A DNA stretch of 64,000 bases from assembly GCA_963169235.1 (NCBI GenBank), contig CAUJCX010000020.1, forward strand, positions 1 through 64,000, given 5' to 3'. Both the position numbers and the translations under genes were made by a program. The DNA is from Actinomycetota bacterium (GTDB lineage Bacteria > Actinomycetota > Thermoleophilia > Miltoncostaeales > Miltoncostaeaceae). Positions 1 to 64,000 of the stretch are shown piece by piece (the stretch's first letter is position 1; every line of letters starts with the position of its first letter). Below the pieces are notes generated by a model. That model did not search any database. It saw only the letters and a list, made by a program, of their open reading frames with translations, and was not told where the DNA came from.

Positions 1-3000
1 CGGTTGCCGGCCAAGTCGTACGTGGCGGTCTGGGAGCCGCGCAGGGTCAACTGGTTGCCCGTGTTGAACGTGCTGGTGATGGTGGTGCCGCCGTTGACCT
101 GTTCGCTGGTGCGGTTACCCGCCTGGTCGTACCCGTACTCATCCGTGCGGGGGTTCGCGCCTGTCACCTGGGCCTTGGTGAGGTGCCCGGCGGCGTCGTA
201 CGTGTACGCCGTCGAATCACCGGTGAACGCGTCGGTCATCATCGACACGCGGTCAGTGGGGACGCCCCCTACCGTTGGGCACGTCGACCCGGGGTCGTAC
301 TTGTGGCAGTACGAGTAGTCCATCAGGGTCGAAGCACCCCGGGCGGCGTGGATCTGGCGCAGCACCCCACCGGTGTAGTTCCGGGTCTCGGTCACCGTGG
401 TCGTGGTCGGAAGCACGGTGGTCGCCAGAAGGTTCTTTGGGTTGTACGTGAACTGGATCGGCAGGCCGCCACCCGGCTCGCTGATGCTGGTGTTGTTGTC
501 CGCCGCATCGTACCCGTACGTCGTGGACTGCGAGCCCGAGGGCAGGTTGTTCGTCACGCTCGTGAGGTTCCCCACCGGGTCGTACGCGTACACGTTCGAG
601 TGCGTCGGCGTGGTCTCGGTGGTCATGCGGTGAAGCTGCGAGAACCCGTACGTCGTGGTACCTGCCGTGTCCACCATCTGGGTGCGGTCACCCGACGGGC
701 CGTACGTGTACCCGACGCTCGAGCCGTCCTGATAGTCGATACGCGTCACCCGGTCAAGCAGGTCGTACGTGTAGGTGGTGGTTTGGCCTTTACCGTCCGT
801 CGCCGTCGCAAGCCGCGACAAGGCGTCGTAGGACATGGACTGGCCGCCGAGGTTCGACCCCGCCGGCGGCGTCACGGACGTGTGCTCACCCAGGGTGTTG
901 TACCCGTACGTGGTGGTGTTGCCGTTACCGTCCATGACCGCGGTGATCGCGCCCGGAGCCGCAGCCGAGCCGCGGGTGATCGTGATCTGCCGCGAGCCCG
1001 CCACCCGGTTCGTGCACGTCGAAGGCGCGGTGGTGCCCATGTTGATGGTGCACACATCCCCATCGGCGTTGTAACGGGTGTTCGTGATCTTCGCGTCGCC
1101 CGCCGTCCCATCCACGTGGAGCGTCTCAAAGAACGGGTGCGCCGGGTCACCGTACTCATACGTGTGGATCGCACCCGTCGCCGACGTCGCAGACGTCTGG
1201 TTGAACAACCCGTCTGTCGAGAACCCCGCCGCCCCGACTTGCTCCTCCCCACCCGACGCCCCCGCCAGGCTCCCCGTCACATCACTGTTGGAGCTGTACG
1301 TGTCGATCGTGACGTTGCCGCGACCGTCGAACGTCTTCACCACCCGCCCGAGCTTATCCAGGCAGTACCGCGTCTCGTGACCGTTCGGGTCGGTCACCAG
1401 CGTGGCTTTCACCGCCACCGACGCGTAAAGGCACGCCGACACCGGGGACGCGTAGTCGAACGTCCACGTGTACCCCGCACCCGTCGCGGCGTTCGTGACG
1501 CGCTTCACCGCCAGGATGCGACCCGCAGAGTCCTTCGTGAAGATCGTCTGGTACCCATCAGGGTCCGTGATCTTCCCGATCGTGCCGCCGGCGCCTGTGT
1601 AGTCGAACGTGGTGGTCTTACCCGCCGCGTCCGTGATGGTCTTCAGGTTGTTCGACGTGTCGTACGTGAACGTCTGCTGCCTGGACGCCGAATCCGTGAT
1701 CGACGCCAGGTACCCACTGGTGTTGTACGCGTACACCACTGCCCGGCCCCGCGTGTCGGTCACGGTCTGAACACGCCCGGCGGCGTCGTACGCGTACCCG
1801 ATGCTGTTGCCCGCACGATCCCGCATCGCGGTCAGGGCACCCGAGGACGCGAACCGCCACTCATCCCCCGTCCGGTTCCACGACAACGTGTACGTGCCAT
1901 CCGTGTTCTTCACCAACGTCGCGTTCAACCCAAGCGGGGAGGCGAACGAGGTCGCTCCCGTCTTCGGGAACGGCGCCCGCGCACCATCGGGAAGCACCAG
2001 GATCGTCGTGTTGCCATACATGTACAGCTGCGTGCGGTGCGACGCCGCCACCCGCCACTGGTTTCCGAACGGCCCGCCGTAGTAGTCATCCCGCGAGTTA
2101 TGCACGTGCGCGATACCGAGGTCGTGCCCGTTCTTGCCCGCGATCACGGCGTCCTGGTAGCTGGTCACCAGGTTCCCGGTCTCAAGGTTGACCTTCACCC
2201 CGAGACGATCCGTGATCCCGAAGGGGGCGAAACCCCAGTACCCACGATCCCCGATGCCCTGCTGGTAGCTCACCGAAAGGTACGGCCGCACCGCCGGATC
2301 CGTGTTCTCCGACGACGCGAAGGACTGCACGTTCACCGCCGTGCCCGTGTGGCGGAAAATCACGCCGTTGTTCTCACGCGTGCCATCCACCCACCCCTGC
2401 ACCAGACCCGGGATGTCGAAAAGCTTGTATCCCGGCGACCCGTCCGTCGCGTTCTGAGTCTCCGCAGGCGTCAGGAGCGTCCCGCCAGGGTCCGTCCACG
2501 CGTTGCCCGCCGTGTTGCTCATCCACGTCACCGACGAGGAGAACGTCTGCGGCGCCAACTGGTTCGCATCAATCGTGATCTGCGTCGCCGTCGTCCGCGA
2601 CCGCGTGTTCAAGGCCACATACGCACCCAGCACCTGAGCATCCGCCGGAATCGCCGACGTATCGAACTTCATCACGGCACGGTACCGGTCCGTACCGTCG
2701 TACCCCACCTTGACGAACGCATCCGAACAGAACGACGTGTTCGCCGCGCTGCCCGACTGGATCGTGCAATCAAGACTCAAGGACGGCCTGGTGACCGTCG
2801 GGTCAAGCTCCACCGGAAACGCCCTACCCGGATCCCCGAGCCACTTCGCCGACGCCGTCACCACCAACGTGCCGCCATCCGCAGACAGCCGCATCGCCAC
2901 GTCCCCGCTCACCGCGCCCTTCGCGTCGCGCATCACGCCTTGCGGGATCAGGAACACCTCGGTGCCGCGCGCATCCACGAACGCCACGCCACCCGCACGC

Positions 3001-3674
3001 TCCACCGCCCGCAGCCCCTCCGAGACACCCAGCCGGTACGAGAACGACGAAGGTGCCTTCACACCGGCAAGCACCGCCGTTTCCTTCACTAGATCCGGCA
3101 GCACGTCGTACCGCACGTCCACCCCCGGGAACACGCCCCGGTACACGCCCGTCGCCCCCGACACCTCGGGCACCACGCCGGCCGCGCCAAGGAGCTGGAG
3201 GCTCACCCAGTCGTTGCCCACCTGAAACACGCGGGGCTCCGCCGCCGTCCGCGGCAAACCCAACCGGAACCGGTTCGCACGGTTCACCCACCCCGACGGC
3301 GCCGGCACAAGCGTCGCGTCAATCGGCTGCCACACACCACCATCATCACGGTAGTTCACCGACGACGCACCGATCACCGCCCGCGCACCACCAGAATCAT
3401 CCAGATACGTCCGCGACGACCGCGTACGCAACCCCACGACCTCCCGGCCCTGCGCCCCCGGCAACAACTCCGCCGGCAACGGCTCACGCGCCGACACCGC
3501 CGCCGGCAAATCAGGCGCCACCGGCGCAACCCCAGGCTGCGCCCCCCCCGGCGACACACACCAGCACCCCGGCAGCACACGCCGCCAACCACCCGACACA
3601 CCGACCCCGAGCCACCACGACACCACCCACGCCGAAGGAAGAAAACACAGACCGAGCACGACTAATACCGGCAC
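1..3674 (-). CDS. Secreted DNRLRE/RHS (YD-repeat) protein, 3' end beyond window
   Basis: The minus-strand frame is open from the left edge to about 3690, giving at least 1224 residues with no stop in the window, so the C-terminus (in this family often a variable toxin or effector tip) is missing. A GTG at 3674 opens a hydrophobic, signal-like N-terminus. Near residues 45-130 come segments typical of large RHS shells, such as VNYRDDGGVWQPID. Around residues 295-450 lies a DNRLRE-type beta-domain (RYRAVMKFDTSAIP, TWMSNTAGNAW). From about residue 620 onward there are many YD repeats (GYAYDAAGRV, TYTYDLLDRVTRID, YGYDQAGNRT). RHS proteins form hollow beta-shells that enclose toxins or act as wall-associated adhesins. 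GC is visibly lower than in the neighbours, which suggests acquisition. Later GTGs at 3659 and 3626 are alternative starts. Confidence 0.85.
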   Translation of the reverse strand, partial: MPVLVVLGLCFLPSAWVVSWWLGVGVSGGWRRVLPGCWCVSPGGAQPGVAPVAPDLPAAVSAREPLPAELLPGAQGREVVGLRTRSSRTYLDDSGGARAVIGASSVNYRDDGGVWQPIDATLVPAPSGWVNRANRFRLGLPRTAAEPRVFQVGNDWVSLQLLGAAGVVPEVSGATGVYRGVFPGVDVRYDVLPDLVKETAVLAGVKAPSSFSYRLGVSEGLRAVERAGGVAFVDARGTEVFLIPQGVMRDAKGAVSGDVAMRLSADGGTLVVTASAKWLGDPGRAFPVELDPTVTRPSLSLDCTIQSGSAANTSFCSDAFVKVGYDGTDRYRAVMKFDTSAIPADAQVLGAYVALNTRSRTTATQITIDANQLAPQTFSSSVTWMSNTAGNAWTDPGGTLLTPAETQNATDGSPGYKLFDIPGLVQGWVDGTRENNGVIFRHTGTAVNVQSFASSENTDPAVRPYLSVSYQQGIGDRGYWGFAPFGITDRLGVKVNLETGNLVTSYQDAVIAGKNGHDLGIAHVHNSRDDYYGGPFGNQWRVAASHRTQLYMYGNTTILVLPDGARAPFPKTGATSFASPLGLNATLVKNTDGTYTLSWNRTGDEWRFASSGALTAMRDRAGNSIGYAYDAAGRVQTVTDTRGRAVVYAYNTSGYLASITDSASRQQTFTYDTSNNLKTITDAAGKTTTFDYTGAGGTIGKITDPDGYQTIFTKDSAGRILAVKRVTNAATGAGYTWTFDYASPVSACLYASVAVKATLVTDPNGHETRYCLDKLGRVVKTFDGRGNVTIDTYSSNSDVTGSLAGASGGEEQVGAAGFSTDGLFNQTSATSATGAIHTYEYGDPAHPFFETLHVDGTAGDAKITNTRYNADGDVCTINMGTTAPSTCTNRVAGSRQITITRGSAAAPGAITAVMDGNGNTTTYGYNTLGEHTSVTPPAGSNLGGQSMSYDALSRLATATDGKGQTTTYTYDLLDRVTRIDYQDGSSVGYTYGPSGDRTQMVDTAGTTTYGFSQLHRMTTETTPTHSNVYAYDPVGNLTSVTNNLPSGSQSTTYGYDAADNNTSISEPGGGLPIQFTYNPKNLLATTVLPTTTTVTETRNYTGGVLRQIHAARGASTLMDYSYCHKYDPGSTCPTVGGVPTDRVSMMTDAFTGDSTAYTYDAAGHLTKAQVTGANPRTDEYGYDQAGNRTSEQVNGGTTITSTFNTGNQLTLRGSQTATYDLAGN

Positions 3675-4137
3675 AACACGACCACAACGTCAACCACAAC
3701 CGGGCGAAAGTAACAAGCAGTCCGGCGCTTCTGGCGGTTTTCGCACGGTCTGAATTAGCGACTTCGGAGAGACGAAAGCAACGTACACGCGCGGATAGCG
3801 ACGTCACTGCAAGTGATCTGTGTCCTCGTGAATCGTTGCTTACATGTGGTTTCATCGCACAGCGCAAGCGATGAGGCCTCTCGCGGACACCGTGGGGGTG
3901 AACGCTCGTCGCGGCCACCCGTGGGCTCCACCGCGACGGTTGTCGCCCCCTGCGGTAGCAAGCCAGGCAGGCACCGCGCACTGGCCAGGTCGCCAGGGCC
4001 ACCGCGTTACGTCACGCCCAACCCGAGAACGGCACCCTCGGCCGCCGAGCCGCCGCGTCGATTCGCCTCGCCGACGCCGGCGCCGCTCGAGACCGCACGG
4101 CCCACACCGCTGCCCGGCGCGGCGTATCGTGCCCGGG
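3675..4137. other. Intergenic region, lower GC, divergent promoters likely
   Basis: About 460 bases between the divergent RHS gene and the membrane-protein gene. Bases 3700-3860 are clearly richer in A/T than the rest of the window. A minus-strand TTGACG (3693-3688) followed about 18 bases on by GGTATT (3669-3664) resembles a promoter, but its start point would fall inside the proposed RHS N-terminus, which is why the RHS start is uncertain. I see no convincing gene here: the open frames encode Arg/Pro-rich shadow sequences. Confidence 0.4.
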
Positions 4138-4728
4138 ATGGCCCGCGAGAAGCTCTGGAACTACGCCCGCATCTCCCGCGTGTGGGCCCTCACGCTGGTG
4201 GCCGCCGCGCCGGTGCTGCTGCTGGCGGGCGCGCTACTGGAGGCGGGCGACCCCAAGGACGGCCTGCAGGTGTCGTGGATCCCCATCGCCCTGGGGTCGT
4301 TCGCGTCGGCCGCTCTGGTGTTCTTCTTTCTGCTGCGCCTATGGATGCGACCGACGGCCGTGCCCACCGGGCGGCTCGACGACGCCCGCCGCGACAAGGG
4401 CAAGCCCGCCCTGGCCGAGGCGACCACCCGCGACTGGCGGGTGTGGACCGCGGTGGTGGTCGTGATGCTGATGTTCGGCAGCTTCGTGATGATGATGTTC
4501 CTCATCGGCATCCTGGGCGGCGGCGGCATGGCCGAGGGCGTCGTCGCCGGCGTGCTGCTGGCGTGGGGGCTGGTGACGCTTGAGGACGTGCGGCGCCTGG
4601 AGGCCATCGAGGCCGACGAGGGGCGCACGTACTACGCGGCGTGCAAGCGCCCGGTGGCCGTCGGCAGCGTGCTGGTGTGGCGCGCGGCGGCGCGGGACGC
4701 CGCGACGGAGCGCACCGCGACCGCCTGA
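4138..4728 (+). CDS. Four-helix integral membrane protein, unknown function
   Basis: 196 residues from ATG 4138. The frame is open further upstream, but that part is Arg/Pro-rich and unlike protein, so the start was placed at MAREKLW. Four hydrophobic segments lie near residues 14-35, 47-69, 101-125 and 131-147. A charged cytoplasmic-looking loop lies between helices 2 and 3, and the tail is polar and Ala/Arg-rich. The Met-rich third helix (VMLMFGSFVMMMFLIG) ends in a glycine run. I do not recognise the family. It lies 76 bases upstream of trxB, with the CsoR-type operator between, so it is probably a separate transcription unit. Confidence 0.7.
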   Translation: MAREKLWNYARISRVWALTLVAAAPVLLLAGALLEAGDPKDGLQVSWIPIALGSFASAALVFFFLLRLWMRPTAVPTGRLDDARRDKGKPALAEATTRDWRVWTAVVVVMLMFGSFVMMMFLIGILGGGGMAEGVVAGVLLAWGLVTLEDVRRLEAIEADEGRTYYAACKRPVAVGSVLVWRAAARDAATERTATA

Positions 4729-4766
4729 ACCCTCCCCCGCCGGACCGCTCGGCGAGGGGTGGTAGG

Positions 4767-4782
4767 ATACCCCCAGGGGTAT
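4767..4782. promoter_or_regulatory. CsoR/CstR-family operator upstream of trxB
   Basis: ATACCCC and GGGGTAT form perfect 7-base inverted arms around a 2-base spacer (CA). The A/T-flanked C-tract/G-tract pattern is that of operators bound by tetrameric CsoR/RcnR-family repressors. TAGGAT at 4763-4768 immediately before it could be a -10 hexamer, which would put the transcription start inside the operator, as expected for repression. The trxB ribosome-binding site (GGAGG) follows at 4796-4800. The cognate regulator is encoded three genes downstream at 6334. Confidence 0.75.
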
Positions 4783-4804
4783 ACGGCAACCCAGCGGAGG
4801 ACGA

Positions 4805-5725
4805 GTGCCCGAGGTTCACGACATCATCATCGTCGGAGGCGGCCCGGCCGGCCTCACGGCGGCCATCTACGCATCGCGCGCCAACCTGGCGCCCCTCATG
4901 TTCGAGGGGTTCGGCGCGGGCGGCCAGCTGATGACCACCACCGACGTCGAGAACTACCCGGGCTTCCCCGACGGGGTCATGGGCCCCGACCTGATGGAGA
5001 AGTTCCGCGCCCAGGCCGTGCGCTTCGGCGCCGACGTGCGCACGGTCGACGTCGACCGCGTCGACCTGTCGTCGCGGCCGTTCGGCGTGTGGGCCGACGA
5101 CGAGGAGTTCCGCGCGAACGCCGTGGTCATCTCCACCGGCGCTTCGGCCAAGTGGCTGGGCATCGACGGCGAGACCCGGCTGCGCGGCTACGGCGTGTCC
5201 AGCTGCGCCACGTGCGACGGCTTCTTCTTCAAGGACAAGGACATGGTGGTGGTGGGCGGCGGCGACACGGCCATGGAGGAGGCGCTGTTTCTGGCCCGCA
5301 TCGGCTCGTCGGTCACCGTGGTGCACCGCCGCGACGAGTTCCGCGCGTCCGAGATCATGGCCCGCCGCGTGCTGGAGCACCCCAAGATCAAAGTGGTGTG
5401 GAACGCGGTCGTCGAGGACGTGCTGGGCGACGGCGCCGTGGAGGGCGTCGAGGTGCGCGACGTGGTCACCGGCGAGACCCGCGTGATCCCCGCGGCCGCC
5501 ATGTTCGTGGCCATCGGCCACACCCCCAACACATCGCTGTTCACCGACGTCCTCGACATGGACGACCAGGGCTACCTCATCACCGACGGCACCCGCACCA
5601 GCGTCGAGGGCGTGTTCGCGTGCGGGGACGTGCAGGACACCGTCTACCGGCAGGCCATCACGGCCTCCGGCAGCGGATGCATGGCCGCCATCGACGCCGA
5701 GCGCTGGCTCGAGGCGCAGCACTGA
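4805..5725 (+). CDS. trxB: Thioredoxin-disulfide reductase
   Basis: 306 residues, the usual length for low-molecular-weight TrxB. It transfers electrons from NADPH through FAD and a redox dithiol to thioredoxin in the cytoplasm. Visible features: FAD-binding GGGPAG (residues 11-16), the redox pair C134-A-T-C137, the NADPH-binding GGGDTA (151-156), the HRRxxxR phosphate-binding motif (174-180), and a C-terminal FAD motif (FACGDV). The GTG start is supported by GGAGG at 4796-4800. It is first in the operon trxB-trxA-fmdB-like-cstR-like and lies directly behind the palindromic operator at 4767-4782, so it is probably repressed by the linked regulator. Confidence 0.97.
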   Translation: MPEVHDIIIVGGGPAGLTAAIYASRANLAPLMFEGFGAGGQLMTTTDVENYPGFPDGVMGPDLMEKFRAQAVRFGADVRTVDVDRVDLSSRPFGVWADDEEFRANAVVISTGASAKWLGIDGETRLRGYGVSSCATCDGFFFKDKDMVVVGGGDTAMEEALFLARIGSSVTVVHRRDEFRASEIMARRVLEHPKIKVVWNAVVEDVLGDGAVEGVEVRDVVTGETRVIPAAAMFVAIGHTPNTSLFTDVLDMDDQGYLITDGTRTSVEGVFACGDVQDTVYRQAITASGSGCMAAIDAERWLEAQH

Positions 5726-5752
5726 CGCACCGGTAAACCCGAAGGAGGACAC

Positions 5753-6076
<324 letters not shown>

Positions 6077-6100
6077 ACAGACCACGAGGAGACACGCGTC

Positions 6101-6334
6101 ATGCCGACGTACGACCTTGAGTGCGCCGCCTGCGACACCCGGTTCGAGACGTTCCGCCAGGGCTTCCTGCGCGACGACGACCGCGTGTGTCCCGAGTGCG
6201 GTGAGTCCGGGGCCCGGCAGCTGATCACCGGTTTCATCACCGCCAAGCCCGCCCGCGCCGCCGCCGCGCCCACCGTCACGAACTTCGCGCCCCGTGGCGG
6301 CGGATGCTGCGGGGGTATGTGCGGGGGACATTGA
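6101..6334 (+). CDS. FmdB-type zinc-ribbon protein with Cys-rich tail
   Basis: 77 residues. The N-terminus is a typical FmdB/CxxC_CxxC_SSSS domain: MPTYDLEC, then Cys 8 and 11 and Cys 30 and 33 (CPECG), which should bind one zinc. After a linker rich in Ala and Pro, the protein ends in GGGCCGGMCGGH, a second cluster of Cys, Met and His that looks able to bind a metal or reactive sulfur. The function of this family is mostly unknown. The stop overlaps the next gene's ATG by one base (TGATG), so translation is probably coupled to the regulator. Confidence 0.85.
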   Translation: MPTYDLECAACDTRFETFRQGFLRDDDRVCPECGESGARQLITGFITAKPARAAAAPTVTNFAPRGGGCCGGMCGGH

Positions 6335-6612
6335 TGGCGGAAGGCGCCCCGTGCACGCGGGATGACCTGAAGGTGCGGCTGCGGCGGGCCGAGGGCCAGC
6401 TGCGCGGCGTCCAGCGCATGCTCGACGACGACGTGGCATGCCGCGACGTGCTGACGCAGCTGGCGGCGGTGAAGGCCGCCGTCGACCAGGTGGGCCTGCA
6501 CCTCATCTCGGAGCGCCTGCGGCACTGCATGGCCGACGGGGAGGCCGACTGCGACGCCGGGTTCGAGGACGCCGTCGCCACACTGATGCGCTACGCCGCA
6601 CTGGCGCGCTGA
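6334..6612 (+). CDS. CsoR-family repressor, CstR-like (persulfide-type) cysteines
   Basis: 92 residues, an all-helical DUF156/CsoR protein. ATG 6334 was chosen over an in-frame ATG at 6304 because it overlaps the fmdB-like stop and gives the family's normal N-terminus. In M. tuberculosis CsoR numbering, copper is held by Cys36, His61 and Cys65. Here C36 (VACRDVL) and C65 (LRHCM) are at exactly those positions, but residue 61 is Arg. A dithiol without His61 is the pattern of CstR, which senses persulfides, and the surrounding segment also resembles CstR. It probably binds the operator at 4767-4782 and represses its own operon. Copper sensing is less likely, since no copA/copZ is nearby. Confidence 0.85.
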   Translation: MAEGAPCTRDDLKVRLRRAEGQLRGVQRMLDDDVACRDVLTQLAAVKAAVDQVGLHLISERLRHCMADGEADCDAGFEDAVATLMRYAALAR

Positions 6613-6623
6613 GCCCCGCTGGT

Positions 6624-7301
6624 TCAGCCCGCCAGCCACGCCTCCACGCGCGCGGGAAGCTCCCCCAGCGACGTGATCGCGCCGGGGGTGGCGCCCGAGC
6701 GGTCGAGCAGCACGGCGTGCAGGCCGGCCGCCTCGGCGCCGTCGCGGTCGTTCGCCGCGTCGTCGCCGCAGTGGAGCGCGTCGCCCGGCGCCACCCCGAC
6801 GGCGCGGCACGCCGTGTGGAAGATCTCGGCGTCGGGCTTCGGCACGCCCACGACCGCGCTGACGACGACGGCGTCGAACCGCGACGTCCGATCCAGCGCG
6901 TCCAGGTGCATGGTGAGCCCCACGTCCCAGTTGCTCACCACCGCCAGCGCGACGCCCCGCTCGCGCAGCCGGGTGAGCGTGGCGTCCACCTCCGGGTACG
7001 CGACGAACGTGAACGCCCGGCGCAGCAGGTCGGCCACCATGTCCGGCGGTGGCGGGTTGCGCAGCTCGGCGGCCAGCACGGCGCAACACCGCCGCCACAT
7101 GTCGTCGAGCGACGCGGCGTCCACCGCGGTGTGCATGTGCGCGCGGTAGTACGCGATCTCGGCGCGCAGGGCGACGCCCACGCGCTGCGGCTCCTCGGGG
7201 AATCCGGCGTCGCGCAGAAGACCCCACAGCGCTCCGGCGGGGTCGGGACAGTGGACGAGGGTTCCCATGGCATCCAGGAACACGGCGCGGCGAGTGGGCA
7301 T
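6624..7301 (-). CDS. HAD-superfamily hydrolase, subfamily IA
   Basis: 225 residues from ATG 7301; the frame extends upstream but the extra sequence is not family-like. Motif I is FLDAMGTL near residue 10: the nucleophilic Asp is present, but the usual second Asp (the general acid/base in DxD) is Met. Motif II is VVSNWD, motif III includes GVPKPD, and motif IV is HCGDDAAND. A helical cap lies between motifs I and II. The missing second Asp also occurs in HDHD3/REG-2-like relatives (DAVGT) and makes phosphatase activity uncertain. It converges with the cstR-like gene, whose stop is 11 bases away. Confidence 0.85.
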   Translation of the reverse strand: MPTRRAVFLDAMGTLVHCPDPAGALWGLLRDAGFPEEPQRVGVALRAEIAYYRAHMHTAVDAASLDDMWRRCCAVLAAELRNPPPPDMVADLLRRAFTFVAYPEVDATLTRLRERGVALAVVSNWDVGLTMHLDALDRTSRFDAVVVSAVVGVPKPDAEIFHTACRAVGVAPGDALHCGDDAANDRDGAEAAGLHAVLLDRSGATPGAITSLGELPARVEAWLAG

Positions 7302-7346
7302 GTCGCCACCGTACCGGCCGCGGGGGTGGGTCACGAGCGGCGTGTC

Positions 7347-7352
7347 TATACT
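7347..7352 (+). promoter_or_regulatory. Probable -10 hexamer (TATACT)
   Basis: TATACT lies about 45 bases before the GTG of the gene at 7397, in the space divergent from the HAD gene. It is close to the sigma-70/SigA consensus, and no clear -35 hexamer is visible. An RBS-like GGAGGG at 7381-7386 precedes the start codon. Confidence 0.45.
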
Positions 7353-7396
7353 CGGCGCGCCCTCTTTCCGGGGCTTTCGTGGAGGGAGTCGCGGCG

Positions 7397-7903
7397 GTGA
7401 GGCGAACACGGCGATGGGTCGTGATAGGCGGCCTCACGGCGGTGGCCGCCCTGGTGGGTCCCCCGCTGGTGGCAGCCCACTACGCGGACGGCCCGGGAGG
7501 CGTGGCGAATGTGGCGGGACGACCGGACAAGGGGTGGCAGTTCATCGTGGACGCGGTGACCCATTCGCGGGACGCGCAGCTGGCCTCGCCGCAGAGCGCG
7601 GACGAGCGCGCCCGCGACGTGTGGGCGGGCGCCCGGGTGCGCAACACCCGTCGCGGCGCGAGCCCGCTGACGGCCCGCGCCGATGACGTGCGCCTGGTGT
7701 GGACCGACGGGGCGTTCGACGTCCCGGTGCCGCCGCACGCCGTGCGGCCCACGCCCGGCAACCGCATCGCCCGGCCCCGCGGCCCGTTCGCCTGGATCGT
7801 GTACGGGCGGCTGCGCGGCGGTCCCCGCCAGATGATCGGGATGCTCGACTACGACTCGGGCACGCGCATCTGGGACATCCGCGACGGGGCCGCGGTTCCG
7901 TGA
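7397..7903 (+). CDS. Membrane-anchored or exported protein, translationally coupled to PBP1A
   Basis: 168 residues from GTG 7397, preceded by GGAGGG at 7381-7386; GTG 7379 is an alternative. An Arg-rich N-terminus (MRRTRRW) is followed by one hydrophobic segment (residues 7-28), either a signal peptide or an anchor. The rest is polar and should lie outside the membrane; I recognise no domain. The stop overlaps the GTG of the downstream penicillin-binding protein (GTGA), so the two are made together. That suggests, but does not show, a role in wall synthesis. Confidence 0.65.
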   Translation: MRRTRRWVVIGGLTAVAALVGPPLVAAHYADGPGGVANVAGRPDKGWQFIVDAVTHSRDAQLASPQSADERARDVWAGARVRNTRRGASPLTARADDVRLVWTDGAFDVPVPPHAVRPTPGNRIARPRGPFAWIVYGRLRGGPRQMIGMLDYDSGTRIWDIRDGAAVP

Positions 7904-10092
7904 GCCGCACCCGCCAGAAGCGGCTGCGCCGCCGCCGCAACACCCGCGAGGCCCGCTTCCACCGCGCCCTGCTGGGAATCGGGGCCGTGGGCGTCGTGGC
8001 CACGGGCAGCGTCGTCGCGGGCGGGCTCGCCATCCACTCCATCGGCGAGAACCTGCGGGCCGACAAGCTGCAGGAGATCAAGCTGGGCCAGAACACCCGG
8101 GTGTTCGACAAGAACGGCGTGCTGATGGGCTACATCGCCAGCACCCAGAACCGCACCGAGGTGCGCAGCTCGCAGATTCCCCAGATGCTGAAAGACGCCA
8201 CCGTCGCCATCGAGGACAAGCGGTTCTTCAACCACGACGGCGTCGACTACTACCGCCTGTTCGGCGCGGCGGTGAAGGACGTGCAGTCGGGCTCCAGCCG
8301 CCAGGGCGGGTCCACCATCACCATGCAGCTGGTGAAGAACCTGCACAAGGGCGGGGCCAAGCGCACGTTCAGCCGCAAGATCGAGGAGGCGTACCTCGCG
8401 TACCAGTACGAGCAGCGGTACTCGAAGGACCAGATCCTCACGCGGTACCTGAACGGCACGTTCTACGGCCACAACGCCGTCGGCGTGCAGGCGGCCGCGA
8501 CGACGTTCTTCGACGAGAAGAAGGTGTCGCGCATCTCGCTGCCGCAGGCCGCGCTCTTGGCCGGGCTGCCGCAGGCCCCGTCGAGCTACGACCCGTTCAT
8601 CAACCCCAAGGCGGCCAAGGAGCGGCGCAACCTGGTGTTGCAGGCCATGGCCGAGCAGGGCTACATCTCGCGCAAGCAGGCCGAGCGGGCCAAGAAGGCG
8701 GGCCTCGGCCTGAAGCGGGGAAAGACGTACACGGCGCCCCTGCGCGAGCAGTACTTCTTCGACTTCGTGCGCACCGACCTGCAGAAGCGCTTCGGCGCCA
8801 AGCGCCTGGCCCAGGGCGGGTTCCGGGTCTATACGACGGTCGACCCGCAGCTGCAGACGGACGCCGAGACGGCCATCAAGAGCCAGATCTACAGCGCCGA
8901 CGGCCCGTCGGCCGCCATCATCATGATGGAGTCCCGCACCGGGCGCATCCGGGCCATGCAGTCGACCCAGACGTACAGCAGCAAGAGCGTCTTCAACTAC
9001 GCCACCGACGCCGTCCGCCAGCCGGGATCGACGTTCAAGACGTTCGTGCTGACGCGCTTCGTCGAGGACGGCTGGGACCCGTACTCCACGCAGTACGTCT
9101 CGCGGCCGCTGAAGGGCGACTTCCCCCCGTACGGCTTCATCGACGTGCAGACGTACTCGCACTCGTACAAGGGCCGCGTGTCGGTCGCGCGCGCGCTGCT
9201 GTCGTCGGACAACTCGGTCTTCTCGCAGATGACCATGGACATGGGGCCCCACGAGGTCGCCGAGACCGCGTACGAGATGGGCATCCCGCGGCGGCGCAAG
9301 CTCAGCGAGTACCCGTCGCTGGGCCTGGGTGGCCTCGAGCACGGCGTCAGCGTGCTCGACATGGCGACGGCGTACAGCACGCTGTCGAACGGCGGTTACC
9401 GCGTGCAGCCGCAGGGGGTGTTCGCCATCGAGCGCCCGGGCGGCAAGAAGATCACGGTGCGGCCCCAGCGCACGAAGGTGCTGAGCGACGGGGTCACGTC
9501 GGTGGTCACCGACATCCTGCACGACAACATCACCGGCGGCACCGGCCAGGCCGTGTCCGGCGTGGCGCCCAACATCGCCGGCAAGACGGGCACCACCGAG
9601 AAGTACGTCGACGCGTGGTTCGCCGCCTACACGCCGTGCTACACCACGGTCGTCTGGATGGGCTACCCCAACGACGACGGCACCACCCGCTACCTGCCGG
9701 GCACCACCGGCGGCAGCACTCCGGCGCAGATCTGGCGCGAGTTCATGACGAAGGTGGTGGCCAACCCGCGCTACCAGTGCAAGTACAAGGACTTCCCGGA
9801 GCCGTCCGACCCGGCCAGCCTCACCACGTACTCGAGCGACCTGACCCGGGCGCCCGACTACAACCCGGAGCCGGAGCCGACCAGCACGACGTCGACCCAG
9901 CCCAGCACCACGGTGCAGGGCGGCGGTGGGGCGGCGCCTCCGCCCGCGGCCACCCCCGCTCCCGCACCGGCCCCGGCTCCCGCACCCACCCCCGCACCGG
10001 CGCCCGCGCCCGCCCCGGCACCCGCACCGGCCCCCGCGCCCGCCCCGGCACCCGCGCCCGATCCCGCCCCGGCGCCCGGGCCCACGGGATAG
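7900..10092 (+). CDS. Class A penicillin-binding protein (PBP1A type)
   Basis: 730 residues. It polymerises lipid II (GT51 domain) and cross-links peptides (transpeptidase domain) at the outer membrane face. A basic cytoplasmic N-terminus precedes one transmembrane helix (about 23-45). GT51 motifs are EDKRFFNHDG (105-114, catalytic Glu) and RQGGSTITMQLVKN (about 134-147). Transpeptidase motifs are S377-T-F-K380, S436-D-N438 and K562-T-G-T565. After about residue 665 comes a Ser/Thr-rich then a long Pro-Ala tail that probably spans the wall. The GTG start at 7900 overlaps the previous stop (GTGA) and gives a compact N-terminus. Confidence 0.95.
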   Translation: MSRTRQKRLRRRRNTREARFHRALLGIGAVGVVATGSVVAGGLAIHSIGENLRADKLQEIKLGQNTRVFDKNGVLMGYIASTQNRTEVRSSQIPQMLKDATVAIEDKRFFNHDGVDYYRLFGAAVKDVQSGSSRQGGSTITMQLVKNLHKGGAKRTFSRKIEEAYLAYQYEQRYSKDQILTRYLNGTFYGHNAVGVQAAATTFFDEKKVSRISLPQAALLAGLPQAPSSYDPFINPKAAKERRNLVLQAMAEQGYISRKQAERAKKAGLGLKRGKTYTAPLREQYFFDFVRTDLQKRFGAKRLAQGGFRVYTTVDPQLQTDAETAIKSQIYSADGPSAAIIMMESRTGRIRAMQSTQTYSSKSVFNYATDAVRQPGSTFKTFVLTRFVEDGWDPYSTQYVSRPLKGDFPPYGFIDVQTYSHSYKGRVSVARALLSSDNSVFSQMTMDMGPHEVAETAYEMGIPRRRKLSEYPSLGLGGLEHGVSVLDMATAYSTLSNGGYRVQPQGVFAIERPGGKKITVRPQRTKVLSDGVTSVVTDILHDNITGGTGQAVSGVAPNIAGKTGTTEKYVDAWFAAYTPCYTTVVWMGYPNDDGTTRYLPGTTGGSTPAQIWREFMTKVVANPRYQCKYKDFPEPSDPASLTTYSSDLTRAPDYNPEPEPTSTTSTQPSTTVQGGGGAAPPPAATPAPAPAPAPAPTPAPAPAPAPAPAPAPAPAPAPAPDPAPAPGPTG
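9951..10088 (+). repeat. Low-complexity Pro-Ala repeat in the PBP tail
   Basis: A run of CCC/CCG-GCN codons encodes alternating Pro-Ala pairs over about 45 residues at the C-terminus of the penicillin-binding protein. Such tails act as extended wall-spanning linkers. The repeated DNA is prone to slippage, so its length may vary between strains. Confidence 0.8.
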
Positions 10093-10114
10093 CGCCCGGG
10101 CGACGTCCGGCCCG

Positions 10115-11740
10115 TTGACCGGCCTGCGCCGCCCCGCCGCCGCCGGCCTGGTGGCGGCCGTGCTGGCGTGGGTGACGCACGTGTGGGGTCCCCCGGGGGG
10201 CGACGCAGCCGCACACCTGTACCTCACCGGCCTGTGGAGCGACCACGGCTGGCTGATGTGGGACAACCTCTGGTACGCGGGTCGCTACGCGCAGGTCAAC
10301 TACAGCCTGGTGTACTACCCGGCGGCGGCCCTGCTGTCGGCTCCCGTCGTGAGTGCCCTGGCGGCCGGTGCGGCGGCGTGGGGGTTCGGCGTGCTCGTCG
10401 CCCGCCGCTGGGCGTGGGCGGGCCCGTGGCCCGCGTGGGCGTTCGCGCTGCTCGCGCCGCTGCCGGTGATCGCGGGCACGTACCCGTTCATGCTGGGGAC
10501 CGCGTTCGGCGTGTGGTCGCTGGTGATGCTGGCGTGCCGGCGTCCCTGGGCGGGCGTGGCGCTGGCCGCCGCCACCACGCTGGCCAGCCCCCTCGCCCTC
10601 GTGTTCGTGCTTTTGGGGGCGGCTGCGGGGGGCGTCGCCCTGGGCCGCGACGGCCTGCGCCGGCGCGACGCGCTGGTGGCGGCCGGGGGCCTCACGGCCG
10701 TGCTCGCCGCGCAGTACCTGTGCACGCGGGCGTTTCCGTCGCCCGACGCGCGGTACCAGTTCGACGCCCGCGATGCGTGGGCCATCGGGGCGCTGGTGGT
10801 GGCCGGGGTCGCGCTGACGGCGCGCAACGCGCGGGCGCGCGACCTGACGGCGTTCTTCGCCCTGTACGGCGCGGCCACGCTGGGCGCGCTGGTGGTGACG
10901 ACGCCCGTCGGGGGCAACCTGGTGCGCATCACCCTGGTGGCGGGCGTGCCACTGGCGCTGGTGGCCGCGGCGGCCGCTCCCCGCTCGCGTGCGTGGATGT
11001 CCGTGGGCGTCGTGGTCGTCGCCGCCGCGCTGGCCTGGCAGGTGACGCCCACGTGGACAGGCGCCCCCGCGGCGTGGCGGGCGCGGGCGTCCGACGCGGC
11101 GTACTGGCAGCCCATGCGCGACTTCCTGGCGGCCCACCCCGACCCCGGGCACCGGGTGCACGTGGTGGCCACGCGCGACAACTGGGAGGCGTACCACCTG
11201 GCCTCCCACGGCGTTCCGCTCACCCGGGGCTGGTTCCGCCAGGACGACTTCCCCGTGAACGCCCCGCTGTACGCGCGCCCGCTGACGGGCGACGCGTACC
11301 GGGCCTGGCTGCGCGACCTGGCGGTGCGCTACGTGCTGGTGCCGGACGATCCCCGAGACGCCGGGGGCGACGAGGAGGCCCGGCTGCTGGCCGGTGGCCT
11401 TCTGCCCCGGGCGGCCCGCCTGCCGGGGTGGACCGTGTACGAGGCGGCCGACACCCCCCCGCTGGCGACGCCCGCGTCGCGCGTGGGCGTGGTGGCCGTC
11501 ACGCCCGGGCGGGTGACTCTGCGCGTCGACCGGCCCGGCGTGTACCGGGTGCGCATGCGCTACAGCCCGTACCTGGAGGCCGACAACGGCGCATGCGTCA
11601 CCGCGCGCGCACCGTGGGGGGTGAAGCTGGCGGCCACGCGGGCGGGCATCGTGCACATCGGCTTCCGGGTGACCCCGCAGCGGGTGCTCGACACCCTGGT
11701 GGGGCACGACACGGCGTGCGTCCGCGGCCGCGGGGTGTAG
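10115..11740 (+). CDS. Polytopic membrane protein, GT-C-like
   Basis: 541 residues from TTG 10115; no better start lies between the PBP stop and the first helix. About ten hydrophobic helices fill the first two thirds. The first extracytoplasmic loop carries WGPPGGDAAAHLY, with an acidic residue placed as in GT-C glycosyltransferases. The last 200 residues form a soluble domain (DNWEAYHLASHG; YVLVPDD), as in large actinobacterial membrane glycosyltransferase-like proteins. It may use polyprenyl-linked sugars outside the membrane, but the assignment rests on topology only. Confidence 0.65.
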   Translation: MTGLRRPAAAGLVAAVLAWVTHVWGPPGGDAAAHLYLTGLWSDHGWLMWDNLWYAGRYAQVNYSLVYYPAAALLSAPVVSALAAGAAAWGFGVLVARRWAWAGPWPAWAFALLAPLPVIAGTYPFMLGTAFGVWSLVMLACRRPWAGVALAAATTLASPLALVFVLLGAAAGGVALGRDGLRRRDALVAAGGLTAVLAAQYLCTRAFPSPDARYQFDARDAWAIGALVVAGVALTARNARARDLTAFFALYGAATLGALVVTTPVGGNLVRITLVAGVPLALVAAAAAPRSRAWMSVGVVVVAAALAWQVTPTWTGAPAAWRARASDAAYWQPMRDFLAAHPDPGHRVHVVATRDNWEAYHLASHGVPLTRGWFRQDDFPVNAPLYARPLTGDAYRAWLRDLAVRYVLVPDDPRDAGGDEEARLLAGGLLPRAARLPGWTVYEAADTPPLATPASRVGVVAVTPGRVTLRVDRPGVYRVRMRYSPYLEADNGACVTARAPWGVKLAATRAGIVHIGFRVTPQRVLDTLVGHDTACVRGRGV

Positions 11741-11750
11741 AAAGCCGGTC

Positions 11751-12668
11751 ATGGCGCCGTCCGACGACACCCTGCGCATCGCGACGTGGAACCTCTTTCA
11801 CCTGCAGGACGAAGGCGGCGGGCCGATCGGTTTCGGCACGGTGGTGCGGCGCCGCCACCGCGAGCGCGACGGGCTCGTCCACCTCAACCGCAAGCACCTC
11901 GATCCGGCCGCCGACGTGCTGCGGCGCATCGGCGCCGACCTGGTGCTGTTGCAGGAGGTGCCCCCGCGCGCCGTGCCGCGCCTGGGACGCCGCCTGGGGA
12001 TGCACGCGGCGTGGGCGGCGCGCACCGGCCCGTTCGTGGGGCCCGCGTGGCTGCGCGACGCCGTCGGTGACTGGAACCCCGACCTGGTGCGCACGCACGA
12101 GGGCAACGCGAACGCCGTGCTGGTGGGCCCGCGCCTGGTGCGCGTGCCCGGCAGCGTCCGCCGCCTGCGCCTCAACCCGTGGCGCCAGGTGCTCGGGGCG
12201 TGGCGCGCGCACGGCACCGACCTGCGCTGGCGCGAGATGCTGCGCTGGCTGGGCGAGCCGCGCGTCGCGGTGGCCGGCCAGGTGCGCCGCCCCGGCGGGC
12301 CGCCCGTGACCGTCGTCAGCCTGCACCTGCACAACGCCCGCGGCGAGACCGAGCGGGCGCACGAGGTGGGGCGCCTCATCGAGGCCCTGCGCAACGTGCC
12401 GGGGCCGCTGATCGTGGGCGGAGACTTCAACCTGATGCCGTCGTCCCCGCACATGGCGCGGCTGGCCGAGCTGGGCCTGGTGGACGAGCACGGCGACCGC
12501 CGCATGAACATCGACCGCGTCTTCACCCGCGGGGTGGAGGTGGTGGAGCCCGCCCGGCGCCTGGAGCCCTCGGTGCGCGAGTTCGCGTGGACCGGGCGCA
12601 GGGGACACGGCCGCGTGCGCGTCAGCGACCACGACCCCGTCGTGGTCACCGTGCGGCTGCCCGCCTGA
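11751..12668 (+). CDS. Endonuclease/exonuclease/phosphatase-family protein
   Basis: 305 residues. The EEP fold is shown by the N-terminal RIATWNLFHLQDEGG (metal-binding Asn), LLQEVPPRAV (metal Glu), VVSLHLHNARGE, GGDFNLMPSS (catalytic Asp-Asn) and the C-terminal VSDHDPVVV with catalytic Asp-His. Substrate cannot be read from sequence: the family includes DNA-repair nucleases, sphingomyelinases and inositol phosphatases. No signal peptide is visible. It starts 10 bases after the membrane protein, so the two are probably co-transcribed, and it converges with the minus-strand operon. Confidence 0.85.
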   Translation: MAPSDDTLRIATWNLFHLQDEGGGPIGFGTVVRRRHRERDGLVHLNRKHLDPAADVLRRIGADLVLLQEVPPRAVPRLGRRLGMHAAWAARTGPFVGPAWLRDAVGDWNPDLVRTHEGNANAVLVGPRLVRVPGSVRRLRLNPWRQVLGAWRAHGTDLRWREMLRWLGEPRVAVAGQVRRPGGPPVTVVSLHLHNARGETERAHEVGRLIEALRNVPGPLIVGGDFNLMPSSPHMARLAELGLVDEHGDRRMNIDRVFTRGVEVVEPARRLEPSVREFAWTGRRGHGRVRVSDHDPVVVTVRLPA

Positions 12669-12670
12669 CG

Positions 12671-13852
12671 CTACGGGCCCTCGATGCGCATCTCGCCCAC
12701 CGCGATGACGCACAGCACCAGGCTCGCCACCAGCACCCACGTGCGGCGCCGCTCGCCCCCCTCGTCCATCCATTCGGCCGCCGGCCACACCAGTGGGAAC
12801 GCCATCAGGCCGAACCGCGTCATCGACTCGAACGACCCGCTCGAGAGCGGGAGTGCCAGCACGGCCGCGCTGTAGATGAACCACGGGTTGCGCCACCCGC
12901 CCTCCATGCGCCACAGGCGCCGCAACAGGAACGCGTAGCCCAGCGTGGGCAGGCCGTCGCGCACCACGGGCGCCCACAGCCCCACCACGTCCAGGTTGAA
13001 CGCGGCCCGGACGGCGTCGCCGATCTCCACCGGCAGGTACGTGAGCACCCCGATTCCCAGCGGCCCCCGCCGCCATGCCGCCTGGGCGACGAACGGCAGG
13101 TCCCACGCCCCCCGGGTGATCTGCATGGCCGCGAGGAAGCCGGCCAGCGTCAGCGCGGCGGGCGCCATCACCAGGGCCACCCGCCGCACCTGGGCGCTGC
13201 GGGGGCCGCCCGCCTGCCACGCGAACACCGCCACCAGCAGCGCCACCAGCACGCCCGGCGGCCGGCCGAGGGTGGCGACGGCGGCGGCGGACGCCGCCCA
13301 TCCCCAGCGCCGGTGCTGCGCCAGGATCGCCGCACCCACGGCCATCGCGAGGGTGAGGGCCTCGGTGTAGGCCATCGACGCGTAGACGCTGGGCGGGAAC
13401 GCCGCGAACGCCCACACCACCAGGCGCGCCCGCGCGGCCCCGAAGCGCTCGGCACTCAGGCGGTGGATGCCCACCAGCGCCCCGAGGAACGCCACGTTGT
13501 TGACGGCCACGGCGAACACGAACGGGTTGACGTGGAGCGCGATGCCCACCTTCATCACCATGGGGACCAGCGGGAAGAACGGCAGGTTGGTGAACAGCAC
13601 TCCCGCGAGGCCGGTGTAGTCGTCGTACCCGCGGGTGGCGATGTCGAGGTACCAGCTGGTGTCCCACCCGCCCAGCAGGGCGAGCCAGCGCGGCACCGCC
13701 GGGTCGACGCCCAGGTGGGGGACGCCCAGCGCGTACGACAGCACCACCGTGGCCACGAGGATGAGCCCGCGCGTCACCGCCCACGCCACCAGCGGCTCGC
13801 GCCACTGCACCGGGCGCCGGCGGGCCACCTCCTGCGCCCGTCCGGCGGTCAC
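12671..13852 (-). CDS. PIG-V-like polytopic mannosyltransferase family protein
   Basis: 393 residues from GTG 13852, overlapping the stop of the upstream gene (GTGA). About nine helices. The first external loop carries GGWDTSWYLDIATRGYDDY and FFPLVPMVMK, the WD...WY..IA..GY...FFP pattern of the PIG-V/GPI mannosyltransferase-2 family, whose Asp is catalytic in this GT-C group. It should transfer a sugar from a polyprenyl-phosphate donor on the outer membrane face. It is last in the seven-gene minus-strand operon, whose gene at 18162 can make such a donor. Confidence 0.8.
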   Translation of the reverse strand: MTAGRAQEVARRRPVQWREPLVAWAVTRGLILVATVVLSYALGVPHLGVDPAVPRWLALLGGWDTSWYLDIATRGYDDYTGLAGVLFTNLPFFPLVPMVMKVGIALHVNPFVFAVAVNNVAFLGALVGIHRLSAERFGAARARLVVWAFAAFPPSVYASMAYTEALTLAMAVGAAILAQHRRWGWAASAAAVATLGRPPGVLVALLVAVFAWQAGGPRSAQVRRVALVMAPAALTLAGFLAAMQITRGAWDLPFVAQAAWRRGPLGIGVLTYLPVEIGDAVRAAFNLDVVGLWAPVVRDGLPTLGYAFLLRRLWRMEGGWRNPWFIYSAAVLALPLSSGSFESMTRFGLMAFPLVWPAAEWMDEGGERRRTWVLVASLVLCVIAVGEMRIEGP

Positions 13853-15360
13853 GGCGCGTCCTGCCGCGACACGCGCCGGAACACCACCACGCCGTCGCGC
13901 GAGAAGACCTGGCGGAACGCGGGATCGGCCCGCAGGCCCGCCATGTAGGGGATGAACGCCCACTCGCTGACCAGCTGGTCGCGCACGTACGGGCGCTTCT
14001 GGTCGACGATGACCCACTGGGCGTCCTTCACCACCGGGAACGAGTAGATGTGCCGGCGGTTCGACAGGCGGGCCCCGAACGGGTTGCCGGCCGACACCGC
14101 GGCGCCGTCGTCGATGACCGCCACGCCCGCCGCCATCGCGTCGACGTGCGGCGAGCCGGAGTACTCCCAGCGCCGCTCCTGCGAACCCCCGGGGACGTGG
14201 AACCACACGGGCAGCGGCCCCTGCCGCCAGCCGCCCGCGAGCACCGCCACCAGGAGCGCCGCGGCCCAGAGCCCGGCGGGCCGCAGCGGCACGGGCAGGC
14301 CGGGCAGCGCGCGCACCCGCGCGAGGCCGCGCAGCGTCGCGGCGATGAGGAACGGCGTGGCGACGGCCGTGTACTGGAACTGCACCGAGAACTGGGGCCA
14401 GTAGTCGGTGAGCAGGTTCATCGCCAGCTCGGGCAGGGCGGGGAGGGCCAGGAGCGGGGCCGCTGCCGGCAGGAACATCAGCGGCAGGAAGATGGCCAGC
14501 AGGTACAGCAGCTTCGGCTCGGTCGTGACGGTCTCGAGCACGCGCAGCGGGTCGGTGACCAGGGTGCGCGGCAGCGATGTGAGGCTGCCGCCGAGGTGGT
14601 CGTAGCGGTTGCTGAAGGGGTTGCCGCCGCTGGGCGCGAAGTGCGGGATGATCACGGTCATGCACACGGCGGTCCACGCGACGCCGGTGACGGCCAGCAC
14701 GACGCCCCACGCGCGGCGCCCGTGGGCGACCGCCGCGTACAGGCCCAAGAGGGCGATGGCGAGCCCCACGTGTTCCTTGCAGATGAGGGCCAGGCCGGCG
14801 GTGGTGAACAGCACGCCCGGGCGGCCCTCCTCCACCGCCCAGATGGCCCACGCCAGCAGCGGCGTCGCGAACACCACCGCGTGGAACTCGGTGAGCACCG
14901 ACCACAGCTGCGGCGGGTACAGCAGGTACACCACCGCCCCGGCCACCGCGAGCGCGTCGGAGGCCAGCCACCGGCGGCCCAGGAGGAACACGGGGATGGC
15001 GCCGGACGCGACGGCGAGCACCTGCACCACCAGCAGCATCTCGGGGCGCGGCACCAGCAGCCACAGCGGCGCCAGCAGCACCAGGATGGGGTCGACGTGG
15101 GCGCCCAGGCGCACGAACTGGGTGCCGGCCGTGTCGGTGCTCTCCAGCGGCCTCCCCTGCGTGGTGCTCCACACGGCCTGCACCATGTTGCCCAGGTCGA
15201 AGCGCCCGCTCCAGAAGAAGCGATAGCGCAGCACCGCCAGCCACGACAGCGCGACGCTGTACGCCGCGATCGCGGCCCACAGCACCAGCCGGGCCGGGTC
15301 GGCCCGCAGCGCGTCGGCACGGTCGCGCCACGCGTGCGCGTCGAGGGCGGGCAGCCTCAT
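13849..15360 (-). CDS. DUF2079 polytopic membrane protein, GT-C-like
   Basis: 503 residues from ATG 15360, overlapping the upstream stop (ATGA). It matches the DUF2079 pattern: an early loop with RFDLGNMVQAVWSTTQG, then GAHVDPILVLLAPLW, and EFHAVVFATPLL in a later loop. About eleven helices precede a C-terminal extracytoplasmic part (WEYSGSPHVD; WVIVDQKRPYVRD). DUF2079 proteins resemble GT-C glycosyltransferases and are common in high-GC actinobacteria, but their reaction is not established. Genes for a polyprenyl-P-sugar synthase and a flippase-like protein lie in the same operon. Confidence 0.85.
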   Translation of the reverse strand: MRLPALDAHAWRDRADALRADPARLVLWAAIAAYSVALSWLAVLRYRFFWSGRFDLGNMVQAVWSTTQGRPLESTDTAGTQFVRLGAHVDPILVLLAPLWLLVPRPEMLLVVQVLAVASGAIPVFLLGRRWLASDALAVAGAVVYLLYPPQLWSVLTEFHAVVFATPLLAWAIWAVEEGRPGVLFTTAGLALICKEHVGLAIALLGLYAAVAHGRRAWGVVLAVTGVAWTAVCMTVIIPHFAPSGGNPFSNRYDHLGGSLTSLPRTLVTDPLRVLETVTTEPKLLYLLAIFLPLMFLPAAAPLLALPALPELAMNLLTDYWPQFSVQFQYTAVATPFLIAATLRGLARVRALPGLPVPLRPAGLWAAALLVAVLAGGWRQGPLPVWFHVPGGSQERRWEYSGSPHVDAMAAGVAVIDDGAAVSAGNPFGARLSNRRHIYSFPVVKDAQWVIVDQKRPYVRDQLVSEWAFIPYMAGLRADPAFRQVFSRDGVVVFRRVSRQDAP

Positions 15361-16289
15361 CGCCGCCGCGTCCCCATCACCACGAGGCCCACGAACACCA
15401 GCTCCACCACGGTGAGCAGCAGGCGGCACGACACCGACAGCGCCACCGCCACCCCCTGGGGCACGTGCTGGGCCAGGGCCAGGGCGAACGCGCCGTCGCG
15501 CACGCCCAGGCCGGACGGGAAGATGATGAGCACCATCGACAGCGTGAACGCGAACAGGAACGCGCCGCCCACGAACGCCGCCGAGCCCACCGACGGCCCC
15601 GCCAGGGCCCGCATGGCCAGCCAGACGCCGACGGCCAGGAGCAGCGCCGTGAGCGCGTACCACGCCACCAGCGCCAGCACGTCGCGGCGCCGGATGAGGC
15701 GCTCCAGCGGCGGACGGCGCACGGCGGCCAGGGCCCGCGCCGACAGCGGCCCGAACACGCGCGGGTGCAGCGCCACCAGCAGCACCGGCACGGCCAGCAC
15801 GGCCAGCACCGCCCAGCGCGAGCCGACGGCCCCGTACGCGGCGAGGAAGCCGACGGACCCGATGGCGGCGACGCCCAGCCCCAGGGACTGCTCGTACACC
15901 AGGGCGGCCGCCGACACGCGCCGCGCGACGCCGTGGTCGCGTCCCATCTCGAGGCGCCCCACCACCATCAGCACGCTGCCCGGCACGTAGCGCCCCAGGA
16001 GGGACGTGGCCCACACCCGCAGCATCGCCCGGCGCGAGGGACGCGGTGACGGCGCGAGGGCCTCCACCACGCCCACGTACCCCAGCCCGCTGGTGGCGAA
16101 GAACACCAGCAGCACGGCCACCGAGGCGGCCAGAAGCGGCACGTCGACGTCCCACTGGTAGCGGCGCACCTGCGACCAGCCGTCGACCAGCGCCCACGCC
16201 AGGAACGCCAGCACCACGGCCGCGGCGGCGTACCCCAGGCGTCGGCGCCAGCGCCCGCGCCCGGGGGTGGGACTCTCGGCGTCGGTCAC
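15357..16289 (-). CDS. Flippase-like (UPF0104/LPG-synthase TM) protein
   Basis: 310 residues from GTG 16289, overlapping the methyltransferase stop (GTGA). Eight or so helices show the pattern of the lysylphosphatidylglycerol-synthase transmembrane region (YbhN/AglD): LLGRYVPGSVLMVVGRLEMGRD, ALVYEQSLGLG, and near the end IIFPSGLGVRDGAFALAL. It has no soluble aminoacyltransferase domain. Relatives next to glycosyltransferases are thought to move or act on lipid-linked sugars. That role fits here but is inferred. Confidence 0.82.
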   Translation of the reverse strand: MTDAESPTPGRGRWRRRLGYAAAAVVLAFLAWALVDGWSQVRRYQWDVDVPLLAASVAVLLVFFATSGLGYVGVVEALAPSPRPSRRAMLRVWATSLLGRYVPGSVLMVVGRLEMGRDHGVARRVSAAALVYEQSLGLGVAAIGSVGFLAAYGAVGSRWAVLAVLAVPVLLVALHPRVFGPLSARALAAVRRPPLERLIRRRDVLALVAWYALTALLLAVGVWLAMRALAGPSVGSAAFVGGAFLFAFTLSMVLIIFPSGLGVRDGAFALALAQHVPQGVAVALSVSCRLLLTVVELVFVGLVVMGTRRR

Positions 16290-17062
16290 GGTCCGGGCCG
16301 GCGCGCGGTGGCGATGAAGCCCATGTACCCGGGCTTGCGCCCCAGAAACAGGCGGTCGACGGCGAACGCGGCCCGCAGCACGCGGGCGACGGCGGGGCGC
16401 GGCGGGCCCATGGCGTCCCCCGCGGTGGACTCCCCGGCCCGGTCGAGCCGGCGGGCCAGCATGGGCCGATAGACGTGCCGGTGGTAGAAGCCGGTCACGG
16501 GGAAGCCCCAGGCGGTCACCCGCACGTCGTCGAGGCCTGCGCCCTGCAGCAGGTCGGTGAGCCCCTGCTGGGTGTACCGGCGGCGGTGGCCCGCCCACTT
16601 GTCGGTCCAGTCGTAGCGCCGCGGACCCGCCGGGACGCTCACCACCAGCACGGCGCCGGGGCGCATCACGCGGGCCAGCTCGGCTGCCGCGGCGACGTCG
16701 TCGTCGAGGTGCTCGAGCACCTCCGCGCACACCACCACGTCGGCGCACGCGGCGGGCAGCGGCAGGCGGTGAATGTCGCCGGTGAGCGCCCGGTGGGGGC
16801 CGCCGGGCGCGGCGTCGAGCATGCGCCCCAGGCGCGCCACGAACGCGTCGCTGCCGTCCACCGCCGTCACCCGGAAGCCGTGGCGCGCGAGGCGCAGCGC
16901 CATGCTGCCCGCCCCGGCCCCGGCGTCGACCGCGTCACCGCCGGGCAGCGGCCCCAGCCGCGCGAGGGCGTCCACCAGCAGCGATTCCCGGAACTCGTGC
17001 CGGGGGCCGTACAGCTCGGGAGCGTCCCCCCACGTGTGCTCGTCGCGTGCCGGGGCGCTCAT
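16286..17062 (-). CDS. Class I SAM-dependent methyltransferase
   Basis: 258 residues from ATG 17062, overlapping the GT4 stop (ATGA). SAM-binding motif I is AVDAGAGAGSMALRL, with the acidic ribose-binding residue in VTAVDGSD; motif II/III is DVVVCAEVLEHLDDD, and a post-motif follows at MRPGAVLVVSVP. The C-terminal half (GHRRRYTQQGL; GFYHRH) is typical of methyltransferases in polysaccharide clusters. It may methylate a sugar or the lipid carrier; the substrate cannot be told. Confidence 0.88.
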   Translation of the reverse strand: MSAPARDEHTWGDAPELYGPRHEFRESLLVDALARLGPLPGGDAVDAGAGAGSMALRLARHGFRVTAVDGSDAFVARLGRMLDAAPGGPHRALTGDIHRLPLPAACADVVVCAEVLEHLDDDVAAAAELARVMRPGAVLVVSVPAGPRRYDWTDKWAGHRRRYTQQGLTDLLQGAGLDDVRVTAWGFPVTGFYHRHVYRPMLARRLDRAGESTAGDAMGPPRPAVARVLRAAFAVDRLFLGRKPGYMGFIATARRPGP

Positions 17063-18165
17063 CGGCGGCAGGCCTCCACGGCCGCCACCAGGCGGGACGC
17101 GACCGCCTGCGGGGTTCCCTCCCGCACGTACGTGGCCCGGGCGCCCTCGCCCAGGCGGGCGCGCAGGCCGGCGTCGCCGCCCAGCCGTCCCAGCGCCGCG
17201 GCCAGGGCGGCGGGATCGCCCACCGGCACCAGCAGGGCGTCGTCGCCGTCGCTCAGCACCTCGCGTGAACCGGGGGTGTCGGCGGTCACCACGGGACGCC
17301 CCACGGCCAGCGCCTGCCACACCTTGTTGGCGACCACGCGGGACGCCTTGTCGCTGGCGCCGAACACCCCCAGCGCGATGTGGTGGCGCGCGATCACGTC
17401 GCCCAGCTCGTGGTACGGCACCCACGGGATGTGCGTGACGCCGGCCGGGGGGTCGCGGCGCAGTTCGTCGTCCAGCCAGCCCCGCAGCTGGCCGTCGCCG
17501 ACGATGGTGAGGAGTGGCGTGCCCGGGCGGCGGGCGGCGGCCAGCACGGTCGCGAGGCCGTGCAGGGGCGCCAGCTTGCCCACGAACAGCGCCCGCGCGG
17601 GCCCGTCCGGGGCCGGCGCCGACGGGAACGCGGCGGGTTCGGCGCCGACGGGTACGGCGACGGCCCGTCCCGGCGGCAGACCGAACGCGCGGGTGAACCA
17701 GCGGGCGTTGGCCTCGGTGTCGGTCATCACGACGTCGGCCGACCGCGCGGCGAAGCGGTCGATGCGGTGCCCCACGGCGGCGCCCGCCCGGCCGCCCACG
17801 CCCCGGTCGCCGCCGAGCGTGTCGGACAGCGAGATCATCAGGTCGGCCACCAGCGGCACGCGGCGGCGGCGGGCCACCCAGCGCCCCAGGGGCATGTCGG
17901 GCTGGGCGGGATACCCCACGACCACGACGTCGACGGGTCCGGCGGCCCGCTCGCGACGGGCCAGCGACGCCCACGCCCCGGCCGCGCGCGCGCCGGTGCG
18001 GGCCAGTGACGCCGGCGCGAGGAACGCGCCCGTCTTGTGGCGCGTGCGCTCCCACAGCGGCACGTGGCACTCCACCACGTCGTGCCCCAGCGCCCGCAGG
18101 CCCTCGCGCAGCACGGCGCCGCGCGGGTAGTCGCGCTCGTAGGTCCCCAGCCACAGCCACCTCAC
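17059..18165 (-). CDS. GT4-family glycosyltransferase
   Basis: 368 residues from GTG 18165, overlapping the GT2 stop (GTGA). Rossmann-like N-domain (WLWLGTYERDYPRG; DVVVVGYPAQPD; DLMISLSDTLGGD) and a donor-binding C-domain (RALFVGKLAPLHG; IVGDGQLRGWL; ANKVWQALAVGRPVV). In the last motif the usual acidic pair of GT4 is not obvious. It is a cytoplasmic, nucleotide-sugar-dependent enzyme that probably adds a sugar to the glycan built by this operon. Confidence 0.87.
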   Translation of the reverse strand: MRWLWLGTYERDYPRGAVLREGLRALGHDVVECHVPLWERTRHKTGAFLAPASLARTGARAAGAWASLARRERAAGPVDVVVVGYPAQPDMPLGRWVARRRRVPLVADLMISLSDTLGGDRGVGGRAGAAVGHRIDRFAARSADVVMTDTEANARWFTRAFGLPPGRAVAVPVGAEPAAFPSAPAPDGPARALFVGKLAPLHGLATVLAAARRPGTPLLTIVGDGQLRGWLDDELRRDPPAGVTHIPWVPYHELGDVIARHHIALGVFGASDKASRVVANKVWQALAVGRPVVTADTPGSREVLSDGDDALLVPVGDPAALAAALGRLGGDAGLRARLGEGARATYVREGTPQAVASRLVAAVEACRR

Positions 18166-19106
18166 CGGCGCACCTCGCGCACCCGCGTGGCGGCCTCGTC
18201 GTCGCGCGAGCGCTGGTGGTGGCGCTGCACCATCTCGCTCATCAGGCCGATGGTGAGGAACTGCATCCCCACCAGGATCAGCAGCACGCCCAGCAACAGG
18301 AGGGGACGGTTGCCGATGGCATGGCCCGAGAACTTCAGCACGGTGAGGTAGGCCGAGACCACGACGCCCAGGGCCAGCATCACCAGGCCGAGGCCGCCGA
18401 ACAGGTGCATGGGCCGGTGCCGGTAGCGGCCGAGGAACGTGATGGTGAGCAGGTCGAGCAGCCCCCGCAGGTAGCGCTCGAGGCCGTACTTGCTCTTGCC
18501 CGCCGTGCGGGGCCGGTGGTGCACGCCCAGCTCGCCGACGCGGAAGCCCTCGTTCGCCGCCAGCACGGGGATGTAGCGGTACTGGTCGCCGCTGAGCGCG
18601 AGGGCGTGCACCACCTCGGCGCGGTACGCCTTGAAGCCGCAGTTGAGGTCGTGCAGGTCGACGCCCGACACCCACCGGGTGACGGTGTTGAACACCTTGG
18701 ACGGGATGCGCTTGCCGACGGGGTCCTGGCGGTCCACCTTCCAGCCGCTCACCAGGTCGAGGCCGCCGTCGAGCTCCTGGAGGAACCGCGGGATCTCGGC
18801 GGGGTCGTCCTGCTGGTCGCCGTCCATGGTGATGACGACGCTGCCGCGGGCGTGGCGGAAGCCCGCCATCAGGGCCTCCGACTTGCCGAAGTTGCGGCGC
18901 AGCGTGACGACCCCCACCTCGGGCTCGCTGTCCACCAGGCCGGCCAGCACCTCGGCCGTGCCGTCGCGGGAGCCGTCGTCCACGAACAGCACCTCGAACG
19001 ACCGCCCCTGGGCGCGCATCACGTCCAGGAGCTCAGCCGTGAGCGGCGCGACGCTGTCCCGCTCGTCGTACACGGGGATGATGACGGAGACCTCGGGCGG
19101 GTTCAT
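18162..19106 (-). CDS. GT2 polyprenyl-phosphate sugar synthase (GtrB/DPM1-like)
   Basis: 314 residues from ATG 19106, overlapping the stop of the M28-like gene (ATGA). GT2 catalytic motifs: VSVIIPVYDERDS, VLFVDDGSRDGT, and ITMDGDQQDDPAEI with the DxD metal site. LNCGFKAYR and SKYGLERYLRG follow, as in GtrB and dolichol-phosphate mannose synthases. Two C-terminal helices lie near 232-260 and 268-292. It should transfer a sugar from a nucleotide donor to undecaprenyl phosphate, providing the donor for the GT-C proteins downstream. Confidence 0.92.
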   Translation of the reverse strand: MNPPEVSVIIPVYDERDSVAPLTAELLDVMRAQGRSFEVLFVDDGSRDGTAEVLAGLVDSEPEVGVVTLRRNFGKSEALMAGFRHARGSVVITMDGDQQDDPAEIPRFLQELDGGLDLVSGWKVDRQDPVGKRIPSKVFNTVTRWVSGVDLHDLNCGFKAYRAEVVHALALSGDQYRYIPVLAANEGFRVGELGVHHRPRTAGKSKYGLERYLRGLLDLLTITFLGRYRHRPMHLFGGLGLVMLALGVVVSAYLTVLKFSGHAIGNRPLLLLGVLLILVGMQFLTIGLMSEMVQRHHQRSRDDEAATRVREVRR

Positions 19107-20866
19107 CGGCTGATCCGGGGGAGTCGGGCCTTCGGGACGTTGACGCGGCGCGGCACCCGGGGCGGGCGGTCGCTGTGCCGCATCAGCCCCTTGCGGTAGC
19201 GGATGACGACCAGGACGGCCATCGACCACACGGCACAGGTCAGAAGCAGCACGAGCATGGGCCAGATGCTGCCGCGCGCGCCACCCGCCGTGGTGGCAAT
19301 GAGATACCAGGCGGCGAACAGCGGGTTACGTCCCAGCTGGGAGCCCACCGACACGCACAGGGCCAGCAGCGGCAGCAGCCCCGCGACGCCCAGCGCGATC
19401 GCCTGCCAGCGCCGGGTGACGGACGTGGCGATGAGCACGGCGTGCGAGGCCGGCAGCGTAAGCACGAGCGCGAACGGCGTGACGAGCCAGGCCAGCAGCG
19501 ACACCACGCCCAGCACGACGAGCGCGGCGGCGGCCTCGCTGGCGGGCGGGGCGCTCATGCGGCGCAGCGACCGGTGGGTGAGCAGCCACACCACGCCGGC
19601 GAGGGCCAGCGCCAGGGCCACCGACACCGCCTCGCGGCTGCCGAAGCCGACGAACCGCGGCAGCGGGGGCACGCCCGCGGACGGCGGCGGCAGCATCCCC
19701 AGGAGCGCCATCAGGTGCAGCACGAACGCCCCCGTCAGAAGCGGGGCTCCGCGCAACACGGCGGCGCGCAGGCCGGGGGCCATGCTCACCCCGCTGCGGC
19801 GCAGGCGGACGAACGCGTCCACGGCGGTCACCAACAGGGGCAGCGCGAACAGCAGCAGCACCACGCGCAGCACGCCGGGACGCAGCTCCTTGCCCGACAG
19901 GAGCACGCCCGCCTCGGGGGCCGGAAGCGGTAGGCCGTTGTCGACGAGGGTCATCAGCGTGATCACCACGTTGCCGGCCTGCCGGAGGCGGGACGCGTCG
20001 ATCTCGTTCACCGGGCGGGCGGGCCCGTCGGGCCGAGACGACAGCGTGACCGCCGGGATGCCCTTCTCGACGAACGGCGCCTGGTCGCCGAACGTCTGCG
20101 GCACCGCGAAGCGCAGAAGCTGCGTCCACAGGCCGGGGGCGGGCGCCGCCTTCGCGCCGCTCCACGGCATGCTGGCGCGGGCGATGTCGGCGAAGCCGAG
20201 CGACTGCAGGGGCGCGCGCGAACCGGGCCAGATCCATACGGGACCCTCGCGCTCGCCGAGGCCGTCCAGCACGATCACCGCCGAGATGTGGAAGTCGGAG
20301 AACCGCGACAGGAACCAGCGGGCGCCGGCGTTTCCGGTGGTGCTTCCGGACGTCGAGACGAACAGCATGGGGCGCCGGCGGGCGCTGGCCGCCTCGATGT
20401 TCGCGACGCCCAGCATCACGGCCGTGCTGGACGATCCGGACGTGACGCCGGGGCCCGTGTCCCGCGGCGCCACCACCACGATGCCGCCCCGGTCGATGCC
20501 GTCGGTGGTGCCGGGCAGCACGGCGTAGACGTTCACCATGCGCCGCAGCTGGCCGTCCACCCGCGCGGTGAACACCTGGCGGCGTACCTTCGGGCGGACC
20601 CCCGACACCGACGGCAACGCGCGCAGGCGTTGCTCGACGAACGTGGCCGCCACCGCCTCGGTGGCGTGCTCGCCCGGCGGCCGCCGGGGCACGAGTCCGC
20701 GCAGCGCGGACGCGGTGCGCAGCATCTCGGCACCGTCCGCCCCGGGCGGGTTCGCGGGTCGCTCGAACCCGGCCTCGTCGGCCGGCGGCTGCAACGAGAG
20801 CAGCGCGACGATGATGGCCACCCCTGCGATGAGCCAGGCGGTGCGGTAGAGGCGTGCGTTCAGCAA
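19103..20866 (-). CDS. M28-like pseudo-peptidase with C-terminal TM domain (GAA1-like architecture)
   Basis: 587 residues from TTG 20866, which places a signal-anchor helix at residues 8-26. Residues about 40-310 look like an extracytoplasmic M28 aminopeptidase domain, but the metal ligands seem lost. The HxD site reads APRDTG, the bridging-Asp loop (normally NDNASG) reads VTSGSSSTA, and the Glu-Glu motif reads STSGSTTGNAG. The C-terminal 250 residues hold about seven helices. N-terminal anchor, inactive external M28 domain and multi-helix tail are also the layout of eukaryotic GAA1, the GPI-transamidase subunit. It is the first gene of the glycan operon. A relative of membrane M28 peptidases with another function remains possible. 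Confidence 0.75.
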   Translation of the reverse strand: MLNARLYRTAWLIAGVAIIVALLSLQPPADEAGFERPANPPGADGAEMLRTASALRGLVPRRPPGEHATEAVAATFVEQRLRALPSVSGVRPKVRRQVFTARVDGQLRRMVNVYAVLPGTTDGIDRGGIVVVAPRDTGPGVTSGSSSTAVMLGVANIEAASARRRPMLFVSTSGSTTGNAGARWFLSRFSDFHISAVIVLDGLGEREGPVWIWPGSRAPLQSLGFADIARASMPWSGAKAAPAPGLWTQLLRFAVPQTFGDQAPFVEKGIPAVTLSSRPDGPARPVNEIDASRLRQAGNVVITLMTLVDNGLPLPAPEAGVLLSGKELRPGVLRVVLLLFALPLLVTAVDAFVRLRRSGVSMAPGLRAAVLRGAPLLTGAFVLHLMALLGMLPPPSAGVPPLPRFVGFGSREAVSVALALALAGVVWLLTHRSLRRMSAPPASEAAAALVVLGVVSLLAWLVTPFALVLTLPASHAVLIATSVTRRWQAIALGVAGLLPLLALCVSVGSQLGRNPLFAAWYLIATTAGGARGSIWPMLVLLLTCAVWSMAVLVVIRYRKGLMRHSDRPPRVPRRVNVPKARLPRISR

Positions 20867-20932
20867 TGGGTGACGTGTCGGGCCAGGGCGCGAAGGGTAC
20901 CGGCGAATCGGCGGGTGATGGCCGCCGGCAGG

Positions 20933-20955
20933 CGCGGCCGGGAGTCTCGGCCGCG
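20933..20955. promoter_or_regulatory. 8-base inverted repeat before the TreT-like gene
   Basis: CGCGGCCG and CGGCCGCG flank a 7-base spacer (GGAGTCT) in the divergent space between the M28-like and TreT-like genes. It could be an operator or an RNA hairpin over the start region. In DNA this GC-rich an 8-base repeat can arise by chance. Confidence 0.3.
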
Positions 20956-22262
20956 TGGTCCGTAGGATGGGCCCTCGGCGGCCGGTCAGGCGCCGCCGGG
21001 TCCACGGTGAGGTTACGCGGTTCGTGCTGCGCGAGATGCAAGTGGGACGGCGGCGACTGGCCGACTACCGATCGCTCGTCGCCCGGGATCTGCTGGCGGA
21101 GGTGCGCGAGCTGGCCACGGCCGTGCGTGGCCTGCGGGTGTGCCACGTCAGCGCGCACGGCACCCGCGGCGGCATCGCGGAGCTGCTGGTGGGCATGGTC
21201 CCCCTGCTGAACGACGTGGGCGTCGACGCGTCGTGGCGCGTGCTGGGCGGCAGCGACGAGTACTTCCGCGTCGGCAGGGCGCTGCACGACGGCCTGCAGG
21301 GTGCGCCCACCGCCATCAGCGACCACGACATGCGCGTGTACGAACGGCACAGCCTGCTGAACGCGGGCGGCATGACCGGCCACTTCGACGTGGTGATCGC
21401 CCATGATCCCCACCCGCTGGGACTGCGCCAGGGGCTCGACTCGGACGGCGACACCACGTGGATCTGGCGCTGCCACCTGGACCTGTCCGAGCCCGATCCG
21501 GCGGCCGTCGAGCGCGTGCGTCCGCTGCTGGATCCGTTCGACCTGGGCGTGTTCCACATGCCGTCGTACCTCGCGCCCAACCTGGTGCGCGACCCCGTGG
21601 TGATCCCGCCCGCGATCGACCCGCTGACCCCCAAGAACATGCTGCTGGCGGCCGACGACGCCGCGCACGTGGTGTCGCGGTTCGGCGTCGACCCCACGCG
21701 CCCGCTGATGACGCAGGTGTCGCGTTTCGAGCCCTGGAAGGACCCGATGGGCGTCATCGACGCGTTCCGCCTGGCGCGCGAGGAGGTGCCGGGGCTGCAA
21801 CTGGCCCTGGTGGGGCCGCGCCGCACCGCCGAGGCCAGCGGGGAGGACCACTTCCAGCGCACGCGCGACCACGCCGGGGGCGACCCGGGCATCCACCTGC
21901 TGTCCGACGAGCAGGACCTCGGGCCCGTGGAGGTGAACGCGTTCCAGACCCAGGCCGACGTGGTGGTGCAGAAGTCGCTGCGCGAGGGCTTCGGCCTCAC
22001 CGTGACCGAGGCGCTGTGGAAGGCGCGCCCCACGGTGGCGTCCGACGTCGGCGGCATCCCGCGGCAGATCACGGACGCCGTCACCGGCTACCTGGTCGAC
22101 AGCCCCGAGCGGTGCGCCGCCCGGGTGGTCGACTCCATCCGGGACCCGGCGTGGGCGCACGAGATGGCGCTGCGCGGTAAGCAACGCGTACGCGACGAGT
22201 TCCTCACACCACGACTTCTGCGCGACTGGCTGGGCCTGCTGCGTCGCGTGGCGATGCGTTAG
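20955..22262 (+). CDS. TreT-like trehalose synthase (GT4)
   Basis: 435 residues from GTG 20955; ATG 20967 and GTG 21024 are alternatives. The family-typical EVTRF and RRRLADYRSL lie near the N-terminus, which argues against the latest start. HVSAHGTRGGIAELLVGMV, VDASWRVLGGSDEYF and LHDGLQG match the TreT signature, and IWRCHLDLSEP, QVSRFEPWKDPMG and EGFGLTVTEALWK (GT4 E-x7-E) follow. TreT joins NDP-glucose and glucose to give trehalose. The next gene is an OtsA-like enzyme, so both probably serve trehalose or a related glucoside. The acceptor is inferred from family only. Confidence 0.82.
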   Translation: MVRRMGPRRPVRRRRVHGEVTRFVLREMQVGRRRLADYRSLVARDLLAEVRELATAVRGLRVCHVSAHGTRGGIAELLVGMVPLLNDVGVDASWRVLGGSDEYFRVGRALHDGLQGAPTAISDHDMRVYERHSLLNAGGMTGHFDVVIAHDPHPLGLRQGLDSDGDTTWIWRCHLDLSEPDPAAVERVRPLLDPFDLGVFHMPSYLAPNLVRDPVVIPPAIDPLTPKNMLLAADDAAHVVSRFGVDPTRPLMTQVSRFEPWKDPMGVIDAFRLAREEVPGLQLALVGPRRTAEASGEDHFQRTRDHAGGDPGIHLLSDEQDLGPVEVNAFQTQADVVVQKSLREGFGLTVTEALWKARPTVASDVGGIPRQITDAVTGYLVDSPERCAARVVDSIRDPAWAHEMALRGKQRVRDEFLTPRLLRDWLGLLRRVAMR

Positions 22263-22269
22263 GAGCGCG

Positions 22270-23751
22270 ATGACCTCCCCTTCCACGCCCACGGGCGACC
22301 GCCTCATCCTGGTGAGCAACCGGGGCCCGGTGACGCACGAACGCGACGGCGATGAGCGCGTGACCACGCCGGGCGGCGGCGGGCTGGTGACGGCCCTCGC
22401 GGGCCTGACCGAGCACACCCCGGTGGTGTGGATCTCGGCGGCCATCAGCGACGAGGACGTGGCCGTGCAGGAGGAGGCGGGCGACGGGTCGTTCGCCATC
22501 GACGGCCTGGGCGTCGACACGCGCGGCCGTTTCGTGCTGATGGACCCCGGCGTCTACGAGCAGTACTACAACGTGATCGCGAACCCGATCCTGTGGTTCA
22601 TCCAGCACTACCTGTGGGACCTGTCGAACGTGCCCGACATCCGCCGCCAGGAGATCGAGGCGTGGGAGGACGGGTACCTGGTCGCCAACGAGGCGTTCGC
22701 CGACGCCGTGGTGCGCGAGATCGACCACCAGTCCGACCCCGTGGTGCTGCTGCACGACTACCACCTGTACACGGCGCCCGCGTCCATCCGGCGCCGGCAC
22801 CCCGACGCGTTCCTCCACTTCTTCATCCACATCCCGTGGGCCCAGCCGGACTACTGGTGCGTGCTACCCCCCGAGATGCGCCGGGACATCATCGGCGGCC
22901 TGCTGGCCAACGACATCGTGGCGTTCCACACCCACCGGTACGCCCGCAACTTCCTGTTGTGCTGCCAGGACCTCATGGGCCTGCGGGTGGACTACGAGCG
23001 GATGTGCGTCGAGTGGGAGGGCCGGGAGGTGTGGGCCCGCTCGTACCCCATCTCCATCAACGCCCGCAGCCTCGAGCAGTTCGCCGCCGGACCGGAGGTG
23101 GCCCGCGAGGAGGGCCCCATCCTGCGTCGCCGCCGCTCGCACCTGATCGTGCGGGTCGACCGCACCGACCTGTCGAAGAACGCCATCCGCGGCTTCAAGG
23201 CGTTCGACGTGTTCCTCGACGAGCACCCCGAGTACCGCGAGGAGATCACGTTCCTCGCCCTGCTGCAGCCGTCCCGGCAGGACGTCCCCGAGTACGTGGA
23301 GTTCACCCAGAAGATCCTCGAGGTCGTGTCGTACATCAACACGAAGCACGGCAACACCGACTGGATGCCCATCGACCTGCGCATCGAGCAGAACCTGGCC
23401 CGGGCGTTCGCGTCGTTCAAGCACTACGACGTGCTGATGGTGAACGCCATCTACGACGGCATGAACCTGGTGGCCAAGGAGGGTCCGCTGGTGAACGAGC
23501 GCGACGGCGTGATGATCCTGAGCGAGAACACCGGCGCCCACGAGGAGCTGGGATCGTTCGCCATCACCGTCAACCCGTTCGACGTGCGCGCGCAGGCCGA
23601 CGCCATCCACATGGCGCTCACGATGCCCCCGGACGAGCGGGCCGGGCGCCTGGAGGCCATCCGCCGCATCGTGCACGAGAACGACGTCGGCAAGTGGCTC
23701 GAGCACCAGCTGTCGGACATCGCCCGCAAGCGCGACGGCGCCCACGCCTGA
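22270..23751 (+). CDS. otsA: GT20 trehalose-6-phosphate synthase-like protein
   Basis: 493 residues. GT20 features: VSNRGPV (VSNRLPV in classic OtsA), GGGLVTAL, LLHDYHLY, FFIHIPWAQPDYW, then VRVDRTDLSKNAIRGF, LQPSRQDVPEY and DGMNLVAKEG with LSENTGAHEELG. OtsA makes trehalose-6-phosphate from UDP- or other NDP-glucose and glucose-6-phosphate. The Leu-to-Gly change in the first motif and Asp-Leu-Ser-Lys in place of Asp-Tyr-Ser-Lys mark a divergent branch, so glucosylglycerol-phosphate synthase or another specificity is possible. It starts 7 bases after the TreT-like gene. No otsB phosphatase is in the window. Confidence 0.85.
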   Translation: MTSPSTPTGDRLILVSNRGPVTHERDGDERVTTPGGGGLVTALAGLTEHTPVVWISAAISDEDVAVQEEAGDGSFAIDGLGVDTRGRFVLMDPGVYEQYYNVIANPILWFIQHYLWDLSNVPDIRRQEIEAWEDGYLVANEAFADAVVREIDHQSDPVVLLHDYHLYTAPASIRRRHPDAFLHFFIHIPWAQPDYWCVLPPEMRRDIIGGLLANDIVAFHTHRYARNFLLCCQDLMGLRVDYERMCVEWEGREVWARSYPISINARSLEQFAAGPEVAREEGPILRRRRSHLIVRVDRTDLSKNAIRGFKAFDVFLDEHPEYREEITFLALLQPSRQDVPEYVEFTQKILEVVSYINTKHGNTDWMPIDLRIEQNLARAFASFKHYDVLMVNAIYDGMNLVAKEGPLVNERDGVMILSENTGAHEELGSFAITVNPFDVRAQADAIHMALTMPPDERAGRLEAIRRIVHENDVGKWLEHQLSDIARKRDGAHA

Positions 23752-23801
23752 CCGGCCGACGCCGAACCGGGACGGATCCGGTACAGAATCCTCACCCGGT
23801 G

Positions 23802-23832
23802 CATGCGGGATCTCCGCATGGCGGGGGATACT
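23802..23832 (+). promoter_or_regulatory. Inverted repeat and -10-like GATACT before the LLM gene
   Basis: CATGCGG (23802-23808) and CCGCATG (23814-23820) are perfect arms around GATCT. GATACT at 23827-23832 lies 11 bases before the ATG at 23844, consistent with a leaderless transcript. The repeat covers the -35 side and is a candidate operator. With no T-run after it, a terminator for otsA is less likely. Confidence 0.45.
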
Positions 23833-23843
23833 GTGCCCGTTCT

Positions 23844-24977
23844 ATGCCCTTCGCCCTGGAAATCTCGGCCGCGGCCCCGGCGCGCCCGCCGTTCGACGCC
23901 TCCGTGGCGGCCGCCGAGCGCGCCCGCGACCGCGGCATGGCCGCGTTGTGGTGGGCCGACCACCTGTTGCACTGGTTCCCGCCGTCGCTGTGGACGCCCG
24001 ACCTGACGCCCGCGGCGGCCTCCGTCCCCAGCCCGCACACGTGGTTCGACCCGTTCGCGATGGCCGCGGCCGTGGGCCAGCGCGTCGACGGCATCCGCCT
24101 GGGCGTGGGCGTCACCGACACCGTGCGCCGCCACCCCGCGGCCCTGGCCCAGACCGCTCTGACGCTCGACCACATCACCAAGGGGCGCTTCATCCTGGGC
24201 GTCGGCGCCGGGGAGGCCCTCAACCTGACGCCGCTGGGAATCGAGAACCGCCGGGCCACGTCGCGGCTGGCCGAGAGCCTCGAGGTGATGCGGCTGCTGC
24301 TCGGCACCAGCGACGAGGTGGACTATGAGGGCGAGCACATCACGCTGCGGGGTGCGGCCGTGGGCCTGCGCCCGTACGGCGACGCGCCTCCGCCCGTGTG
24401 GGTCGCGGCGCACGGGCCCCGCGGCCTGGAGCTGACGGGCCGGTTCGGCGACGGGTGGCTGCCGTTCTGCACCGACCCCGCCGAGTACCGCCGCATGTGG
24501 GGCGCGGTGCGCACCGCGGCCACGGCGGCGGGACGCCCCGACGCGGTGACGCCGGGGCTGTACGCCCGCGTGGTGCTGGCCGCCGACGACGACGCGGCGC
24601 GCACCGCGGTGGCGGCGTCGGTGCTGATGCGCTTCATCGCCCTGACGGCCCCCGCCTCGACGTACGCCCGCCACGGAGCCGAGCATCCCATCGGCGAGGG
24701 CCTGGCCGGCATCACGCGCTTCCTGCCCACCGGGCTGGGACGCACCGAGGCGCTGGCGCTCGCCGATCGCGTCCCCGGTGAGGTGGCATGCGCTACCGTC
24801 GTCGCCGGCTCGCCCGCCACCGTCGCCGCCCGCCTAGGCGAGATGACGGACGCGGGGGCGCGCCACATCCAGGTGGTGGACATGACCGGGCTCGCCGCGC
24901 CCGCGCTCGCCGCCGACAGCCCGGCCCTGCTGGGCGAGGCCCTCACCGCACTGCGAAGCCGGAAGGTGATCGTCTGA
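23844..24977 (+). CDS. LLM-class (luciferase-like) F420-dependent oxidoreductase
   Basis: 377 residues from ATG 23844. The TIM-barrel luciferase-like fold is shown by AALWWADHLLHW, LGVGVTDTVRRHPAALAQTALTLDHITKGRFILGVG (seen in segments), VWVAAHGPRGLELTGRFGDGWLP and a C-terminal AGARHIQVVDMT. The NxxPLGIENRR region resembles F420-dependent reductases of the mycobacterial phthiodiolone ketoreductase and methylene-H4MPT reductase groups. The cofactor is therefore probably F420, though FMN cannot be excluded. The substrate is unknown. The stop overlaps the next gene in a CTGA. Confidence 0.87.
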   Translation: MPFALEISAAAPARPPFDASVAAAERARDRGMAALWWADHLLHWFPPSLWTPDLTPAAASVPSPHTWFDPFAMAAAVGQRVDGIRLGVGVTDTVRRHPAALAQTALTLDHITKGRFILGVGAGEALNLTPLGIENRRATSRLAESLEVMRLLLGTSDEVDYEGEHITLRGAAVGLRPYGDAPPPVWVAAHGPRGLELTGRFGDGWLPFCTDPAEYRRMWGAVRTAATAAGRPDAVTPGLYARVVLAADDDAARTAVAASVLMRFIALTAPASTYARHGAEHPIGEGLAGITRFLPTGLGRTEALALADRVPGEVACATVVAGSPATVAARLGEMTDAGARHIQVVDMTGLAAPALAADSPALLGEALTALRSRKVIV

Positions 24978-26059
24978 GACCGCGCCACATCGCCACCCTC
25001 ACCGCGTGCGCCGCCGCCGTCCCCGGCGTGGCCGTCGCCGGGCTGCCCAGCGCGTCGCTCACCGGGTGGCCGTCCATCGGCTCGTCGGTGTTCGTGAAGA
25101 ACCGCCTGGTGGTGGCGACGTCCCAGACCGTGCGGCCGCAGAACCGCTTCACGTTCTACGAGACGTCCGCGGTGGAGGTGCCCGTGAGGCGCGCTCGCCG
25201 GCCGTTCACGTCGGGCGGCTTCTCCACCCGCATCGTGATGCGCTCGAGCATCGCCCCGATGGTCGGCACGCGGCTGGCGGCCGACGACGCGGGCTTCGTG
25301 ATGCTGCCGGGCGGACGCGTTCCCCCGCCGGTGAGCTGGTGCTGCGTCGCGGGCAAGGAGGTGTTGCTGGAGAGCGACGGCCGGCCCACGGCCCCCACCA
25401 CCACCGGCGCGGGCATGGACGGCAACCGGCTGCGGCTGCTGATGCGCGTGCCCGACGGCGACGCCGTGCTGCGCTCGTTCAGCCCCCAGACGCTCACCGG
25501 GCCCGACGCGTACGACCCGTCCGCGTCCACGGGCACCGTCACGGCCCGCCCGGCCGCAGGAACCACCGCGGTGGCCACGGGCGTCATCGCGTGGGTGCCC
25601 GAGGGGGAGCCGCGCACGCTGGCCCTGGCGACGCCCACCGACGCCGGGGTCGAGGCCCTGCGCACCGTCCGCATGCCGGGCGACGTCGTCGCCGTGGCGG
25701 CGAACCCCGGCCTGGTGGTCGTCACGCTGCGCACCGGCCGCTCGTACCGGGTGCTGCGCGTGCTGCCGGATGGCCGGTCGGCGACCGCGTGGCGCGGCGC
25801 CCAGGCGCCCCGGGTGGCGGTGGGACGCGGCCTCGTGGTGGTCGCGGTGGGGCGCGTGGTGCTGGCGTCCCGGTCCGGCGCGGTCAAGCGCGTCACCGGG
25901 GCCCGGGGTCCCGTCGCCGGGGTGGCCGCCGACGGCGACCGCCTGGCCTGGTTCGAGCGCGTCACCGTACGCGTGCCCACGGGGGTGCGGCGCAAGGGCA
26001 AAGTGGTGACCAAGCCCCAGCGGCGCACCGTCGCGCGCATCGCGAGGGTCGCGCGATGA
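24974..26059 (+). CDS. Exported beta-propeller-like protein, apparent CTG start
   Basis: 361 residues if translation begins at CTG 24974, which overlaps the LLM stop as CTGA. No ATG, GTG or TTG in frame gives a sensible start. The next GTG (25028) would remove the signal peptide, and the upstream ATG (24788) adds only Arg-rich shadow sequence. From CTG the N-terminus reads MRPRHIATLTACAAAVPG, a good signal peptide. The mature part has repeated short strands (GDVVAVAANPGLVVVTL; GVAADGDRLAWFE) like propeller blades. Family not recognised. It sits in an operon with an exported glycoside hydrolase. Confidence 0.65.
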   Translation: MRPRHIATLTACAAAVPGVAVAGLPSASLTGWPSIGSSVFVKNRLVVATSQTVRPQNRFTFYETSAVEVPVRRARRPFTSGGFSTRIVMRSSIAPMVGTRLAADDAGFVMLPGGRVPPPVSWCCVAGKEVLLESDGRPTAPTTTGAGMDGNRLRLLMRVPDGDAVLRSFSPQTLTGPDAYDPSASTGTVTARPAAGTTAVATGVIAWVPEGEPRTLALATPTDAGVEALRTVRMPGDVVAVAANPGLVVVTLRTGRSYRVLRVLPDGRSATAWRGAQAPRVAVGRGLVVVAVGRVVLASRSGAVKRVTGARGPVAGVAADGDRLAWFERVTVRVPTGVRRKGKVVTKPQRRTVARIARVAR

Positions 26060-27210
26060 GGCGCCAGCCACGCATCCTCACGTTGATCGCGACGATGGCG
26101 ACGGTCGCGGCCGCCGCGCTGGGCACCGCGGGCACCGCCCACGCCGGGGTGGTGGGACTGCAGGACGACCAGCTGCCCAACTACGTCGGCCAGCCCCTCG
26201 TGGAGCGCCTCGACCTGCTGGCGGCCACCAAGACCCGCACCACCCGGGTGGACGTGCTGTGGGACCAGGTGGCGCCGACCCGGCCGGCGGACGCCACCGA
26301 CCCCGCCGACCCGGCCTACCGCTGGGGCCGCTACGACGCCATCTTCCGCGGGCTGGCGCAGCGCGACATCACGCCGATCGTCGACTTCTACCGCACGCCG
26401 CCGTGGGCGACCGCCGCGGGCACCGTCGCCGCCGCACCGCCGCCGGGCGACGCGGGGCGGTTCGCCGGTGCGCTGGCCCGGCGCTACTCGGGCACGTTCC
26501 GCGACGAGGCCGGGCGGGTGCTGCCGCGGGTGCGCTTCTTCGAGATCTGGAACGAGCCGAACATCGACCAGTTCTGGACGCCGCAGTGCCGCAAGGGGCG
26601 CAACGGCGCGTACGTGCCGATCGCCGCCCGCCGGTACGCCCTTCTGGCGTACGTCGCCTCCCGCGAGATCCGCCGCGCGCAGCCCGACGCCGTGGTGATC
26701 GGCGGCGTGGCCGGCCCCACCGGCGGCCTCGACGACAAGCGCAAGCGCTGCGTCACCGGCACCGAGAGCCCAGCGGCCTCCACGATGGTGCGCTACCTGC
26801 GCGCCGAGGGGGTGCGCCTGGACGCGTGGAGCCAGCACCTGTACCCCATCGGCCCGCCCGATCGGGCCTACGCGTTCCCCAGCTGGAACTCGCTTCCGAC
26901 GCTGTTCACGCAGCTCGACAAGCTGCGCCCCAACATGCCGGTGTACGTCACCGAGACCGGGTACCACACGTCGTACAACCGATTCCACCGCTACTTCGTC
27001 AGCGAGCAGCAGCAGTCGGACTGGCTGAAGCGGACGATGGAGATGGCCGACAAGTATCCTCGCGTGGTGGCCACCATCTGGTTCAACCTGCAGGACAACA
27101 CCGGCTGGACCGGTGGCCTGTACCACAGCGACATGACCCCCAAGCCGGCGCTGGCGCAGTACGTGACCCTGGCCGGATCCAGCCCGCTGCTGCCGGAGGC
27201 CGCACGATGA
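26056..27210 (+). CDS. Exported glycoside hydrolase (clan A, GH39/GH5-like)
   Basis: 384 residues from ATG 26056 (ATGA overlap). A signal peptide ends near AGTAHAG. The (beta/alpha)8 clan A catalytic pair is visible: acid/base E167 in FFEIWNEPN and nucleophile E300 in VYVTETGYHTS, with SQHLYPIG and WFNLQDNTGW between or after them. The retaining mechanism is inferred from family. It probably trims or remodels a polysaccharide outside the cell. The neighbours (exported propeller-like protein, methyltransferase, O-antigen ligase-like protein) suggest the cell's own exopolysaccharide as substrate. Confidence 0.85.
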   Translation: MRRQPRILTLIATMATVAAAALGTAGTAHAGVVGLQDDQLPNYVGQPLVERLDLLAATKTRTTRVDVLWDQVAPTRPADATDPADPAYRWGRYDAIFRGLAQRDITPIVDFYRTPPWATAAGTVAAAPPPGDAGRFAGALARRYSGTFRDEAGRVLPRVRFFEIWNEPNIDQFWTPQCRKGRNGAYVPIAARRYALLAYVASREIRRAQPDAVVIGGVAGPTGGLDDKRKRCVTGTESPAASTMVRYLRAEGVRLDAWSQHLYPIGPPDRAYAFPSWNSLPTLFTQLDKLRPNMPVYVTETGYHTSYNRFHRYFVSEQQQSDWLKRTMEMADKYPRVVATIWFNLQDNTGWTGGLYHSDMTPKPALAQYVTLAGSSPLLPEAAR

Positions 27211-27980
27211 GCGACGAGACGCTGCGCGACGTCCAGGCCTACTACGACGGCAAGGCCGGGCACCTGTACTCGGTGGAGGGCCGCAACTGGCACCTGCAGA
27301 GCCGCATGGCCCTGAACCTCGACACCATCGACCGCTTCGGCCCGGCGCAGGACGGCCCCATGCGGCCGCGGGTGCTCGACATCGGCTGCGGCACGGGTTT
27401 CCTGCTGGACGCGCTGGCGCGCCGCGGCTTCCAGGGCGTCGGTATCGACCTGTCGCCCGAGTCGGTGGCCATCGCCCAGCGGCGGCTCGAGGAGATGGGC
27501 GCCGCCGACCGCCTGGAGGCGCGCGTGGGCAGCGCGTACGAGCCCCCCGAGGGCCCGTTCGACCTCATCACCCTCACCGACGTGCTGGAGCACCTTGAGG
27601 ACCCCCGCGCGTGCCTGCGGGCGCTGCGCGAGCGCATGGCCCCCGGCGGCCTGCTGGTGATCTCGACGCCCAACCGCCACAGCCTCCCGGGCGTGCGGCG
27701 CATGGTGGCCGAGCGCTTCCCGAAGCTGGGGATCACGCTGAGCCTGGCCCCCGTCGACAACTGGCAGACGTGGGGCGACCTCGAATCGCACGCCGCGGCG
27801 GCGGGCTTCGTGACCGCGTCCCGGGGCGGCATCTTCTTCCGGCCCGGCGGCCGCGTGGGCAGCCAGATCGGCCGCCTGTACCGCATCGGGGCCGTGCGGA
27901 ACGCCGAGATGGCGCTGTCACGCTCGCCGTTGGGACGCTTCGGCTTCTACATCAGCCTCGGCTTCCGGCCCATCCCGTGA
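27207..27980 (+). CDS. Class I SAM-dependent methyltransferase (UbiG/Methyltransf_23-like)
   Basis: 257 residues from ATG 27207 (ATGA overlap). SAM motifs: VLDIGCGTGFLLDAL, GIDLSPESVAIAQ and LITLTDVLEHLEDP, then MAPGGLLVISTPN. The first 45 residues (YYDGKAGHLYSVEGRNWH) and the C-terminus (FFRPGGRVG; FYISLGFRPIP) are those of methyltransferases found in surface-polysaccharide loci. The likely substrate is a sugar or a lipid-linked intermediate, not proven. Confidence 0.87.
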   Translation: MSDETLRDVQAYYDGKAGHLYSVEGRNWHLQSRMALNLDTIDRFGPAQDGPMRPRVLDIGCGTGFLLDALARRGFQGVGIDLSPESVAIAQRRLEEMGAADRLEARVGSAYEPPEGPFDLITLTDVLEHLEDPRACLRALRERMAPGGLLVISTPNRHSLPGVRRMVAERFPKLGITLSLAPVDNWQTWGDLESHAAAAGFVTASRGGIFFRPGGRVGSQIGRLYRIGAVRNAEMALSRSPLGRFGFYISLGFRPIP

Positions 27981-28015
27981 GCTCCCGCCACCCCGTGCGG
28001 CAGGCCTAGCCGCCC

Positions 28016-29050
28016 GTGGACCGTCGGGGCGGGGCCGTCGTCGGGGCGGGGATGCTGGTGCTCGCGGTGTTCGCGGTCGCGGTGTTCCTGCTGCCGTTCG
28101 CGTTCCCCACGCCCCCGCCCATCGTGACCCGCTTCTCGGGCACGCAGCTGTTCAGCCCCAACGGGGACGGCGCCCGCGACACCGCGATGATCTCCATCCG
28201 CGTGCGCGAGCCGGGGCGCCTCACGCTGGACGTGGCCGACGAGTCGCGCACCGTGGTGCGGACGCTGGCGGCCGACAAACCCACGCGCCGGGGCTGGCTG
28301 CGCATCCCGTGGCGCGGCCTCGGCGACGACGGTGAGGCGCTGCCCGACGGCGTGTACTCGCTGCGCCTGCACGCACAGGCCGGCGGCAAGGACTTCCGCT
28401 CGAGCCGCCGCATCCGCATCGACACCACCCCGCCCGTCATCACGGGCATCGCGGCCCTCATGCCCACGCGTCCCCGGGACGGCGCCACCGCGTGCACCGT
28501 GCACGTGGCCGTCGCCGAGCCCGCCGGTGTCGAGATGGACGTGTTCCACCTGCAGCGGCGCGCGGACCCGCCCGTGCGGCGCTTCGGCCCGGTGCCGACC
28601 CGCGGGGCGAACACGCGCTCGTGGACGTGGAACGGACACGACGGAAGCGGCGCGCCCGTACCGGCAGGCCTGTACGGCGTGCGCACCATCGTGCGCGACG
28701 CCGCGAAGAACGCCGCCGTCGCCGAGCGCAGCTGCTGGGCCGGACACATCTCGGGCACTCTCGTCGGTCCCCCGGCGCTGCCGCGGCGCCGCGTGGCCGT
28801 GGCACTGTTCGGCCCGGACGGAGCGCGCGTCGCCCCCACCACGCGCGTGCACGTGCAGCTCTTCCGGCGCATCGGCCGGCCCGGACCCGACCTGAGCGTG
28901 CTGGGCGCCCCCGTGGCCCGGCCGGTGGTGGGCCCTGCCGCCCGCGTCCGCGTGCCGCTGCCCCCCCGCATCGCTCCGGCGAGCCTCTGGCTGGTGGCCC
29001 GCACCGACGCCGGGGCGGCCCTCATCTCGCCCACCGAGCGACGCCCGTGA
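28016..29050 (+). CDS. Membrane-anchored protein with FlgD-type Ig-like domains
   Basis: 344 residues from GTG 28016. One hydrophobic helix (about 8-30) anchors an external part. FSPNGDGARDTAMI and DGVYSLRLHAQAGG form a FlgD-Ig/CHU_C-like beta-domain. A second copy (SWTWNGHDGSG; PAGLYGVRTIVRD) follows. The C-terminal 110 residues are Arg/Pro-rich beta strands. Such domains usually mediate binding outside the cell. The gene overlaps the O-antigen ligase-like gene (GTGA), so it may be a partner of that enzyme. Confidence 0.7.
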   Translation: MDRRGGAVVGAGMLVLAVFAVAVFLLPFAFPTPPPIVTRFSGTQLFSPNGDGARDTAMISIRVREPGRLTLDVADESRTVVRTLAADKPTRRGWLRIPWRGLGDDGEALPDGVYSLRLHAQAGGKDFRSSRRIRIDTTPPVITGIAALMPTRPRDGATACTVHVAVAEPAGVEMDVFHLQRRADPPVRRFGPVPTRGANTRSWTWNGHDGSGAPVPAGLYGVRTIVRDAAKNAAVAERSCWAGHISGTLVGPPALPRRRVAVALFGPDGARVAPTTRVHVQLFRRIGRPGPDLSVLGAPVARPVVGPAARVRVPLPPRIAPASLWLVARTDAGAALISPTERRP

Positions 29051-30606
29051 ACGTCGCCACGACTCAGAGTGCGCTGGGAGCGCTGGCCGCCGTCTCGGTG
29101 CTGCTGGCCCTGGTGCGCCTGCCCCTGCCGGGCCGCGCGGGATGGCGGCTGCGCGTCACGGGCGTCGTCGGCATGGTGCTGGCCTGGGCCGGTCTGGTGG
29201 TGACGCTGGCGCCGGGCGGTCCGGACGCGGTCGCCCGCCAGCTGACCCACCCCCTGCGGGCCGGCGCCGCGGTGGTGGGCATCGCGATCGCGATCGTCGC
29301 GGGCCTCGTGGCCGCCCGGCTGGTGGTGCGACGTCCCACGTGGTGGTTCGTGGCGCTTGCCGTCGCCCTGCCGCTGCGCATCCCCCTGCCGCTGGGCGGC
29401 GAGACCCGCAACCTGCTGGTGCTGCTGTACGTGGTCATCGCCGTCGGCGTGCTGGCCTGGCTGGTGGGCCGCCCCGCCGACGCGCGGCCGCCCGAACCCA
29501 GGTCGCCGCTCGACCTTCCGCTGGCCGGCCTGGTCGCGTTCTCGCTGGTGTCCATCGCGTGGAGCGTCGACCGCACGGAGGGCTCCACGAAGGCGGTGTT
29601 CTTCTACATCCCGTTCGTGCTCCTGTACCTCGCGGTGCTGGCGTGGTGGCCCAAGGCGCGGGCCGCGCGGGCGCTGGCCCTCACCACCATCGCGGCCGCC
29701 GTGCCCGTCGCCCTGCTGGCGCTGTGGCAGTTCCAGTCGCAGACGCTGCTGCTGAACGACCGGCTGCAGCAGGCCAACCGGTACTCGAGCTTCTTCCGCA
29801 CCAACGGCATCTTCTTCGACCCCAACATCATGGGCCGCTTCCTGGCGGTGGCGATGCTTGCCGTCGTCGCGATCGCGTGGCTGCGGCGCGATCGCGGGCG
29901 CGACCTGGTGGCGTGCGGGCTGGTGCTGGTGCCGCTGTGCGGCGGCCTGGCCGTGTCGTTCTCGCGCTCCAGCTGCCTGATGCTGTTGACCGGCCTGGTG
30001 CTGATGGCGGCGTGGGCGTTCGGCGTGCGGCGCACGGCGCTGGTGACGGTGGCGATCACCGTCGTGCTGGGGGGTGCGGCGTTCGCCTCCAGCGGCCACG
30101 TGCGCAAGGCGGCCACCGACACGCAGCGGCTCGACAAGGTCAGCGAGGGTCGTTTCGACCTGATGAAGGGCGGCTACGAGATCTGGCGCGAGGCGCCCGT
30201 CCACGGGGCCGGGCTCGGGGGCTTCGAGAAGCGCTACGAGGCGACGCTGACCACCAAGGAACGCCGCAAGATCCGCGTCGTCATCAGCCACAACGCCCCC
30301 ATCACGGTGCTGAGCGAGCTGGGCCTCGTCGGCATCGTCCTGCTGGCGTGGCTGATGGTGCAGACCGCCGTCGTGGTGCGCCGGCGCGCCCGCGCCGCCG
30401 ACGCCGTCAGCGGCTGGATCGCCTGGACCATGCTGGCGACGCTGGCGGGGATCCTGGTGCACACGCTGCTGTACTCGGCGCTGTTCGAGGACCCCTACAA
30501 CTGGGTGCTGCTGGCCGGGGCCGTCGCGGTCACCGCGGCAGGCGCGGCGGCGGCCCGGACTCCCGCCCCGTCCGCGCCAGGAGAGGACGCGGCCGCGCCG
30601 AACTGA
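29047..30606 (+). CDS. O-antigen ligase/polymerase family protein (Wzy/WaaL type), copy 1
   Basis: 519 residues from GTG 29047. About twelve helices. The Wzy_C-type large outer loop includes RTNGIFFDPNIMGRFLAV, SFSRSSCLMLL (conserved Ser-Arg) and HGAGLGGFEKRYE, followed by SHNAPITVLSELGLVG with the conserved His. Such proteins polymerise or ligate polyprenyl-linked oligosaccharides on the outer membrane face. A second homologue lies at 32118, so one may polymerise and the other ligate or act on a different glycan. Confidence 0.85.
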   Translation: MNVATTQSALGALAAVSVLLALVRLPLPGRAGWRLRVTGVVGMVLAWAGLVVTLAPGGPDAVARQLTHPLRAGAAVVGIAIAIVAGLVAARLVVRRPTWWFVALAVALPLRIPLPLGGETRNLLVLLYVVIAVGVLAWLVGRPADARPPEPRSPLDLPLAGLVAFSLVSIAWSVDRTEGSTKAVFFYIPFVLLYLAVLAWWPKARAARALALTTIAAAVPVALLALWQFQSQTLLLNDRLQQANRYSSFFRTNGIFFDPNIMGRFLAVAMLAVVAIAWLRRDRGRDLVACGLVLVPLCGGLAVSFSRSSCLMLLTGLVLMAAWAFGVRRTALVTVAITVVLGGAAFASSGHVRKAATDTQRLDKVSEGRFDLMKGGYEIWREAPVHGAGLGGFEKRYEATLTTKERRKIRVVISHNAPITVLSELGLVGIVLLAWLMVQTAVVVRRRARAADAVSGWIAWTMLATLAGILVHTLLYSALFEDPYNWVLLAGAVAVTAAGAAAARTPAPSAPGEDAAAPN

Positions 30607-30612
30607 TCACAG

Positions 30613-31761
30613 GTGCGGATCCTGTGCCTGAGCAACATGTACCCGGGGCCCCGCGACCCCGACTTCGGGGCCTTCGTCAAGGACATGGCGGACGAGCTGG
30701 AGGCCCGCGGGCACCACGTCGAGCGCGTGGCCATCACCGGCCGCGGCGGCGGACGCCTGCGCACGCCGGGCAAGTACCTGGGCCTGACGGCGCGCGCCCT
30801 GGCGGCGGCCCGCCGCTGCGACGTGGTGTACGCCCACTACCTCTTTCCCACCGGCGCCATCGCGGCCGCCGCGGCCCGCACGGCCGGCGTGCCGTGGGTC
30901 GTGACCGCCCACGGGCAGGACGTCGCCAACCTCGCCCATCCCGGCCTGCTGCGCGCCACCCGCCTGTCGCTGAGGAGTGCGTCCGCCGTCATCGCCGTCA
31001 GCCGCTACCTGGCCGAGCGCATGCGCACGTTCCTCGAGCCACTGCCCCCGGTCGAGGTCATCAACATGGGCGTCGACGTGGCCCGCTTCGCGCCGCGCGA
31101 CCGGGACGAGGCCCGCCGGTCCCTCGGCCTGTCGCCGTTCGGCCCTCTGGTGCTGGCCGTCGGGGGCCTCACCACCCGCAAGGACCCGCTGAACCTGCTG
31201 CAGGCCGTCGCCCGGCTGCGCGCCACGCACCCGGACGTCACGCTGGCGTACGTCGGCGACGGCCCGCTGGCGTCCGCCGTCGACGCGGGTGCCGAGCGCC
31301 TGGGGCTGGCGCGGGCCGTGCGCCGCCCGGGCGCGCTGCCCCACGATCAGGTGGCCGACTGGATCGCCGCGTGCGACGTGCTGAGCATGGTCAGCCGCAT
31401 CGAGCCGCTGGGGGTCGTCGCACTGGAGGCCCTCGCCGGCGGCCGCCCGGTGGTGGCCACGGCCATCGGTGGCGCCCACGAGGTGGTGCCCGCCACGGGC
31501 GCCGGGCGGGTGGTGCTTCCGGGCGACCCGATGGCGCTGGAGGCCGCGCTGGCGACGTTGATCGACCACCCCCCGGACGCGGGCGACTGCCGCGCGGCCG
31601 CCGCGGCGCACCGCCTGGCCCGTCAGGCCGAGCGCGTCGAGGCCGTGCTCCACAGGGCGCTCGTCGGCACCGACGACGACACGTGGGGCGGGGGGGCGCC
31701 CGGCCCGACGACCGGCGCCCCCGACGCACCTCCGGACGCGGAGGCTCCCGCAACCGGCTGA
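30613..31761 (+). CDS. GT4 glycosyltransferase
   Basis: 382 residues from GTG 30613, six bases after the ligase stop. N-domain RILCLSNMYPGPRDPDFGAF and VVTAHGQDVANL; C-domain LAVGGLTTRKDPLNLL, AYVGDGPL and IEPLGVVALEALAGGRPVVA with the E-x7-E signature. It is a cytoplasmic transferase acting on a lipid-linked oligosaccharide, donor unknown. The gene at 33569 is a close parallel (VLMLSHMYPSPVNP), perhaps a paralogue with another linkage. The last 25 residues are a Gly/Pro/Ala-rich tail. Confidence 0.9.
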   Translation: MRILCLSNMYPGPRDPDFGAFVKDMADELEARGHHVERVAITGRGGGRLRTPGKYLGLTARALAAARRCDVVYAHYLFPTGAIAAAAARTAGVPWVVTAHGQDVANLAHPGLLRATRLSLRSASAVIAVSRYLAERMRTFLEPLPPVEVINMGVDVARFAPRDRDEARRSLGLSPFGPLVLAVGGLTTRKDPLNLLQAVARLRATHPDVTLAYVGDGPLASAVDAGAERLGLARAVRRPGALPHDQVADWIAACDVLSMVSRIEPLGVVALEALAGGRPVVATAIGGAHEVVPATGAGRVVLPGDPMALEAALATLIDHPPDAGDCRAAAAAHRLARQAERVEAVLHRALVGTDDDTWGGGAPGPTTGAPDAPPDAEAPATG

Positions 31762-31783
31762 CGGGCCGGCGGGGACAGGGAGA

Positions 31784-31981
31784 TCAGCGGGTGAGGCCCC
31801 GCTCGCCCGCACGCTCGGCGTACCACGCTCCGCCGAAGCCGGCGGCGGCCAGAACCACCGCGGCGCCCGGGCCCGCCAGCGGGCCGACGGCCGCGGCCAG
31901 CAGCAGGCCGGACAGCGCCAGCCCGGCCAGCACGGCCACGATCAGCGTCACCTTCCATGGGACACGCGCCAACAGCGCCAT
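31784..31981 (-). CDS. Small two-helix membrane protein
   Basis: 65 residues from ATG 31981, chosen because AAAGGAAG lies just upstream; ATG 32035 in the same frame would add 18 charged residues. The product is two hydrophobic helices with a short turn (LIVAVLAGLALSGLL; GAAVVLAAAGFGGAW) and a polar, charged end. No family recognised. It is the only minus-strand gene inside the EPS region. Confidence 0.5.
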   Translation of the reverse strand: MALLARVPWKVTLIVAVLAGLALSGLLLAAAVGPLAGPGAAVVLAAAGFGGAWYAERAGERGLTR

Positions 31982-32117
31982 CAGGGTTCGCTTCCTTTCG
32001 CGCGGCCGGGCATCGGGATCGGGGTGGGCCGCCATGACCTGATATCGGCCGCCGGGGACGATTGCTCAACAGCCCCGGGGTCGCCGGGGTGCCCCCGCTG
32101 ATAGCGTGCGGGGTCGA

Positions 32118-33572
32118 ATGGCGACAGAGGGATCCCCCGCGGCGGCTCCGACGTCATCGCCGCATCTCATCGGCTGGGCCGCTGTTGCTGCGCTCATCGC
32201 CGCCGTGACGGCGTTCGCACCGCCCGCGGGCCTGGCGCTGGCCGTGCTGCTGGCGGGCGTCTTCGCGGTGCTGTCCGTGCCCGCCTCCCGCCTGGGCGCC
32301 GCGGCCGCGGGCGTTGCGGTGGCGACGGCGATCGCGGGCCCCAACCTGGCGTTGCCCCAGGCCCCCGAGGTGTTCCTCTTCCGCATCGTGATCGTGCTGC
32401 TGGTGGCCGGGGTGGCCGCGCACATGGCCGCCGGGGGCACGCTCACCTGGCCGGCGTCGCTGTCGCTTCCCGCGTCGCTTCTGGGGCTGTGGATCCTGTG
32501 GTCGGTGGCGTCCCTGGCGTGGGCCGAGAGCGTGGTCGCCGCGGCCCGCTGGAGCACGTACCTCGCCCTGGGCATCACGCTGGCGCTCACCGTCCCCGTC
32601 GCGTTCGGCACCCGTCGCCGCTCCATCGGCCTGCTGAAGCTGCTGGGCGCCGCGTTCGTGCTGGTGGTGCTGGTGTCGGCGGCCGAGATCCTCCTGCACG
32701 TGCGCCTGCCCACGTCGCGGCTGGCGGGCAAGGCGGCGGACGCGACGTTCGCGGCCACGTCGTTCTTCGGCAACGAGAACAACCTCGCCACGTACCTCAC
32801 GCTGACGCTGCCGTACTTCCTGTCGCTGGCGCTGGTGTTCCGCGACGTGCGGCTGCGCGCCGTGGGCATCGCGGGCGGGCTCACCTGCCTGTTGCTGCTG
32901 CTGTACACGGGCAGCAAGGCGAACCTGGTGGCCACCGCGCTGGTGCTGATCGCGCTACTGGCCAACCTCGCCACCGACGTGCGCGAGCGCCGCCGGGCGC
33001 TGCAGGCCGTCGCCGTGGTGGTGGCGGCCGTCGCGCTGGTGGTGCCCGCCGTGCTGGGCAGCGGCCTGGTGAAGCTGCCCGAGCGCGCCGTGTCGAAGTT
33101 CAGCTTCAGCATCCTCAGCGAGCAGGTGCAGTCCGGTCAGGGCTCCGGCGCCGTGCGCAGCAACCTGCTGGGCGACGGCCTGCGCCTGGTGAAGGAGACC
33201 GGCGGCATCGGCGTGGGCGCCGGCAACGCCGACGTCCACATCAAGTCGCTGGCCAACTTCCCCGGCGTGTCGAACCTGCACAACTGGTGGCTGGAGGTGG
33301 TCGTCAACGGCGGCCTCGTCGGCCTGGGCCTCTACATCTGCTTCTACCTGTTCCTGTACCACCGGCAGGTGAGGACCACGCGCGTGGCCCGCGATCCGCT
33401 GGTGCGCTACTTCGCCCTGGCCGGCACCGGCGCGCTGACCGGCTTTCTCATCGGCTGCCTGGGCCCGTCGAGCGTGCTGGCGTTCGCCCCCATGTGGATC
33501 ACGTTCGGGTTGTGCCTGGTGACGGTGGTGCTGGCCGCCCGCGCCGATGCCAACGGAGGGAGGCTGCCGTGA
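32118..33572 (+). CDS. O-antigen ligase/polymerase family protein, copy 2
   Basis: 484 residues from ATG 32118 (12 bases inside the frame's first start). About eleven helices. Signature segments are SFFGNENNLATYLTLTLPY, YTGSKANLVATAL and GIGVGAGNADVH, then SNLHNWWLEVVVNGGLVGLG with the conserved His-Asn before the last helices. It probably polymerises repeat units (Wzy) or ligates chains. It differs from copy 1 in having an FGNENN motif and a shorter outer loop. It begins a new transcription unit and overlaps the next GT4 gene (GTGA). Confidence 0.85.
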   Translation: MATEGSPAAAPTSSPHLIGWAAVAALIAAVTAFAPPAGLALAVLLAGVFAVLSVPASRLGAAAAGVAVATAIAGPNLALPQAPEVFLFRIVIVLLVAGVAAHMAAGGTLTWPASLSLPASLLGLWILWSVASLAWAESVVAAARWSTYLALGITLALTVPVAFGTRRRSIGLLKLLGAAFVLVVLVSAAEILLHVRLPTSRLAGKAADATFAATSFFGNENNLATYLTLTLPYFLSLALVFRDVRLRAVGIAGGLTCLLLLLYTGSKANLVATALVLIALLANLATDVRERRRALQAVAVVVAAVALVVPAVLGSGLVKLPERAVSKFSFSILSEQVQSGQGSGAVRSNLLGDGLRLVKETGGIGVGAGNADVHIKSLANFPGVSNLHNWWLEVVVNGGLVGLGLYICFYLFLYHRQVRTTRVARDPLVRYFALAGTGALTGFLIGCLGPSSVLAFAPMWITFGLCLVTVVLAARADANGGRLP

Positions 33573-34762
33573 AGGTGCTGATGCTGAGCCACATGTACCC
33601 GAGCCCCGTGAACCCCACGGCCGGGATCTTCGTGCACGAGCAGGTGCGCGCGCTCAAGGCCCTGGGGCACGACGTGCGCGTGGTGTCGCCCACCGGTTGG
33701 GCGCCCCCGGGCCTCTCCCATTGGGCCAGCCATCGCGAGGTGCCCGGCACCGACGTGGTGGACGACGTCCGCGTGCTGTACCCCAAGAAGCTGTCGCTGC
33801 CACGGGCGATGCTGGGCACCGCCAACGCCCACGCCATGCTGGCCGCCATCCGCGGACCGCTGCGGCGCGTGCATGCGCGCTGGCCGTTCGACGTGATCCA
33901 CGCCCAGATGCTGGTGCCCGACGGCTGGGCCGCGGCGCGGGTGGGTCGCGAGCTGGGCGTCCCGGTGCTGGCGACCGCCCACCGCGCGGACGTCATCGAC
34001 CTGGTGGCGCGCAGCCCCCGCTTCGCCGCGCAGGTGCGTCAGGCGGTGGAGTCCATCGACCAGATCGCCACGGTCAGCCGCGCGATCCGCGCGTCCACCG
34101 AGCAGGCCGGCACGCCGGTGCGGCCCGTCGAGGTGATCGCGAACGGCGCCGACACCACCGTGTTCTTCCCCCGCGACCGGGGCGAGGCGCGCGCCCGGCT
34201 GGGCATCCCCGACGACGGTCTGGTGATCTCGTACGTCGGCAAGCTGGTGCCGCGCAAGGGCGTCGACGTGCTGATCGAGGCCATGGGGATCCTCGACCGG
34301 CGCATGACCCCGCTGCCGCGCCTGGTGGCCGCCGGCATCGGTGAGCTGCGCGCGTCGCTCGAGGCGCGCACGCGCGAGCTGGGCATCACCGGCCGCGTGA
34401 CGTTCGTGGGCAAGGTGCCACACGACGACGTGGCCTGGTACATGGCCGCGGGCGACGTGTTCGTGCTGCCGTCGTACTCGGAGGGCCTGCCCACGGTGGC
34501 CTGCGAGTCGCTCAACTGCGGCGTCCCGATGGTGGCCACCGCGGTGGACGGCACGCCGGAGATCGTGCGTCACGAGGAGACCGGCCTGCTGGTGCCCGCC
34601 GGGGACGCGCAGGCGCTGGCGGACGCCCTGGAGCGCATCCTCACCGACCACGCCTTGCGCGCCCGCCTGGCCGCGACGGCCTACGACGTGGGCGTCGCCG
34701 AGTTCACGTGGGCGGCCAACGCCCGCCGCACGGCCTCCCTGTACGAGGCGCTGGTCGCGTGA
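33569..34762 (+). CDS. GT4 glycosyltransferase
   Basis: 397 residues from GTG 33569 (GTGA overlap). N-domain VLMLSHMYPSPVNPTAGIF and VLATAHRADVID; C-domain VISYVGKLVPRKGVDVLIEA, VTFVGKVPHDDVAWYMA and SYSEGLPTVACESLNCGVP with the acidic E-x7-E. It is typical of retaining GT4 enzymes that extend exopolysaccharide repeat units from nucleotide sugars. It is co-translated with the ATP-grasp gene downstream. Confidence 0.92.
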   Translation: MKVLMLSHMYPSPVNPTAGIFVHEQVRALKALGHDVRVVSPTGWAPPGLSHWASHREVPGTDVVDDVRVLYPKKLSLPRAMLGTANAHAMLAAIRGPLRRVHARWPFDVIHAQMLVPDGWAAARVGRELGVPVLATAHRADVIDLVARSPRFAAQVRQAVESIDQIATVSRAIRASTEQAGTPVRPVEVIANGADTTVFFPRDRGEARARLGIPDDGLVISYVGKLVPRKGVDVLIEAMGILDRRMTPLPRLVAAGIGELRASLEARTRELGITGRVTFVGKVPHDDVAWYMAAGDVFVLPSYSEGLPTVACESLNCGVPMVATAVDGTPEIVRHEETGLLVPAGDAQALADALERILTDHALRARLAATAYDVGVAEFTWAANARRTASLYEALVA

Positions 34763-35925
34763 GGCGCCTGCACACCACCCGGGCGGTCGTGCTGCAGGCC
34801 TCGGGCCCCAACAGCCTGGGCATCAGTCGCGCGCTGGCCCGCGAGGGCGTGCCCGTGGTGGCCACCGACCACCGGGCCGACGCGCTGGGCCTGCGCTCGC
34901 GGTACGTCACCGGCGCGCTGATGAGCGACCCCCTCGCCGACGAGGCCGGCTTCGTGGACGACCTGCTGCGGCTGGGCGAGCGCATGGGGGACCGGCCCGT
35001 GCTGTTCGCCACGCACGACGAGGCCGTCGCGGCCATCGCCACCCGCGAGGCCGAGGTGCGGGCGCTGTTCCGCGTGCCGTGGAGCCCGTGGGACGACATG
35101 CGCGTGACCATCGACAAGGGCGGCCAGCACGCCGCGGCGCGGGCCATCGGGTTCCCCATCCCCGCCACCGTCGACCCCGGCGACGACGCGGTGCGCGCCG
35201 TCGCGGACGCGGGCCTGCGCTACCCCGTCATCCTGAAACCCCGCTACGCGCCGGAGTTCCGCCGCCGCTTCCGCCGCCAGGTGCTGCAGGCCGACACGCC
35301 CGAGGACCTGCGCCGCGCGTTCGAGGACGCCGCCCCGTACGGCCCGCAGGTGCAGGAGGTCATCCCCGGCGGCGACGACTGCTTCTGGTCGCTGGGCAGC
35401 TACCGCGGGGCCGACGGCGCGCGGCTGGCGTCGTTCACCGGCCACAAGCTGCGCCAGTGGCCGCCGCACTTCGGCACGGCCCGCAGCGCGGAGGCGGTGT
35501 GGGACCCGGCGTTCGCCGACCGCTGCCACGCCCTGCTGGACGAGCTGCGGTTCCACGGCATCAGCCAGGTGGAGGTCAAGCGCGACCCGCGCGACGGCCG
35601 TGACCACCTGATCGAGGTCAACCCGCGCTCGTGGCTGTGGATCTCGCTGGCCACGCACTGCGGCGTGAACGTGCCGTACGCGTGCTACCTCGACGCCATC
35701 GGGCAGCCCCGCGCGTGGGCCCCCGGGCACGCGTCCGGGCGGCGCTGGATGCTGACCGCCAAGCACCTCACGGCCAGCGTCGCCGAGGTGCGGGGCGGAC
35801 GCTGGAGCCCGCGGGAGTTCGCCCACACGCTGCGTCCGCCGGTGATCGACGGCGTGCTCGACCCCCGCGACCCGCTGCCCGGTGCCCGCCAGTACGCCGC
35901 CCTCGTGCGCAGGAGGCCACGGTGA
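34759..35925 (+). CDS. ATP-grasp domain protein
   Basis: 388 residues from GTG 34759 (GTGA overlap). The N-terminal Rossmann-like part (AVVLQASGPNSLGISRALA) is followed by the ATP-grasp: DKGGQHAAARAIGFPIPAT, YPVILKPRYAPEF (ATP-binding Lys), VQEVIPGGDDCFW, then SQVEVKRDPRDGRDHLIEVN with the metal-binding Glu and Asn-Pro-Arg. Such enzymes ligate a carboxylate to an amine or thiol. In a polysaccharide cluster an amino-acid or acyl decoration of sugars is plausible, but substrate is not visible. Confidence 0.87.
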   Translation: MRRLHTTRAVVLQASGPNSLGISRALAREGVPVVATDHRADALGLRSRYVTGALMSDPLADEAGFVDDLLRLGERMGDRPVLFATHDEAVAAIATREAEVRALFRVPWSPWDDMRVTIDKGGQHAAARAIGFPIPATVDPGDDAVRAVADAGLRYPVILKPRYAPEFRRRFRRQVLQADTPEDLRRAFEDAAPYGPQVQEVIPGGDDCFWSLGSYRGADGARLASFTGHKLRQWPPHFGTARSAEAVWDPAFADRCHALLDELRFHGISQVEVKRDPRDGRDHLIEVNPRSWLWISLATHCGVNVPYACYLDAIGQPRAWAPGHASGRRWMLTAKHLTASVAEVRGGRWSPREFAHTLRPPVIDGVLDPRDPLPGARQYAALVRRRPR

Positions 35926-38291
35926 CGCCACCCCTCGCCATCCGCATCGACGGTGCCCGCGACGCGTGGGTGCCGCGCGCCCGCTGGGTGCTTGAGGAGT
36001 TCGCGGCCGCGCTGGGCCGCCGCGCCGAGTTCGTCGGCCGCGGCACCCGGGCCGACCTGACGTACGCGCCGGTGGCCCCGGTGCACGGCGTGTGGATCCC
36101 CGCCGACCGCACCGCGCAGGGCTTCTTCGAGCACCGGCGCCACACCCCGTCCGACCGGGTGCACCGCGACGGCGACCTCACGCTGATCTTCCCGCCCCAC
36201 GTCCCCGGGGCCGCCGTGCCCGGCGACATCGTGGCCAGCGCGTTCTTCCTGATGGCGCGGTGGGACGAGTGGTGCGTGCGCCAGCGCGACGAGTTCGACC
36301 GCCTGCGCCTCAGCCACTCCAGCTTCGGGCGCCTGGCGGGGCTCGACCTGGCCGACCCGCCGGTGGAGGGCTACCTGGCCCGCCTGCGCGAGCTGCTGGG
36401 CATCGCCCCGCCCACGGCGTGGACCGTCTACCTCACGCACGACATCGACCGCATCCGCCGCCACACGCCCAAGCGCCTGGCGGGCATGGTGCGGCGCGGC
36501 GGCCCCCGGGCCCTCGCGACCCTGGCCGGGCCGGACCCGTGGAACAACATCCCCCAGATGCTGTGGACGTCCACCCGCCGCGGCCTGGCGCCCACCGTCT
36601 ACTTCATCGGGCGCAACCGGCACCGCCTGGACGGCACGCCGCGCGCGACGTACGAGCGCACCCGGGCCGACATGGCCCGCGCCGTCCACGCCGCCGGTGG
36701 CGAGGTGGGCCTGCACGGATCGTTCGGCGCGTCCGAGGACGGCGCCGCGCTGCGGGACGAGCTGGTCGCGTTCCGCGCCGAGACGGGCCTGCCCGTGCGC
36801 GGCATCCGCTATCACTACCTGCGCTTCCGCTACCACGAGACCGTGCGCTGGCTCGAGGAGGCGGGCGTGGAGTACGACTCGAGCCTGGGCTTCTCGGCGG
36901 CCCCCGGGTACGCCGCGGGCATCGCCCGGCCGTTCCGCCCGTACCTCCTGGGCGACGAGCGGCCCGCCGGGCTGCGCCTGGTGCCGCTGGCCGTGATGGA
37001 CACCACGCTGCACTCGCAGCTGGGCCTCGACGCCGACGCCGCCCGCGAGCGCGCCCTGGCCGTGCTGGACGCCACCCGCCGCGCGGGCGGCGCGTCGGCG
37101 CTGTTGTGGCACAACACGTACTTCAACGACGACCGCGCCCCCGGCTACGGGCCGCTGTGGGAGGACCTGCTCGACGAGCTGGCCGATCGCGGGGCCCGGA
37201 TGGGCCCGGTGCGGCCCCCGGCCGATCCCACCGGGGCGTCGCTGGCCGGGACGCGCGTGGTGCACCTCACCAGCGTCCACCGCCCCCGCGACGTGCGCAT
37301 CTTCCACAAGGAGGCGGCCGCCGCCGGGCGCGCGGGCGCCGACGCCGGCGTGCTGGCGCTGGCCGAGCGGGTGCGCCGCGGACGCCGCCTGGTGGCGGGC
37401 CTGCGGCTGGCGCGGGAGGCGTCGCGCCGCGATGCCGACGTCTACCACGTGCACGATCCCGAGCTGCTGCCGGCCGCGCTGTGGCTGCGCCACCGCACCG
37501 GCCGCCCCGTGGTGTACGACGTGCACGAGTACCTGGGCGACACCGTGCGCACCAAGCGCTGGCTGCCCACCCCCCTGCGGCGCCCCATGGCCGGGCTGGC
37601 CGAGCGGGCCGAGCGGGCCGGCGCGCTGCGCGTGGACGGCGTGGTGGGCGTCAACGAGGACCTGGCCGCGCGCTTCGCCGACGCCGGGCAGCGCACCGTG
37701 TCGGTGACCAACGCCCCGTGGGGCTCCGCCTACCCGGCGCCGCCGCCCACCACGGATCCCGTGGTGCTGTACGTGGGCGGCCTGGGGCCGCAGCGGGGCC
37801 TGCCGCTGATGAAGGAGGCGTGGCCGCACGTGACGACGCCCGGCGCGCGGCTGGTGCTGGCCGGGCCCGGCGAGCCGGGCGACCTGCCCGACGGGGTGGA
37901 GTGGCTGGGGGTGGTCGACCACGCCGAGGTCGCCGGCCTACTGGCCGCCGCGGCCGTGGCATGGGTGCCGCTGCAGCGTCACCCCAACTACGCGAAGGCC
38001 GTGCCGACCAAGCTGGTGGAGGCCATGGCGTCGGCGCGGCCCGTGGTGGCGAGCGACTTCGGTCGCATGGCCATGATGGTGCGGGCCGCCGGCTGCGGCC
38101 TGCTGGTGACGCCCGACGACCCCGCCGCCCACGCCGCGGCCATCGACGCCCTGCTGGACGACCCCGCCCTGGCCGCGCGCCTGGGGGCGTCGGGACGCCA
38201 GGCGTTCGAGGAGGGCTGGTCGTTCGAGCGCCAGGCCGACCGGCTGACATCGTTCTACGCCGACGTGATCCACCGGAAGGGGCGCCGATGA
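35922..38291 (+). CDS. Fusion: polysaccharide deacetylase-like domain plus GT4-like transferase
   Basis: 789 residues from GTG 35922 (GTGA overlap), with no stop or frame break at the join. Residues 1-160 are an N-terminal domain seen before deacetylases (AFFLMARWDEWCVRQRDEFD). Residues about 165-430 are NodB-like: YLTHDIDRIRRHTPK with the His-Asp pair, GEVGLHGSFGASED, RYHYLRFRY and LLWHNTYFNDDR. Residues about 441-789 are a GT4-like transferase: VVHLTSVHRPRDVRIFHKE, DVYHVHDPELLPAA, YDVHEYLGD, LYVGGLGPQRGLPLM and VPTKLVEAMASARPVVA. It may deacetylate and glycosylate the same intermediate. Activity is inferred. Confidence 0.85.
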   Translation: MTPPLAIRIDGARDAWVPRARWVLEEFAAALGRRAEFVGRGTRADLTYAPVAPVHGVWIPADRTAQGFFEHRRHTPSDRVHRDGDLTLIFPPHVPGAAVPGDIVASAFFLMARWDEWCVRQRDEFDRLRLSHSSFGRLAGLDLADPPVEGYLARLRELLGIAPPTAWTVYLTHDIDRIRRHTPKRLAGMVRRGGPRALATLAGPDPWNNIPQMLWTSTRRGLAPTVYFIGRNRHRLDGTPRATYERTRADMARAVHAAGGEVGLHGSFGASEDGAALRDELVAFRAETGLPVRGIRYHYLRFRYHETVRWLEEAGVEYDSSLGFSAAPGYAAGIARPFRPYLLGDERPAGLRLVPLAVMDTTLHSQLGLDADAARERALAVLDATRRAGGASALLWHNTYFNDDRAPGYGPLWEDLLDELADRGARMGPVRPPADPTGASLAGTRVVHLTSVHRPRDVRIFHKEAAAAGRAGADAGVLALAERVRRGRRLVAGLRLAREASRRDADVYHVHDPELLPAALWLRHRTGRPVVYDVHEYLGDTVRTKRWLPTPLRRPMAGLAERAERAGALRVDGVVGVNEDLAARFADAGQRTVSVTNAPWGSAYPAPPPTTDPVVLYVGGLGPQRGLPLMKEAWPHVTTPGARLVLAGPGEPGDLPDGVEWLGVVDHAEVAGLLAAAAVAWVPLQRHPNYAKAVPTKLVEAMASARPVVASDFGRMAMMVRAAGCGLLVTPDDPAAHAAAIDALLDDPALAARLGASGRQAFEEGWSFERQADRLTSFYADVIHRKGRR

Positions 38292-39508
38292 GGGTGCTGT
38301 ACGTGAGCCAGTACTTCGTCAGCGCCGACCAGCCGGGCGGCGTGCGCCACTGGCAGCACACGCAGGCGCTGCGGCGGGCCGGCCACGACGTGCACGTGGT
38401 CACCAGCTACGTGCAGCACAAGGAGCGCACGATCCCCGAGCGCTACCAGGGCCGCAAGATCGTGCGCGACCACGAGGACGGGCTCACCATCTGGCGCACG
38501 TACGCCACCCCCGGCTACGGCCGCGACCTGCGCTCGCGCCTGTCCAACTACACCAGCTTCGCCACGTGGGCGGCGCTCGCCATGCTGCGGGTGCGGCGTC
38601 CGGACGTCATCGTGGCGTCGTCGCCCGCGCTGCCCGCCGCCACGGCCGCGGCGCTGGTGGCACGCCTGCGCAAGGTGCCGTTCGTGTTCGAGGCCCGCGA
38701 CCTGTGGTCGGACTCGGCCAAGGCCATGGGCCTCATCACCAACCCCAGGGTGCTGGGGCTCGCCCGCCGCATGGAGCGCTTCTGCTACCGCTCGGCGAGC
38801 CACGTGATCGCGCTCACCGAGGGCATCCGCGACGGCATCGTGGACGAGGGCGTCAACCCCGGCAAGGTCTCCCTCATCACCAACGGCATCGACCTGGACG
38901 TCATCGGCGACGCGGAGCCCGAGCCCGCCGCCGCCCCCGTTCCCGCCGACGCCGTGGTGGCCATGTACGTGGGCGCCCATGGCACGTACTCCAGCCTCGA
39001 GACCGTGCTGGACGCCGCCGAGCTCTTGCGCGACCGCGACGACATCCGGGTGGTGCTGGTGGGCGGCGGCGACCGCAAGGCCGGCCTGGTGGACGACGCC
39101 CGCCGCCGCGGCCTGGCCAACGTCGCGTTCGTCGACCCGGTGCCCAAGCGGGACGTGCCGCGCTGGCTCGCGCGCGCGCAGGTCTGCCTGCTGCCCTACC
39201 AGGCGCTGGAGTTCTTCGGCGGGGCGCTGCCGAACAAGGCGTTCGACTACCTGGCCGCGGGGCGGCCCCTGCTGGTGGCCGCGCCCGAGGGGGAGCTGAC
39301 CCGGCTGGTGCGCGACGTGGACGCCGGGGTGTGCGTGCCCCCGGAGGACCCCCAGGCGATGGCCGCGGCCGTGCGCGCCCTGGCCGACGACCCCGCCCGG
39401 CGGGCCGGCATGGGCGAGCGCGGGCGCGACGCGGCCCACCGGCGCTTCGACCGCCGCGCGCTGGCGGCCCGCTTCGTGCGCATCGTGGAGGGCGTGGGGC
39501 GTGTCTAG
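38288..39508 (+). CDS. GT4 glycosyltransferase, WbuB/WcaI-like
   Basis: 406 residues from ATG 38288 (ATGA overlap). Signature of WbuB-like N-acetylfucosamine or deoxyhexosamine transferases: LYVSQYFVSADQPGGVRHW, YATPGYGRDLRSRLSNYTSF, SSPALPAATAAALVARLRKV, FEARDLWSDSAKAMG, LITNGIDLDVIG and GGALPNKAFDYLAAGRP. It probably adds the second sugar after the priming transferase, whose gene follows with an 8-base overlap. Donor specificity cannot be read. Confidence 0.92.
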   Translation: MRVLYVSQYFVSADQPGGVRHWQHTQALRRAGHDVHVVTSYVQHKERTIPERYQGRKIVRDHEDGLTIWRTYATPGYGRDLRSRLSNYTSFATWAALAMLRVRRPDVIVASSPALPAATAAALVARLRKVPFVFEARDLWSDSAKAMGLITNPRVLGLARRMERFCYRSASHVIALTEGIRDGIVDEGVNPGKVSLITNGIDLDVIGDAEPEPAAAPVPADAVVAMYVGAHGTYSSLETVLDAAELLRDRDDIRVVLVGGGDRKAGLVDDARRRGLANVAFVDPVPKRDVPRWLARAQVCLLPYQALEFFGGALPNKAFDYLAAGRPLLVAAPEGELTRLVRDVDAGVCVPPEDPQAMAAAVRALADDPARRAGMGERGRDAAHRRFDRRALAARFVRIVEGVGRV

Positions 39509-40193
39509 CCTCGACGACTACACGCCCCCGGCCGAGCCGGTGGGCGGACGGCTGAAGCGCGCCGTCGACCTGGCCGTGTCGGTGCCGCTGCTGGTGGCCG
39601 CGTCCCCGGTGATGCTGGCCCTGGCCGTGTGGGTGAAGCGCGACTCCCCGGGTCCGGTGCTGTTCCGGCAACAGCGCACCGGGTTCGCCGGCCACCCGTT
39701 CACGCTGCTGAAGTTCCGCAGCATGGTGGACGGCGCCGTCAACATGGGCCCCGGCCTGCGGGTCACGTCGACCGACAGCCGCATCACCCGCAGCGGGACG
39801 GTGATGCGGAAGCTCTCGCTGGACGAGCTGCCCCAGCTCATCAACATCGTGCGCGGCGACATGAGCCTCATCGGCCCGCGCCCCACCATGCCGTTCCACA
39901 TGGAGCGCTACGATTCCCGCCAGCTGCGCCGCCTCGACGCCCGGCCGGGCGTCACGGGGCTGGCCCAGGTGCGGGGACGCAACGCCATCCCGTGGTCGGT
40001 GCGGCTGCGCCACGACGTGGAGTACGTCGAGACGTGGAGCCCGCTGAAGGACCTCGCGATCGTGCTGCGCACGGTGGCGGTGGTGATGCGCCGCAGCGGG
40101 ACGTACGACGATTCGCGGCCGGTCTTCGATCTCCCCGAGCGGCCGTCGCCCGGCGACCCGCCCACCGCACGACCCACCCGACACGACGGTTAG
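39501..40193 (+). CDS. Initiating sugar-phosphate transferase (bacterial sugar transferase, PglC/ExoY-like)
   Basis: 230 residues from GTG 39501, overlapping the previous stop by 8 bases. A monotopic phosphoglycosyl transferase: a membrane-dipping helix (VDLAVSVPLLVAASPVML), KRDSPGPVLFRQQRTG, FTLLKFRSMV, MRKLSLDELPQLINIVRGDM with the catalytic Asp-Glu pair, SLIGPRPTMP, then GVTGLAQVRGRN. It lacks the N-terminal four-helix domain of WcaJ/CpsE forms. It moves a sugar-1-phosphate to undecaprenyl phosphate and so starts the repeat unit of the surrounding cluster. Confidence 0.95.
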   Translation: MSSLDDYTPPAEPVGGRLKRAVDLAVSVPLLVAASPVMLALAVWVKRDSPGPVLFRQQRTGFAGHPFTLLKFRSMVDGAVNMGPGLRVTSTDSRITRSGTVMRKLSLDELPQLINIVRGDMSLIGPRPTMPFHMERYDSRQLRRLDARPGVTGLAQVRGRNAIPWSVRLRHDVEYVETWSPLKDLAIVLRTVAVVMRRSGTYDDSRPVFDLPERPSPGDPPTARPTRHDG

Positions 40194-40204
40194 GATCGCC
40201 GACT

Positions 40205-41044
40205 GTGACCAAGGAACTGACGCTGCGTGACTACCTGGCGGTGCTGTGGAGCGGCCGCCTGCTGATCCTCGCGCTGATCGTGATCGCCGCGGTCGTGGGG
40301 CTCGCCACCACGTTCGCCCGGCCCACCACGTACACGGCCACGGCCACCGTGAAGATGGGCCAGCCCACCACGGTGTCGGGCGTGCCCGTGCAGACGGCGC
40401 TCACCGTGCCCAGCTCGGCGACGCAGGTGCTGATGGGCGACGAGTACGTCGACGCCGTGGCGAAGAAGGCCGGCACGACGCCCGGCGAGGTGCGCCGGTC
40501 GGTGACCCTGTCGGCGCCGCGCGTGACGGGGGCGTCGTCGGGCAACCAGCCGACGGTCATCACCGTCACGGCCGAGAACGGCAAGCGGCAGCTGGCCATC
40601 GACATCGCCAACGCGTTCGCCGAGGCGGCGTTCGGCGCGGTGGACGGCCCGTTCCGCGGCATCATCACGCAGTACACGGCGCAGAAGGACCAGAACTCGC
40701 AGCAGGTCGACATGCTCACCCGCGAGATCAAGGACCTGCGCGGCAAGCTGGTGCAGGCGGCCGGCACCGACCGGGCCTCCAGCCTGCAGTTCGCGCTGTT
40801 GTCGGCCATGGATCAGCTGCGCGCCGCCCAGCTGAACGCGACGACGGCCGAGATCAACCTGATCAAGGCGCAGAACAACGAGGCCCCGGGCATCACCAGC
40901 CGCGCGGCCGACGCGTCGTCGTCGAGCTCGGCGCCGAAGCGGCTTCAGACCGTGGTGTTCGCGGCCCTGGTGGGCCTGATCCTGGGCATCCTCGCCGTGT
41001 TCGTGTGGAAGGGAAGCCCGGCCGGGAGGGCGCGTGAGGCGTAG
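40205..41044 (+). CDS. Wzz/YveK-like chain-length protein without kinase domain
   Basis: 279 residues from GTG 40205. Two transmembrane helices (about 21-42 and 252-271) flank an external domain with a coiled region (residues 150-225: DQNSQQVDMLTREIKDL). The N-terminus has the Wzz pattern (LRDYLAVLWSGRLLIL; YTATATVKMGQP). These proteins set polysaccharide chain length and, in Gram-positives, partner a separate tyrosine kinase, but no such kinase is in the window. A Ser run (SSSSSA) comes just before the second helix. Confidence 0.88.
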   Translation: MTKELTLRDYLAVLWSGRLLILALIVIAAVVGLATTFARPTTYTATATVKMGQPTTVSGVPVQTALTVPSSATQVLMGDEYVDAVAKKAGTTPGEVRRSVTLSAPRVTGASSGNQPTVITVTAENGKRQLAIDIANAFAEAAFGAVDGPFRGIITQYTAQKDQNSQQVDMLTREIKDLRGKLVQAAGTDRASSLQFALLSAMDQLRAAQLNATTAEINLIKAQNNEAPGITSRAADASSSSSAPKRLQTVVFAALVGLILGILAVFVWKGSPAGRAREA

Positions 41045-42428
41045 CCGCGCGGCCATGCTGGCGGCCGCCCTGGGCGCCGCGACCCTCGCCGGGTGCAGCG
41101 GGGGATCGGACGACGCGGCCACGACCGCGGCGACGGCCCCCACCGCCGACGGCATCCCCGTGAAGGTGTTCGACGGCGACACCGACCGACCGCTTGCCGA
41201 CGCCACCATCACGGCGTTCGGGCCGGACGGGCGCACGACCGTGCCGAAGGGGACGGTGGAGGTACCCGACGACACCATCCGCGTGCGGGTCACGGCGCCG
41301 GGCTACACGGTGGGGGCGGCGACGGCCGGCCAGGACCGCGGCCCGTTCGTGGTGCGCGTGTACCGGCCCGCGCTGCAGAGCCCCGAGTACGGCGGGGGCC
41401 CCGAGCGCACCCGGTACGTGCCCGCCGTGAAGCTGGCGCCCCCGAAGACGGGCGCGAAGCCCAAGTGGACGTTCGACGGCCGCACGCTGATCGAGTTCCC
41501 GCCCGCGGTGAAGAACGGCCTGGTCGTGTTCGGCGTCAACTCGGGCCGCGTGTTCGCCCTGGACGCCCTCACCGGCAAGGTGCGGTGGGCCAAGCGCCAG
41601 AAGAGCTACATCGCGTCGACGCCCGCCATCGCGGGTCCGCGCGTGTACGTCACCAGCATGGACGGCATGCTGTCCGCGTACCGCACCAGCGACGGCCACC
41701 GCACGTTCCAGTTCTCCACGGGCGGCAGCCCGGTGGAGAGCTCGCCCCTGATCGTGGACGACCTGGCGTACTTCGGCACGTGGAAGGGCACGCTGTACGC
41801 CGTCGATCTGCGCACCGGCAAAGAGAAGTGGACGTTCCAGGCGGCCGCCGACATCAAGGCCAGCGCCGTGAAGGCGGGCGACCGCATCGTGGTGGGTGAC
41901 TACGCCGGCAACGTCTACGCGCTCAACCCCCGCACCGGGGCGCGCATCTGGACGGCATCCGTGGGCAAGCGCTTCTACGGGGGCCCGGGGTTCAGCGACG
42001 GCACCATCGTCATCGGCGACGTCGGCGGCGCCGTGATCGCGCTGGACGCCGCGACGGGACGCGAGAAGTGGCGCCACTCGACGGGCGGCCAGTACGTGTA
42101 CGCCAGCCCCGCCATCGCCGACGGCACCGTCTACATCGGCGAGTACGGCGGCCGCTTCCTGGCCCTCAGCCTGGCGACGGGCCGCGTGAAGTGGACGTTC
42201 GACGCGGGGGGCCGCATCTCGGGCTCGGCGACCGTGGTGGGAGACACCGTGTACACGTCGGTGCTGTCGCGACCCGGTGAGCCGAAGCACACGTTCGGGC
42301 TGAAGACGTCCAACGGCGCGGTGGTGTTCCGCAAGGACGACGGCCGCTACTCGCCGGCGGTCGCGGCCGGCGACACCCTGTTCCTGGTGGGGACGCGGCG
42401 GCTGTATGCGTATCCGGGGACGCCGTAG
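41034..42428 (+). CDS. Lipoprotein with PQQ-type beta-propeller
   Basis: 464 residues from GTG 41034, overlapping the Wzz-like gene by 11 bases. The signal peptide ends in a lipobox, TLAG-C21, so it should be a lipoprotein. Residues 42-110 form a carboxypeptidase-regulatory-like beta-domain (VFDGDTDRPLADATITAFG). Residues about 130-460 are a propeller of PQQ-like/BamB repeats: VFALDALTGKVRWAK, LYAVDLRTGKEKWTF, VYALNPRTGARIW, VIALDAATGREKW and FLALSLATGRVKW. No PQQ-dehydrogenase active site was seen. A scaffold or binding role in polysaccharide assembly is inferred from position. Confidence 0.87.
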   Translation: MRRSRAAMLAAALGAATLAGCSGGSDDAATTAATAPTADGIPVKVFDGDTDRPLADATITAFGPDGRTTVPKGTVEVPDDTIRVRVTAPGYTVGAATAGQDRGPFVVRVYRPALQSPEYGGGPERTRYVPAVKLAPPKTGAKPKWTFDGRTLIEFPPAVKNGLVVFGVNSGRVFALDALTGKVRWAKRQKSYIASTPAIAGPRVYVTSMDGMLSAYRTSDGHRTFQFSTGGSPVESSPLIVDDLAYFGTWKGTLYAVDLRTGKEKWTFQAAADIKASAVKAGDRIVVGDYAGNVYALNPRTGARIWTASVGKRFYGGPGFSDGTIVIGDVGGAVIALDAATGREKWRHSTGGQYVYASPAIADGTVYIGEYGGRFLALSLATGRVKWTFDAGGRISGSATVVGDTVYTSVLSRPGEPKHTFGLKTSNGAVVFRKDDGRYSPAVAAGDTLFLVGTRRLYAYPGTP

Positions 42429-43656
42429 CGTCGCCGCCCTCGTGGCGGCGTTCGCCGTCGCCCTGGGGGCGGGCACGCTGTTCGGCTACGGCCTGCTGGC
42501 CGGATGGTTCGAGCCCGGCGACATCACGGGCGACACCCAGGGCTTCGAGCCCCAGGCCATCGCCCCCGGGGACGCCGCGGCCGAGGAATGGCCCGAGTAC
42601 GGGCGCACGCCCCAGCGCACCCGCGCCAACACCGCGCTGACGCTCGACCCCCCGTACCGCCGCCGGTGGTCGGTGGACGCCGGTTCGCTGGTGGAGTTCC
42701 CGCCCATCATCACGGCGGGCGACGTGGTGGTGGCCACCAACCGCGGCAAGGCGTTCTCGATCCGGGCCGACACCGGTGAGGTGCGCTGGCGGCGCACCCT
42801 GGGGGGCGTGGTGGCGTCGTCCCCCGCCGTCTACCGGCTGCCGGGCGGCGCCCGCGGCGTGCTGTTCACGACCATGGCGGGTGACGTGGTGGCGCTGGCC
42901 CCGGACACGGGCCGCGTGATGTGGCGGCTGCGGCTGCGCTCGCCCATCGAGTCGTCCCCCCTGGTGGTGGACGGGGTCGCGTACGTCGGCACCAAGGACG
43001 CGCGGGTGCTGGCGGTCGACCTGCGCCGGCGCACGGCGACGTGGACCGTGCGCGTGCCCGGCGCCGTGAAGGGCAGCCTCGCCCTGGCCGGCGGCAACGT
43101 GATCGTGAGCGACTACGCGGGCGTGGTGACCGCCCTGCGCGCCGGCGACGGTGCCCGCCGGTGGCAGACCACCAGCCCCGGGGGCCCCTTGCGCGGTGCC
43201 GGGCGCTTCTACGCCGGACCCGCCGTGGCGTACGGCCGCGTCTACATCGGCAACGTCAACGGCAGGGTGCTGGCGCTGTCGGCCGCGACCGGCCGCATCA
43301 ACTGGGTGCACGGCGTCGACGACTACGTGTACGCCAGCGCCGCGGTGTCCGATCGCACGGTGTACGTGGGCAGCTACGACCACCGCCTGTACGCGCTCGA
43401 CGCCGTCACCGGCAAGGTGCGCTGGCAGCGCGACGCGCGCGAGCGGCTGTCGGGCAGCGCCACCGTCATCGGCGACCTCGTGTGGGTGTCGACGCTGGCG
43501 AAGAAGCCCAAGCAGGGCGTGACCATCGCGTACGACACGGCGACGGGGCGCGAACGGTTCCGCTTCCCCGACGGGCGCTACGCGACGCCGGTGGGCATCA
43601 AGGGACGCCTGATCCTCACCGGCGTGCGCACGGTGTACGGCCTGGAGCCGCGGTGA
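42406..43656 (+). CDS. Membrane-anchored PQQ-type beta-propeller protein, paralogue
   Basis: 416 residues from ATG 42406, overlapping the lipoprotein gene by 23 bases. One N-terminal helix (about 8-31) anchors it, with no lipobox. The propeller repeats are FSIRADTGEVRWRR, VVALAPDTGRVMWR, VTALRAGDGARRW, VLALSAATGRINW and LYALDAVTGKVRW. Shared segments with the gene before (a YGR/YGG...RTR motif, then VEFPP; DDYVYASAAV against GQYVYASPAI) show they are tandem duplicates with different anchors. It is co-transcribed with the flippase gene, whose GTG it overlaps. Confidence 0.87.
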   Translation: MRIRGRRSVAALVAAFAVALGAGTLFGYGLLAGWFEPGDITGDTQGFEPQAIAPGDAAAEEWPEYGRTPQRTRANTALTLDPPYRRRWSVDAGSLVEFPPIITAGDVVVATNRGKAFSIRADTGEVRWRRTLGGVVASSPAVYRLPGGARGVLFTTMAGDVVALAPDTGRVMWRLRLRSPIESSPLVVDGVAYVGTKDARVLAVDLRRRTATWTVRVPGAVKGSLALAGGNVIVSDYAGVVTALRAGDGARRWQTTSPGGPLRGAGRFYAGPAVAYGRVYIGNVNGRVLALSAATGRINWVHGVDDYVYASAAVSDRTVYVGSYDHRLYALDAVTGKVRWQRDARERLSGSATVIGDLVWVSTLAKKPKQGVTIAYDTATGRERFRFPDGRYATPVGIKGRLILTGVRTVYGLEPR

Positions 43657-45206
43657 GCCTCACGTCGCTGGCGCGCGCGGCCACCATCGTGGCCGTCTTC
43701 GGCCTGGTCTCGCGCCTTCTGGGCCTGGTGCGCAACATGGTGCTGGGCAGCTTCTACGGCGCCACGGGCGAGACCGACGCGTTCGTCAACAGCCTGCTGA
43801 TCGTCAACGTCGGCGCCGCGGTGCTGTTGTACCTGCTGATCACCGTCGTGATCCCGCTGTTCCAGAGCGAGCGGGCCGAGCACGGCGAGTCGTCGGCGTG
43901 GGGGCTGGTGTGGGCGCTGTGCGCCTGGGTGGGCATCATCACCATCGCGATCGGCGCGTTCGCGGGCATCTTCCCCGAGTTCCCCGCCGCGTGGTACGGC
44001 ACGGACGCGGCCCGCACCGCCATCACCACGGACCTCATCCGCCTGATGGCCCCCGCGCTCCTGTTCCAGGGCTTCTCGGCCCTGTTCACCGCCCTGCTGC
44101 AGATCCACGGCAAGTTCGGCACGCCTGCCGCGGTGGGCATGGCGTTCAACGCGGGCACCATCGCGGGCATGGTGATCGGCCACCAGACCATCGGCATCGA
44201 GGGCGCCGCGTGGGGCGTCACCGTGGGCGCGCTGGCGCAGGTGCTGCTGCAGCTGCCCCAGTTCGTCCGCGTCATGGGCGCGCACAAGGTGCAGTACCGC
44301 CTGACGCACCCGCGGCTGGGACGCGCGGGCATGCTGGCGCTGCCCGTCGCGGCGGCGTCCGTGCTGCAGCAGGTCAACAACTTCTCGGACAAGTGGTTCG
44401 CGAACACGCTCGAGGCGGGTCGCGTGACGGCCCTCGACTACGCCAACAGCCTGGGCGCCGCCCCCCGCTCGGCGCTCTTGGTGCCGTTCCTCACCCCGCT
44501 GTTCCCCGCCGTGGCCCGCCTGATGGCCGAGCGGCGCGACCAGGAGGCCACCCGCGCCGTCCATCGCGTCACCGGCCTCCTGGGCCTCATCGCCGTGCCG
44601 TCCGGGGCGCTGATGGCGGTGTACGCGCACGAGACCACGCAGCTGATCATGGGGCGCGGCAAGTGCGACGCGGTGTGCGTCACCGAGACCGCGAAGCCGC
44701 TGTTCTGGTACGCGCTGGCGATGCTGCTCAACTTCCTGTCCATCTTCCTCAACCGGGTGCTGGCCGCCGACAACCGCCAGCGCGAGGTGCTGTACGCCAC
44801 CATCGCCACGGTGGGCGTCACCATCGCGTTCGACGCCCTGCTGATCGGCCCGATGGAGCAGTCGGGCCTGGCCCTCGCGTCGGCCATCGGCGTGGGCGTC
44901 AACCTGGCGATCTACGGCCTGTACCTGCGGCGTCGCCTGCCCGGCTTCTCGATGTCGCGCCTCACCCGCCAGCAGGGGCGCCTGGTGGCGTGCGGCGTCG
45001 TCCCCGTCGTGGTGGGCCTGGGGCTCAACCGGCTGTGGGACACCGGCGCGCTGCGGGGCGGCGCGCTGCTGGTGCCGCTGGGGGTGAAGGTGGCCCTCGC
45101 GCTGGCGGCGTACGTCGTGGTGGCCCGCCTGCTGGCGCCGGCCGAGCTGCGAGAGGCCGGCAACTCGGTGAAGGCGCTGGTGCGGCGCCGGCCCGCCCCG
45201 ACGTGA
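43653..45206 (+). CDS. murJ: MurJ/MviN-family lipid flippase (or Wzx-like)
   Basis: 517 residues from GTG 43653 (GTGA overlap), about fourteen helices. MurJ features: [26 protein letters not shown] (seen in two segments), [39 protein letters not shown], and [15 protein letters not shown]. MurJ flips lipid II across the membrane, and relatives in EPS clusters flip repeat units. In actinobacteria murJ often lies near trxB and parAB at the origin, so it may be the housekeeping copy, but here it is embedded in the EPS operon. Both readings remain open. Confidence 0.85.
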
Positions 45207-46699
45207 GCGGGCGGGCCGCCGCGCTGTGGGTGGCCGGCGCCGTCGCGGTGGCACTCGGCCTGCGGTTGTGGGCTTTTGCGGGCATCTCGGGCGCGTACCT
45301 GGCCGACGACACCCGCTACGTGGCGGTCGCCCAGAACCTGGCGCACGGCTTCGCCCCCCACGGCGACGCCGAGTGGTTCGGCGCGCGGGTGGTGTTCCTG
45401 TGGCCCGTCGCCCTGCTGTTCCGCCTGTTCGGCGCGGGCGACGTGACCGCCGTCGCGTGGCCGCTGGCCGCGTCGGTGGCCACGGTGGCGGCCACGTACC
45501 TGGTGGCCACCGAGATCACCGGCAAGCGCCGCGTGGGCGCGCTGGCGGCACTCGTGGCGGCCGCGAGCCCGCTGGACGTGCTGGTGGCCACGCGGCTGCG
45601 CCCCGACGCGGTGATGCCGTTGTTCATCGCGCTGGCGGTGTGGGCGGCCTGCCGCTCGCGGCGCGCGCGCCGGGGGGTGTGGTGGGCGGCGGCGGCCGGG
45701 GCGTTGCTGGCCGCGGCGTGGTCGGCCCGCGAGATGGCGCTGGTGATGGCGCCTATCGTGGTGATGGCGGCGTGGCGCCCCACGTGGCGGACGCTGGCCG
45801 GCGGCGTCGCGGGGTTCGCGGCCGTGGTGGCCGCGTGCTGCGGCGCGCTGGCCGCGATGGGGGGCGACGCGCTGATGCCGCTCACCGGCACCGCGGGGGC
45901 CACGCGCACCCGGGCCCCGTGGGACGCGTTCCGCTGGGCCGACGGGGACGCCGCCTGGGCCTGGCGCCACGCCCTGGACGCGGGCCACCCGGCGTTCCTG
46001 GTGCTGCCCGTGCTGGCGGTGGTGGCCGCGGTGCTGGCGTGGACGCGGCCGCGGCGGGCGCTGGTGCCCGCCGCGTGGCTGGCGTGGGGGCTGGTGTATC
46101 TGGAGTTCCTGCTGCTGGTGAACCTGACGCCGTCGCCGCGCTTCCTCACCCTGGTGAGCGTGCCGGCGGCCGTGCTGACCGCGATGGCGGCCGACCGCAT
46201 GCCGTCGTGGTGCGCCCCGGTGCTGCCGGCGGCGGCCGTGGTGGCGGCGGCGCTGGCCGCGGCGCCGGTGGCCGGCCGGGTGGACCGCGACGCCAACGTG
46301 TGGCGCCCCGCCCGGGTGGCGGCGTGGCTGCAGCACCACGCGGGGGGTCACCCGGCCGTCAGCACCGACTACGTGACGTACGCCAAGATCCGCCTGTACG
46401 TGTGGCGCGGACGCCTGGACGTGCCCGTCGCCGACGACCCCGGCTTCCTCACGGGCGCGCAGCGCGACGCCCGCGCGCAGGAGGACCTGCCGCCGGTGGA
46501 CGCGTTCCGCGACGGCTACGTGGTGCGCGTGGCCGACCGCCCCCAGCGGGGACAACCCGCCAACTGGGGACGCTTCCGGGCCGACGTGCGGCGCACGGTG
46601 CGGCCGCGCGACCTCAGCCGCGCCGCCCGCTGGGACGACGCCGAGGTGCTGCGCTGGACCCCACCGGCGGCGGACAGTGCTTCGCCACCGGGTGGATGA
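45203..46699 (+). CDS. PMT/ArnT-like GT-C glycosyltransferase
   Basis: 498 residues from GTG 45203 (GTGA overlap). About eleven helices. The first external loop has [20 protein letters not shown], the Asp-Asp metal/donor motif of PMT_2/ArnT-type enzymes, and [17 protein letters not shown] follows. The C-terminal soluble part ([17 protein letters not shown]) is short. It should move a sugar from a polyprenyl-phosphate donor onto a glycan or protein outside. The donor may come from the GT2 at 18162, though that gene is in another operon. Confidence 0.85.
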
Positions 46700-46716
46700 G
46701 CGATAGATTCACCGCC

Positions 46717-47640
46717 ATGCCGACATCTATCGTCACCGGCGGAGCCGGATTCCTGGGGTCGCACCTGTGTGACCGGCTGCTGCGCGAGGGCCACCGCGTG
46801 CTGTGCGTCGACAACCTCGACACCGGCACGCTGGAGAACATCGAGCACGTCCGCGAGGACGGGTTCGAGTTCGTGCAGCACGACATGGTGGGCCACCTGA
46901 ACGTCGACGAGCACGTCGACTACGTGTTCCACCTGGCGTCGCCCGCCAGCCCCATCGACTACCTGCGCCTGCCGCTGCACACGCTGAAGGTGGGGTCGTA
47001 CGGCACCCACAACGCGCTGGGCATCGCCAAGAAGCACCGCGCCCGGTTCCTGCTGGCGTCGACGTCCGAGGTGTACGGCGACCCGCGCGAGCATCCGCAG
47101 CGCGAGTCGTACTGGGGCAACGTCAACCCCATCGGCCCCCGCGGCGTGTACGACGAGGCCAAGCGCTACGCCGAGGCCCTCACCATGGCGTACCACCGCC
47201 AGCAGGGCGTCGACACCCACATCGTGCGCATCTTCAACACGTACGGGCCGCGCATGCGGCCGTTCGACGGGCGCGCGATCCCCACCTTCCTGCGCCAGGC
47301 CCTGGCCGACAAGCCCATCACGGTGTTCGGCGACGGCTCCCAGACGCGGTCGTTCTGCTACGTCGACGACCTCATCGAGGGCTTCCTGCGCCTGATCGCC
47401 AGCGACGAGCACGAGCCCGTCAACATCGGCAACCCCGGCGAGTACACCATCCTGCAGCTGGCCGAGGCCGTCATCGCGGCCACGGGGTCGGCGTCGCGCA
47501 TCGTGTACGAGGCGCTGCCGCAGGACGACCCCACCGTGCGCCGGCCCGACATCACGAAGGCCCGCACGCTGCTGGGCTGGGAGCCGACCGTGGGCCTCGA
47601 CGACGGCCTCGAGCGCACCATCGCCTCGCTGCGGCGCTGA
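46717..47640 (+). CDS. UDP-glucuronate decarboxylase (UDP-xylose synthase)-like SDR
   Basis: 307 residues from ATG 46717. Extended SDR: NAD-binding [55 protein letters not shown], and catalytic Y145-D-E-A-K149 (YDEAKRYAE is the UXS hallmark). [28 protein letters not shown] and [13 protein letters not shown] follow. It converts UDP-glucuronate to UDP-xylose, or is a related C4-epimerising enzyme, giving a precursor for the cluster's glycan. No UDP-glucose dehydrogenase is in the window. The next gene starts on CTG inside its stop. Confidence 0.9.
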
Positions 47641-48455
47641 CGAGCGCCCATCCACCCGCCGTCAGCGCGGCGGGCCTGTGCAAGCGGTTCGCGTCGCGCA
47701 CGGTGGTCGACGGCATCGACTTCACCGTGCCGCAGGGCGTGTGCTTCGGCTTCCTGGGGCCCAACGGCGCGGGCAAGACCAGCACCATGCGCATGCTGTG
47801 CTGCCTCAGCCCGCGCGACGCGGGCACGCTGGAGGTGCTGGGGTACGACCCCGCCCGGGAGCCGCGCCTCTTGAAGGCCCGCCTGGGCGTGGTGGCGCAG
47901 GAGATCACGCTCGACCTCGAGCTGTCGGTGCGGCAGAACCTGCTGGTGTACGCGGGCTACTTCGGCCTGGGAGGGCGCGAGGCCCGCGAGCGCGCCGAGG
48001 AGCTGCTCGACTCGGTGGGCCTGGGCGACCGCGCCGACGACCCCGTCGAGAAGCTCTCCGGCGGCATGAAGCGCCGCGTCCAGATCGCCCGCGCGCTGGT
48101 GAACGACCCCGACCTGGTGGTGCTGGACGAACCCACCACGGGCCTTGACCCCCACGCCCGCCAGGTGGTGTGGGAGCGCCTGCGCGCCCTGCGGGCCGCC
48201 GGCACCACGCTGGTGCTGACCACGCACTACATGGACGAGGCCGAGCAGCTGTGCGACCGGCTGGTGATCATGGACCACGGGCGCATCGTCGCCGAGGGCC
48301 ACCCGCGGCAGCTGATCGACCAGCACGTGGGCCCCTCGGTGCCGGACGCGGCCCAGCCCGGTGGGACGCGGCGGGCGACGCTGGAGGACGTGTTCCTGCG
48401 GCTCACCGGGCACGACCTGGCCGCCGCCGACGCGGACTCCGGCGCCGGGGAGTGA
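47637..48455 (+). CDS. ABC transporter ATPase (NodI/DrrA type), apparent CTG start
   Basis: 272 residues if begun at CTG 47637, which overlaps the previous stop (CTGA). No ATG/GTG/TTG is near in frame, and the first GTG would cut into the first beta strand. Walker [12 protein letters not shown]-loop [14 protein letters not shown], signature [12 protein letters not shown], Walker [14 protein letters not shown] and the H-loop [14 protein letters not shown] are all present. The C-terminus ([14 protein letters not shown]) is that of DrrA/NodI exporters. No ABC-2 permease lies beside it, so its partner must be elsewhere. Confidence 0.88.
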
Positions 48456-48465
48456 CGCCCGCGGC

Positions 48466-51400
48466 TCACACGTTGCGGCGGTAGCGCCCCCCGGCCTCGA
48501 ACAGCGTGGCCGTGATGTCGCCCAGCGAGCACACGCGCACGGCGTCCATCAGCACCTCGAACACATTCTCCCCCGCCAGCGCCGCCGCGCGCAGGCGGTC
48601 GAGCATCTGCGGCCGCTCGGCCGCGTGGGCGCTGCGGAACTCCGCCAGACGGCGCAGCTGCCCCTGCTTCTCGTCGTCGGTCGACCGCGCCAGCTCCTGG
48701 GGCGCAGGGTCACCGTCGGCGGCGGCGGCGTCCGCGGGGGCGACGAACGTGTTCACGCCGATGATCGGCAGTGACCCGTCGTGCTTGGCGCGCTCGTAGC
48801 GCATCGATTCGTCCTGGATGCGACCCCGCTGGTACCCCGTCTCCATCGCCCCCAGCACGCCGCCGCGGGCGGCGATGCGGTCGAACTCCTCCAGCACCGC
48901 CGCCTCGACCAGGTCGGTGAGCTCGGACACGATGTAGCTGCCCTGGTGCGGGTTCTCGTTGCGGGACGGTCCCCACTCCTCGTTGATGATGAGCTGGATG
49001 GCCAGCGCGCGCCGCACCGACGCCGACGTGGGGGTGGTGACGGCCTCGTCGAACGCGTTGGTGTGCAGGCTGTTGGCGTTGTCGTCGACGGCGGCGAGGG
49101 CCTGCAGCGTGGTGCGGATGTCGTTGAACGCCATCTCCTGGGCGTGCAGCGACCGGCCCGAGGTCTGCACGTGGTACTTGAGCTTCTGGCTGCGCTCGCC
49201 CGCCCCGTAGCGGTCGCGCATCGCCACCGCCCAGATGCGGCGCGCCACGCGTCCCAGCACCGTGTACTCCGGGTCCATGCCGTGGGAGAAGAAGAACGAC
49301 AGGTTGGGGGCGAAGTCGTCGATGTCCATGCCCCGGGCGAGGTACGCCTCGACGTACGTGAAGCCGTTGGCCAGCGTGAACGCCAGCTGCGTGATGGGGT
49401 TCGCCCCCGCCTCGGCGATGTGGTACCCCGAGATGCTGACGCTGTAGAAGTTGCGCACGCCGTGGTCGGCGAAGTACTGGGCCACGTCGGCCATCGAGCG
49501 CAGCGCGAACTCGGTGGAGAAGATGCACGTGTTCTGGCCCTGGTCCTCCTTCAGGATGTCGGCCTGCACCGTGCCGCGCACGTTGGCCAGCACCCACGCC
49601 CGCAGCGCGGCCTCCTCGTCCGGGCCGGGCGGGCGCCCGTGCTCGGCGCGAAAGCGCTCGACGCGCTGGTCGATGGCCGCGTTCATGAACATGGCGAGGA
49701 TGGCGGGCGCCGGGCCGTTGATGGTCATCGAGACCGACGTGGCGGGGTCGCACAGGTCGAAGCCCTCGAACAGCGTGCGCATGTCGTCGAGCGTGCACAC
49801 CGACACCCCGGCGTTGCCGATCTTGCCGTACACGTCGGGCGGATCGGCGGGATCGACGCCGTAGAGCGTCACCGAGTCGAACGCCACCGACAGCCTCGTC
49901 GCGGGTTGCCCTTTCGACAGCAGGTGGAAGCGGCGGTTGGTACGCCGCGCGTCGCCCTCCCCGGCGAACATGCGGGCCGGGCGCTCCTGGTCACGACGGA
50001 ACGCGAAGACGCCCGCGGTGAACGGGAACGCGCCGGGCACGTTCTCGAGCATCAGGAAACGCACCAGGTCGCCGTGGTCGGTGGTGCGCGGCAGCGCCAC
50101 CCGGGGGATCGGCGTGCCCGACGGGCTGGCGCGGCGCAGGTCGGTGGTGACGTCGCGGCCGCGCACCGTGACCGTGTGCGTCTGGCCCGCATACGCCAGG
50201 GCCACGTGCGGCCACGCCTCCACCAGCGCCCGGACGTCGCCGTCGCACGCGTCCTCCGCGGCGGCCCTGAGCGCCTCCAGGGCGGCGTCGGCATCGCCGG
50301 CGACCGCGGGACGCTGGCGGGCCATCTGCTGCACGGCATCCACCTGCTGCAGCCGCCGCGCCGCGTCCGCCTGCTGCTCGACCCGGGCGCGGTGCGTGCG
50401 CACGGCGTCGGCGATCTCGGCCAGGTAGCGCGCGCGGTGGGGCGGCACCCCGGCCGTGTCGGCCGCGGACACCCGGGCGCCCTCGTGGGCCATGAGGCCC
50501 CGGGTGGGCAGCGTGTCCCCCGCGTGGGCCAGGCGGGCGCGCAGCTCGCGGTACAGGCCCGTCACGCCCTCGTCGTTGAACCGCGCCGCGACGGTGCCGA
50601 ACACCGGCAGGTCCTCCGGCCGGGTCGTGAAGTCCTCGGCGTTGCGGGCCACCTGGCGACGGACGTCGCGCAGCGCGTCCTCCCCGCCGCTGCGGTCGAA
50701 CTTGTTGATCGCGATGACGTCGGCCAGGTCGAGCATGTCGATCTTCTCGAGCTGGCTGGCCGCCCCGAACTCGGGCGTCATCACGTACAGGGACACGTCG
50801 CTGTGGTCGACGACGGCGGCGTCGCCCTGGCCGATGCCCGGGGTCTCGAGGATGACCACGTCGGCCCCCCACGCCGCGGCCGCGGCCACCATGTCGTCGA
50901 CGGCCGCGGGAAGCTCCGCGGCGCCGCGCGTGGCCAGCGACCGGAAGTAGACGCGCCCGCCGCCCAGGTGGTTCATGCGGATGCGGTCGCCCAGGAGGGC
51001 CCCGCCTCCCCGGCGGCGGGTGGGATCGACCGCCAGCACCGCGATGCGCAGCGCGTCGTCGTGATCGAGGCGCACGCGGCCGACCAGCTCGTCGGTGAGC
51101 GACGACTTGCCGGACCCGCCCGTGCCGGTGATGCCCAGCACGGGCACGCGCCTCCGGCCGGCGGCGTCCCGCAGGGAGGCGACGTGCGCGGCGGGGAGGC
51201 GCCCCGCCTCGAGGCCGGTGATCACCCGGGCCAGCGCGCCGGGATCGCCGGCGAACAGGGGATCGAGCGACGCGGGCAGGTCGGCGGCCAGATCGGCGTC
51301 GGTTGCGCGCACCAGCGTGTTGACCATCGCCGCCAGGCCCAGCGCCTGGCCGTCGTGCGGCGAGAAGATGCGCTCCACCCCGTACTGCTGGAGCGCGGCG

Positions 51401-51747
51401 ATCTCGGACGGGATGATGACCCCGCCGCCGCCGCCGAACACCTTCACGTGCCCGGCGCCACGCGCCCGCAGCTGGTCGACCAGGTAGCGGAAGTACTCCA
51501 TGTGGCCGCCCTGGTACGAGCTCACCGCGACGCCGTGCACGTCCTCCTGCACGGCCGCCTCGACGACCTCGTCGACCGAGCGGTTGTGGCCCAGGTGGAT
51601 CACCTCCACGCCCTGGCTCTGCAGGATGCGCCGCACGACGTTGATGGCGGCGTCGTGCCCGTCGAACAGGCTGGCGGCGGTGACGAACCGCACCGGGTGC
51701 ACCGGACGGTGCAGCGGGGGGTCGGCGGGGGCGAGTGAGACGGCCAT
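48466..51747 (-). CDS. icmF: Fused isobutyryl-CoA mutase
   Basis: 1093 residues. Domain order: B12-binding (1-140; SLFDGHDAAI with cobalt-ligating H31), MeaI-type G-protein chaperone (about 200-440; GTGGSGKS at 208-215, INKFD), linker, then the mutase barrel (about 560-1093; AGVFAF, FHLLSKGQPATRL, SFFFSHGMDPEY, HVQTSGRSLHAQE). F581 and Q738 stand where methylmalonyl-CoA mutase has Tyr and Arg. This Phe/Gln pair marks isobutyryl/butyryl-CoA mutases. The enzyme interconverts isobutyryl-CoA and n-butyryl-CoA, with its own repair chaperone. A MarR gene is divergent. No B12 riboswitch is visible in the 77-base gap. Confidence 0.95.
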   Translation of the reverse strand: MAVSLAPADPPLHRPVHPVRFVTAASLFDGHDAAINVVRRILQSQGVEVIHLGHNRSVDEVVEAAVQEDVHGVAVSSYQGGHMEYFRYLVDQLRARGAGHVKVFGGGGGVIIPSEIAALQQYGVERIFSPHDGQALGLAAMVNTLVRATDADLAADLPASLDPLFAGDPGALARVITGLEAGRLPAAHVASLRDAAGRRRVPVLGITGTGGSGKSSLTDELVGRVRLDHDDALRIAVLAVDPTRRRGGGALLGDRIRMNHLGGGRVYFRSLATRGAAELPAAVDDMVAAAAAWGADVVILETPGIGQGDAAVVDHSDVSLYVMTPEFGAASQLEKIDMLDLADVIAINKFDRSGGEDALRDVRRQVARNAEDFTTRPEDLPVFGTVAARFNDEGVTGLYRELRARLAHAGDTLPTRGLMAHEGARVSAADTAGVPPHRARYLAEIADAVRTHRARVEQQADAARRLQQVDAVQQMARQRPAVAGDADAALEALRAAAEDACDGDVRALVEAWPHVALAYAGQTHTVTVRGRDVTTDLRRASPSGTPIPRVALPRTTDHGDLVRFLMLENVPGAFPFTAGVFAFRRDQERPARMFAGEGDARRTNRRFHLLSKGQPATRLSVAFDSVTLYGVDPADPPDVYGKIGNAGVSVCTLDDMRTLFEGFDLCDPATSVSMTINGPAPAILAMFMNAAIDQRVERFRAEHGRPPGPDEEAALRAWVLANVRGTVQADILKEDQGQNTCIFSTEFALRSMADVAQYFADHGVRNFYSVSISGYHIAEAGANPITQLAFTLANGFTYVEAYLARGMDIDDFAPNLSFFFSHGMDPEYTVLGRVARRIWAVAMRDRYGAGERSQKLKYHVQTSGRSLHAQEMAFNDIRTTLQALAAVDDNANSLHTNAFDEAVTTPTSASVRRALAIQLIINEEWGPSRNENPHQGSYIVSELTDLVEAAVLEEFDRIAARGGVLGAMETGYQRGRIQDESMRYERAKHDGSLPIIGVNTFVAPADAAAADGDPAPQELARSTDDEKQGQLRRLAEFRSAHAAERPQMLDRLRAAALAGENVFEVLMDAVRVCSLGDITATLFEAGGRYRRNV

Positions 51748-51764
51748 GACTCCAGGGATGATAC

Positions 51765-51775
51765 TTGGATGTCAA
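51765..51775. promoter_or_regulatory. Possible MarR operator (TTG-N5-CAA)
   Basis: In the 77 bases between divergent icmF and the MarR gene, TTGGATGTCAA forms short inverted arms, and the surrounding 51761-51783 is A/T-rich for this genome. MarR proteins often bind such sites between divergent genes. The arms are only three bases, so this is a weak call. Confidence 0.25.
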
Positions 51776-51824
51776 ACTATTTGTCGACCGACCTTGCGCG
51801 GGTGCCCTGGGCTACCATGCCGCC

Positions 51825-52325
51825 ATGGCCCGCCCGCTCGCGTTCGACCCGATCGCCGAGGCGGCGCGCCAGTGGGACCTGCGCTGGCCCGAGGTGCACG
51901 CGATGCGGGCCGCCACGTCGCTGATGCGGGCCCAGCAGATCGTGCTGGCGCGCGTGGACGAGGCCCTGCGGCCCTGGGGCCTGACGTTCGCCCGCTACGA
52001 GGTGCTGGTGCTGCTGACGTTCTCGCGGGAGGGCGCCCTGCCGCTGGGCAAGATGAGCGACCGCCTGATGCTGCACCAGGCGAGCGTCACGAACCTGGTG
52101 GACCGCCTGGAGGCCCAGGGGCTGGTGCGCCGTGTGCCCCACCCCACCGACCGGCGCACGACGCTGGCCGAGCTGACCGACGCCGGCCGCGACGTCGTCG
52201 AGCCCGCCACCCGGGCCGTGGCCGACGCCCGCCTGGGGGTCGCCGAGCTGTCGGACGCCGACGCCGACGCGCTCACGCGCATGCTGGTGGCCCTGCGCGC
52301 GGGGGCCGGCGACTTCACGCCGTAG
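51825..52325 (+). CDS. MarR-family transcriptional regulator
   Basis: 166 residues from ATG 51825; the frame extends 20 codons upstream into non-family sequence. Winged-helix: LTFARYEVLVLLTFSREGAL, LGKMSDRLMLHQASVTNLVDRLE (recognition helix), GLVRRVPHPTDRRTTLAELT (wing with Asp-x-Arg). Dimer helices lie at both ends. It is divergent from icmF, so it probably controls that gene and itself in response to an acyl-CoA or acid, which is inference. Its last 11 bases overlap the convergent tatC gene. Confidence 0.9.
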   Translation: MARPLAFDPIAEAARQWDLRWPEVHAMRAATSLMRAQQIVLARVDEALRPWGLTFARYEVLVLLTFSREGALPLGKMSDRLMLHQASVTNLVDRLEAQGLVRRVPHPTDRRTTLAELTDAGRDVVEPATRAVADARLGVAELSDADADALTRMLVALRAGAGDFTP

Positions 52326-53151
52326 GCGGACCACCGACGGCGGGCGGGGTGTCGTCGGCATCGTCGCGGATGCCCGTCCACAGCTCGCGGTCCCACAGCG
52401 GGCGTCCGCCGAACGTCTGCGCCAACCAGATGCCGAACACGTACAGCACCAGCTGCGGGATCATCAGCAGGAACATGCTGAACGGATCGCCGCCGGGGAG
52501 GATCGCCGCGATGGCGGCGATGACGACGATCGCCACCCGCCACTGGCGCCGGTAGATGTCGGCCGTGACGACGCCCAGGCGGGCCAGCGCCAGCATCGCG
52601 ACCGGCACCTCGAACACCAGGCCCGTGGCCAGCATCAGCGTGGTGGTGAAGCTGAAGTACTCCCCCGCCCGCACCTGGCTGTTGAACAGGCCGTCGCCGA
52701 AGTCGAGCAGGAACTGCAGCGCGACGGGCATCACCACGAAGTAGCCGAACGCCACCCCCGCGAGGAACAGCGCCGAGACCCCGGCCACCACGCCCAGCAT
52801 CACCTTGCGGGTCTGCTCGGCGACGGCGGGGATGATGAACGCGTAGAGCTGGTACAGCCACACGGGCAGCGAGGCCAGGAGGGCGCACGCGAAGCACACC
52901 TTCATGATGATCATGAACGGCTCGGTGGGCGACAGCGTGATGAGCGCCCGTCCGCCCGCGGGGTTCTGCGGCAGGGGCGCCTCGAGGAACCGCACCAGGG
53001 GGTCGCGGAACACGTAGGCCGCCACGAACGCGACGGCCAGGGTGACGATGCAGATGACGAGGCGGCGACGCAGCTCGTCGAGGTGGTCGACGAGCGACAA
53101 CCGCTCGTCGGGCTGCACGGTGCGGACCCCGAGGGGCAGGCGGCGGGCCAT
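52315..53151 (-). CDS. tatC: Sec-independent translocase subunit TatC
   Basis: 278 residues, six helices. Conserved N-terminus SLVDHLDELRRRLVI, first periplasmic loop with FLEAPLPQ and LITLSPTEPFMIIMKVCF, and FGYFVVMPVALQFLLDFG after helix 3. TatC recognises twin-arginine signal peptides and, with TatA, moves folded proteins across the membrane. It starts 16 bases after the tatA stop, so both form one operon. The C-terminal 25 residues are a polar tail. Confidence 0.97.
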   Translation of the reverse strand: MARRLPLGVRTVQPDERLSLVDHLDELRRRLVICIVTLAVAFVAAYVFRDPLVRFLEAPLPQNPAGGRALITLSPTEPFMIIMKVCFACALLASLPVWLYQLYAFIIPAVAEQTRKVMLGVVAGVSALFLAGVAFGYFVVMPVALQFLLDFGDGLFNSQVRAGEYFSFTTTLMLATGLVFEVPVAMLALARLGVVTADIYRRQWRVAIVVIAAIAAILPGGDPFSMFLLMIPQLVLYVFGIWLAQTFGGRPLWDRELWTGIRDDADDTPPAVGGPPTA

Positions 53152-53167
53152 CAGGCCGGCGTGCGGC

Positions 53168-53458
53168 TCACGCCGTGGGCGGTGCCGGCTGGTCGTCGCC
53201 GCGGCGCACGAACGTGTCGCCCGCCGGCGCGGGCGACGGGGCCGGGGTCTCGTCCGACGGCTCGGGTGCCGCGATCACCGCGCGCTGGGATGCCGGCGGG
53301 GTCGGGCGCCGCGGGGCGTCGGTGTTGAGCGCCTCCTTGAACTCCTGCACGCCCTTGCCGACGCCGCGCGCGATCTCGGGCAGGCGCGTGGGGCCGAACA
53401 CCAGCAGGGCGATGACGAGCACGATGAGGATCTGGACGATGCTCAGGTCGAACGGCAT
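53168..53458 (-). CDS. tatA: TatA/TatB-family translocase subunit
   Basis: 96 residues from ATG 53458. One N-terminal helix (about 8-22: IVQILIVLVIALLVFG), then FGPTRLPEIARGVGKGVQEF, the amphipathic helix of the TatA family, then a Pro/Ala-rich disordered tail. TatA oligomers form the passage for TatC-bound substrates. The FGP-x-x-LPE motif is common to TatA and TatB, but pairing with tatC alone favours TatA function. Confidence 0.93.
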   Translation of the reverse strand: MPFDLSIVQILIVLVIALLVFGPTRLPEIARGVGKGVQEFKEALNTDAPRRPTPPASQRAVIAAPEPSDETPAPSPAPAGDTFVRRGDDQPAPPTA

Positions 53459-53603
53459 GGGTTCCCCGGGGTCGGTGCGGCGGCGCAGACCCACCGCCGC
53501 TGCGATCGTAGCGCAGCGCCTGGTGCCGCCAGGGTCGCGGCGTCTGGACACATGCCCCCGGCGGGGACGTCGCGTGGGCGCGGGCGTTGGTACGGTCCGC
53601 GGC

Positions 53604-53897
53604 ATGACCGATACGACGAACCGGGACCACGTCATCCGCCAGATGCGCGACGCGATCCTCGACAACGACCTCGCGATCGTGAAGCTGGTGAACAAGCGTC
53701 TGTCGCTGGTGGCCAAGCTGCGCGACTACAAGGCCGAGCACGACATGCCGTTCCTCGACACCGAGCGCGAGGCCTGGATGCACCGCTACCACCGCTCGGC
53801 CAACAGCGGGCCGCTGACCGCCGAGGGGCTCAGCGACCTGCTGAACCACCTGCTGGACCTGACGAAGACCGAGACCCGCGCGCGCAGCGACGCCTGA
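53604..53897 (+). CDS. Chorismate mutase (AroQ type)
   Basis: 97 residues from ATG 53604, within the usual size of stand-alone AroQ. The helical pattern is MRDAILDNDLAIVKLVNKRL, SLVAKLRDYKAEHD and FLDTEREAWMHRYHR, with the substrate-binding Arg/Lys pattern of AroQ enzymes (N-terminal helix Arg, Lys in the K-x-R-D-Y-K segment). It converts chorismate to prephenate for Phe and Tyr. There is no fused dehydratase or DAHP synthase. A TACGGT about 10 bases before the ATG may be a -10 for leaderless transcription. Confidence 0.82.
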   Translation: MTDTTNRDHVIRQMRDAILDNDLAIVKLVNKRLSLVAKLRDYKAEHDMPFLDTEREAWMHRYHRSANSGPLTAEGLSDLLNHLLDLTKTETRARSDA

Positions 53898-53899
53898 GG

Positions 53900-54385
53900 C
53901 TACGACTCGGCGAAGTCGTCGGGTGACACCTGGTCGAGGAACTCCTTGAACTTCTCGACCGTGTCCTCGGTCTCGGCCGCCTGCTCGGCGAACTCGATGC
54001 CGTTCTCGGCGATAACGTCGTCGGCGGCGAAGATGGGCGCGTCGACCCGCACTGCCAGCGCGATCGCATCGCTGGGGCGCGAGTCCACCTCGATCTCCGC
54101 GCCCTCGCGGCGCAGCGTGATGAGCGCGTAGAACGTGCCCTCGCGCAGCTCGGTGACCGTGATGCGCACGACCTCGGCGGAGAGCTCGTCCACCATGGTG
54201 CGCAGCAGGTCGTGGGTCATGGGCCGCGGCGTCTCGGTGCCCTGGAGCTTGGCCAGGATGGCGCCGGCCTCGGCGTGGCCGATCCAGATGGGCAGGAACG
54301 TGCTGCCCGTGGCGGTCTTCAGCAGCACGATGGGCTGCTTGCCCACCATGTCGAAGCTGACCCCGTAGATGCTCATGCGCTGCAC
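53900..54385 (-). CDS. DUF151/bifunctional nuclease-family protein
   Basis: 161 residues from GTG 54385 (a G-rich RBS lies about 10 bases upstream; ATG 54376 is an alternative). Family pattern: VGKQPIVLLKTATGSTFLPIWIGHAEAGAI, seen in segments, then FYALITLRREGAEIEVDSRPSDAIALAVR and an acidic tail. The family name comes from plant bifunctional nucleases; in bacteria its role is unclear. Transcription is convergent with the chorismate mutase gene, 2 bases away. Confidence 0.9.
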   Translation of the reverse strand: MQRMSIYGVSFDMVGKQPIVLLKTATGSTFLPIWIGHAEAGAILAKLQGTETPRPMTHDLLRTMVDELSAEVVRITVTELREGTFYALITLRREGAEIEVDSRPSDAIALAVRVDAPIFAADDVIAENGIEFAEQAAETEDTVEKFKEFLDQVSPDDFAES

Positions 54386-54512
54386 GGGACACCGCCCCCT
54401 TCTGCGTCCGTGGCCTTCACCTTGCCGATGATAGCCCGCGGCGTCACATCGGCCTGGGCGCGCGGTTGGCGACGAGGGCGCGGGTTGATAACCTGCCCGT
54501 CTGCGGGTTCGC

Positions 54513-54586
<74 letters not shown>

Positions 54587-54618
54587 CTCGTAACGTGGTG
54601 CTACGCGGATGGCTGCAA

Positions 54619-55302
54619 GTGACCGCGACCGCTCCTCCCAGTGCCGTTCACGACACCGACAAGCCGGGCGGCGTCCGGCGCTTGACGGTGGTGATCGCCG
54701 ACGATCACGACATCGTGCGGGAGGGCCTGCGGCGACTGCTGGGTCAGCGGCCGGGCCTCACCGTGCTGGGCGAGGCCTCCACGGGCGAGGGCGTGCTGGA
54801 GCTGGTGACCCGCCGGCGGCCCGACGTGGTGGTGATGGACGCGCGCATGCCCGGCCTGGGTGGGCTGCAGGCCACCCGCCTGCTGACGCAGTCGCACCCG
54901 CATGTGCACGTCATCGTGTTCACGGCCCACTCCGAGCAGGAGCTCCTGTGGGATGCCCTGAACGCGGGCGCCGAGGGCTTCGTGCTGAAGGACTCCAGCG
55001 GTGCGACACTGCTGTCGGCGATCTACCAGGTGGCGGACGGCGAGCCGTTCGTCGACCCCCGCCTGGCCCCGGACGTGCTGCGGCAGCTGGCCAAGCCCCG
55101 CGTGTCCGGCGTGCTGAGCGCGCGCGAGCAGGAGGTGCTGCAGATGCTGGCCGACGGCGCGTCCAACCGCGACGTGTCCGAGGCGCTGGTGGTGTCGCTT
55201 GAGACGGTGAAGACGCACGTCAAGCACATCCTGGCGAAGCTTGAGGCCGAGCACCGCACGCATGCGGTGGCGATCGGCTTCCGCAAGTCGCTCATCCGCT
55301 GA
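54619..55302 (+). CDS. LuxR/NarL-family response regulator
   Basis: 227 residues from GTG 54619; GTG 54595 is an alternative that would begin 9 bases after the tRNA. Receiver domain: VVIADDHDIVREGL with the acidic pair, phospho-acceptor D74 in VVVMDARMPGLGG, and VFTAHSEQELL with FVLKDSSG (conserved Lys). C-terminal LuxR helix-turn-helix: LSAREQEVLQMLADGASNRD and SLETVKTHVKHILAKL. It is the partner of the histidine kinase that starts 3 bases later. Target genes are unknown. Confidence 0.93.
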   Translation: MTATAPPSAVHDTDKPGGVRRLTVVIADDHDIVREGLRRLLGQRPGLTVLGEASTGEGVLELVTRRRPDVVVMDARMPGLGGLQATRLLTQSHPHVHVIVFTAHSEQELLWDALNAGAEGFVLKDSSGATLLSAIYQVADGEPFVDPRLAPDVLRQLAKPRVSGVLSAREQEVLQMLADGASNRDVSEALVVSLETVKTHVKHILAKLEAEHRTHAVAIGFRKSLIR

Positions 55303-55305
55303 CGG

Positions 55306-56817
55306 GTGAGTCCGGCCGTCTTCAGGGACGGGCTGGTGGCGATGGTGCCGCAGCACCGTCCCCCCGCTCACGGTCACGCGCACGGCGCCGGGCAGGGCTC
55401 TGACGGCTCGTGCCTGCTGCAGGCGCTGATGCAGGCGATCGCCCCCGCGCCCGGCGCGTCCGAGAGCGGACGGGTGCTGGAGGATGCGCTGCGCCGGGCG
55501 CTGGGCGCCGACGACGTGCAGGTGCTGAGCGAGCGGGCCGGCGATCCGGCCGATGGGGACGACGATCGCTGGCACGCGCTCGAGCGGCGGGGACGGCGCC
55601 TGGGCTGGATGCGCGTGCGGGGAGGTGGCGCGGCCGCGGCCCACACGGAGGGCGCGGTGCTAGCCGCGGCGCTGGCGCTGGAGCAGCGCGGCAGGCAGAT
55701 GGAGGCGGTGAGCGACGGCGGTGAGCGCCTGACGGGCTCGGTGGCGAGGGTGGCGACCGCGGCGGCGGGTGAGCGCGACCGCGGCGCGGTGGCGTCGGTG
55801 CTGGTCGCCGAGGCGGCCCACGTGGAGGGCGTCACCGCGGCGGCGCTGCTCTTGCGCTCCACGCCGCGCACCACCCCGGCGACGGTGGCCGTCACCGGGG
55901 TGGTGCGCCCGGGGTGGCCCGCCGGGCTGGCCGCGATGGCCTCGGGCCGCACCCAGGCGTCGTTCCCGGGGCAGGTCGGGGTGCCGCTGGTGGACGCCCA
56001 CGGCGTGGCGAGGGGCGCCTTGGTGGCTGCGTACACGGGATCGCTGGGGGCGGACGCGTTGGAGCGCCTGACCGTGCTGGCGCGGTGCGCGTCGCTTGCC
56101 TGCGCGCACGTCGACCTGCGCCGGGAGCTCGATTCCGAGCAGGCCCGCCGCGGAGAGCTGGCCGCCGCGCTGGTCGATGCCCAGGAGCGCGAGCGGCGCC
56201 GGGTGGCGGAGGACCTTCACGACGGCCCCGTGCAGGAGCTCTCCGGGCTGGCGCTGATGCTGGACGCGCTGGGGGGCGAGCTGGCCCTGCGCGACGGCGA
56301 CGCCGATGCCGTGGCGCGCGCGGCGGCGGCGGCCCGGCAGGCCATCGCCAGCATGCGGCGCGCCATCCACGACCTGCATCCCCTGGGCGTGCACGATCGC
56401 GGCTTCTCGGTGGCGGTGCGCAACGCGCTCGACCGGCTGGGCCACCGCGGGATGACGGTGGAGCTGGTGGGCATGGACGTGGCGGATCAGCTGCCCCGCG
56501 ATACCCGCGCGGCGGCTTTCAGGGTGGTGCGGGAGGCGGTGGCGAACGCCGTACGCCACTCACAGGCGCAGACCCTCCGTGTCGAGGGTCGGCGGGTGCT
56601 GGACGACGTGGTGCTGGAGGTCGTGGACGACGGGGTCGGGTTCGACCCGGAGTCGACGCCCAAGCGCACCGGCGACCGCAGGACCCACCTGGGCCTCGTG
56701 GTGCTGCGCGAGCGGGCGATGCTGTGCGGCGGCGACGTGGTGGTCACGTCGCGACCCGGCAACGGCACGCGGGTGCAGGTGCGGTTCCCCGTGACCGGCG
56801 AGGCCCGGGCCTTCTGA
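55306..56817 (+). CDS. Sensor histidine kinase, NarL-partner type (HisKA_3)
   Basis: 503 residues from GTG 55306. No transmembrane helix is clear, so it is probably cytoplasmic. The middle (about 165-270) resembles a GAF domain (VEGVTAAALLL; GVPLVDAHGVARGALVAAY). The HisKA_3 box is ERERRRVAEDLHDGPVQ with H305 as phospho-acceptor. The ATPase has VVREAVANAVRHSQA (N box), VVDDGVGFDP (G1) and HLGLVVLRERAML (G2). The GAF-like domain may bind a small ligand or haem. It forms an operon with the regulator before it. Confidence 0.92.
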   Translation: MSPAVFRDGLVAMVPQHRPPAHGHAHGAGQGSDGSCLLQALMQAIAPAPGASESGRVLEDALRRALGADDVQVLSERAGDPADGDDDRWHALERRGRRLGWMRVRGGGAAAAHTEGAVLAAALALEQRGRQMEAVSDGGERLTGSVARVATAAAGERDRGAVASVLVAEAAHVEGVTAAALLLRSTPRTTPATVAVTGVVRPGWPAGLAAMASGRTQASFPGQVGVPLVDAHGVARGALVAAYTGSLGADALERLTVLARCASLACAHVDLRRELDSEQARRGELAAALVDAQERERRRVAEDLHDGPVQELSGLALMLDALGGELALRDGDADAVARAAAAARQAIASMRRAIHDLHPLGVHDRGFSVAVRNALDRLGHRGMTVELVGMDVADQLPRDTRAAAFRVVREAVANAVRHSQAQTLRVEGRRVLDDVVLEVVDDGVGFDPESTPKRTGDRRTHLGLVVLRERAMLCGGDVVVTSRPGNGTRVQVRFPVTGEARAF

Positions 56818-56824
56818 CCGGACG

Positions 56825-57712
56825 CTAGGGCGTGGCGGTGCGCAGGCGCTCGACGGCCGCGCGCAGGGCCTCGGCGTGGGCGAACTCCAGGCGCACCGTG
56901 ACGGCGCCACCCCGGTGGGCGGTCACGCGCGTGGAGGCGCCGAGGGCGGCGGTGAAGACGTCGAGGGCGTCGTCGGTCGCGTCGGTGTCGCTGGCCGGCG
57001 GTGTTTCACGTGAAACCGCGGGTTGCGGCGTGCGGGCGCGGCGCTCGAGCTCACGCACCGACCACCGCTTGTCGACGGCGTCGTCGGCCAGGCGCTTGCG
57101 GGCCTTGGCCCCGTCGGCCATCAGGATGGCGCGGCCGTGCCCTTCGCTGAGCGCGCCGCTGTCGACCATCTGCTGCACCTCGTCGGGCAGCTCCAGAAGC
57201 CGCATCAGGTTGCTGACCGCGGGGCGGCTTCGTCCCAGGTGCACCGCGATCTGCGTGTGGCTCTGCCCGAAGTCCTCCACCAGCACGGCGACGGCGTGCG
57301 CCACGTCGATGGGCGACAGGTCCTCGCGCACCATGTTCTCGACCAGCGCGAGCTCCAGGCGGGCCCGTGCGTCGGCCTCGCGGACCATCGCGGGGATGGT
57401 GCCGAGGCCTGCCCGCGTGGCCGCGCGCCAGCGGCGCTCCCCCGCGATGAGCTCGTACCCACCCTCGTCCCGGCGCCGCACCACCACCGGCTGCATCAGG
57501 CCATGCGCGGCGATCGACGCCACCAGCGCCTCCAGCGCCGCCTCGTCGACGTGCCGCCGCGGCTGGCCGGGCTGCGGATAGATGTCGGCGACGGCGATCT
57601 GCCTCACCTCGACGTCGGACGCACGCCCCGCGGCTCCGGGCTCGTCGCCCAGCAGCGCCGACAGGCCGCGTCCCAGCCCGCGCCGAGGGCCGCGGTGGGG
57701 GGATTCAGCCAC
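56825..57712 (-). CDS. parB: Chromosome-partitioning protein ParB
   Basis: 295 residues from GTG 57712, overlapping parA by 8 bases. N-terminal RRGLGRGLSALLGD, then ParB/CTPase motifs: IYPQPGQPRRHVDE, YELIAGERRWRA (GERRxRA, arginine-rich box) and LVENMVREDLSPID. The HTH is QIAVHLGRSRPAVSNLMRLLELP, and the last 40 residues form the dimer domain. ParB binds parS, clamps and slides on DNA by CTP hydrolysis. A parS site lies inside its own gene and another in rsmG. Confidence 0.97.
   Translation of the reverse strand: MAESPHRGPRRGLGRGLSALLGDEPGAAGRASDVEVRQIAVADIYPQPGQPRRHVDEAALEALVASIAAHGLMQPVVVRRRDEGGYELIAGERRWRAATRAGLGTIPAMVREADARARLELALVENMVREDLSPIDVAHAVAVLVEDFGQSHTQIAVHLGRSRPAVSNLMRLLELPDEVQQMVDSGALSEGHGRAILMADGAKARKRLADDAVDKRWSVRELERRARTPQPAVSRETPPASDTDATDDALDVFTAALGASTRVTAHRGGAVTVRLEFAHAEALRAAVERLRTATP
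57003..57016. promoter_or_regulatory. parS site in parB
   Basis: GTTTCACGTGAAAC is the perfect 14-base core of parS, a palindrome conserved through bacteria. It lies inside parB, where ParB should nucleate. In the minus-strand frame it encodes VSRET, like the second site in rsmG. Confidence 0.95.
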
Positions 57713-58457
57713 GGGACGCGACCTCCTTGGCCACCTCGAAGTAGGCGTCGGCTCCCGGGCAGTGGGGGTCGTACACGATCACCGGCTCCCCATGGCTGGG
57801 AGCCTCGGCCAGGCGGACGTTGCGCGGCACCACCGTGGTGAACATCAGCTCGGGGAAGTGGCGCCGCACCTCGGCCACCACGTCGCCACTCACGCGCGTG
57901 CGCGCGTCGTGCATCGTCATCAGCAAGCCCCCCACCTTCAGCGCGGGGTTCAGGTGATCGCGCACGCTCGCCACGGTGGTCATCAGGCGCGACAGGCCTT
58001 CCAGGGCGTAGTACTCGCACTGCACGGGCACCAGCACCCGGTCGGCCGCCACCAGCGCGTTCACGGTGATGAGGTCCAGCGACGGCGGGCAGTCGAGGAA
58101 CACGTACTGGTAGTCGCCGGCGACGGGCCGCAGCGCTGCGCTCAACAGGTGTTCGCGGCGCTCGCGCGAGGGCAGCTCCACCGCGGCGCCCGCCAGGTCG
58201 GGATGGGACGGCAGCACCGACAGGTTGTCGATGTCGCTGGCGACGATGGCGTCGGCCGCGGAGGCCCCGTCCAGCAGGACGTCGGCGGTGGACAGCCCCT
58301 CGCCCACCACCACGCCGATGCCCGACGTCGCGTTGGCCTGGGGATCGACGTCCACCAACAGAACCCGGCGCCCGGCCTCGGCCAGGCAGGCGGCCACGTT
58401 GACGGCCGTCGTCGTCTTGCCGACGCCCCCCTTCTGGTTCACAACGGCGTAGATCAT
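57705..58457 (-). CDS. parA: Chromosome-partitioning ATPase ParA (Soj)
   Basis: 250 residues from ATG 58457. Deviant Walker A K9-G-G-V-G-K14-T-T, then VLLVDVDPQANATSGIG (Walker A'-type Asp), YVFLDCPPSLDLITVNAL (Walker B) and VLVPVQCEYYALEGLS. It is the short chromosomal ParA form, without an N-terminal HTH. It forms an ATP-dependent gradient on the nucleoid to move ParB-parS. rsmG ends 13 bases before it and parB overlaps its end: order rsmG-parA-parB. Confidence 0.97.
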   Translation of the reverse strand: MIYAVVNQKGGVGKTTTAVNVAACLAEAGRRVLLVDVDPQANATSGIGVVVGEGLSTADVLLDGASAADAIVASDIDNLSVLPSHPDLAGAAVELPSRERREHLLSAALRPVAGDYQYVFLDCPPSLDLITVNALVAADRVLVPVQCEYYALEGLSRLMTTVASVRDHLNPALKVGGLLMTMHDARTRVSGDVVAEVRRHFPELMFTTVVPRNVRLAEAPSHGEPVIVYDPHCPGADAYFEVAKEVASRG

Positions 58458-58470
58458 GGCGCCTTTCGGC

Positions 58471-59208
58471 CTAGGCCAGAGCGCGCTTGGTGGCGCGCCC
58501 GGGTCGGCGGGGGAACGTCAACGGCGTGGGCGTCACCTTCGAGATCAGCATCAGCATGCGGCGGGAGTCGGGAAACGGGTCGACGGACACGGCCTGCCGG
58601 GAGCCGAACCCCAGGCGTTCCAGCACCGGGTCCACGGCGTGCCACGCGTCGGCGCTGTCGCTGGACGTCCACACCACCACGCGGCCTCCGACGCGCACCA
58701 GCGGCGCGGCCAGCTCAAGAGTAGCCGCCGGCGGGGCGAGTGCGCGTGCCGTGACCGTGTCGAATTGCTCACGATCTCGCGCGGCCAGCGCCTCGCTGCG
58801 GTCGTGCACCACCGTGACGTTCTCCAGCCCCTCCGCCTCGCGCGCGAGCCACTGGGCCTTGCGGCCCTCGCTTTCCACCAGCGTCACCCGGTCGTCGGGC
58901 AGCATGCGGGCCAGCACGAGGCCGGGCATCCCTCCCCCGCTGCCGATGTCGCACAGCGTGCCGGGGTGGGGAGGAAGGCAGAAGTACGCGAGGCTGTCGG
59001 CCAGGTGGCGGGCGACAGCTTCGTCGCGGTCCCGGATCGCCGTCAGGTTCTGGGGCTCGGCCAGCAGCCGGTCGAGCATCGCCAGAAGCGCCGCCGCGGC
59101 GGGAGCGTCCAACGCCACGCCCATCCGCCGCGCGAGGCTTTCCAGCGTCCCGTGCCCGGCGTCGGGGCCGCCCGGTGTTTCACGTGAAACGAGGGGGTCC
59201 CCGCTCAG
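58471..59208 (-). CDS. rsmG: 16S rRNA m7G527 methyltransferase, apparent CTG start
   Basis: 245 residues if begun at CTG 59208, which overlaps the jag stop as CTGA. The next in-frame start, ATG 59124, gives 217 residues but begins at the second helix (MGVALDAP); E. coli RsmG has about 11 residues before this point. From CTG the N-terminus reads MSGDPLVSRETP, where VSRET is encoded by parS, as in other actinobacterial rsmG genes. Motifs: NLTAIRD, LCDIGSGGGMPGLVLA (SAM), VESEGRKAQWL, and TARALAPPA. It methylates G527 of 16S rRNA. Gene order jag-rsmG-parA is standard for actinobacteria. Confidence 0.9.
   Translation of the reverse strand: MSGDPLVSRETPGGPDAGHGTLESLARRMGVALDAPAAAALLAMLDRLLAEPQNLTAIRDRDEAVARHLADSLAYFCLPPHPGTLCDIGSGGGMPGLVLARMLPDDRVTLVESEGRKAQWLAREAEGLENVTVVHDRSEALAARDREQFDTVTARALAPPAATLELAAPLVRVGGRVVVWTSSDSADAWHAVDPVLERLGFGSRQAVSVDPFPDSRRMLMLISKVTPTPLTFPRRPGRATKRALA
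59177..59190. promoter_or_regulatory. parS site at the 5' end of rsmG
   Basis: A second perfect GTTTCACGTGAAAC, 2.2 kb from the first. It lies just inside the CTG-started rsmG frame, or just upstream of the gene if ATG 59124 is used. Both sites lie within 7 kb of dnaA, as usual for parS clusters. Confidence 0.95.
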
Positions 59209-59675
59209 TCGGCGGGCTCCACCACGATGCGGCGGCGTGGCTCGTCGCCCTCGCTGCGCGTCACCACGTCGGTACGCTCTTTCAGCGCCATGTGCACGAT
59301 GCGGCGATCGTGCGGGGTCATCACGTCCAGCTCGATCTCCTCGCCGAACTCCACCGCCTCGTTGGCGGCCCGCTCCGCGAGATCCTGCAGCATCGCCTCG
59401 CGCCGGGCGCGGTACCCGCCGGCGTCGATGCTCACCCGACGGCGCCCGCCCTCCCGGCGGCCCACCACCTGCGACGCGATGTACTGGATGGCGTCGATGA
59501 CCTCGCCGTTGCGGCCCACCAGGCCGTTGGCGCCCTCGCCCTCCACCGCGCCGCGAAGACCGTCCTCGTCGTCCACGTCCACCGTGACCTGCGCGTCGAC
59601 CACCCCGAACCCGGTCGCGATCGCGCTCAACAGGCCGTGGACGCGCTGGGTGTCCACATCAACCATGTCACTCAT
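59205..59675 (-). CDS. jag: KH-R3H RNA-binding protein Jag (KhpB)
   Basis: 156 residues from ATG 59675. An N-terminal short strand region (about 8-45) leads to a KH-like domain, LVGRNGEVIDAIQYIASQVV (GxxG = GRNG), then R3H: HDRRIVHMALKERTDVVTRSEG. It lacks the separate long Jag-N domain of some Firmicutes. It binds RNA, with roles in cell-wall growth and division in other bacteria. It is co-transcribed with yidC, which stops 15 bases before it. Confidence 0.95.
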   Translation of the reverse strand: MSDMVDVDTQRVHGLLSAIATGFGVVDAQVTVDVDDEDGLRGAVEGEGANGLVGRNGEVIDAIQYIASQVVGRREGGRRRVSIDAGGYRARREAMLQDLAERAANEAVEFGEEIELDVMTPHDRRIVHMALKERTDVVTRSEGDEPRRRIVVEPAD

Positions 59676-59690
59676 GCCGCCGTCCCATCC

Positions 59691-60614
59691 TCATCGCCGC
59701 TTCTTCGGCGACCGGCGCTGGCCGCCCTGACGTGGCTTGCTGCCGCCCTGCTTGCGCCGAGGTGGCGTCGCCCGCGCGTCGCGCCGGGGCGCACTCGACT
59801 GGTCTGCCGCCGGCGCCGCCCCGGTGTCCGCGGCCTCGTCCGACGCGGTGGCCTCCGAGACCGCCACCGGTGCCGCGCGCTTCTCTGCGCGCGACGAGCG
59901 CTTTCCGTCCTGGAACTCTTCGGGATGCTCTTCCATGTCCAGCTCGATCTTGTGCCGGATCACCAGCTGCTGGGCGGCCGTGAACAGGTTGCTGGTCACC
60001 CAGTAGATCGCCAGACCCGCGGGAAACGGGAACTGGAAGGCACTGATGACGATCACCGCGGGCAGAGCGCGCATCATGCGCTTCTGCATGTCGGGCGTGT
60101 GGGGCTCGAACGACAGCTCCGACGACAACAGCTGCGAGCCGCCGTACACCAGGGCCAGGATCGCCGTCGACCACAGGCTCAGCGTGCCCACGTTCTCGGT
60201 GATGTCCGGGATCAGCCCCATGAAGCTGGTGTCGGTGCTCTCGGACGCGCCGCTCGCGAAGTTCTTCAGCACGTAGTAGAGCGCGATGAACACCGGCATC
60301 TGGACGATCATCGGCGCGCACGACGCGAACGGGTTGATGTTGTTCTCTTGGTAGAACCGCATCATCTCTTCCTGCTGCTTCGTGCGGTCCCCCTTGTACT
60401 TCTGCTGCAGCTCCTTCAGCTGCGGGGCGACCACCTGCATGCGCCGCATCGACTTGTACTGCTTCACCATCAGCGGCAGCAGCGCCGAGCGCACCAGCAG
60501 CACGAGCACCACGATCGACCACCCGTAGCTGAGGGTCAGGTCGTCGTGGAGGCGGTCCAGCACCCAGCGAAGGACGTCCTCGATGGCGCGAAACGGGGCC
60601 AGCAGCGTGTTCAC
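59691..60614 (-). CDS. yidC: Membrane protein insertase YidC
   Basis: 307 residues from GTG 60614, overlapping the yidD stop (GTGA). Five helices of the Oxa1/YidC core: WSIVVLVLLVRSALLPLMVKQ with the conserved hydrophilic-groove Arg, QQKYKGDRTKQQEEMMRFY (C1 loop), INPFASCAPMIVQMPVFIAL, then FPAGLAIYWVTSNLFT. It has no large periplasmic domain and no lipobox, so this is the short Gram-positive-type protein. A long basic tail (residues 240-307, ending RRSPKKRR) may contact ribosomes. Confidence 0.96.
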   Translation of the reverse strand: MNTLLAPFRAIEDVLRWVLDRLHDDLTLSYGWSIVVLVLLVRSALLPLMVKQYKSMRRMQVVAPQLKELQQKYKGDRTKQQEEMMRFYQENNINPFASCAPMIVQMPVFIALYYVLKNFASGASESTDTSFMGLIPDITENVGTLSLWSTAILALVYGGSQLLSSELSFEPHTPDMQKRMMRALPAVIVISAFQFPFPAGLAIYWVTSNLFTAAQQLVIRHKIELDMEEHPEEFQDGKRSSRAEKRAAPVAVSEATASDEAADTGAAPAADQSSAPRRDARATPPRRKQGGSKPRQGGQRRSPKKRR

Positions 60615-60841
60615 GTGCGGAAGATCCTCTGGTCATGGGGATGATCGACGCCACCCCGGCTCCACGGGTTGCACCGCGCCAGACGCCACCCGGCCAGGAT
60701 GACGCCGCGCACGACGCCATATTCCCGCACCGCGCGCACCGCGTACTCGGAGCAACTCGGGTAATACTTGCAGCGCCTGCCCAGCAATGGTGAAACAAGC
60801 AGCTGGTAGGCGCGGATCGGCGCGATCGCCAGCGTCTTCAC
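60611..60841 (-). CDS. yidD: Membrane-protein insertion factor YidD
   Basis: 76 residues from ATG 60841, overlapping the rnpA stop (ATGA). Family signature: IRAYQLLVSPLLGRRCKYYP, seen in segments, SCSEYAVRAVREYG and GWRLARCNPWSRGGVDH. The conserved Cys residues (CKYYPSC and RCNPW) are present. It is an amphipathic membrane-associated protein that assists insertion together with YidC. The order rnpA-yidD-yidC is the usual one. Confidence 0.96.
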   Translation of the reverse strand: MKTLAIAPIRAYQLLVSPLLGRRCKYYPSCSEYAVRAVREYGVVRGVILAGWRLARCNPWSRGGVDHPHDQRIFRT

Positions 60842-61227
60842 GCCGACGCCTCCGCGGCGAACAGCTTGGCCAGCATCTCGCCCAGCCGCGCGCCCACCAC
60901 GTCGGATCCCTGCTCGGCCAGGTAGGCGGCCAGTCCCGAGCGCGCGATCACCACCACGTCGTGCCCTTGCGGCACCGAGGCGGCGTGGGCGGCGAACTGT
61001 TCGCGCAGCACGCGCTTCACCCGATTGCGCTCCACCGATCCGCCCACCTTCCGCGACACCGACAGGCCCAGACGCGCCGGGCCGGGGTCGGGGTCCTCAC
61101 GCCGGAACGCGTACACGACCATGTGCCGACCCGCGGTCGACCGGCCACGCCGGTAGACCGCGTCGAAGTCGCGTGAGCGGGTGACCCGGCCGCGCTTGTC
61201 GCGCGGGCCCCCGGCGGGGACCGTCAC
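60838..61227 (-). CDS. rnpA: Ribonuclease P protein component
   Basis: 129 residues from GTG 61227. RNase P signature SRKVGGSVERNRVKRVLREQF (RNR motif) and VYRRGRSTAGRHMVVYAF are visible. It binds the RNase P RNA to cleave tRNA 5' leaders. It starts seven bases after rpmH stops and overlaps yidD, giving one rpmH-rnpA-yidD-yidC unit. Confidence 0.96.
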   Translation of the reverse strand: MTVPAGGPRDKRGRVTRSRDFDAVYRRGRSTAGRHMVVYAFRREDPDPGPARLGLSVSRKVGGSVERNRVKRVLREQFAAHAASVPQGHDVVVIARSGLAAYLAEQGSDVVGARLGEMLAKLFAAEASA

Positions 61228-61234
61228 CGAGAAG

Positions 61235-61369
61235 TCAGGCCGACAGGCGCGCGCGGCCCTTCGCGCGGCGGCGCTTCAGGATGGCGCGGCCCGCGCGCGT
61301 GCTCATGCGCTTGCGGAACCCATGGACCTTCTTACGCTTGCGCCGATTCGGCTGGTACGTCCTCTTCAC
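61235..61369 (-). CDS. rpmH: 50S ribosomal protein L34
   Basis: 44 residues from GTG 61369, the typical size: [38 protein letters not shown] and ARLSA. Every family-invariant segment is visible. GTG is used in place of the common ATG. GAGGAG lies about 13 bases upstream. It begins the minus-strand origin block. Confidence 0.97.
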
Positions 61370-61477
61370 GGTGCGTCTGCTCCTCAGGGGATGCGGTACG
61401 GCCACGCGGCGACACAAACGACCCACGCAACGGCCCGCGAGGATACCAGAGGCACCCCTCCCAGACCACGGCTGCGC

Positions 61478-61497
61478 CTGTCCACATGTGTGGACAG
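61478..61497. promoter_or_regulatory. Inverted pair of DnaA boxes
   Basis: CTGTCCACA (61478-61486) and TGTGGACAG (61489-61497) face each other over a 2-base spacer. Each differs from TTATCCACA by two bases, in the direction seen in high-GC actinobacteria (TTGTCCACA). Confidence 0.75.
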
Positions 61498-61604
61498 GGC
61501 TGTGGAAACATCTCGGAAGGCCGTGTTCATCGGCTTTCTCGGCCAACGATGTCGCCGCCTCACCGGCGTGCACGCGCCTTTTTCCCGCTCGGACGATGCG
61601 AACG

Positions 61605-61613
61605 TTGTCCACA
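61605..61613 (+). promoter_or_regulatory. DnaA box
   Basis: TTGTCCACA, the preferred actinobacterial DnaA box, 33 bases before the GTG of the ATPase gene. Confidence 0.8.
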
Positions 61614-61645
61614 GGCCGCCGATCCCCTTCCAGACTCATGGGGGT

Positions 61646-62407
61646 GTGGCTAGTGTCGTCCCCTACCTCAGCCCGGCTCACCTTCCAGACGAGGACCCGA
61701 CGACCACCTACCGCACAGTTCCGGCCGACGGCCATCGGCAGTTGACCGCACGCATCGCCGTGTACAGCGACCCACTGACGCCCCCGCACACCGAGGAGAT
61801 CTGCGACTCGGACGCGGCCGTGCTGGTGGAGCGCCTGTACGAGGCTGCGGCGCGGCGCGCCCTGCCGCCCGTCCTGGCCCTGCGCGAGATCATCGAGAAC
61901 CTCGTGCACGCCGACTTCCAGGACGCGCTGGTGAGCGTGCTCGACGACGGTCACATGGTGCGGGTGTCCGACTCGGGGCCCGGCATCTCCGATCCCCAGC
62001 GGGCGATGCAGCCCGGATACTCCACCGCCGGACCTGTGCAGCGGCGCATCGTGCGAGGCGTCGGCAGCGGCCTGCCGTTGGCCGCCCGGGTGATCGACGC
62101 GGAGGGCGGCGAGTTCCACCTCGACGCCAACCTGGGCGGCGGCACGGTGGTCACGCTCTCCGTGCCCATCCGTGAGCAGACCTCGTACGAGACCACCGTC
62201 GACGACGACGCGCGCATCCTCATGGCGCTGCTGCTGGAGCTGGGGCCGTCCCGGGCCGAGCGGCTCGCTCCCGAGCTGGGCTGGACCGTCGGGCGGTGCG
62301 GCCGCGAGCTGGTCGCGCTGGAGTCCCGCGGGTACGTGTCGCGGGGAGAGAACGGTGTCCGCACCCTCACCGACGAGGGCGCTGCGCTGCTGGCTGCGCT
62401 TTTCTAG
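61646..62407 (+). CDS. GHKL ATPase with C-terminal winged helix, between oriC and dnaA
   Basis: 253 residues from GTG 61646. GHKL-fold motifs: [15 protein letters not shown] (N box, N85), RVSDSGPGI (G1, D109) and [15 protein letters not shown] (G2), then the closing strands [11 protein letters not shown]. There is no His phospho-acceptor box, no sensor domain and no membrane helix, so it is not a classical histidine kinase. The last 65 residues ([36 protein letters not shown]) form a winged-helix DNA-binding domain. It ends 7 bases before dnaA and is likely co-transcribed. A role in controlling dnaA or origin firing is inferred from position only. Confidence 0.85.
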
Positions 62408-62414
62408 GGCGTCC

Positions 62415-63785
62415 ATGACCACGTCCACCGAACTCCAGCGCGTCTGGACCGGCGTCACCGACCGGCTGCGTTCGACGCTGCCCGGGACCGCGTACGAGTT
62501 CGCGTTCCAGCGGGCGCGCCCGCTCGAGCTCACCGACGCGGCGCTGGTGATAGGCGTCGAGACCGAGTTCGCCCGCGACTGGGTGTGCCGGCGCCACATG
62601 CCCCTCATGTGCGATGCGCTGTACGAGGTGACGCAGCGGGAGGACCTCACCATCGACGTCGTCGTGGCCCCCGCCCGCGACGATGCCGACGCGCCGTCCG
62701 GTGCCGATGACGTGCAGCCCATGCCGCGCAGGCCCGTGGAGTTGCCGGCCCGCGAGGCCTCGCACCTGCAGTCGCACTTCACGTTCGAGGGCTTCGTCAT
62801 CGGCCCCTCCAACCGCTTCGCCCACGCGGCCGCGCTCGCGGTGGCCGAGGCGCCGGCGCGGGCGTACAACCCGCTGTTCATCTACGGCGGCGTCGGGCTG
62901 GGCAAGACCCACCTGCTGCACGCCATCGGCCACTTCGTCGGCGAGGTCACCCCCGAGCTGCAGTGCCTGTACGTGTCGGTGGAGACGTTCACCAACGAGT
63001 TCATCAACGCCCTGCGCGACGGAAACATGCGGTCGTTCAAGGACCGCTACCGCTCGGTGGACGTGCTGCTCATCGACGACATCCAGGCGCTGTCGGGCCG
63101 CGAGCAGACCCAAGAGGAGTTCTTCTACACGTTCAACGCGCTGCACGACGCGGGCAAGCAGATCATCATCAGCTCCGACCGCCCGCCGAAGGCCATCGCC
63201 ACCCTGGAAGACCGCCTCAGCTCGCGTTTCGAGATGGGCCTCATCACCGACATCCAGCCGCCGGACCTCGAGACCCGCATCGCCATCCTCAGCAAGCGCG
63301 CCCGCCACAAGGGGTTCCAGATCCACGACCCCGAGGTGCTGGCGGTCATCGCCGAGCGGGTCAGCTCCAACGTGCGGGCGCTGGAGGGCGCGCTCAACCG
63401 GGTGGTCGCCCACGCCTCGCTCGACGGCAGCCCCATCACGGTCGACCTGGCGGTGGACGTGCTGCGCGACGTCTATCCCGCCGACCAGGGCGTGGTCACG
63501 GTGGACTCGGTGCAGCGCGAGGTGTGCCGCTACTACGGCATCACGGCCGACGAGCTCGTCGGCCAGAAGCGCACCCGGCGCCTGGTGATGCCGCGTCAGG
63601 TGGCCATGTACCTCACGCGCGAGCTCACCGACGACTCGCTGCCGTCCATCGGCCGCGCGTTCGGCGGACGCGACCACAGCACCGTGCTGTACGCCGTACA
63701 GAAGATCTCCCGGGAGATGACCGGTGCAGGCGACATCTACGCCGCGGTCAAGGACCTCACCACCCGCCTCACCGGCACGTCCTGA
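62415..63785 (+). CDS. dnaA: Chromosomal replication initiator DnaA
   Basis: 456 residues from ATG 62415. Domain I (1-85), short linker (85-115), AAA+ domain [23 protein letters not shown] (Walker A K164), [20 protein letters not shown] (Walker B), [20 protein letters not shown] (sensor I/box VII). Domain IV ends with the DnaA signature [18 protein letters not shown] that binds DnaA boxes. It assembles on oriC to open the duplex. It follows the GHKL/winged-helix gene by 7 bases, and DnaA boxes lie on both sides of this pair. Confidence 0.98.
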
Positions 63786-64000
63786 CCGCCGCCGGCGCGG
63801 GCGTTCTCCACAGGCCCCGCGGGTCGCGCTGACCGGTGCGCGCACGCACGGCCGCCACGCGCCGGCGGTGCCCCTGGGCCTGTCGGTATCCCGCCTGCGG
63901 CCGGTGCACTCGCTCCCCATGATCCCCGGCGAAACCCGCCTCGCGAGCGCCATGGGGACAACCCACCGGCCCGGTGCCGGCGCTCCACATCCGGCCGGGA
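63786..64000. other. Post-dnaA region, likely part of oriC
   Basis: 215 bases to the window edge without a gene. TTCTCCACA at 63804-63812 and TGGGGACAA at 63953-63961 (reverse of TTGTCCCCA) are DnaA-box-like. In actinobacteria oriC usually lies between dnaA and dnaN, so more boxes are expected just outside the window. No A/T-rich element is visible here. Confidence 0.5.
63804..63812 (+). promoter_or_regulatory. DnaA-box-like site
   Basis: TTCTCCACA, 19 bases past the dnaA stop, differs from TTGTCCACA by one base. A second, weaker site (TTGTCCCCA, reverse strand) is at 63953-63961. Confidence 0.5.

Follow-up and report, generated by a model that had tools for sequence, protein, structure and literature searches.

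A GAA1-like membrane protein with a degenerate M28 domain heads a predicted lipid-linked glycan operon in Miltoncostaeales

Does a bacterial operon that begins with a GAA1-like protein encode a GPI-like pathway? The question is raised by a locus in an Actinomycetota bacterium of the order Miltoncostaeales (class Thermoleophilia), on positions 1 to 64,000 of contig CAUJCX010000020.1; these 64,000 nt are referred to below as the window. A preliminary description of the sequence had proposed such a pathway for a run of seven genes joined by 4-base overlaps. All seven ORFs are present as claimed, in a minus-strand run from 20866 to 12671, and six of six junctions are 4-bp overlaps of the form ATGA or GTGA (Table 1). 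The foremost gene, encoding the membrane protein that we call M28L, starts with TTG at 20866; it is followed by GT2 (ATG, 19106), GT4 (GTG, 18165), the methyltransferase (ATG, 17062), the flippase-like gene (GTG, 16289), the DUF2079 gene (ATG, 15360) and the PIG-V-like gene (GTG, 13852). The gene 3' of the operon, at 11751-12668, is convergent with it and belongs to the exonuclease/endonuclease/phosphatase family. Beside it, an ORF devoid of any Pfam match (9926-11740) overlaps the end of the penicillin-binding protein ORF, and in several relatives both of these genes keep their place behind the operon. The sole Rfam match within the window is a tRNA-Ile (GAT) at 54513-54587.

Table 1. The M28L operon and its conserved flanks in the window.
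Feature	Coordinates	Strand	Basis
M28L, 587-aa GAA1-architecture pseudo-M28 membrane protein	19103..20866	-	TTG start; profile, predicted model, conservation
GT2, ArnC/GtrB/DPM-type polyprenyl-phosphate sugar synthase	18162..19106	-	Pfam and solved-structure relatives
GT4 glycosyltransferase, weak PimA-like match	17059..18165	-	Pfam and solved-structure relatives
SAM-dependent methyltransferase	16286..17062	-	Pfam
LPG_synthase_TM-family membrane protein, candidate flippase	15357..16289	-	Pfam
DUF2079 membrane protein	13849..15360	-	Pfam
Weakly PIG-V-like polytopic membrane protein, candidate GT-C enzyme	12671..13852	-	Sub-cut-off Pfam
Gap between M28L and divergent TreT, 88 bp, presumed promoter region	20867..20954	.	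Conserved divergent OtsA/TreT neighbor
TreT-type trehalose synthase, conserved divergent neighbor of M28L	20955..22262	+	Pfam, synteny
OtsA-like trehalose-phosphate synthase, conserved neighbor	22270..23751	+	ORF, synteny; name provisional
Penicillin-binding protein ORF, conserved convergent neighbor past the operon	7699..10092	+	ORF, synteny; name provisional

Most of the labels given earlier to the genes behind M28L hold in Pfam. The GT4 protein matches GT4 families at 50-58 bits, with PimA as its nearest solved structure, weakly; the methyltransferase matches Methyltransf_11 (69 bits), the flippase-like protein LPG_synthase_TM (43.5 bits) and the DUF2079 protein its namesake family (221 bits). 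The GT2 protein, described before as a polyprenyl-phosphate-sugar synthase, lives up to that name: it matches PF00535 at 102 bits, and its nearest solved structures are ArnC, GtrB (sll0501) and dolichol-phosphate mannose synthase, so that the window carries the type of synthase expected of a polyprenyl-phosphate-sugar pathway. The PIG-V-like label of the last gene is weak; some similarity is there, at 15.5 bits versus a cut-off of 22.4. Together with the DUF2079 protein, which we take to be GT-C-like, this set resembles the known lipid-linked glycan operons with ArnC/GtrB/DPM-type donors, where GT-C-like and flippase-like genes likewise accompany a GT2 synthase, and the proposal of a lipid-linked glycan operon is supported. 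We know of no such operon that begins with a pseudo-M28 protein.

M28L itself is borderline as an M28 protein by HMM and clear by fold. Its score against PF04389 was 21.0 bits versus a cut-off of 21.3, and a second search gave 24 bits, above the cut-off. A phmmer search of PDB sequences with the single protein returned nothing useful, and an M28L profile found M28 ectodomains only. In an AlphaFold model built from 23 orthologues (mean pLDDT 88.8, pTM 0.88), a transmembrane helix at residues 4-23 precedes an ectodomain of about residues 45-310 and seven predicted C-terminal helices spanning 330-558 (330-358, 363-388, 410-436, 441-462, 464-480, 486-511 and 534-558). Hydropathy analysis gives eight hydrophobic segments, in agreement with one N-terminal and seven C-terminal helices, and so the N-anchor and the approximately seven C-terminal helices of the preliminary description are borne out by both approaches.

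When the model was compared with the PDB, the top five matches were GPAA1 chains of GPI transamidase (8imy, 7w72, 8imx, 7wld and 9ub7, identified by entry titles, chain lengths and fold). These matches are full-length, with E values of 2.5e-15 to 1.7e-12 and TM scores of 0.55-0.65 whichever chain length is used for scaling. Next in rank after GPAA1 come soluble M28 enzymes, with a query TM score of about 0.35 that corresponds to the ectodomain alone; the ectodomain matches secreted M28 proteins such as 1cp7 and 7d18 with a TMt of about 0.7. We also modeled a sortase-linked member from another family (L124; pLDDT 91.8), which is 29% identical to the M28L of the window in the class alignment. 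The identical five GPAA1 chains took ranks 1-5 (best E 1.5e-14), and over both models the TM scores against them range from 0.52 to 0.65. The predicted models thus show the GPAA1 architecture, in which eight membrane helices accompany an M28-like external domain, and for two divergent members the GAA1 layout proposed earlier is what the models give. The view that M28L is GAA1-like in overall architecture, with a dead M28 domain on eight predicted helices, is strongly supported.

The active site is degenerate. Relative to active M28 relatives, the His of the HxD motif is replaced by P134, the bridging Asp by S143 and the Glu-Glu pair by S175 and T176; M28L does not have the catalytic Glu and metal ligands of an active M28 enzyme. 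The earlier claim that every ligand is replaced went too far in one respect, since the Asp of HxD (D136) is kept. Also kept is D201, the Asp of the LD motif, as read from the comparison with active relatives and not from the 73-sequence alignment used for the site survey, whose reference is out of register at metal sites 4 and 5; the last His may have been lost. That survey covered 33 M28L sequences of the order and 40 from outside it. The catalytic Glu is absent in 73 of 73, and the Glu ligand is missing in nearly all. Site 1, the former His, is Pro in 33 of 33 sequences of the order and mixed in the 40 outgroup sequences (His 15, Ala 7, Pro 6, Asn 4, Gln 3, Ser 3, Asp 2). Seven members of family f3 (L116, L117, L118, L120, L134, L175 and L180) retain the His and the bridging Asp and have no Glu-Glu pair; judged from their sequences, they represent an intermediate stage of site loss. 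Because of these members and the variation at site 1, an active M28 ancestor that lost its site step by step is the most likely origin of the family. Around the former site, R135, D136, S171 and Q262 (window numbering) each reach 90% conservation or more in a set of 44 diverse members, which suggests that the groove probably retains a role.

Most GPAA1 proteins also have Pro at metal site 1 (PMC7522609), a likeness to the M28L of the window. Within the M28L family, only the order has this Pro throughout, and given the mixed outgroups its sharing with most GPAA1s looks convergent. Common descent of M28L and GPAA1 was considered as the source of the shared Pro and is not favored, the outgroups carrying seven different residues at this site.

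Other features bear on the relation to GPAA1. GPAA1 has eight membrane helices and lacks a zinc motif. A 2022 report found no recognizable homology of its helix domain to known folds, and mutation of candidate residues was without effect, leading the authors to suggest that it may help recruit substrate (PMC9098846). M28L shares the 1+7 membrane helices of the model, the external M28 fold, the lack of a zinc motif and the full-length fold match; it differs from GPAA1 in its bacterial host and its glycan or sortase neighbors, in staying below the PF04114 cut-off, and in that the order offers it no PIG-K/C13 partner. The layout, moreover, is not unique to GAA1. The membrane M28 proteins L229 and L230 (one in G446, the other in G345), which form a group that we presume to be of Streptomyces type, resemble M28L in their N-anchor, M28 domain and some seven to eight C-terminal helices, with eight to nine hydrophobic segments; they differ in keeping HxD, Asp and Glu-Glu, hence an intact metal site, and in carrying additional C-terminal sequence beyond the helices. 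By hhalign, M28L aligns with this group at E 7e-20 over profile columns 37-518 of 624, a span covering the ectodomain and entering the helix bundle. Its homology to the membrane M28 superfamily thus extends beyond the ectodomain. Because these active proteins are homologous into the bundle, the layout appears to belong to a broader set of membrane M28 proteins, and GPAA1 may be a second branch of that set to have lost activity. M28L has its ectodomain fold in common with secreted M28 aminopeptidases and glutaminyl cyclases (1cp7, 7d18), which are metalloenzymes with an intact site and no helix bundle. ERMP1/Fxna and yeast Pff1 are alike by description, combining an M28 domain with a C-terminal multi-helix region; they are catalytically intact and carry extra domains.

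M28L was found in 40 of 42 genomes of the order and in 247 of 299 sampled Thermoleophilia genomes, nearly always in one copy. Since it is conserved across both order and class, it is real and neither a chance ORF nor an annotation artefact. Family f6 gave no match among its listed genomes, and the viral contigs that were searched for relatives gave none. A search of the phylum outside Thermoleophilia returned almost solely ectodomain matches, together with one G446 protein aligned over most of its length. M28L is in two pieces in three genomes (G018, G006 and G015); the splits at G018:C1:3331714-3333407, in a single-contig assembly, and at G006:C171:30401-32167 could reflect a frameshift, decay or sequencing error.

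Within the order, glycan genes lie 3' of M28L in 15 of 20 loci, and DUF2079, the marker of the operon, was found in 34 of 42 genomes. Six of the eight genomes with no detected DUF2079 have kept M28L, among them G004 (99% complete) and G025 (98% complete). In G025 just a GT2 remnant lies behind M28L (L045:9873-10133), which suggests that the glycan operon was lost and M28L retained. An obligatory link between M28L and the glycan genes is rejected on these grounds. Sortase was detected in 11 of the 42 genomes and not in the other 31, and no sortase was seen beside M28L in the order loci. The genome of the window has one detected sortase domain, about 156 kb from M28L; it is the C-terminal domain of a 939-aa fusion with Ig-like domains (L234:8876-11695, G000:C20 near 176875-179694).

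Outside the order, we compared 40 loci from ten families (L115-L134 and L175-L194). The class-wide locus typically consists of OtsA-TreT-HtrA-kinase-regulator genes divergent from M28L, with or without a sortase gene behind it, and of ThiL-like, IF-1 and penicillin-binding protein genes convergent on the other side; the OtsA-TreT-HtrA-kinase-regulator cluster is constant across most Thermoleophilia families sampled. Two-component genes (a response regulator and/or histidine kinase, divergent beside M28L) occur in 31 of the 40 loci, penicillin-binding protein genes in 29, trehalose genes in 28 and HtrA in 24. In families f2 and f4, M28L has different surroundings. The window has this class-wide locus minus regulator, HtrA and sortase, plus the glycan operon.

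Sortase, a cysteine transpeptidase, is the next gene found downstream of M28L in 15 of the 40 loci (families f3, f7, f8, f9 and f11), and the other 25 have no adjacent sortase. Two of the adjacent genes were confirmed in Pfam as PF04203 (108-110 bits), and in L117 the M28L and sortase genes overlap by 4 bp. Comparison of coordinates gave more pairs, for example in G271, G247, G259, G227, G050, G080, G150 and G266. At L120:8771-11753, the sortase match is split over two reading frames, as if by a frameshift. GT2-GT4-DUF2079 stands behind M28L-sortase in f3, GT2 following in three f3 loci; 37 of the 40 loci have no GT2 downstream of M28L. The earlier suggestion to look for a linked transpeptidase-like partner thus found one in many relatives and none at the M28L loci of the order. 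As most order genomes have no detectable sortase, an obligatory M28L-sortase link is also rejected.

A real GPI-like pathway, the central claim of the preliminary description, is not supported. No Peptidase_C13 (PF01650, PIG-K-type) was found in the 42 order genomes, which leaves M28L there with no PIG-K/GPI8 transamidase as partner. The Gaa1 family (PF04114) gave no match over the cut-off in 79 genomes, the M28L of the window included, the one weak M28L match being in G087 (E 0.0098). The PIG-V match, below its cut-off, and the persistence of M28L in six genomes with no DUF2079 detected likewise speak against the pathway claim. We found no paper on bacterial GAA1 relatives in the literature searched. 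According to a 2025 preprint, GPI transamidase derives from Asgard archaea (PMC12338589); this agrees with the complex having arisen in prokaryotes and does not point to Thermoleophilia.

What, then, might M28L do? We propose, at a probability of about 45%, that it is a non-enzymatic envelope scaffold, which at this locus has been drawn into a polyprenyl-phosphate-sugar pathway. A protein that has lost its catalytic residues and kept its groove would most simply bind without catalyzing. The putative degenerate peptide-binding groove would hold a protein or peptide end, the helix bundle would hold a lipid-linked acceptor or a partner enzyme, and a separate enzyme, in many relatives perhaps the adjacent sortase, would join or modify what M28L presents. 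In Miltoncostaeales, M28L would be co-translated with the enzymes for a polyprenyl-phosphate-linked, probably methylated glycan and would help to place that glycan. The proposal draws on the suggestion that GPAA1 helps to recruit substrate beside a cysteine transamidase (PMC9098846), and on the position of M28L next to sortase in part of the class and, in the order, next to lipid-linked-sugar enzymes. The data show the modeled architecture, the lost catalytic site, the conservation and the gene neighborhoods; that M28L binds and acts as a scaffold, and which way the glycan chemistry runs, we infer, the positional data supporting association only.

Against a scaffold, no partner is universal, and the frequent two-component, HtrA and trehalose neighbors could mean regulation. 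M28L would then be an envelope-stress regulator: it would detect peptide ends or fragments of the cell wall and govern the divergent two-component system and the HtrA protease. Two-component genes are indeed its most constant neighbors outside the order, and HtrA is frequent there, but in the window and in those loci of the order that have the trehalose genes immediately next to M28L no such genes stand between, and M28L is still kept and tied to glycan genes; the divergent placement may reflect merely shared cell-envelope regulation, and we consider a regulator unlikely. Could M28L instead be a dedicated subunit of the glycan pathway, a chaperone or a chain-length or lipid-binding partner of GT-C enzymes, with no other role? 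The six overlaps that make one operon, the glycan genes behind M28L in most order loci and the GT2/GT4/DUF2079 genes in f3 all agree with this. Its persistence in G004 and G025, the latter with its GT2 remnant alone, and the 37 out-of-order loci with no GT2 downstream make so exclusive a role decidedly improbable.

Two further readings find still less favor. One keeps the GPI analogy as a Thermoleophilia counterpart of GPI transamidase: M28L and a cysteine transpeptidase, the sortase in part of the class, would join proteins to a glycan that the neighboring glycosyltransferases build on a polyprenyl or phospholipid carrier, and the GAA1 fold would have bacterial relatives with a related job. 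The predicted architecture, the linked sortases and the DPM-type synthase adjoining M28L are in its favor, and sortase-like chemistry has been proposed for PIG-K (PMC9098846). It is nevertheless a long shot, for there is no C13 peptidase in the order and no Gaa1 match over the cut-off, sortase was not detected in most order genomes, and sortase and glycan genes occur together with M28L in only three f3 loci. Nor do we know of a glycolipid-linked protein in these bacteria. The other reading, that M28L is still an enzyme with a rebuilt active site, can point to the four strongly conserved residues around the pocket and to the seven f3 members with His and bridging Asp; with the catalytic Glu absent from every relative surveyed, the Glu ligand from nearly all, and Pro at site 1 throughout the order, we think it highly unlikely.

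The M28L family, spread through Thermoleophilia and nearly always in single copy, is predicted by the models to have the full-length build of GPAA1. It offers a simple system in which to study the function of a dead M28 domain carried on eight helices, and the origin of GAA1, and the sortase neighbor in its relatives makes the idea of a protein-attachment scaffold directly testable.
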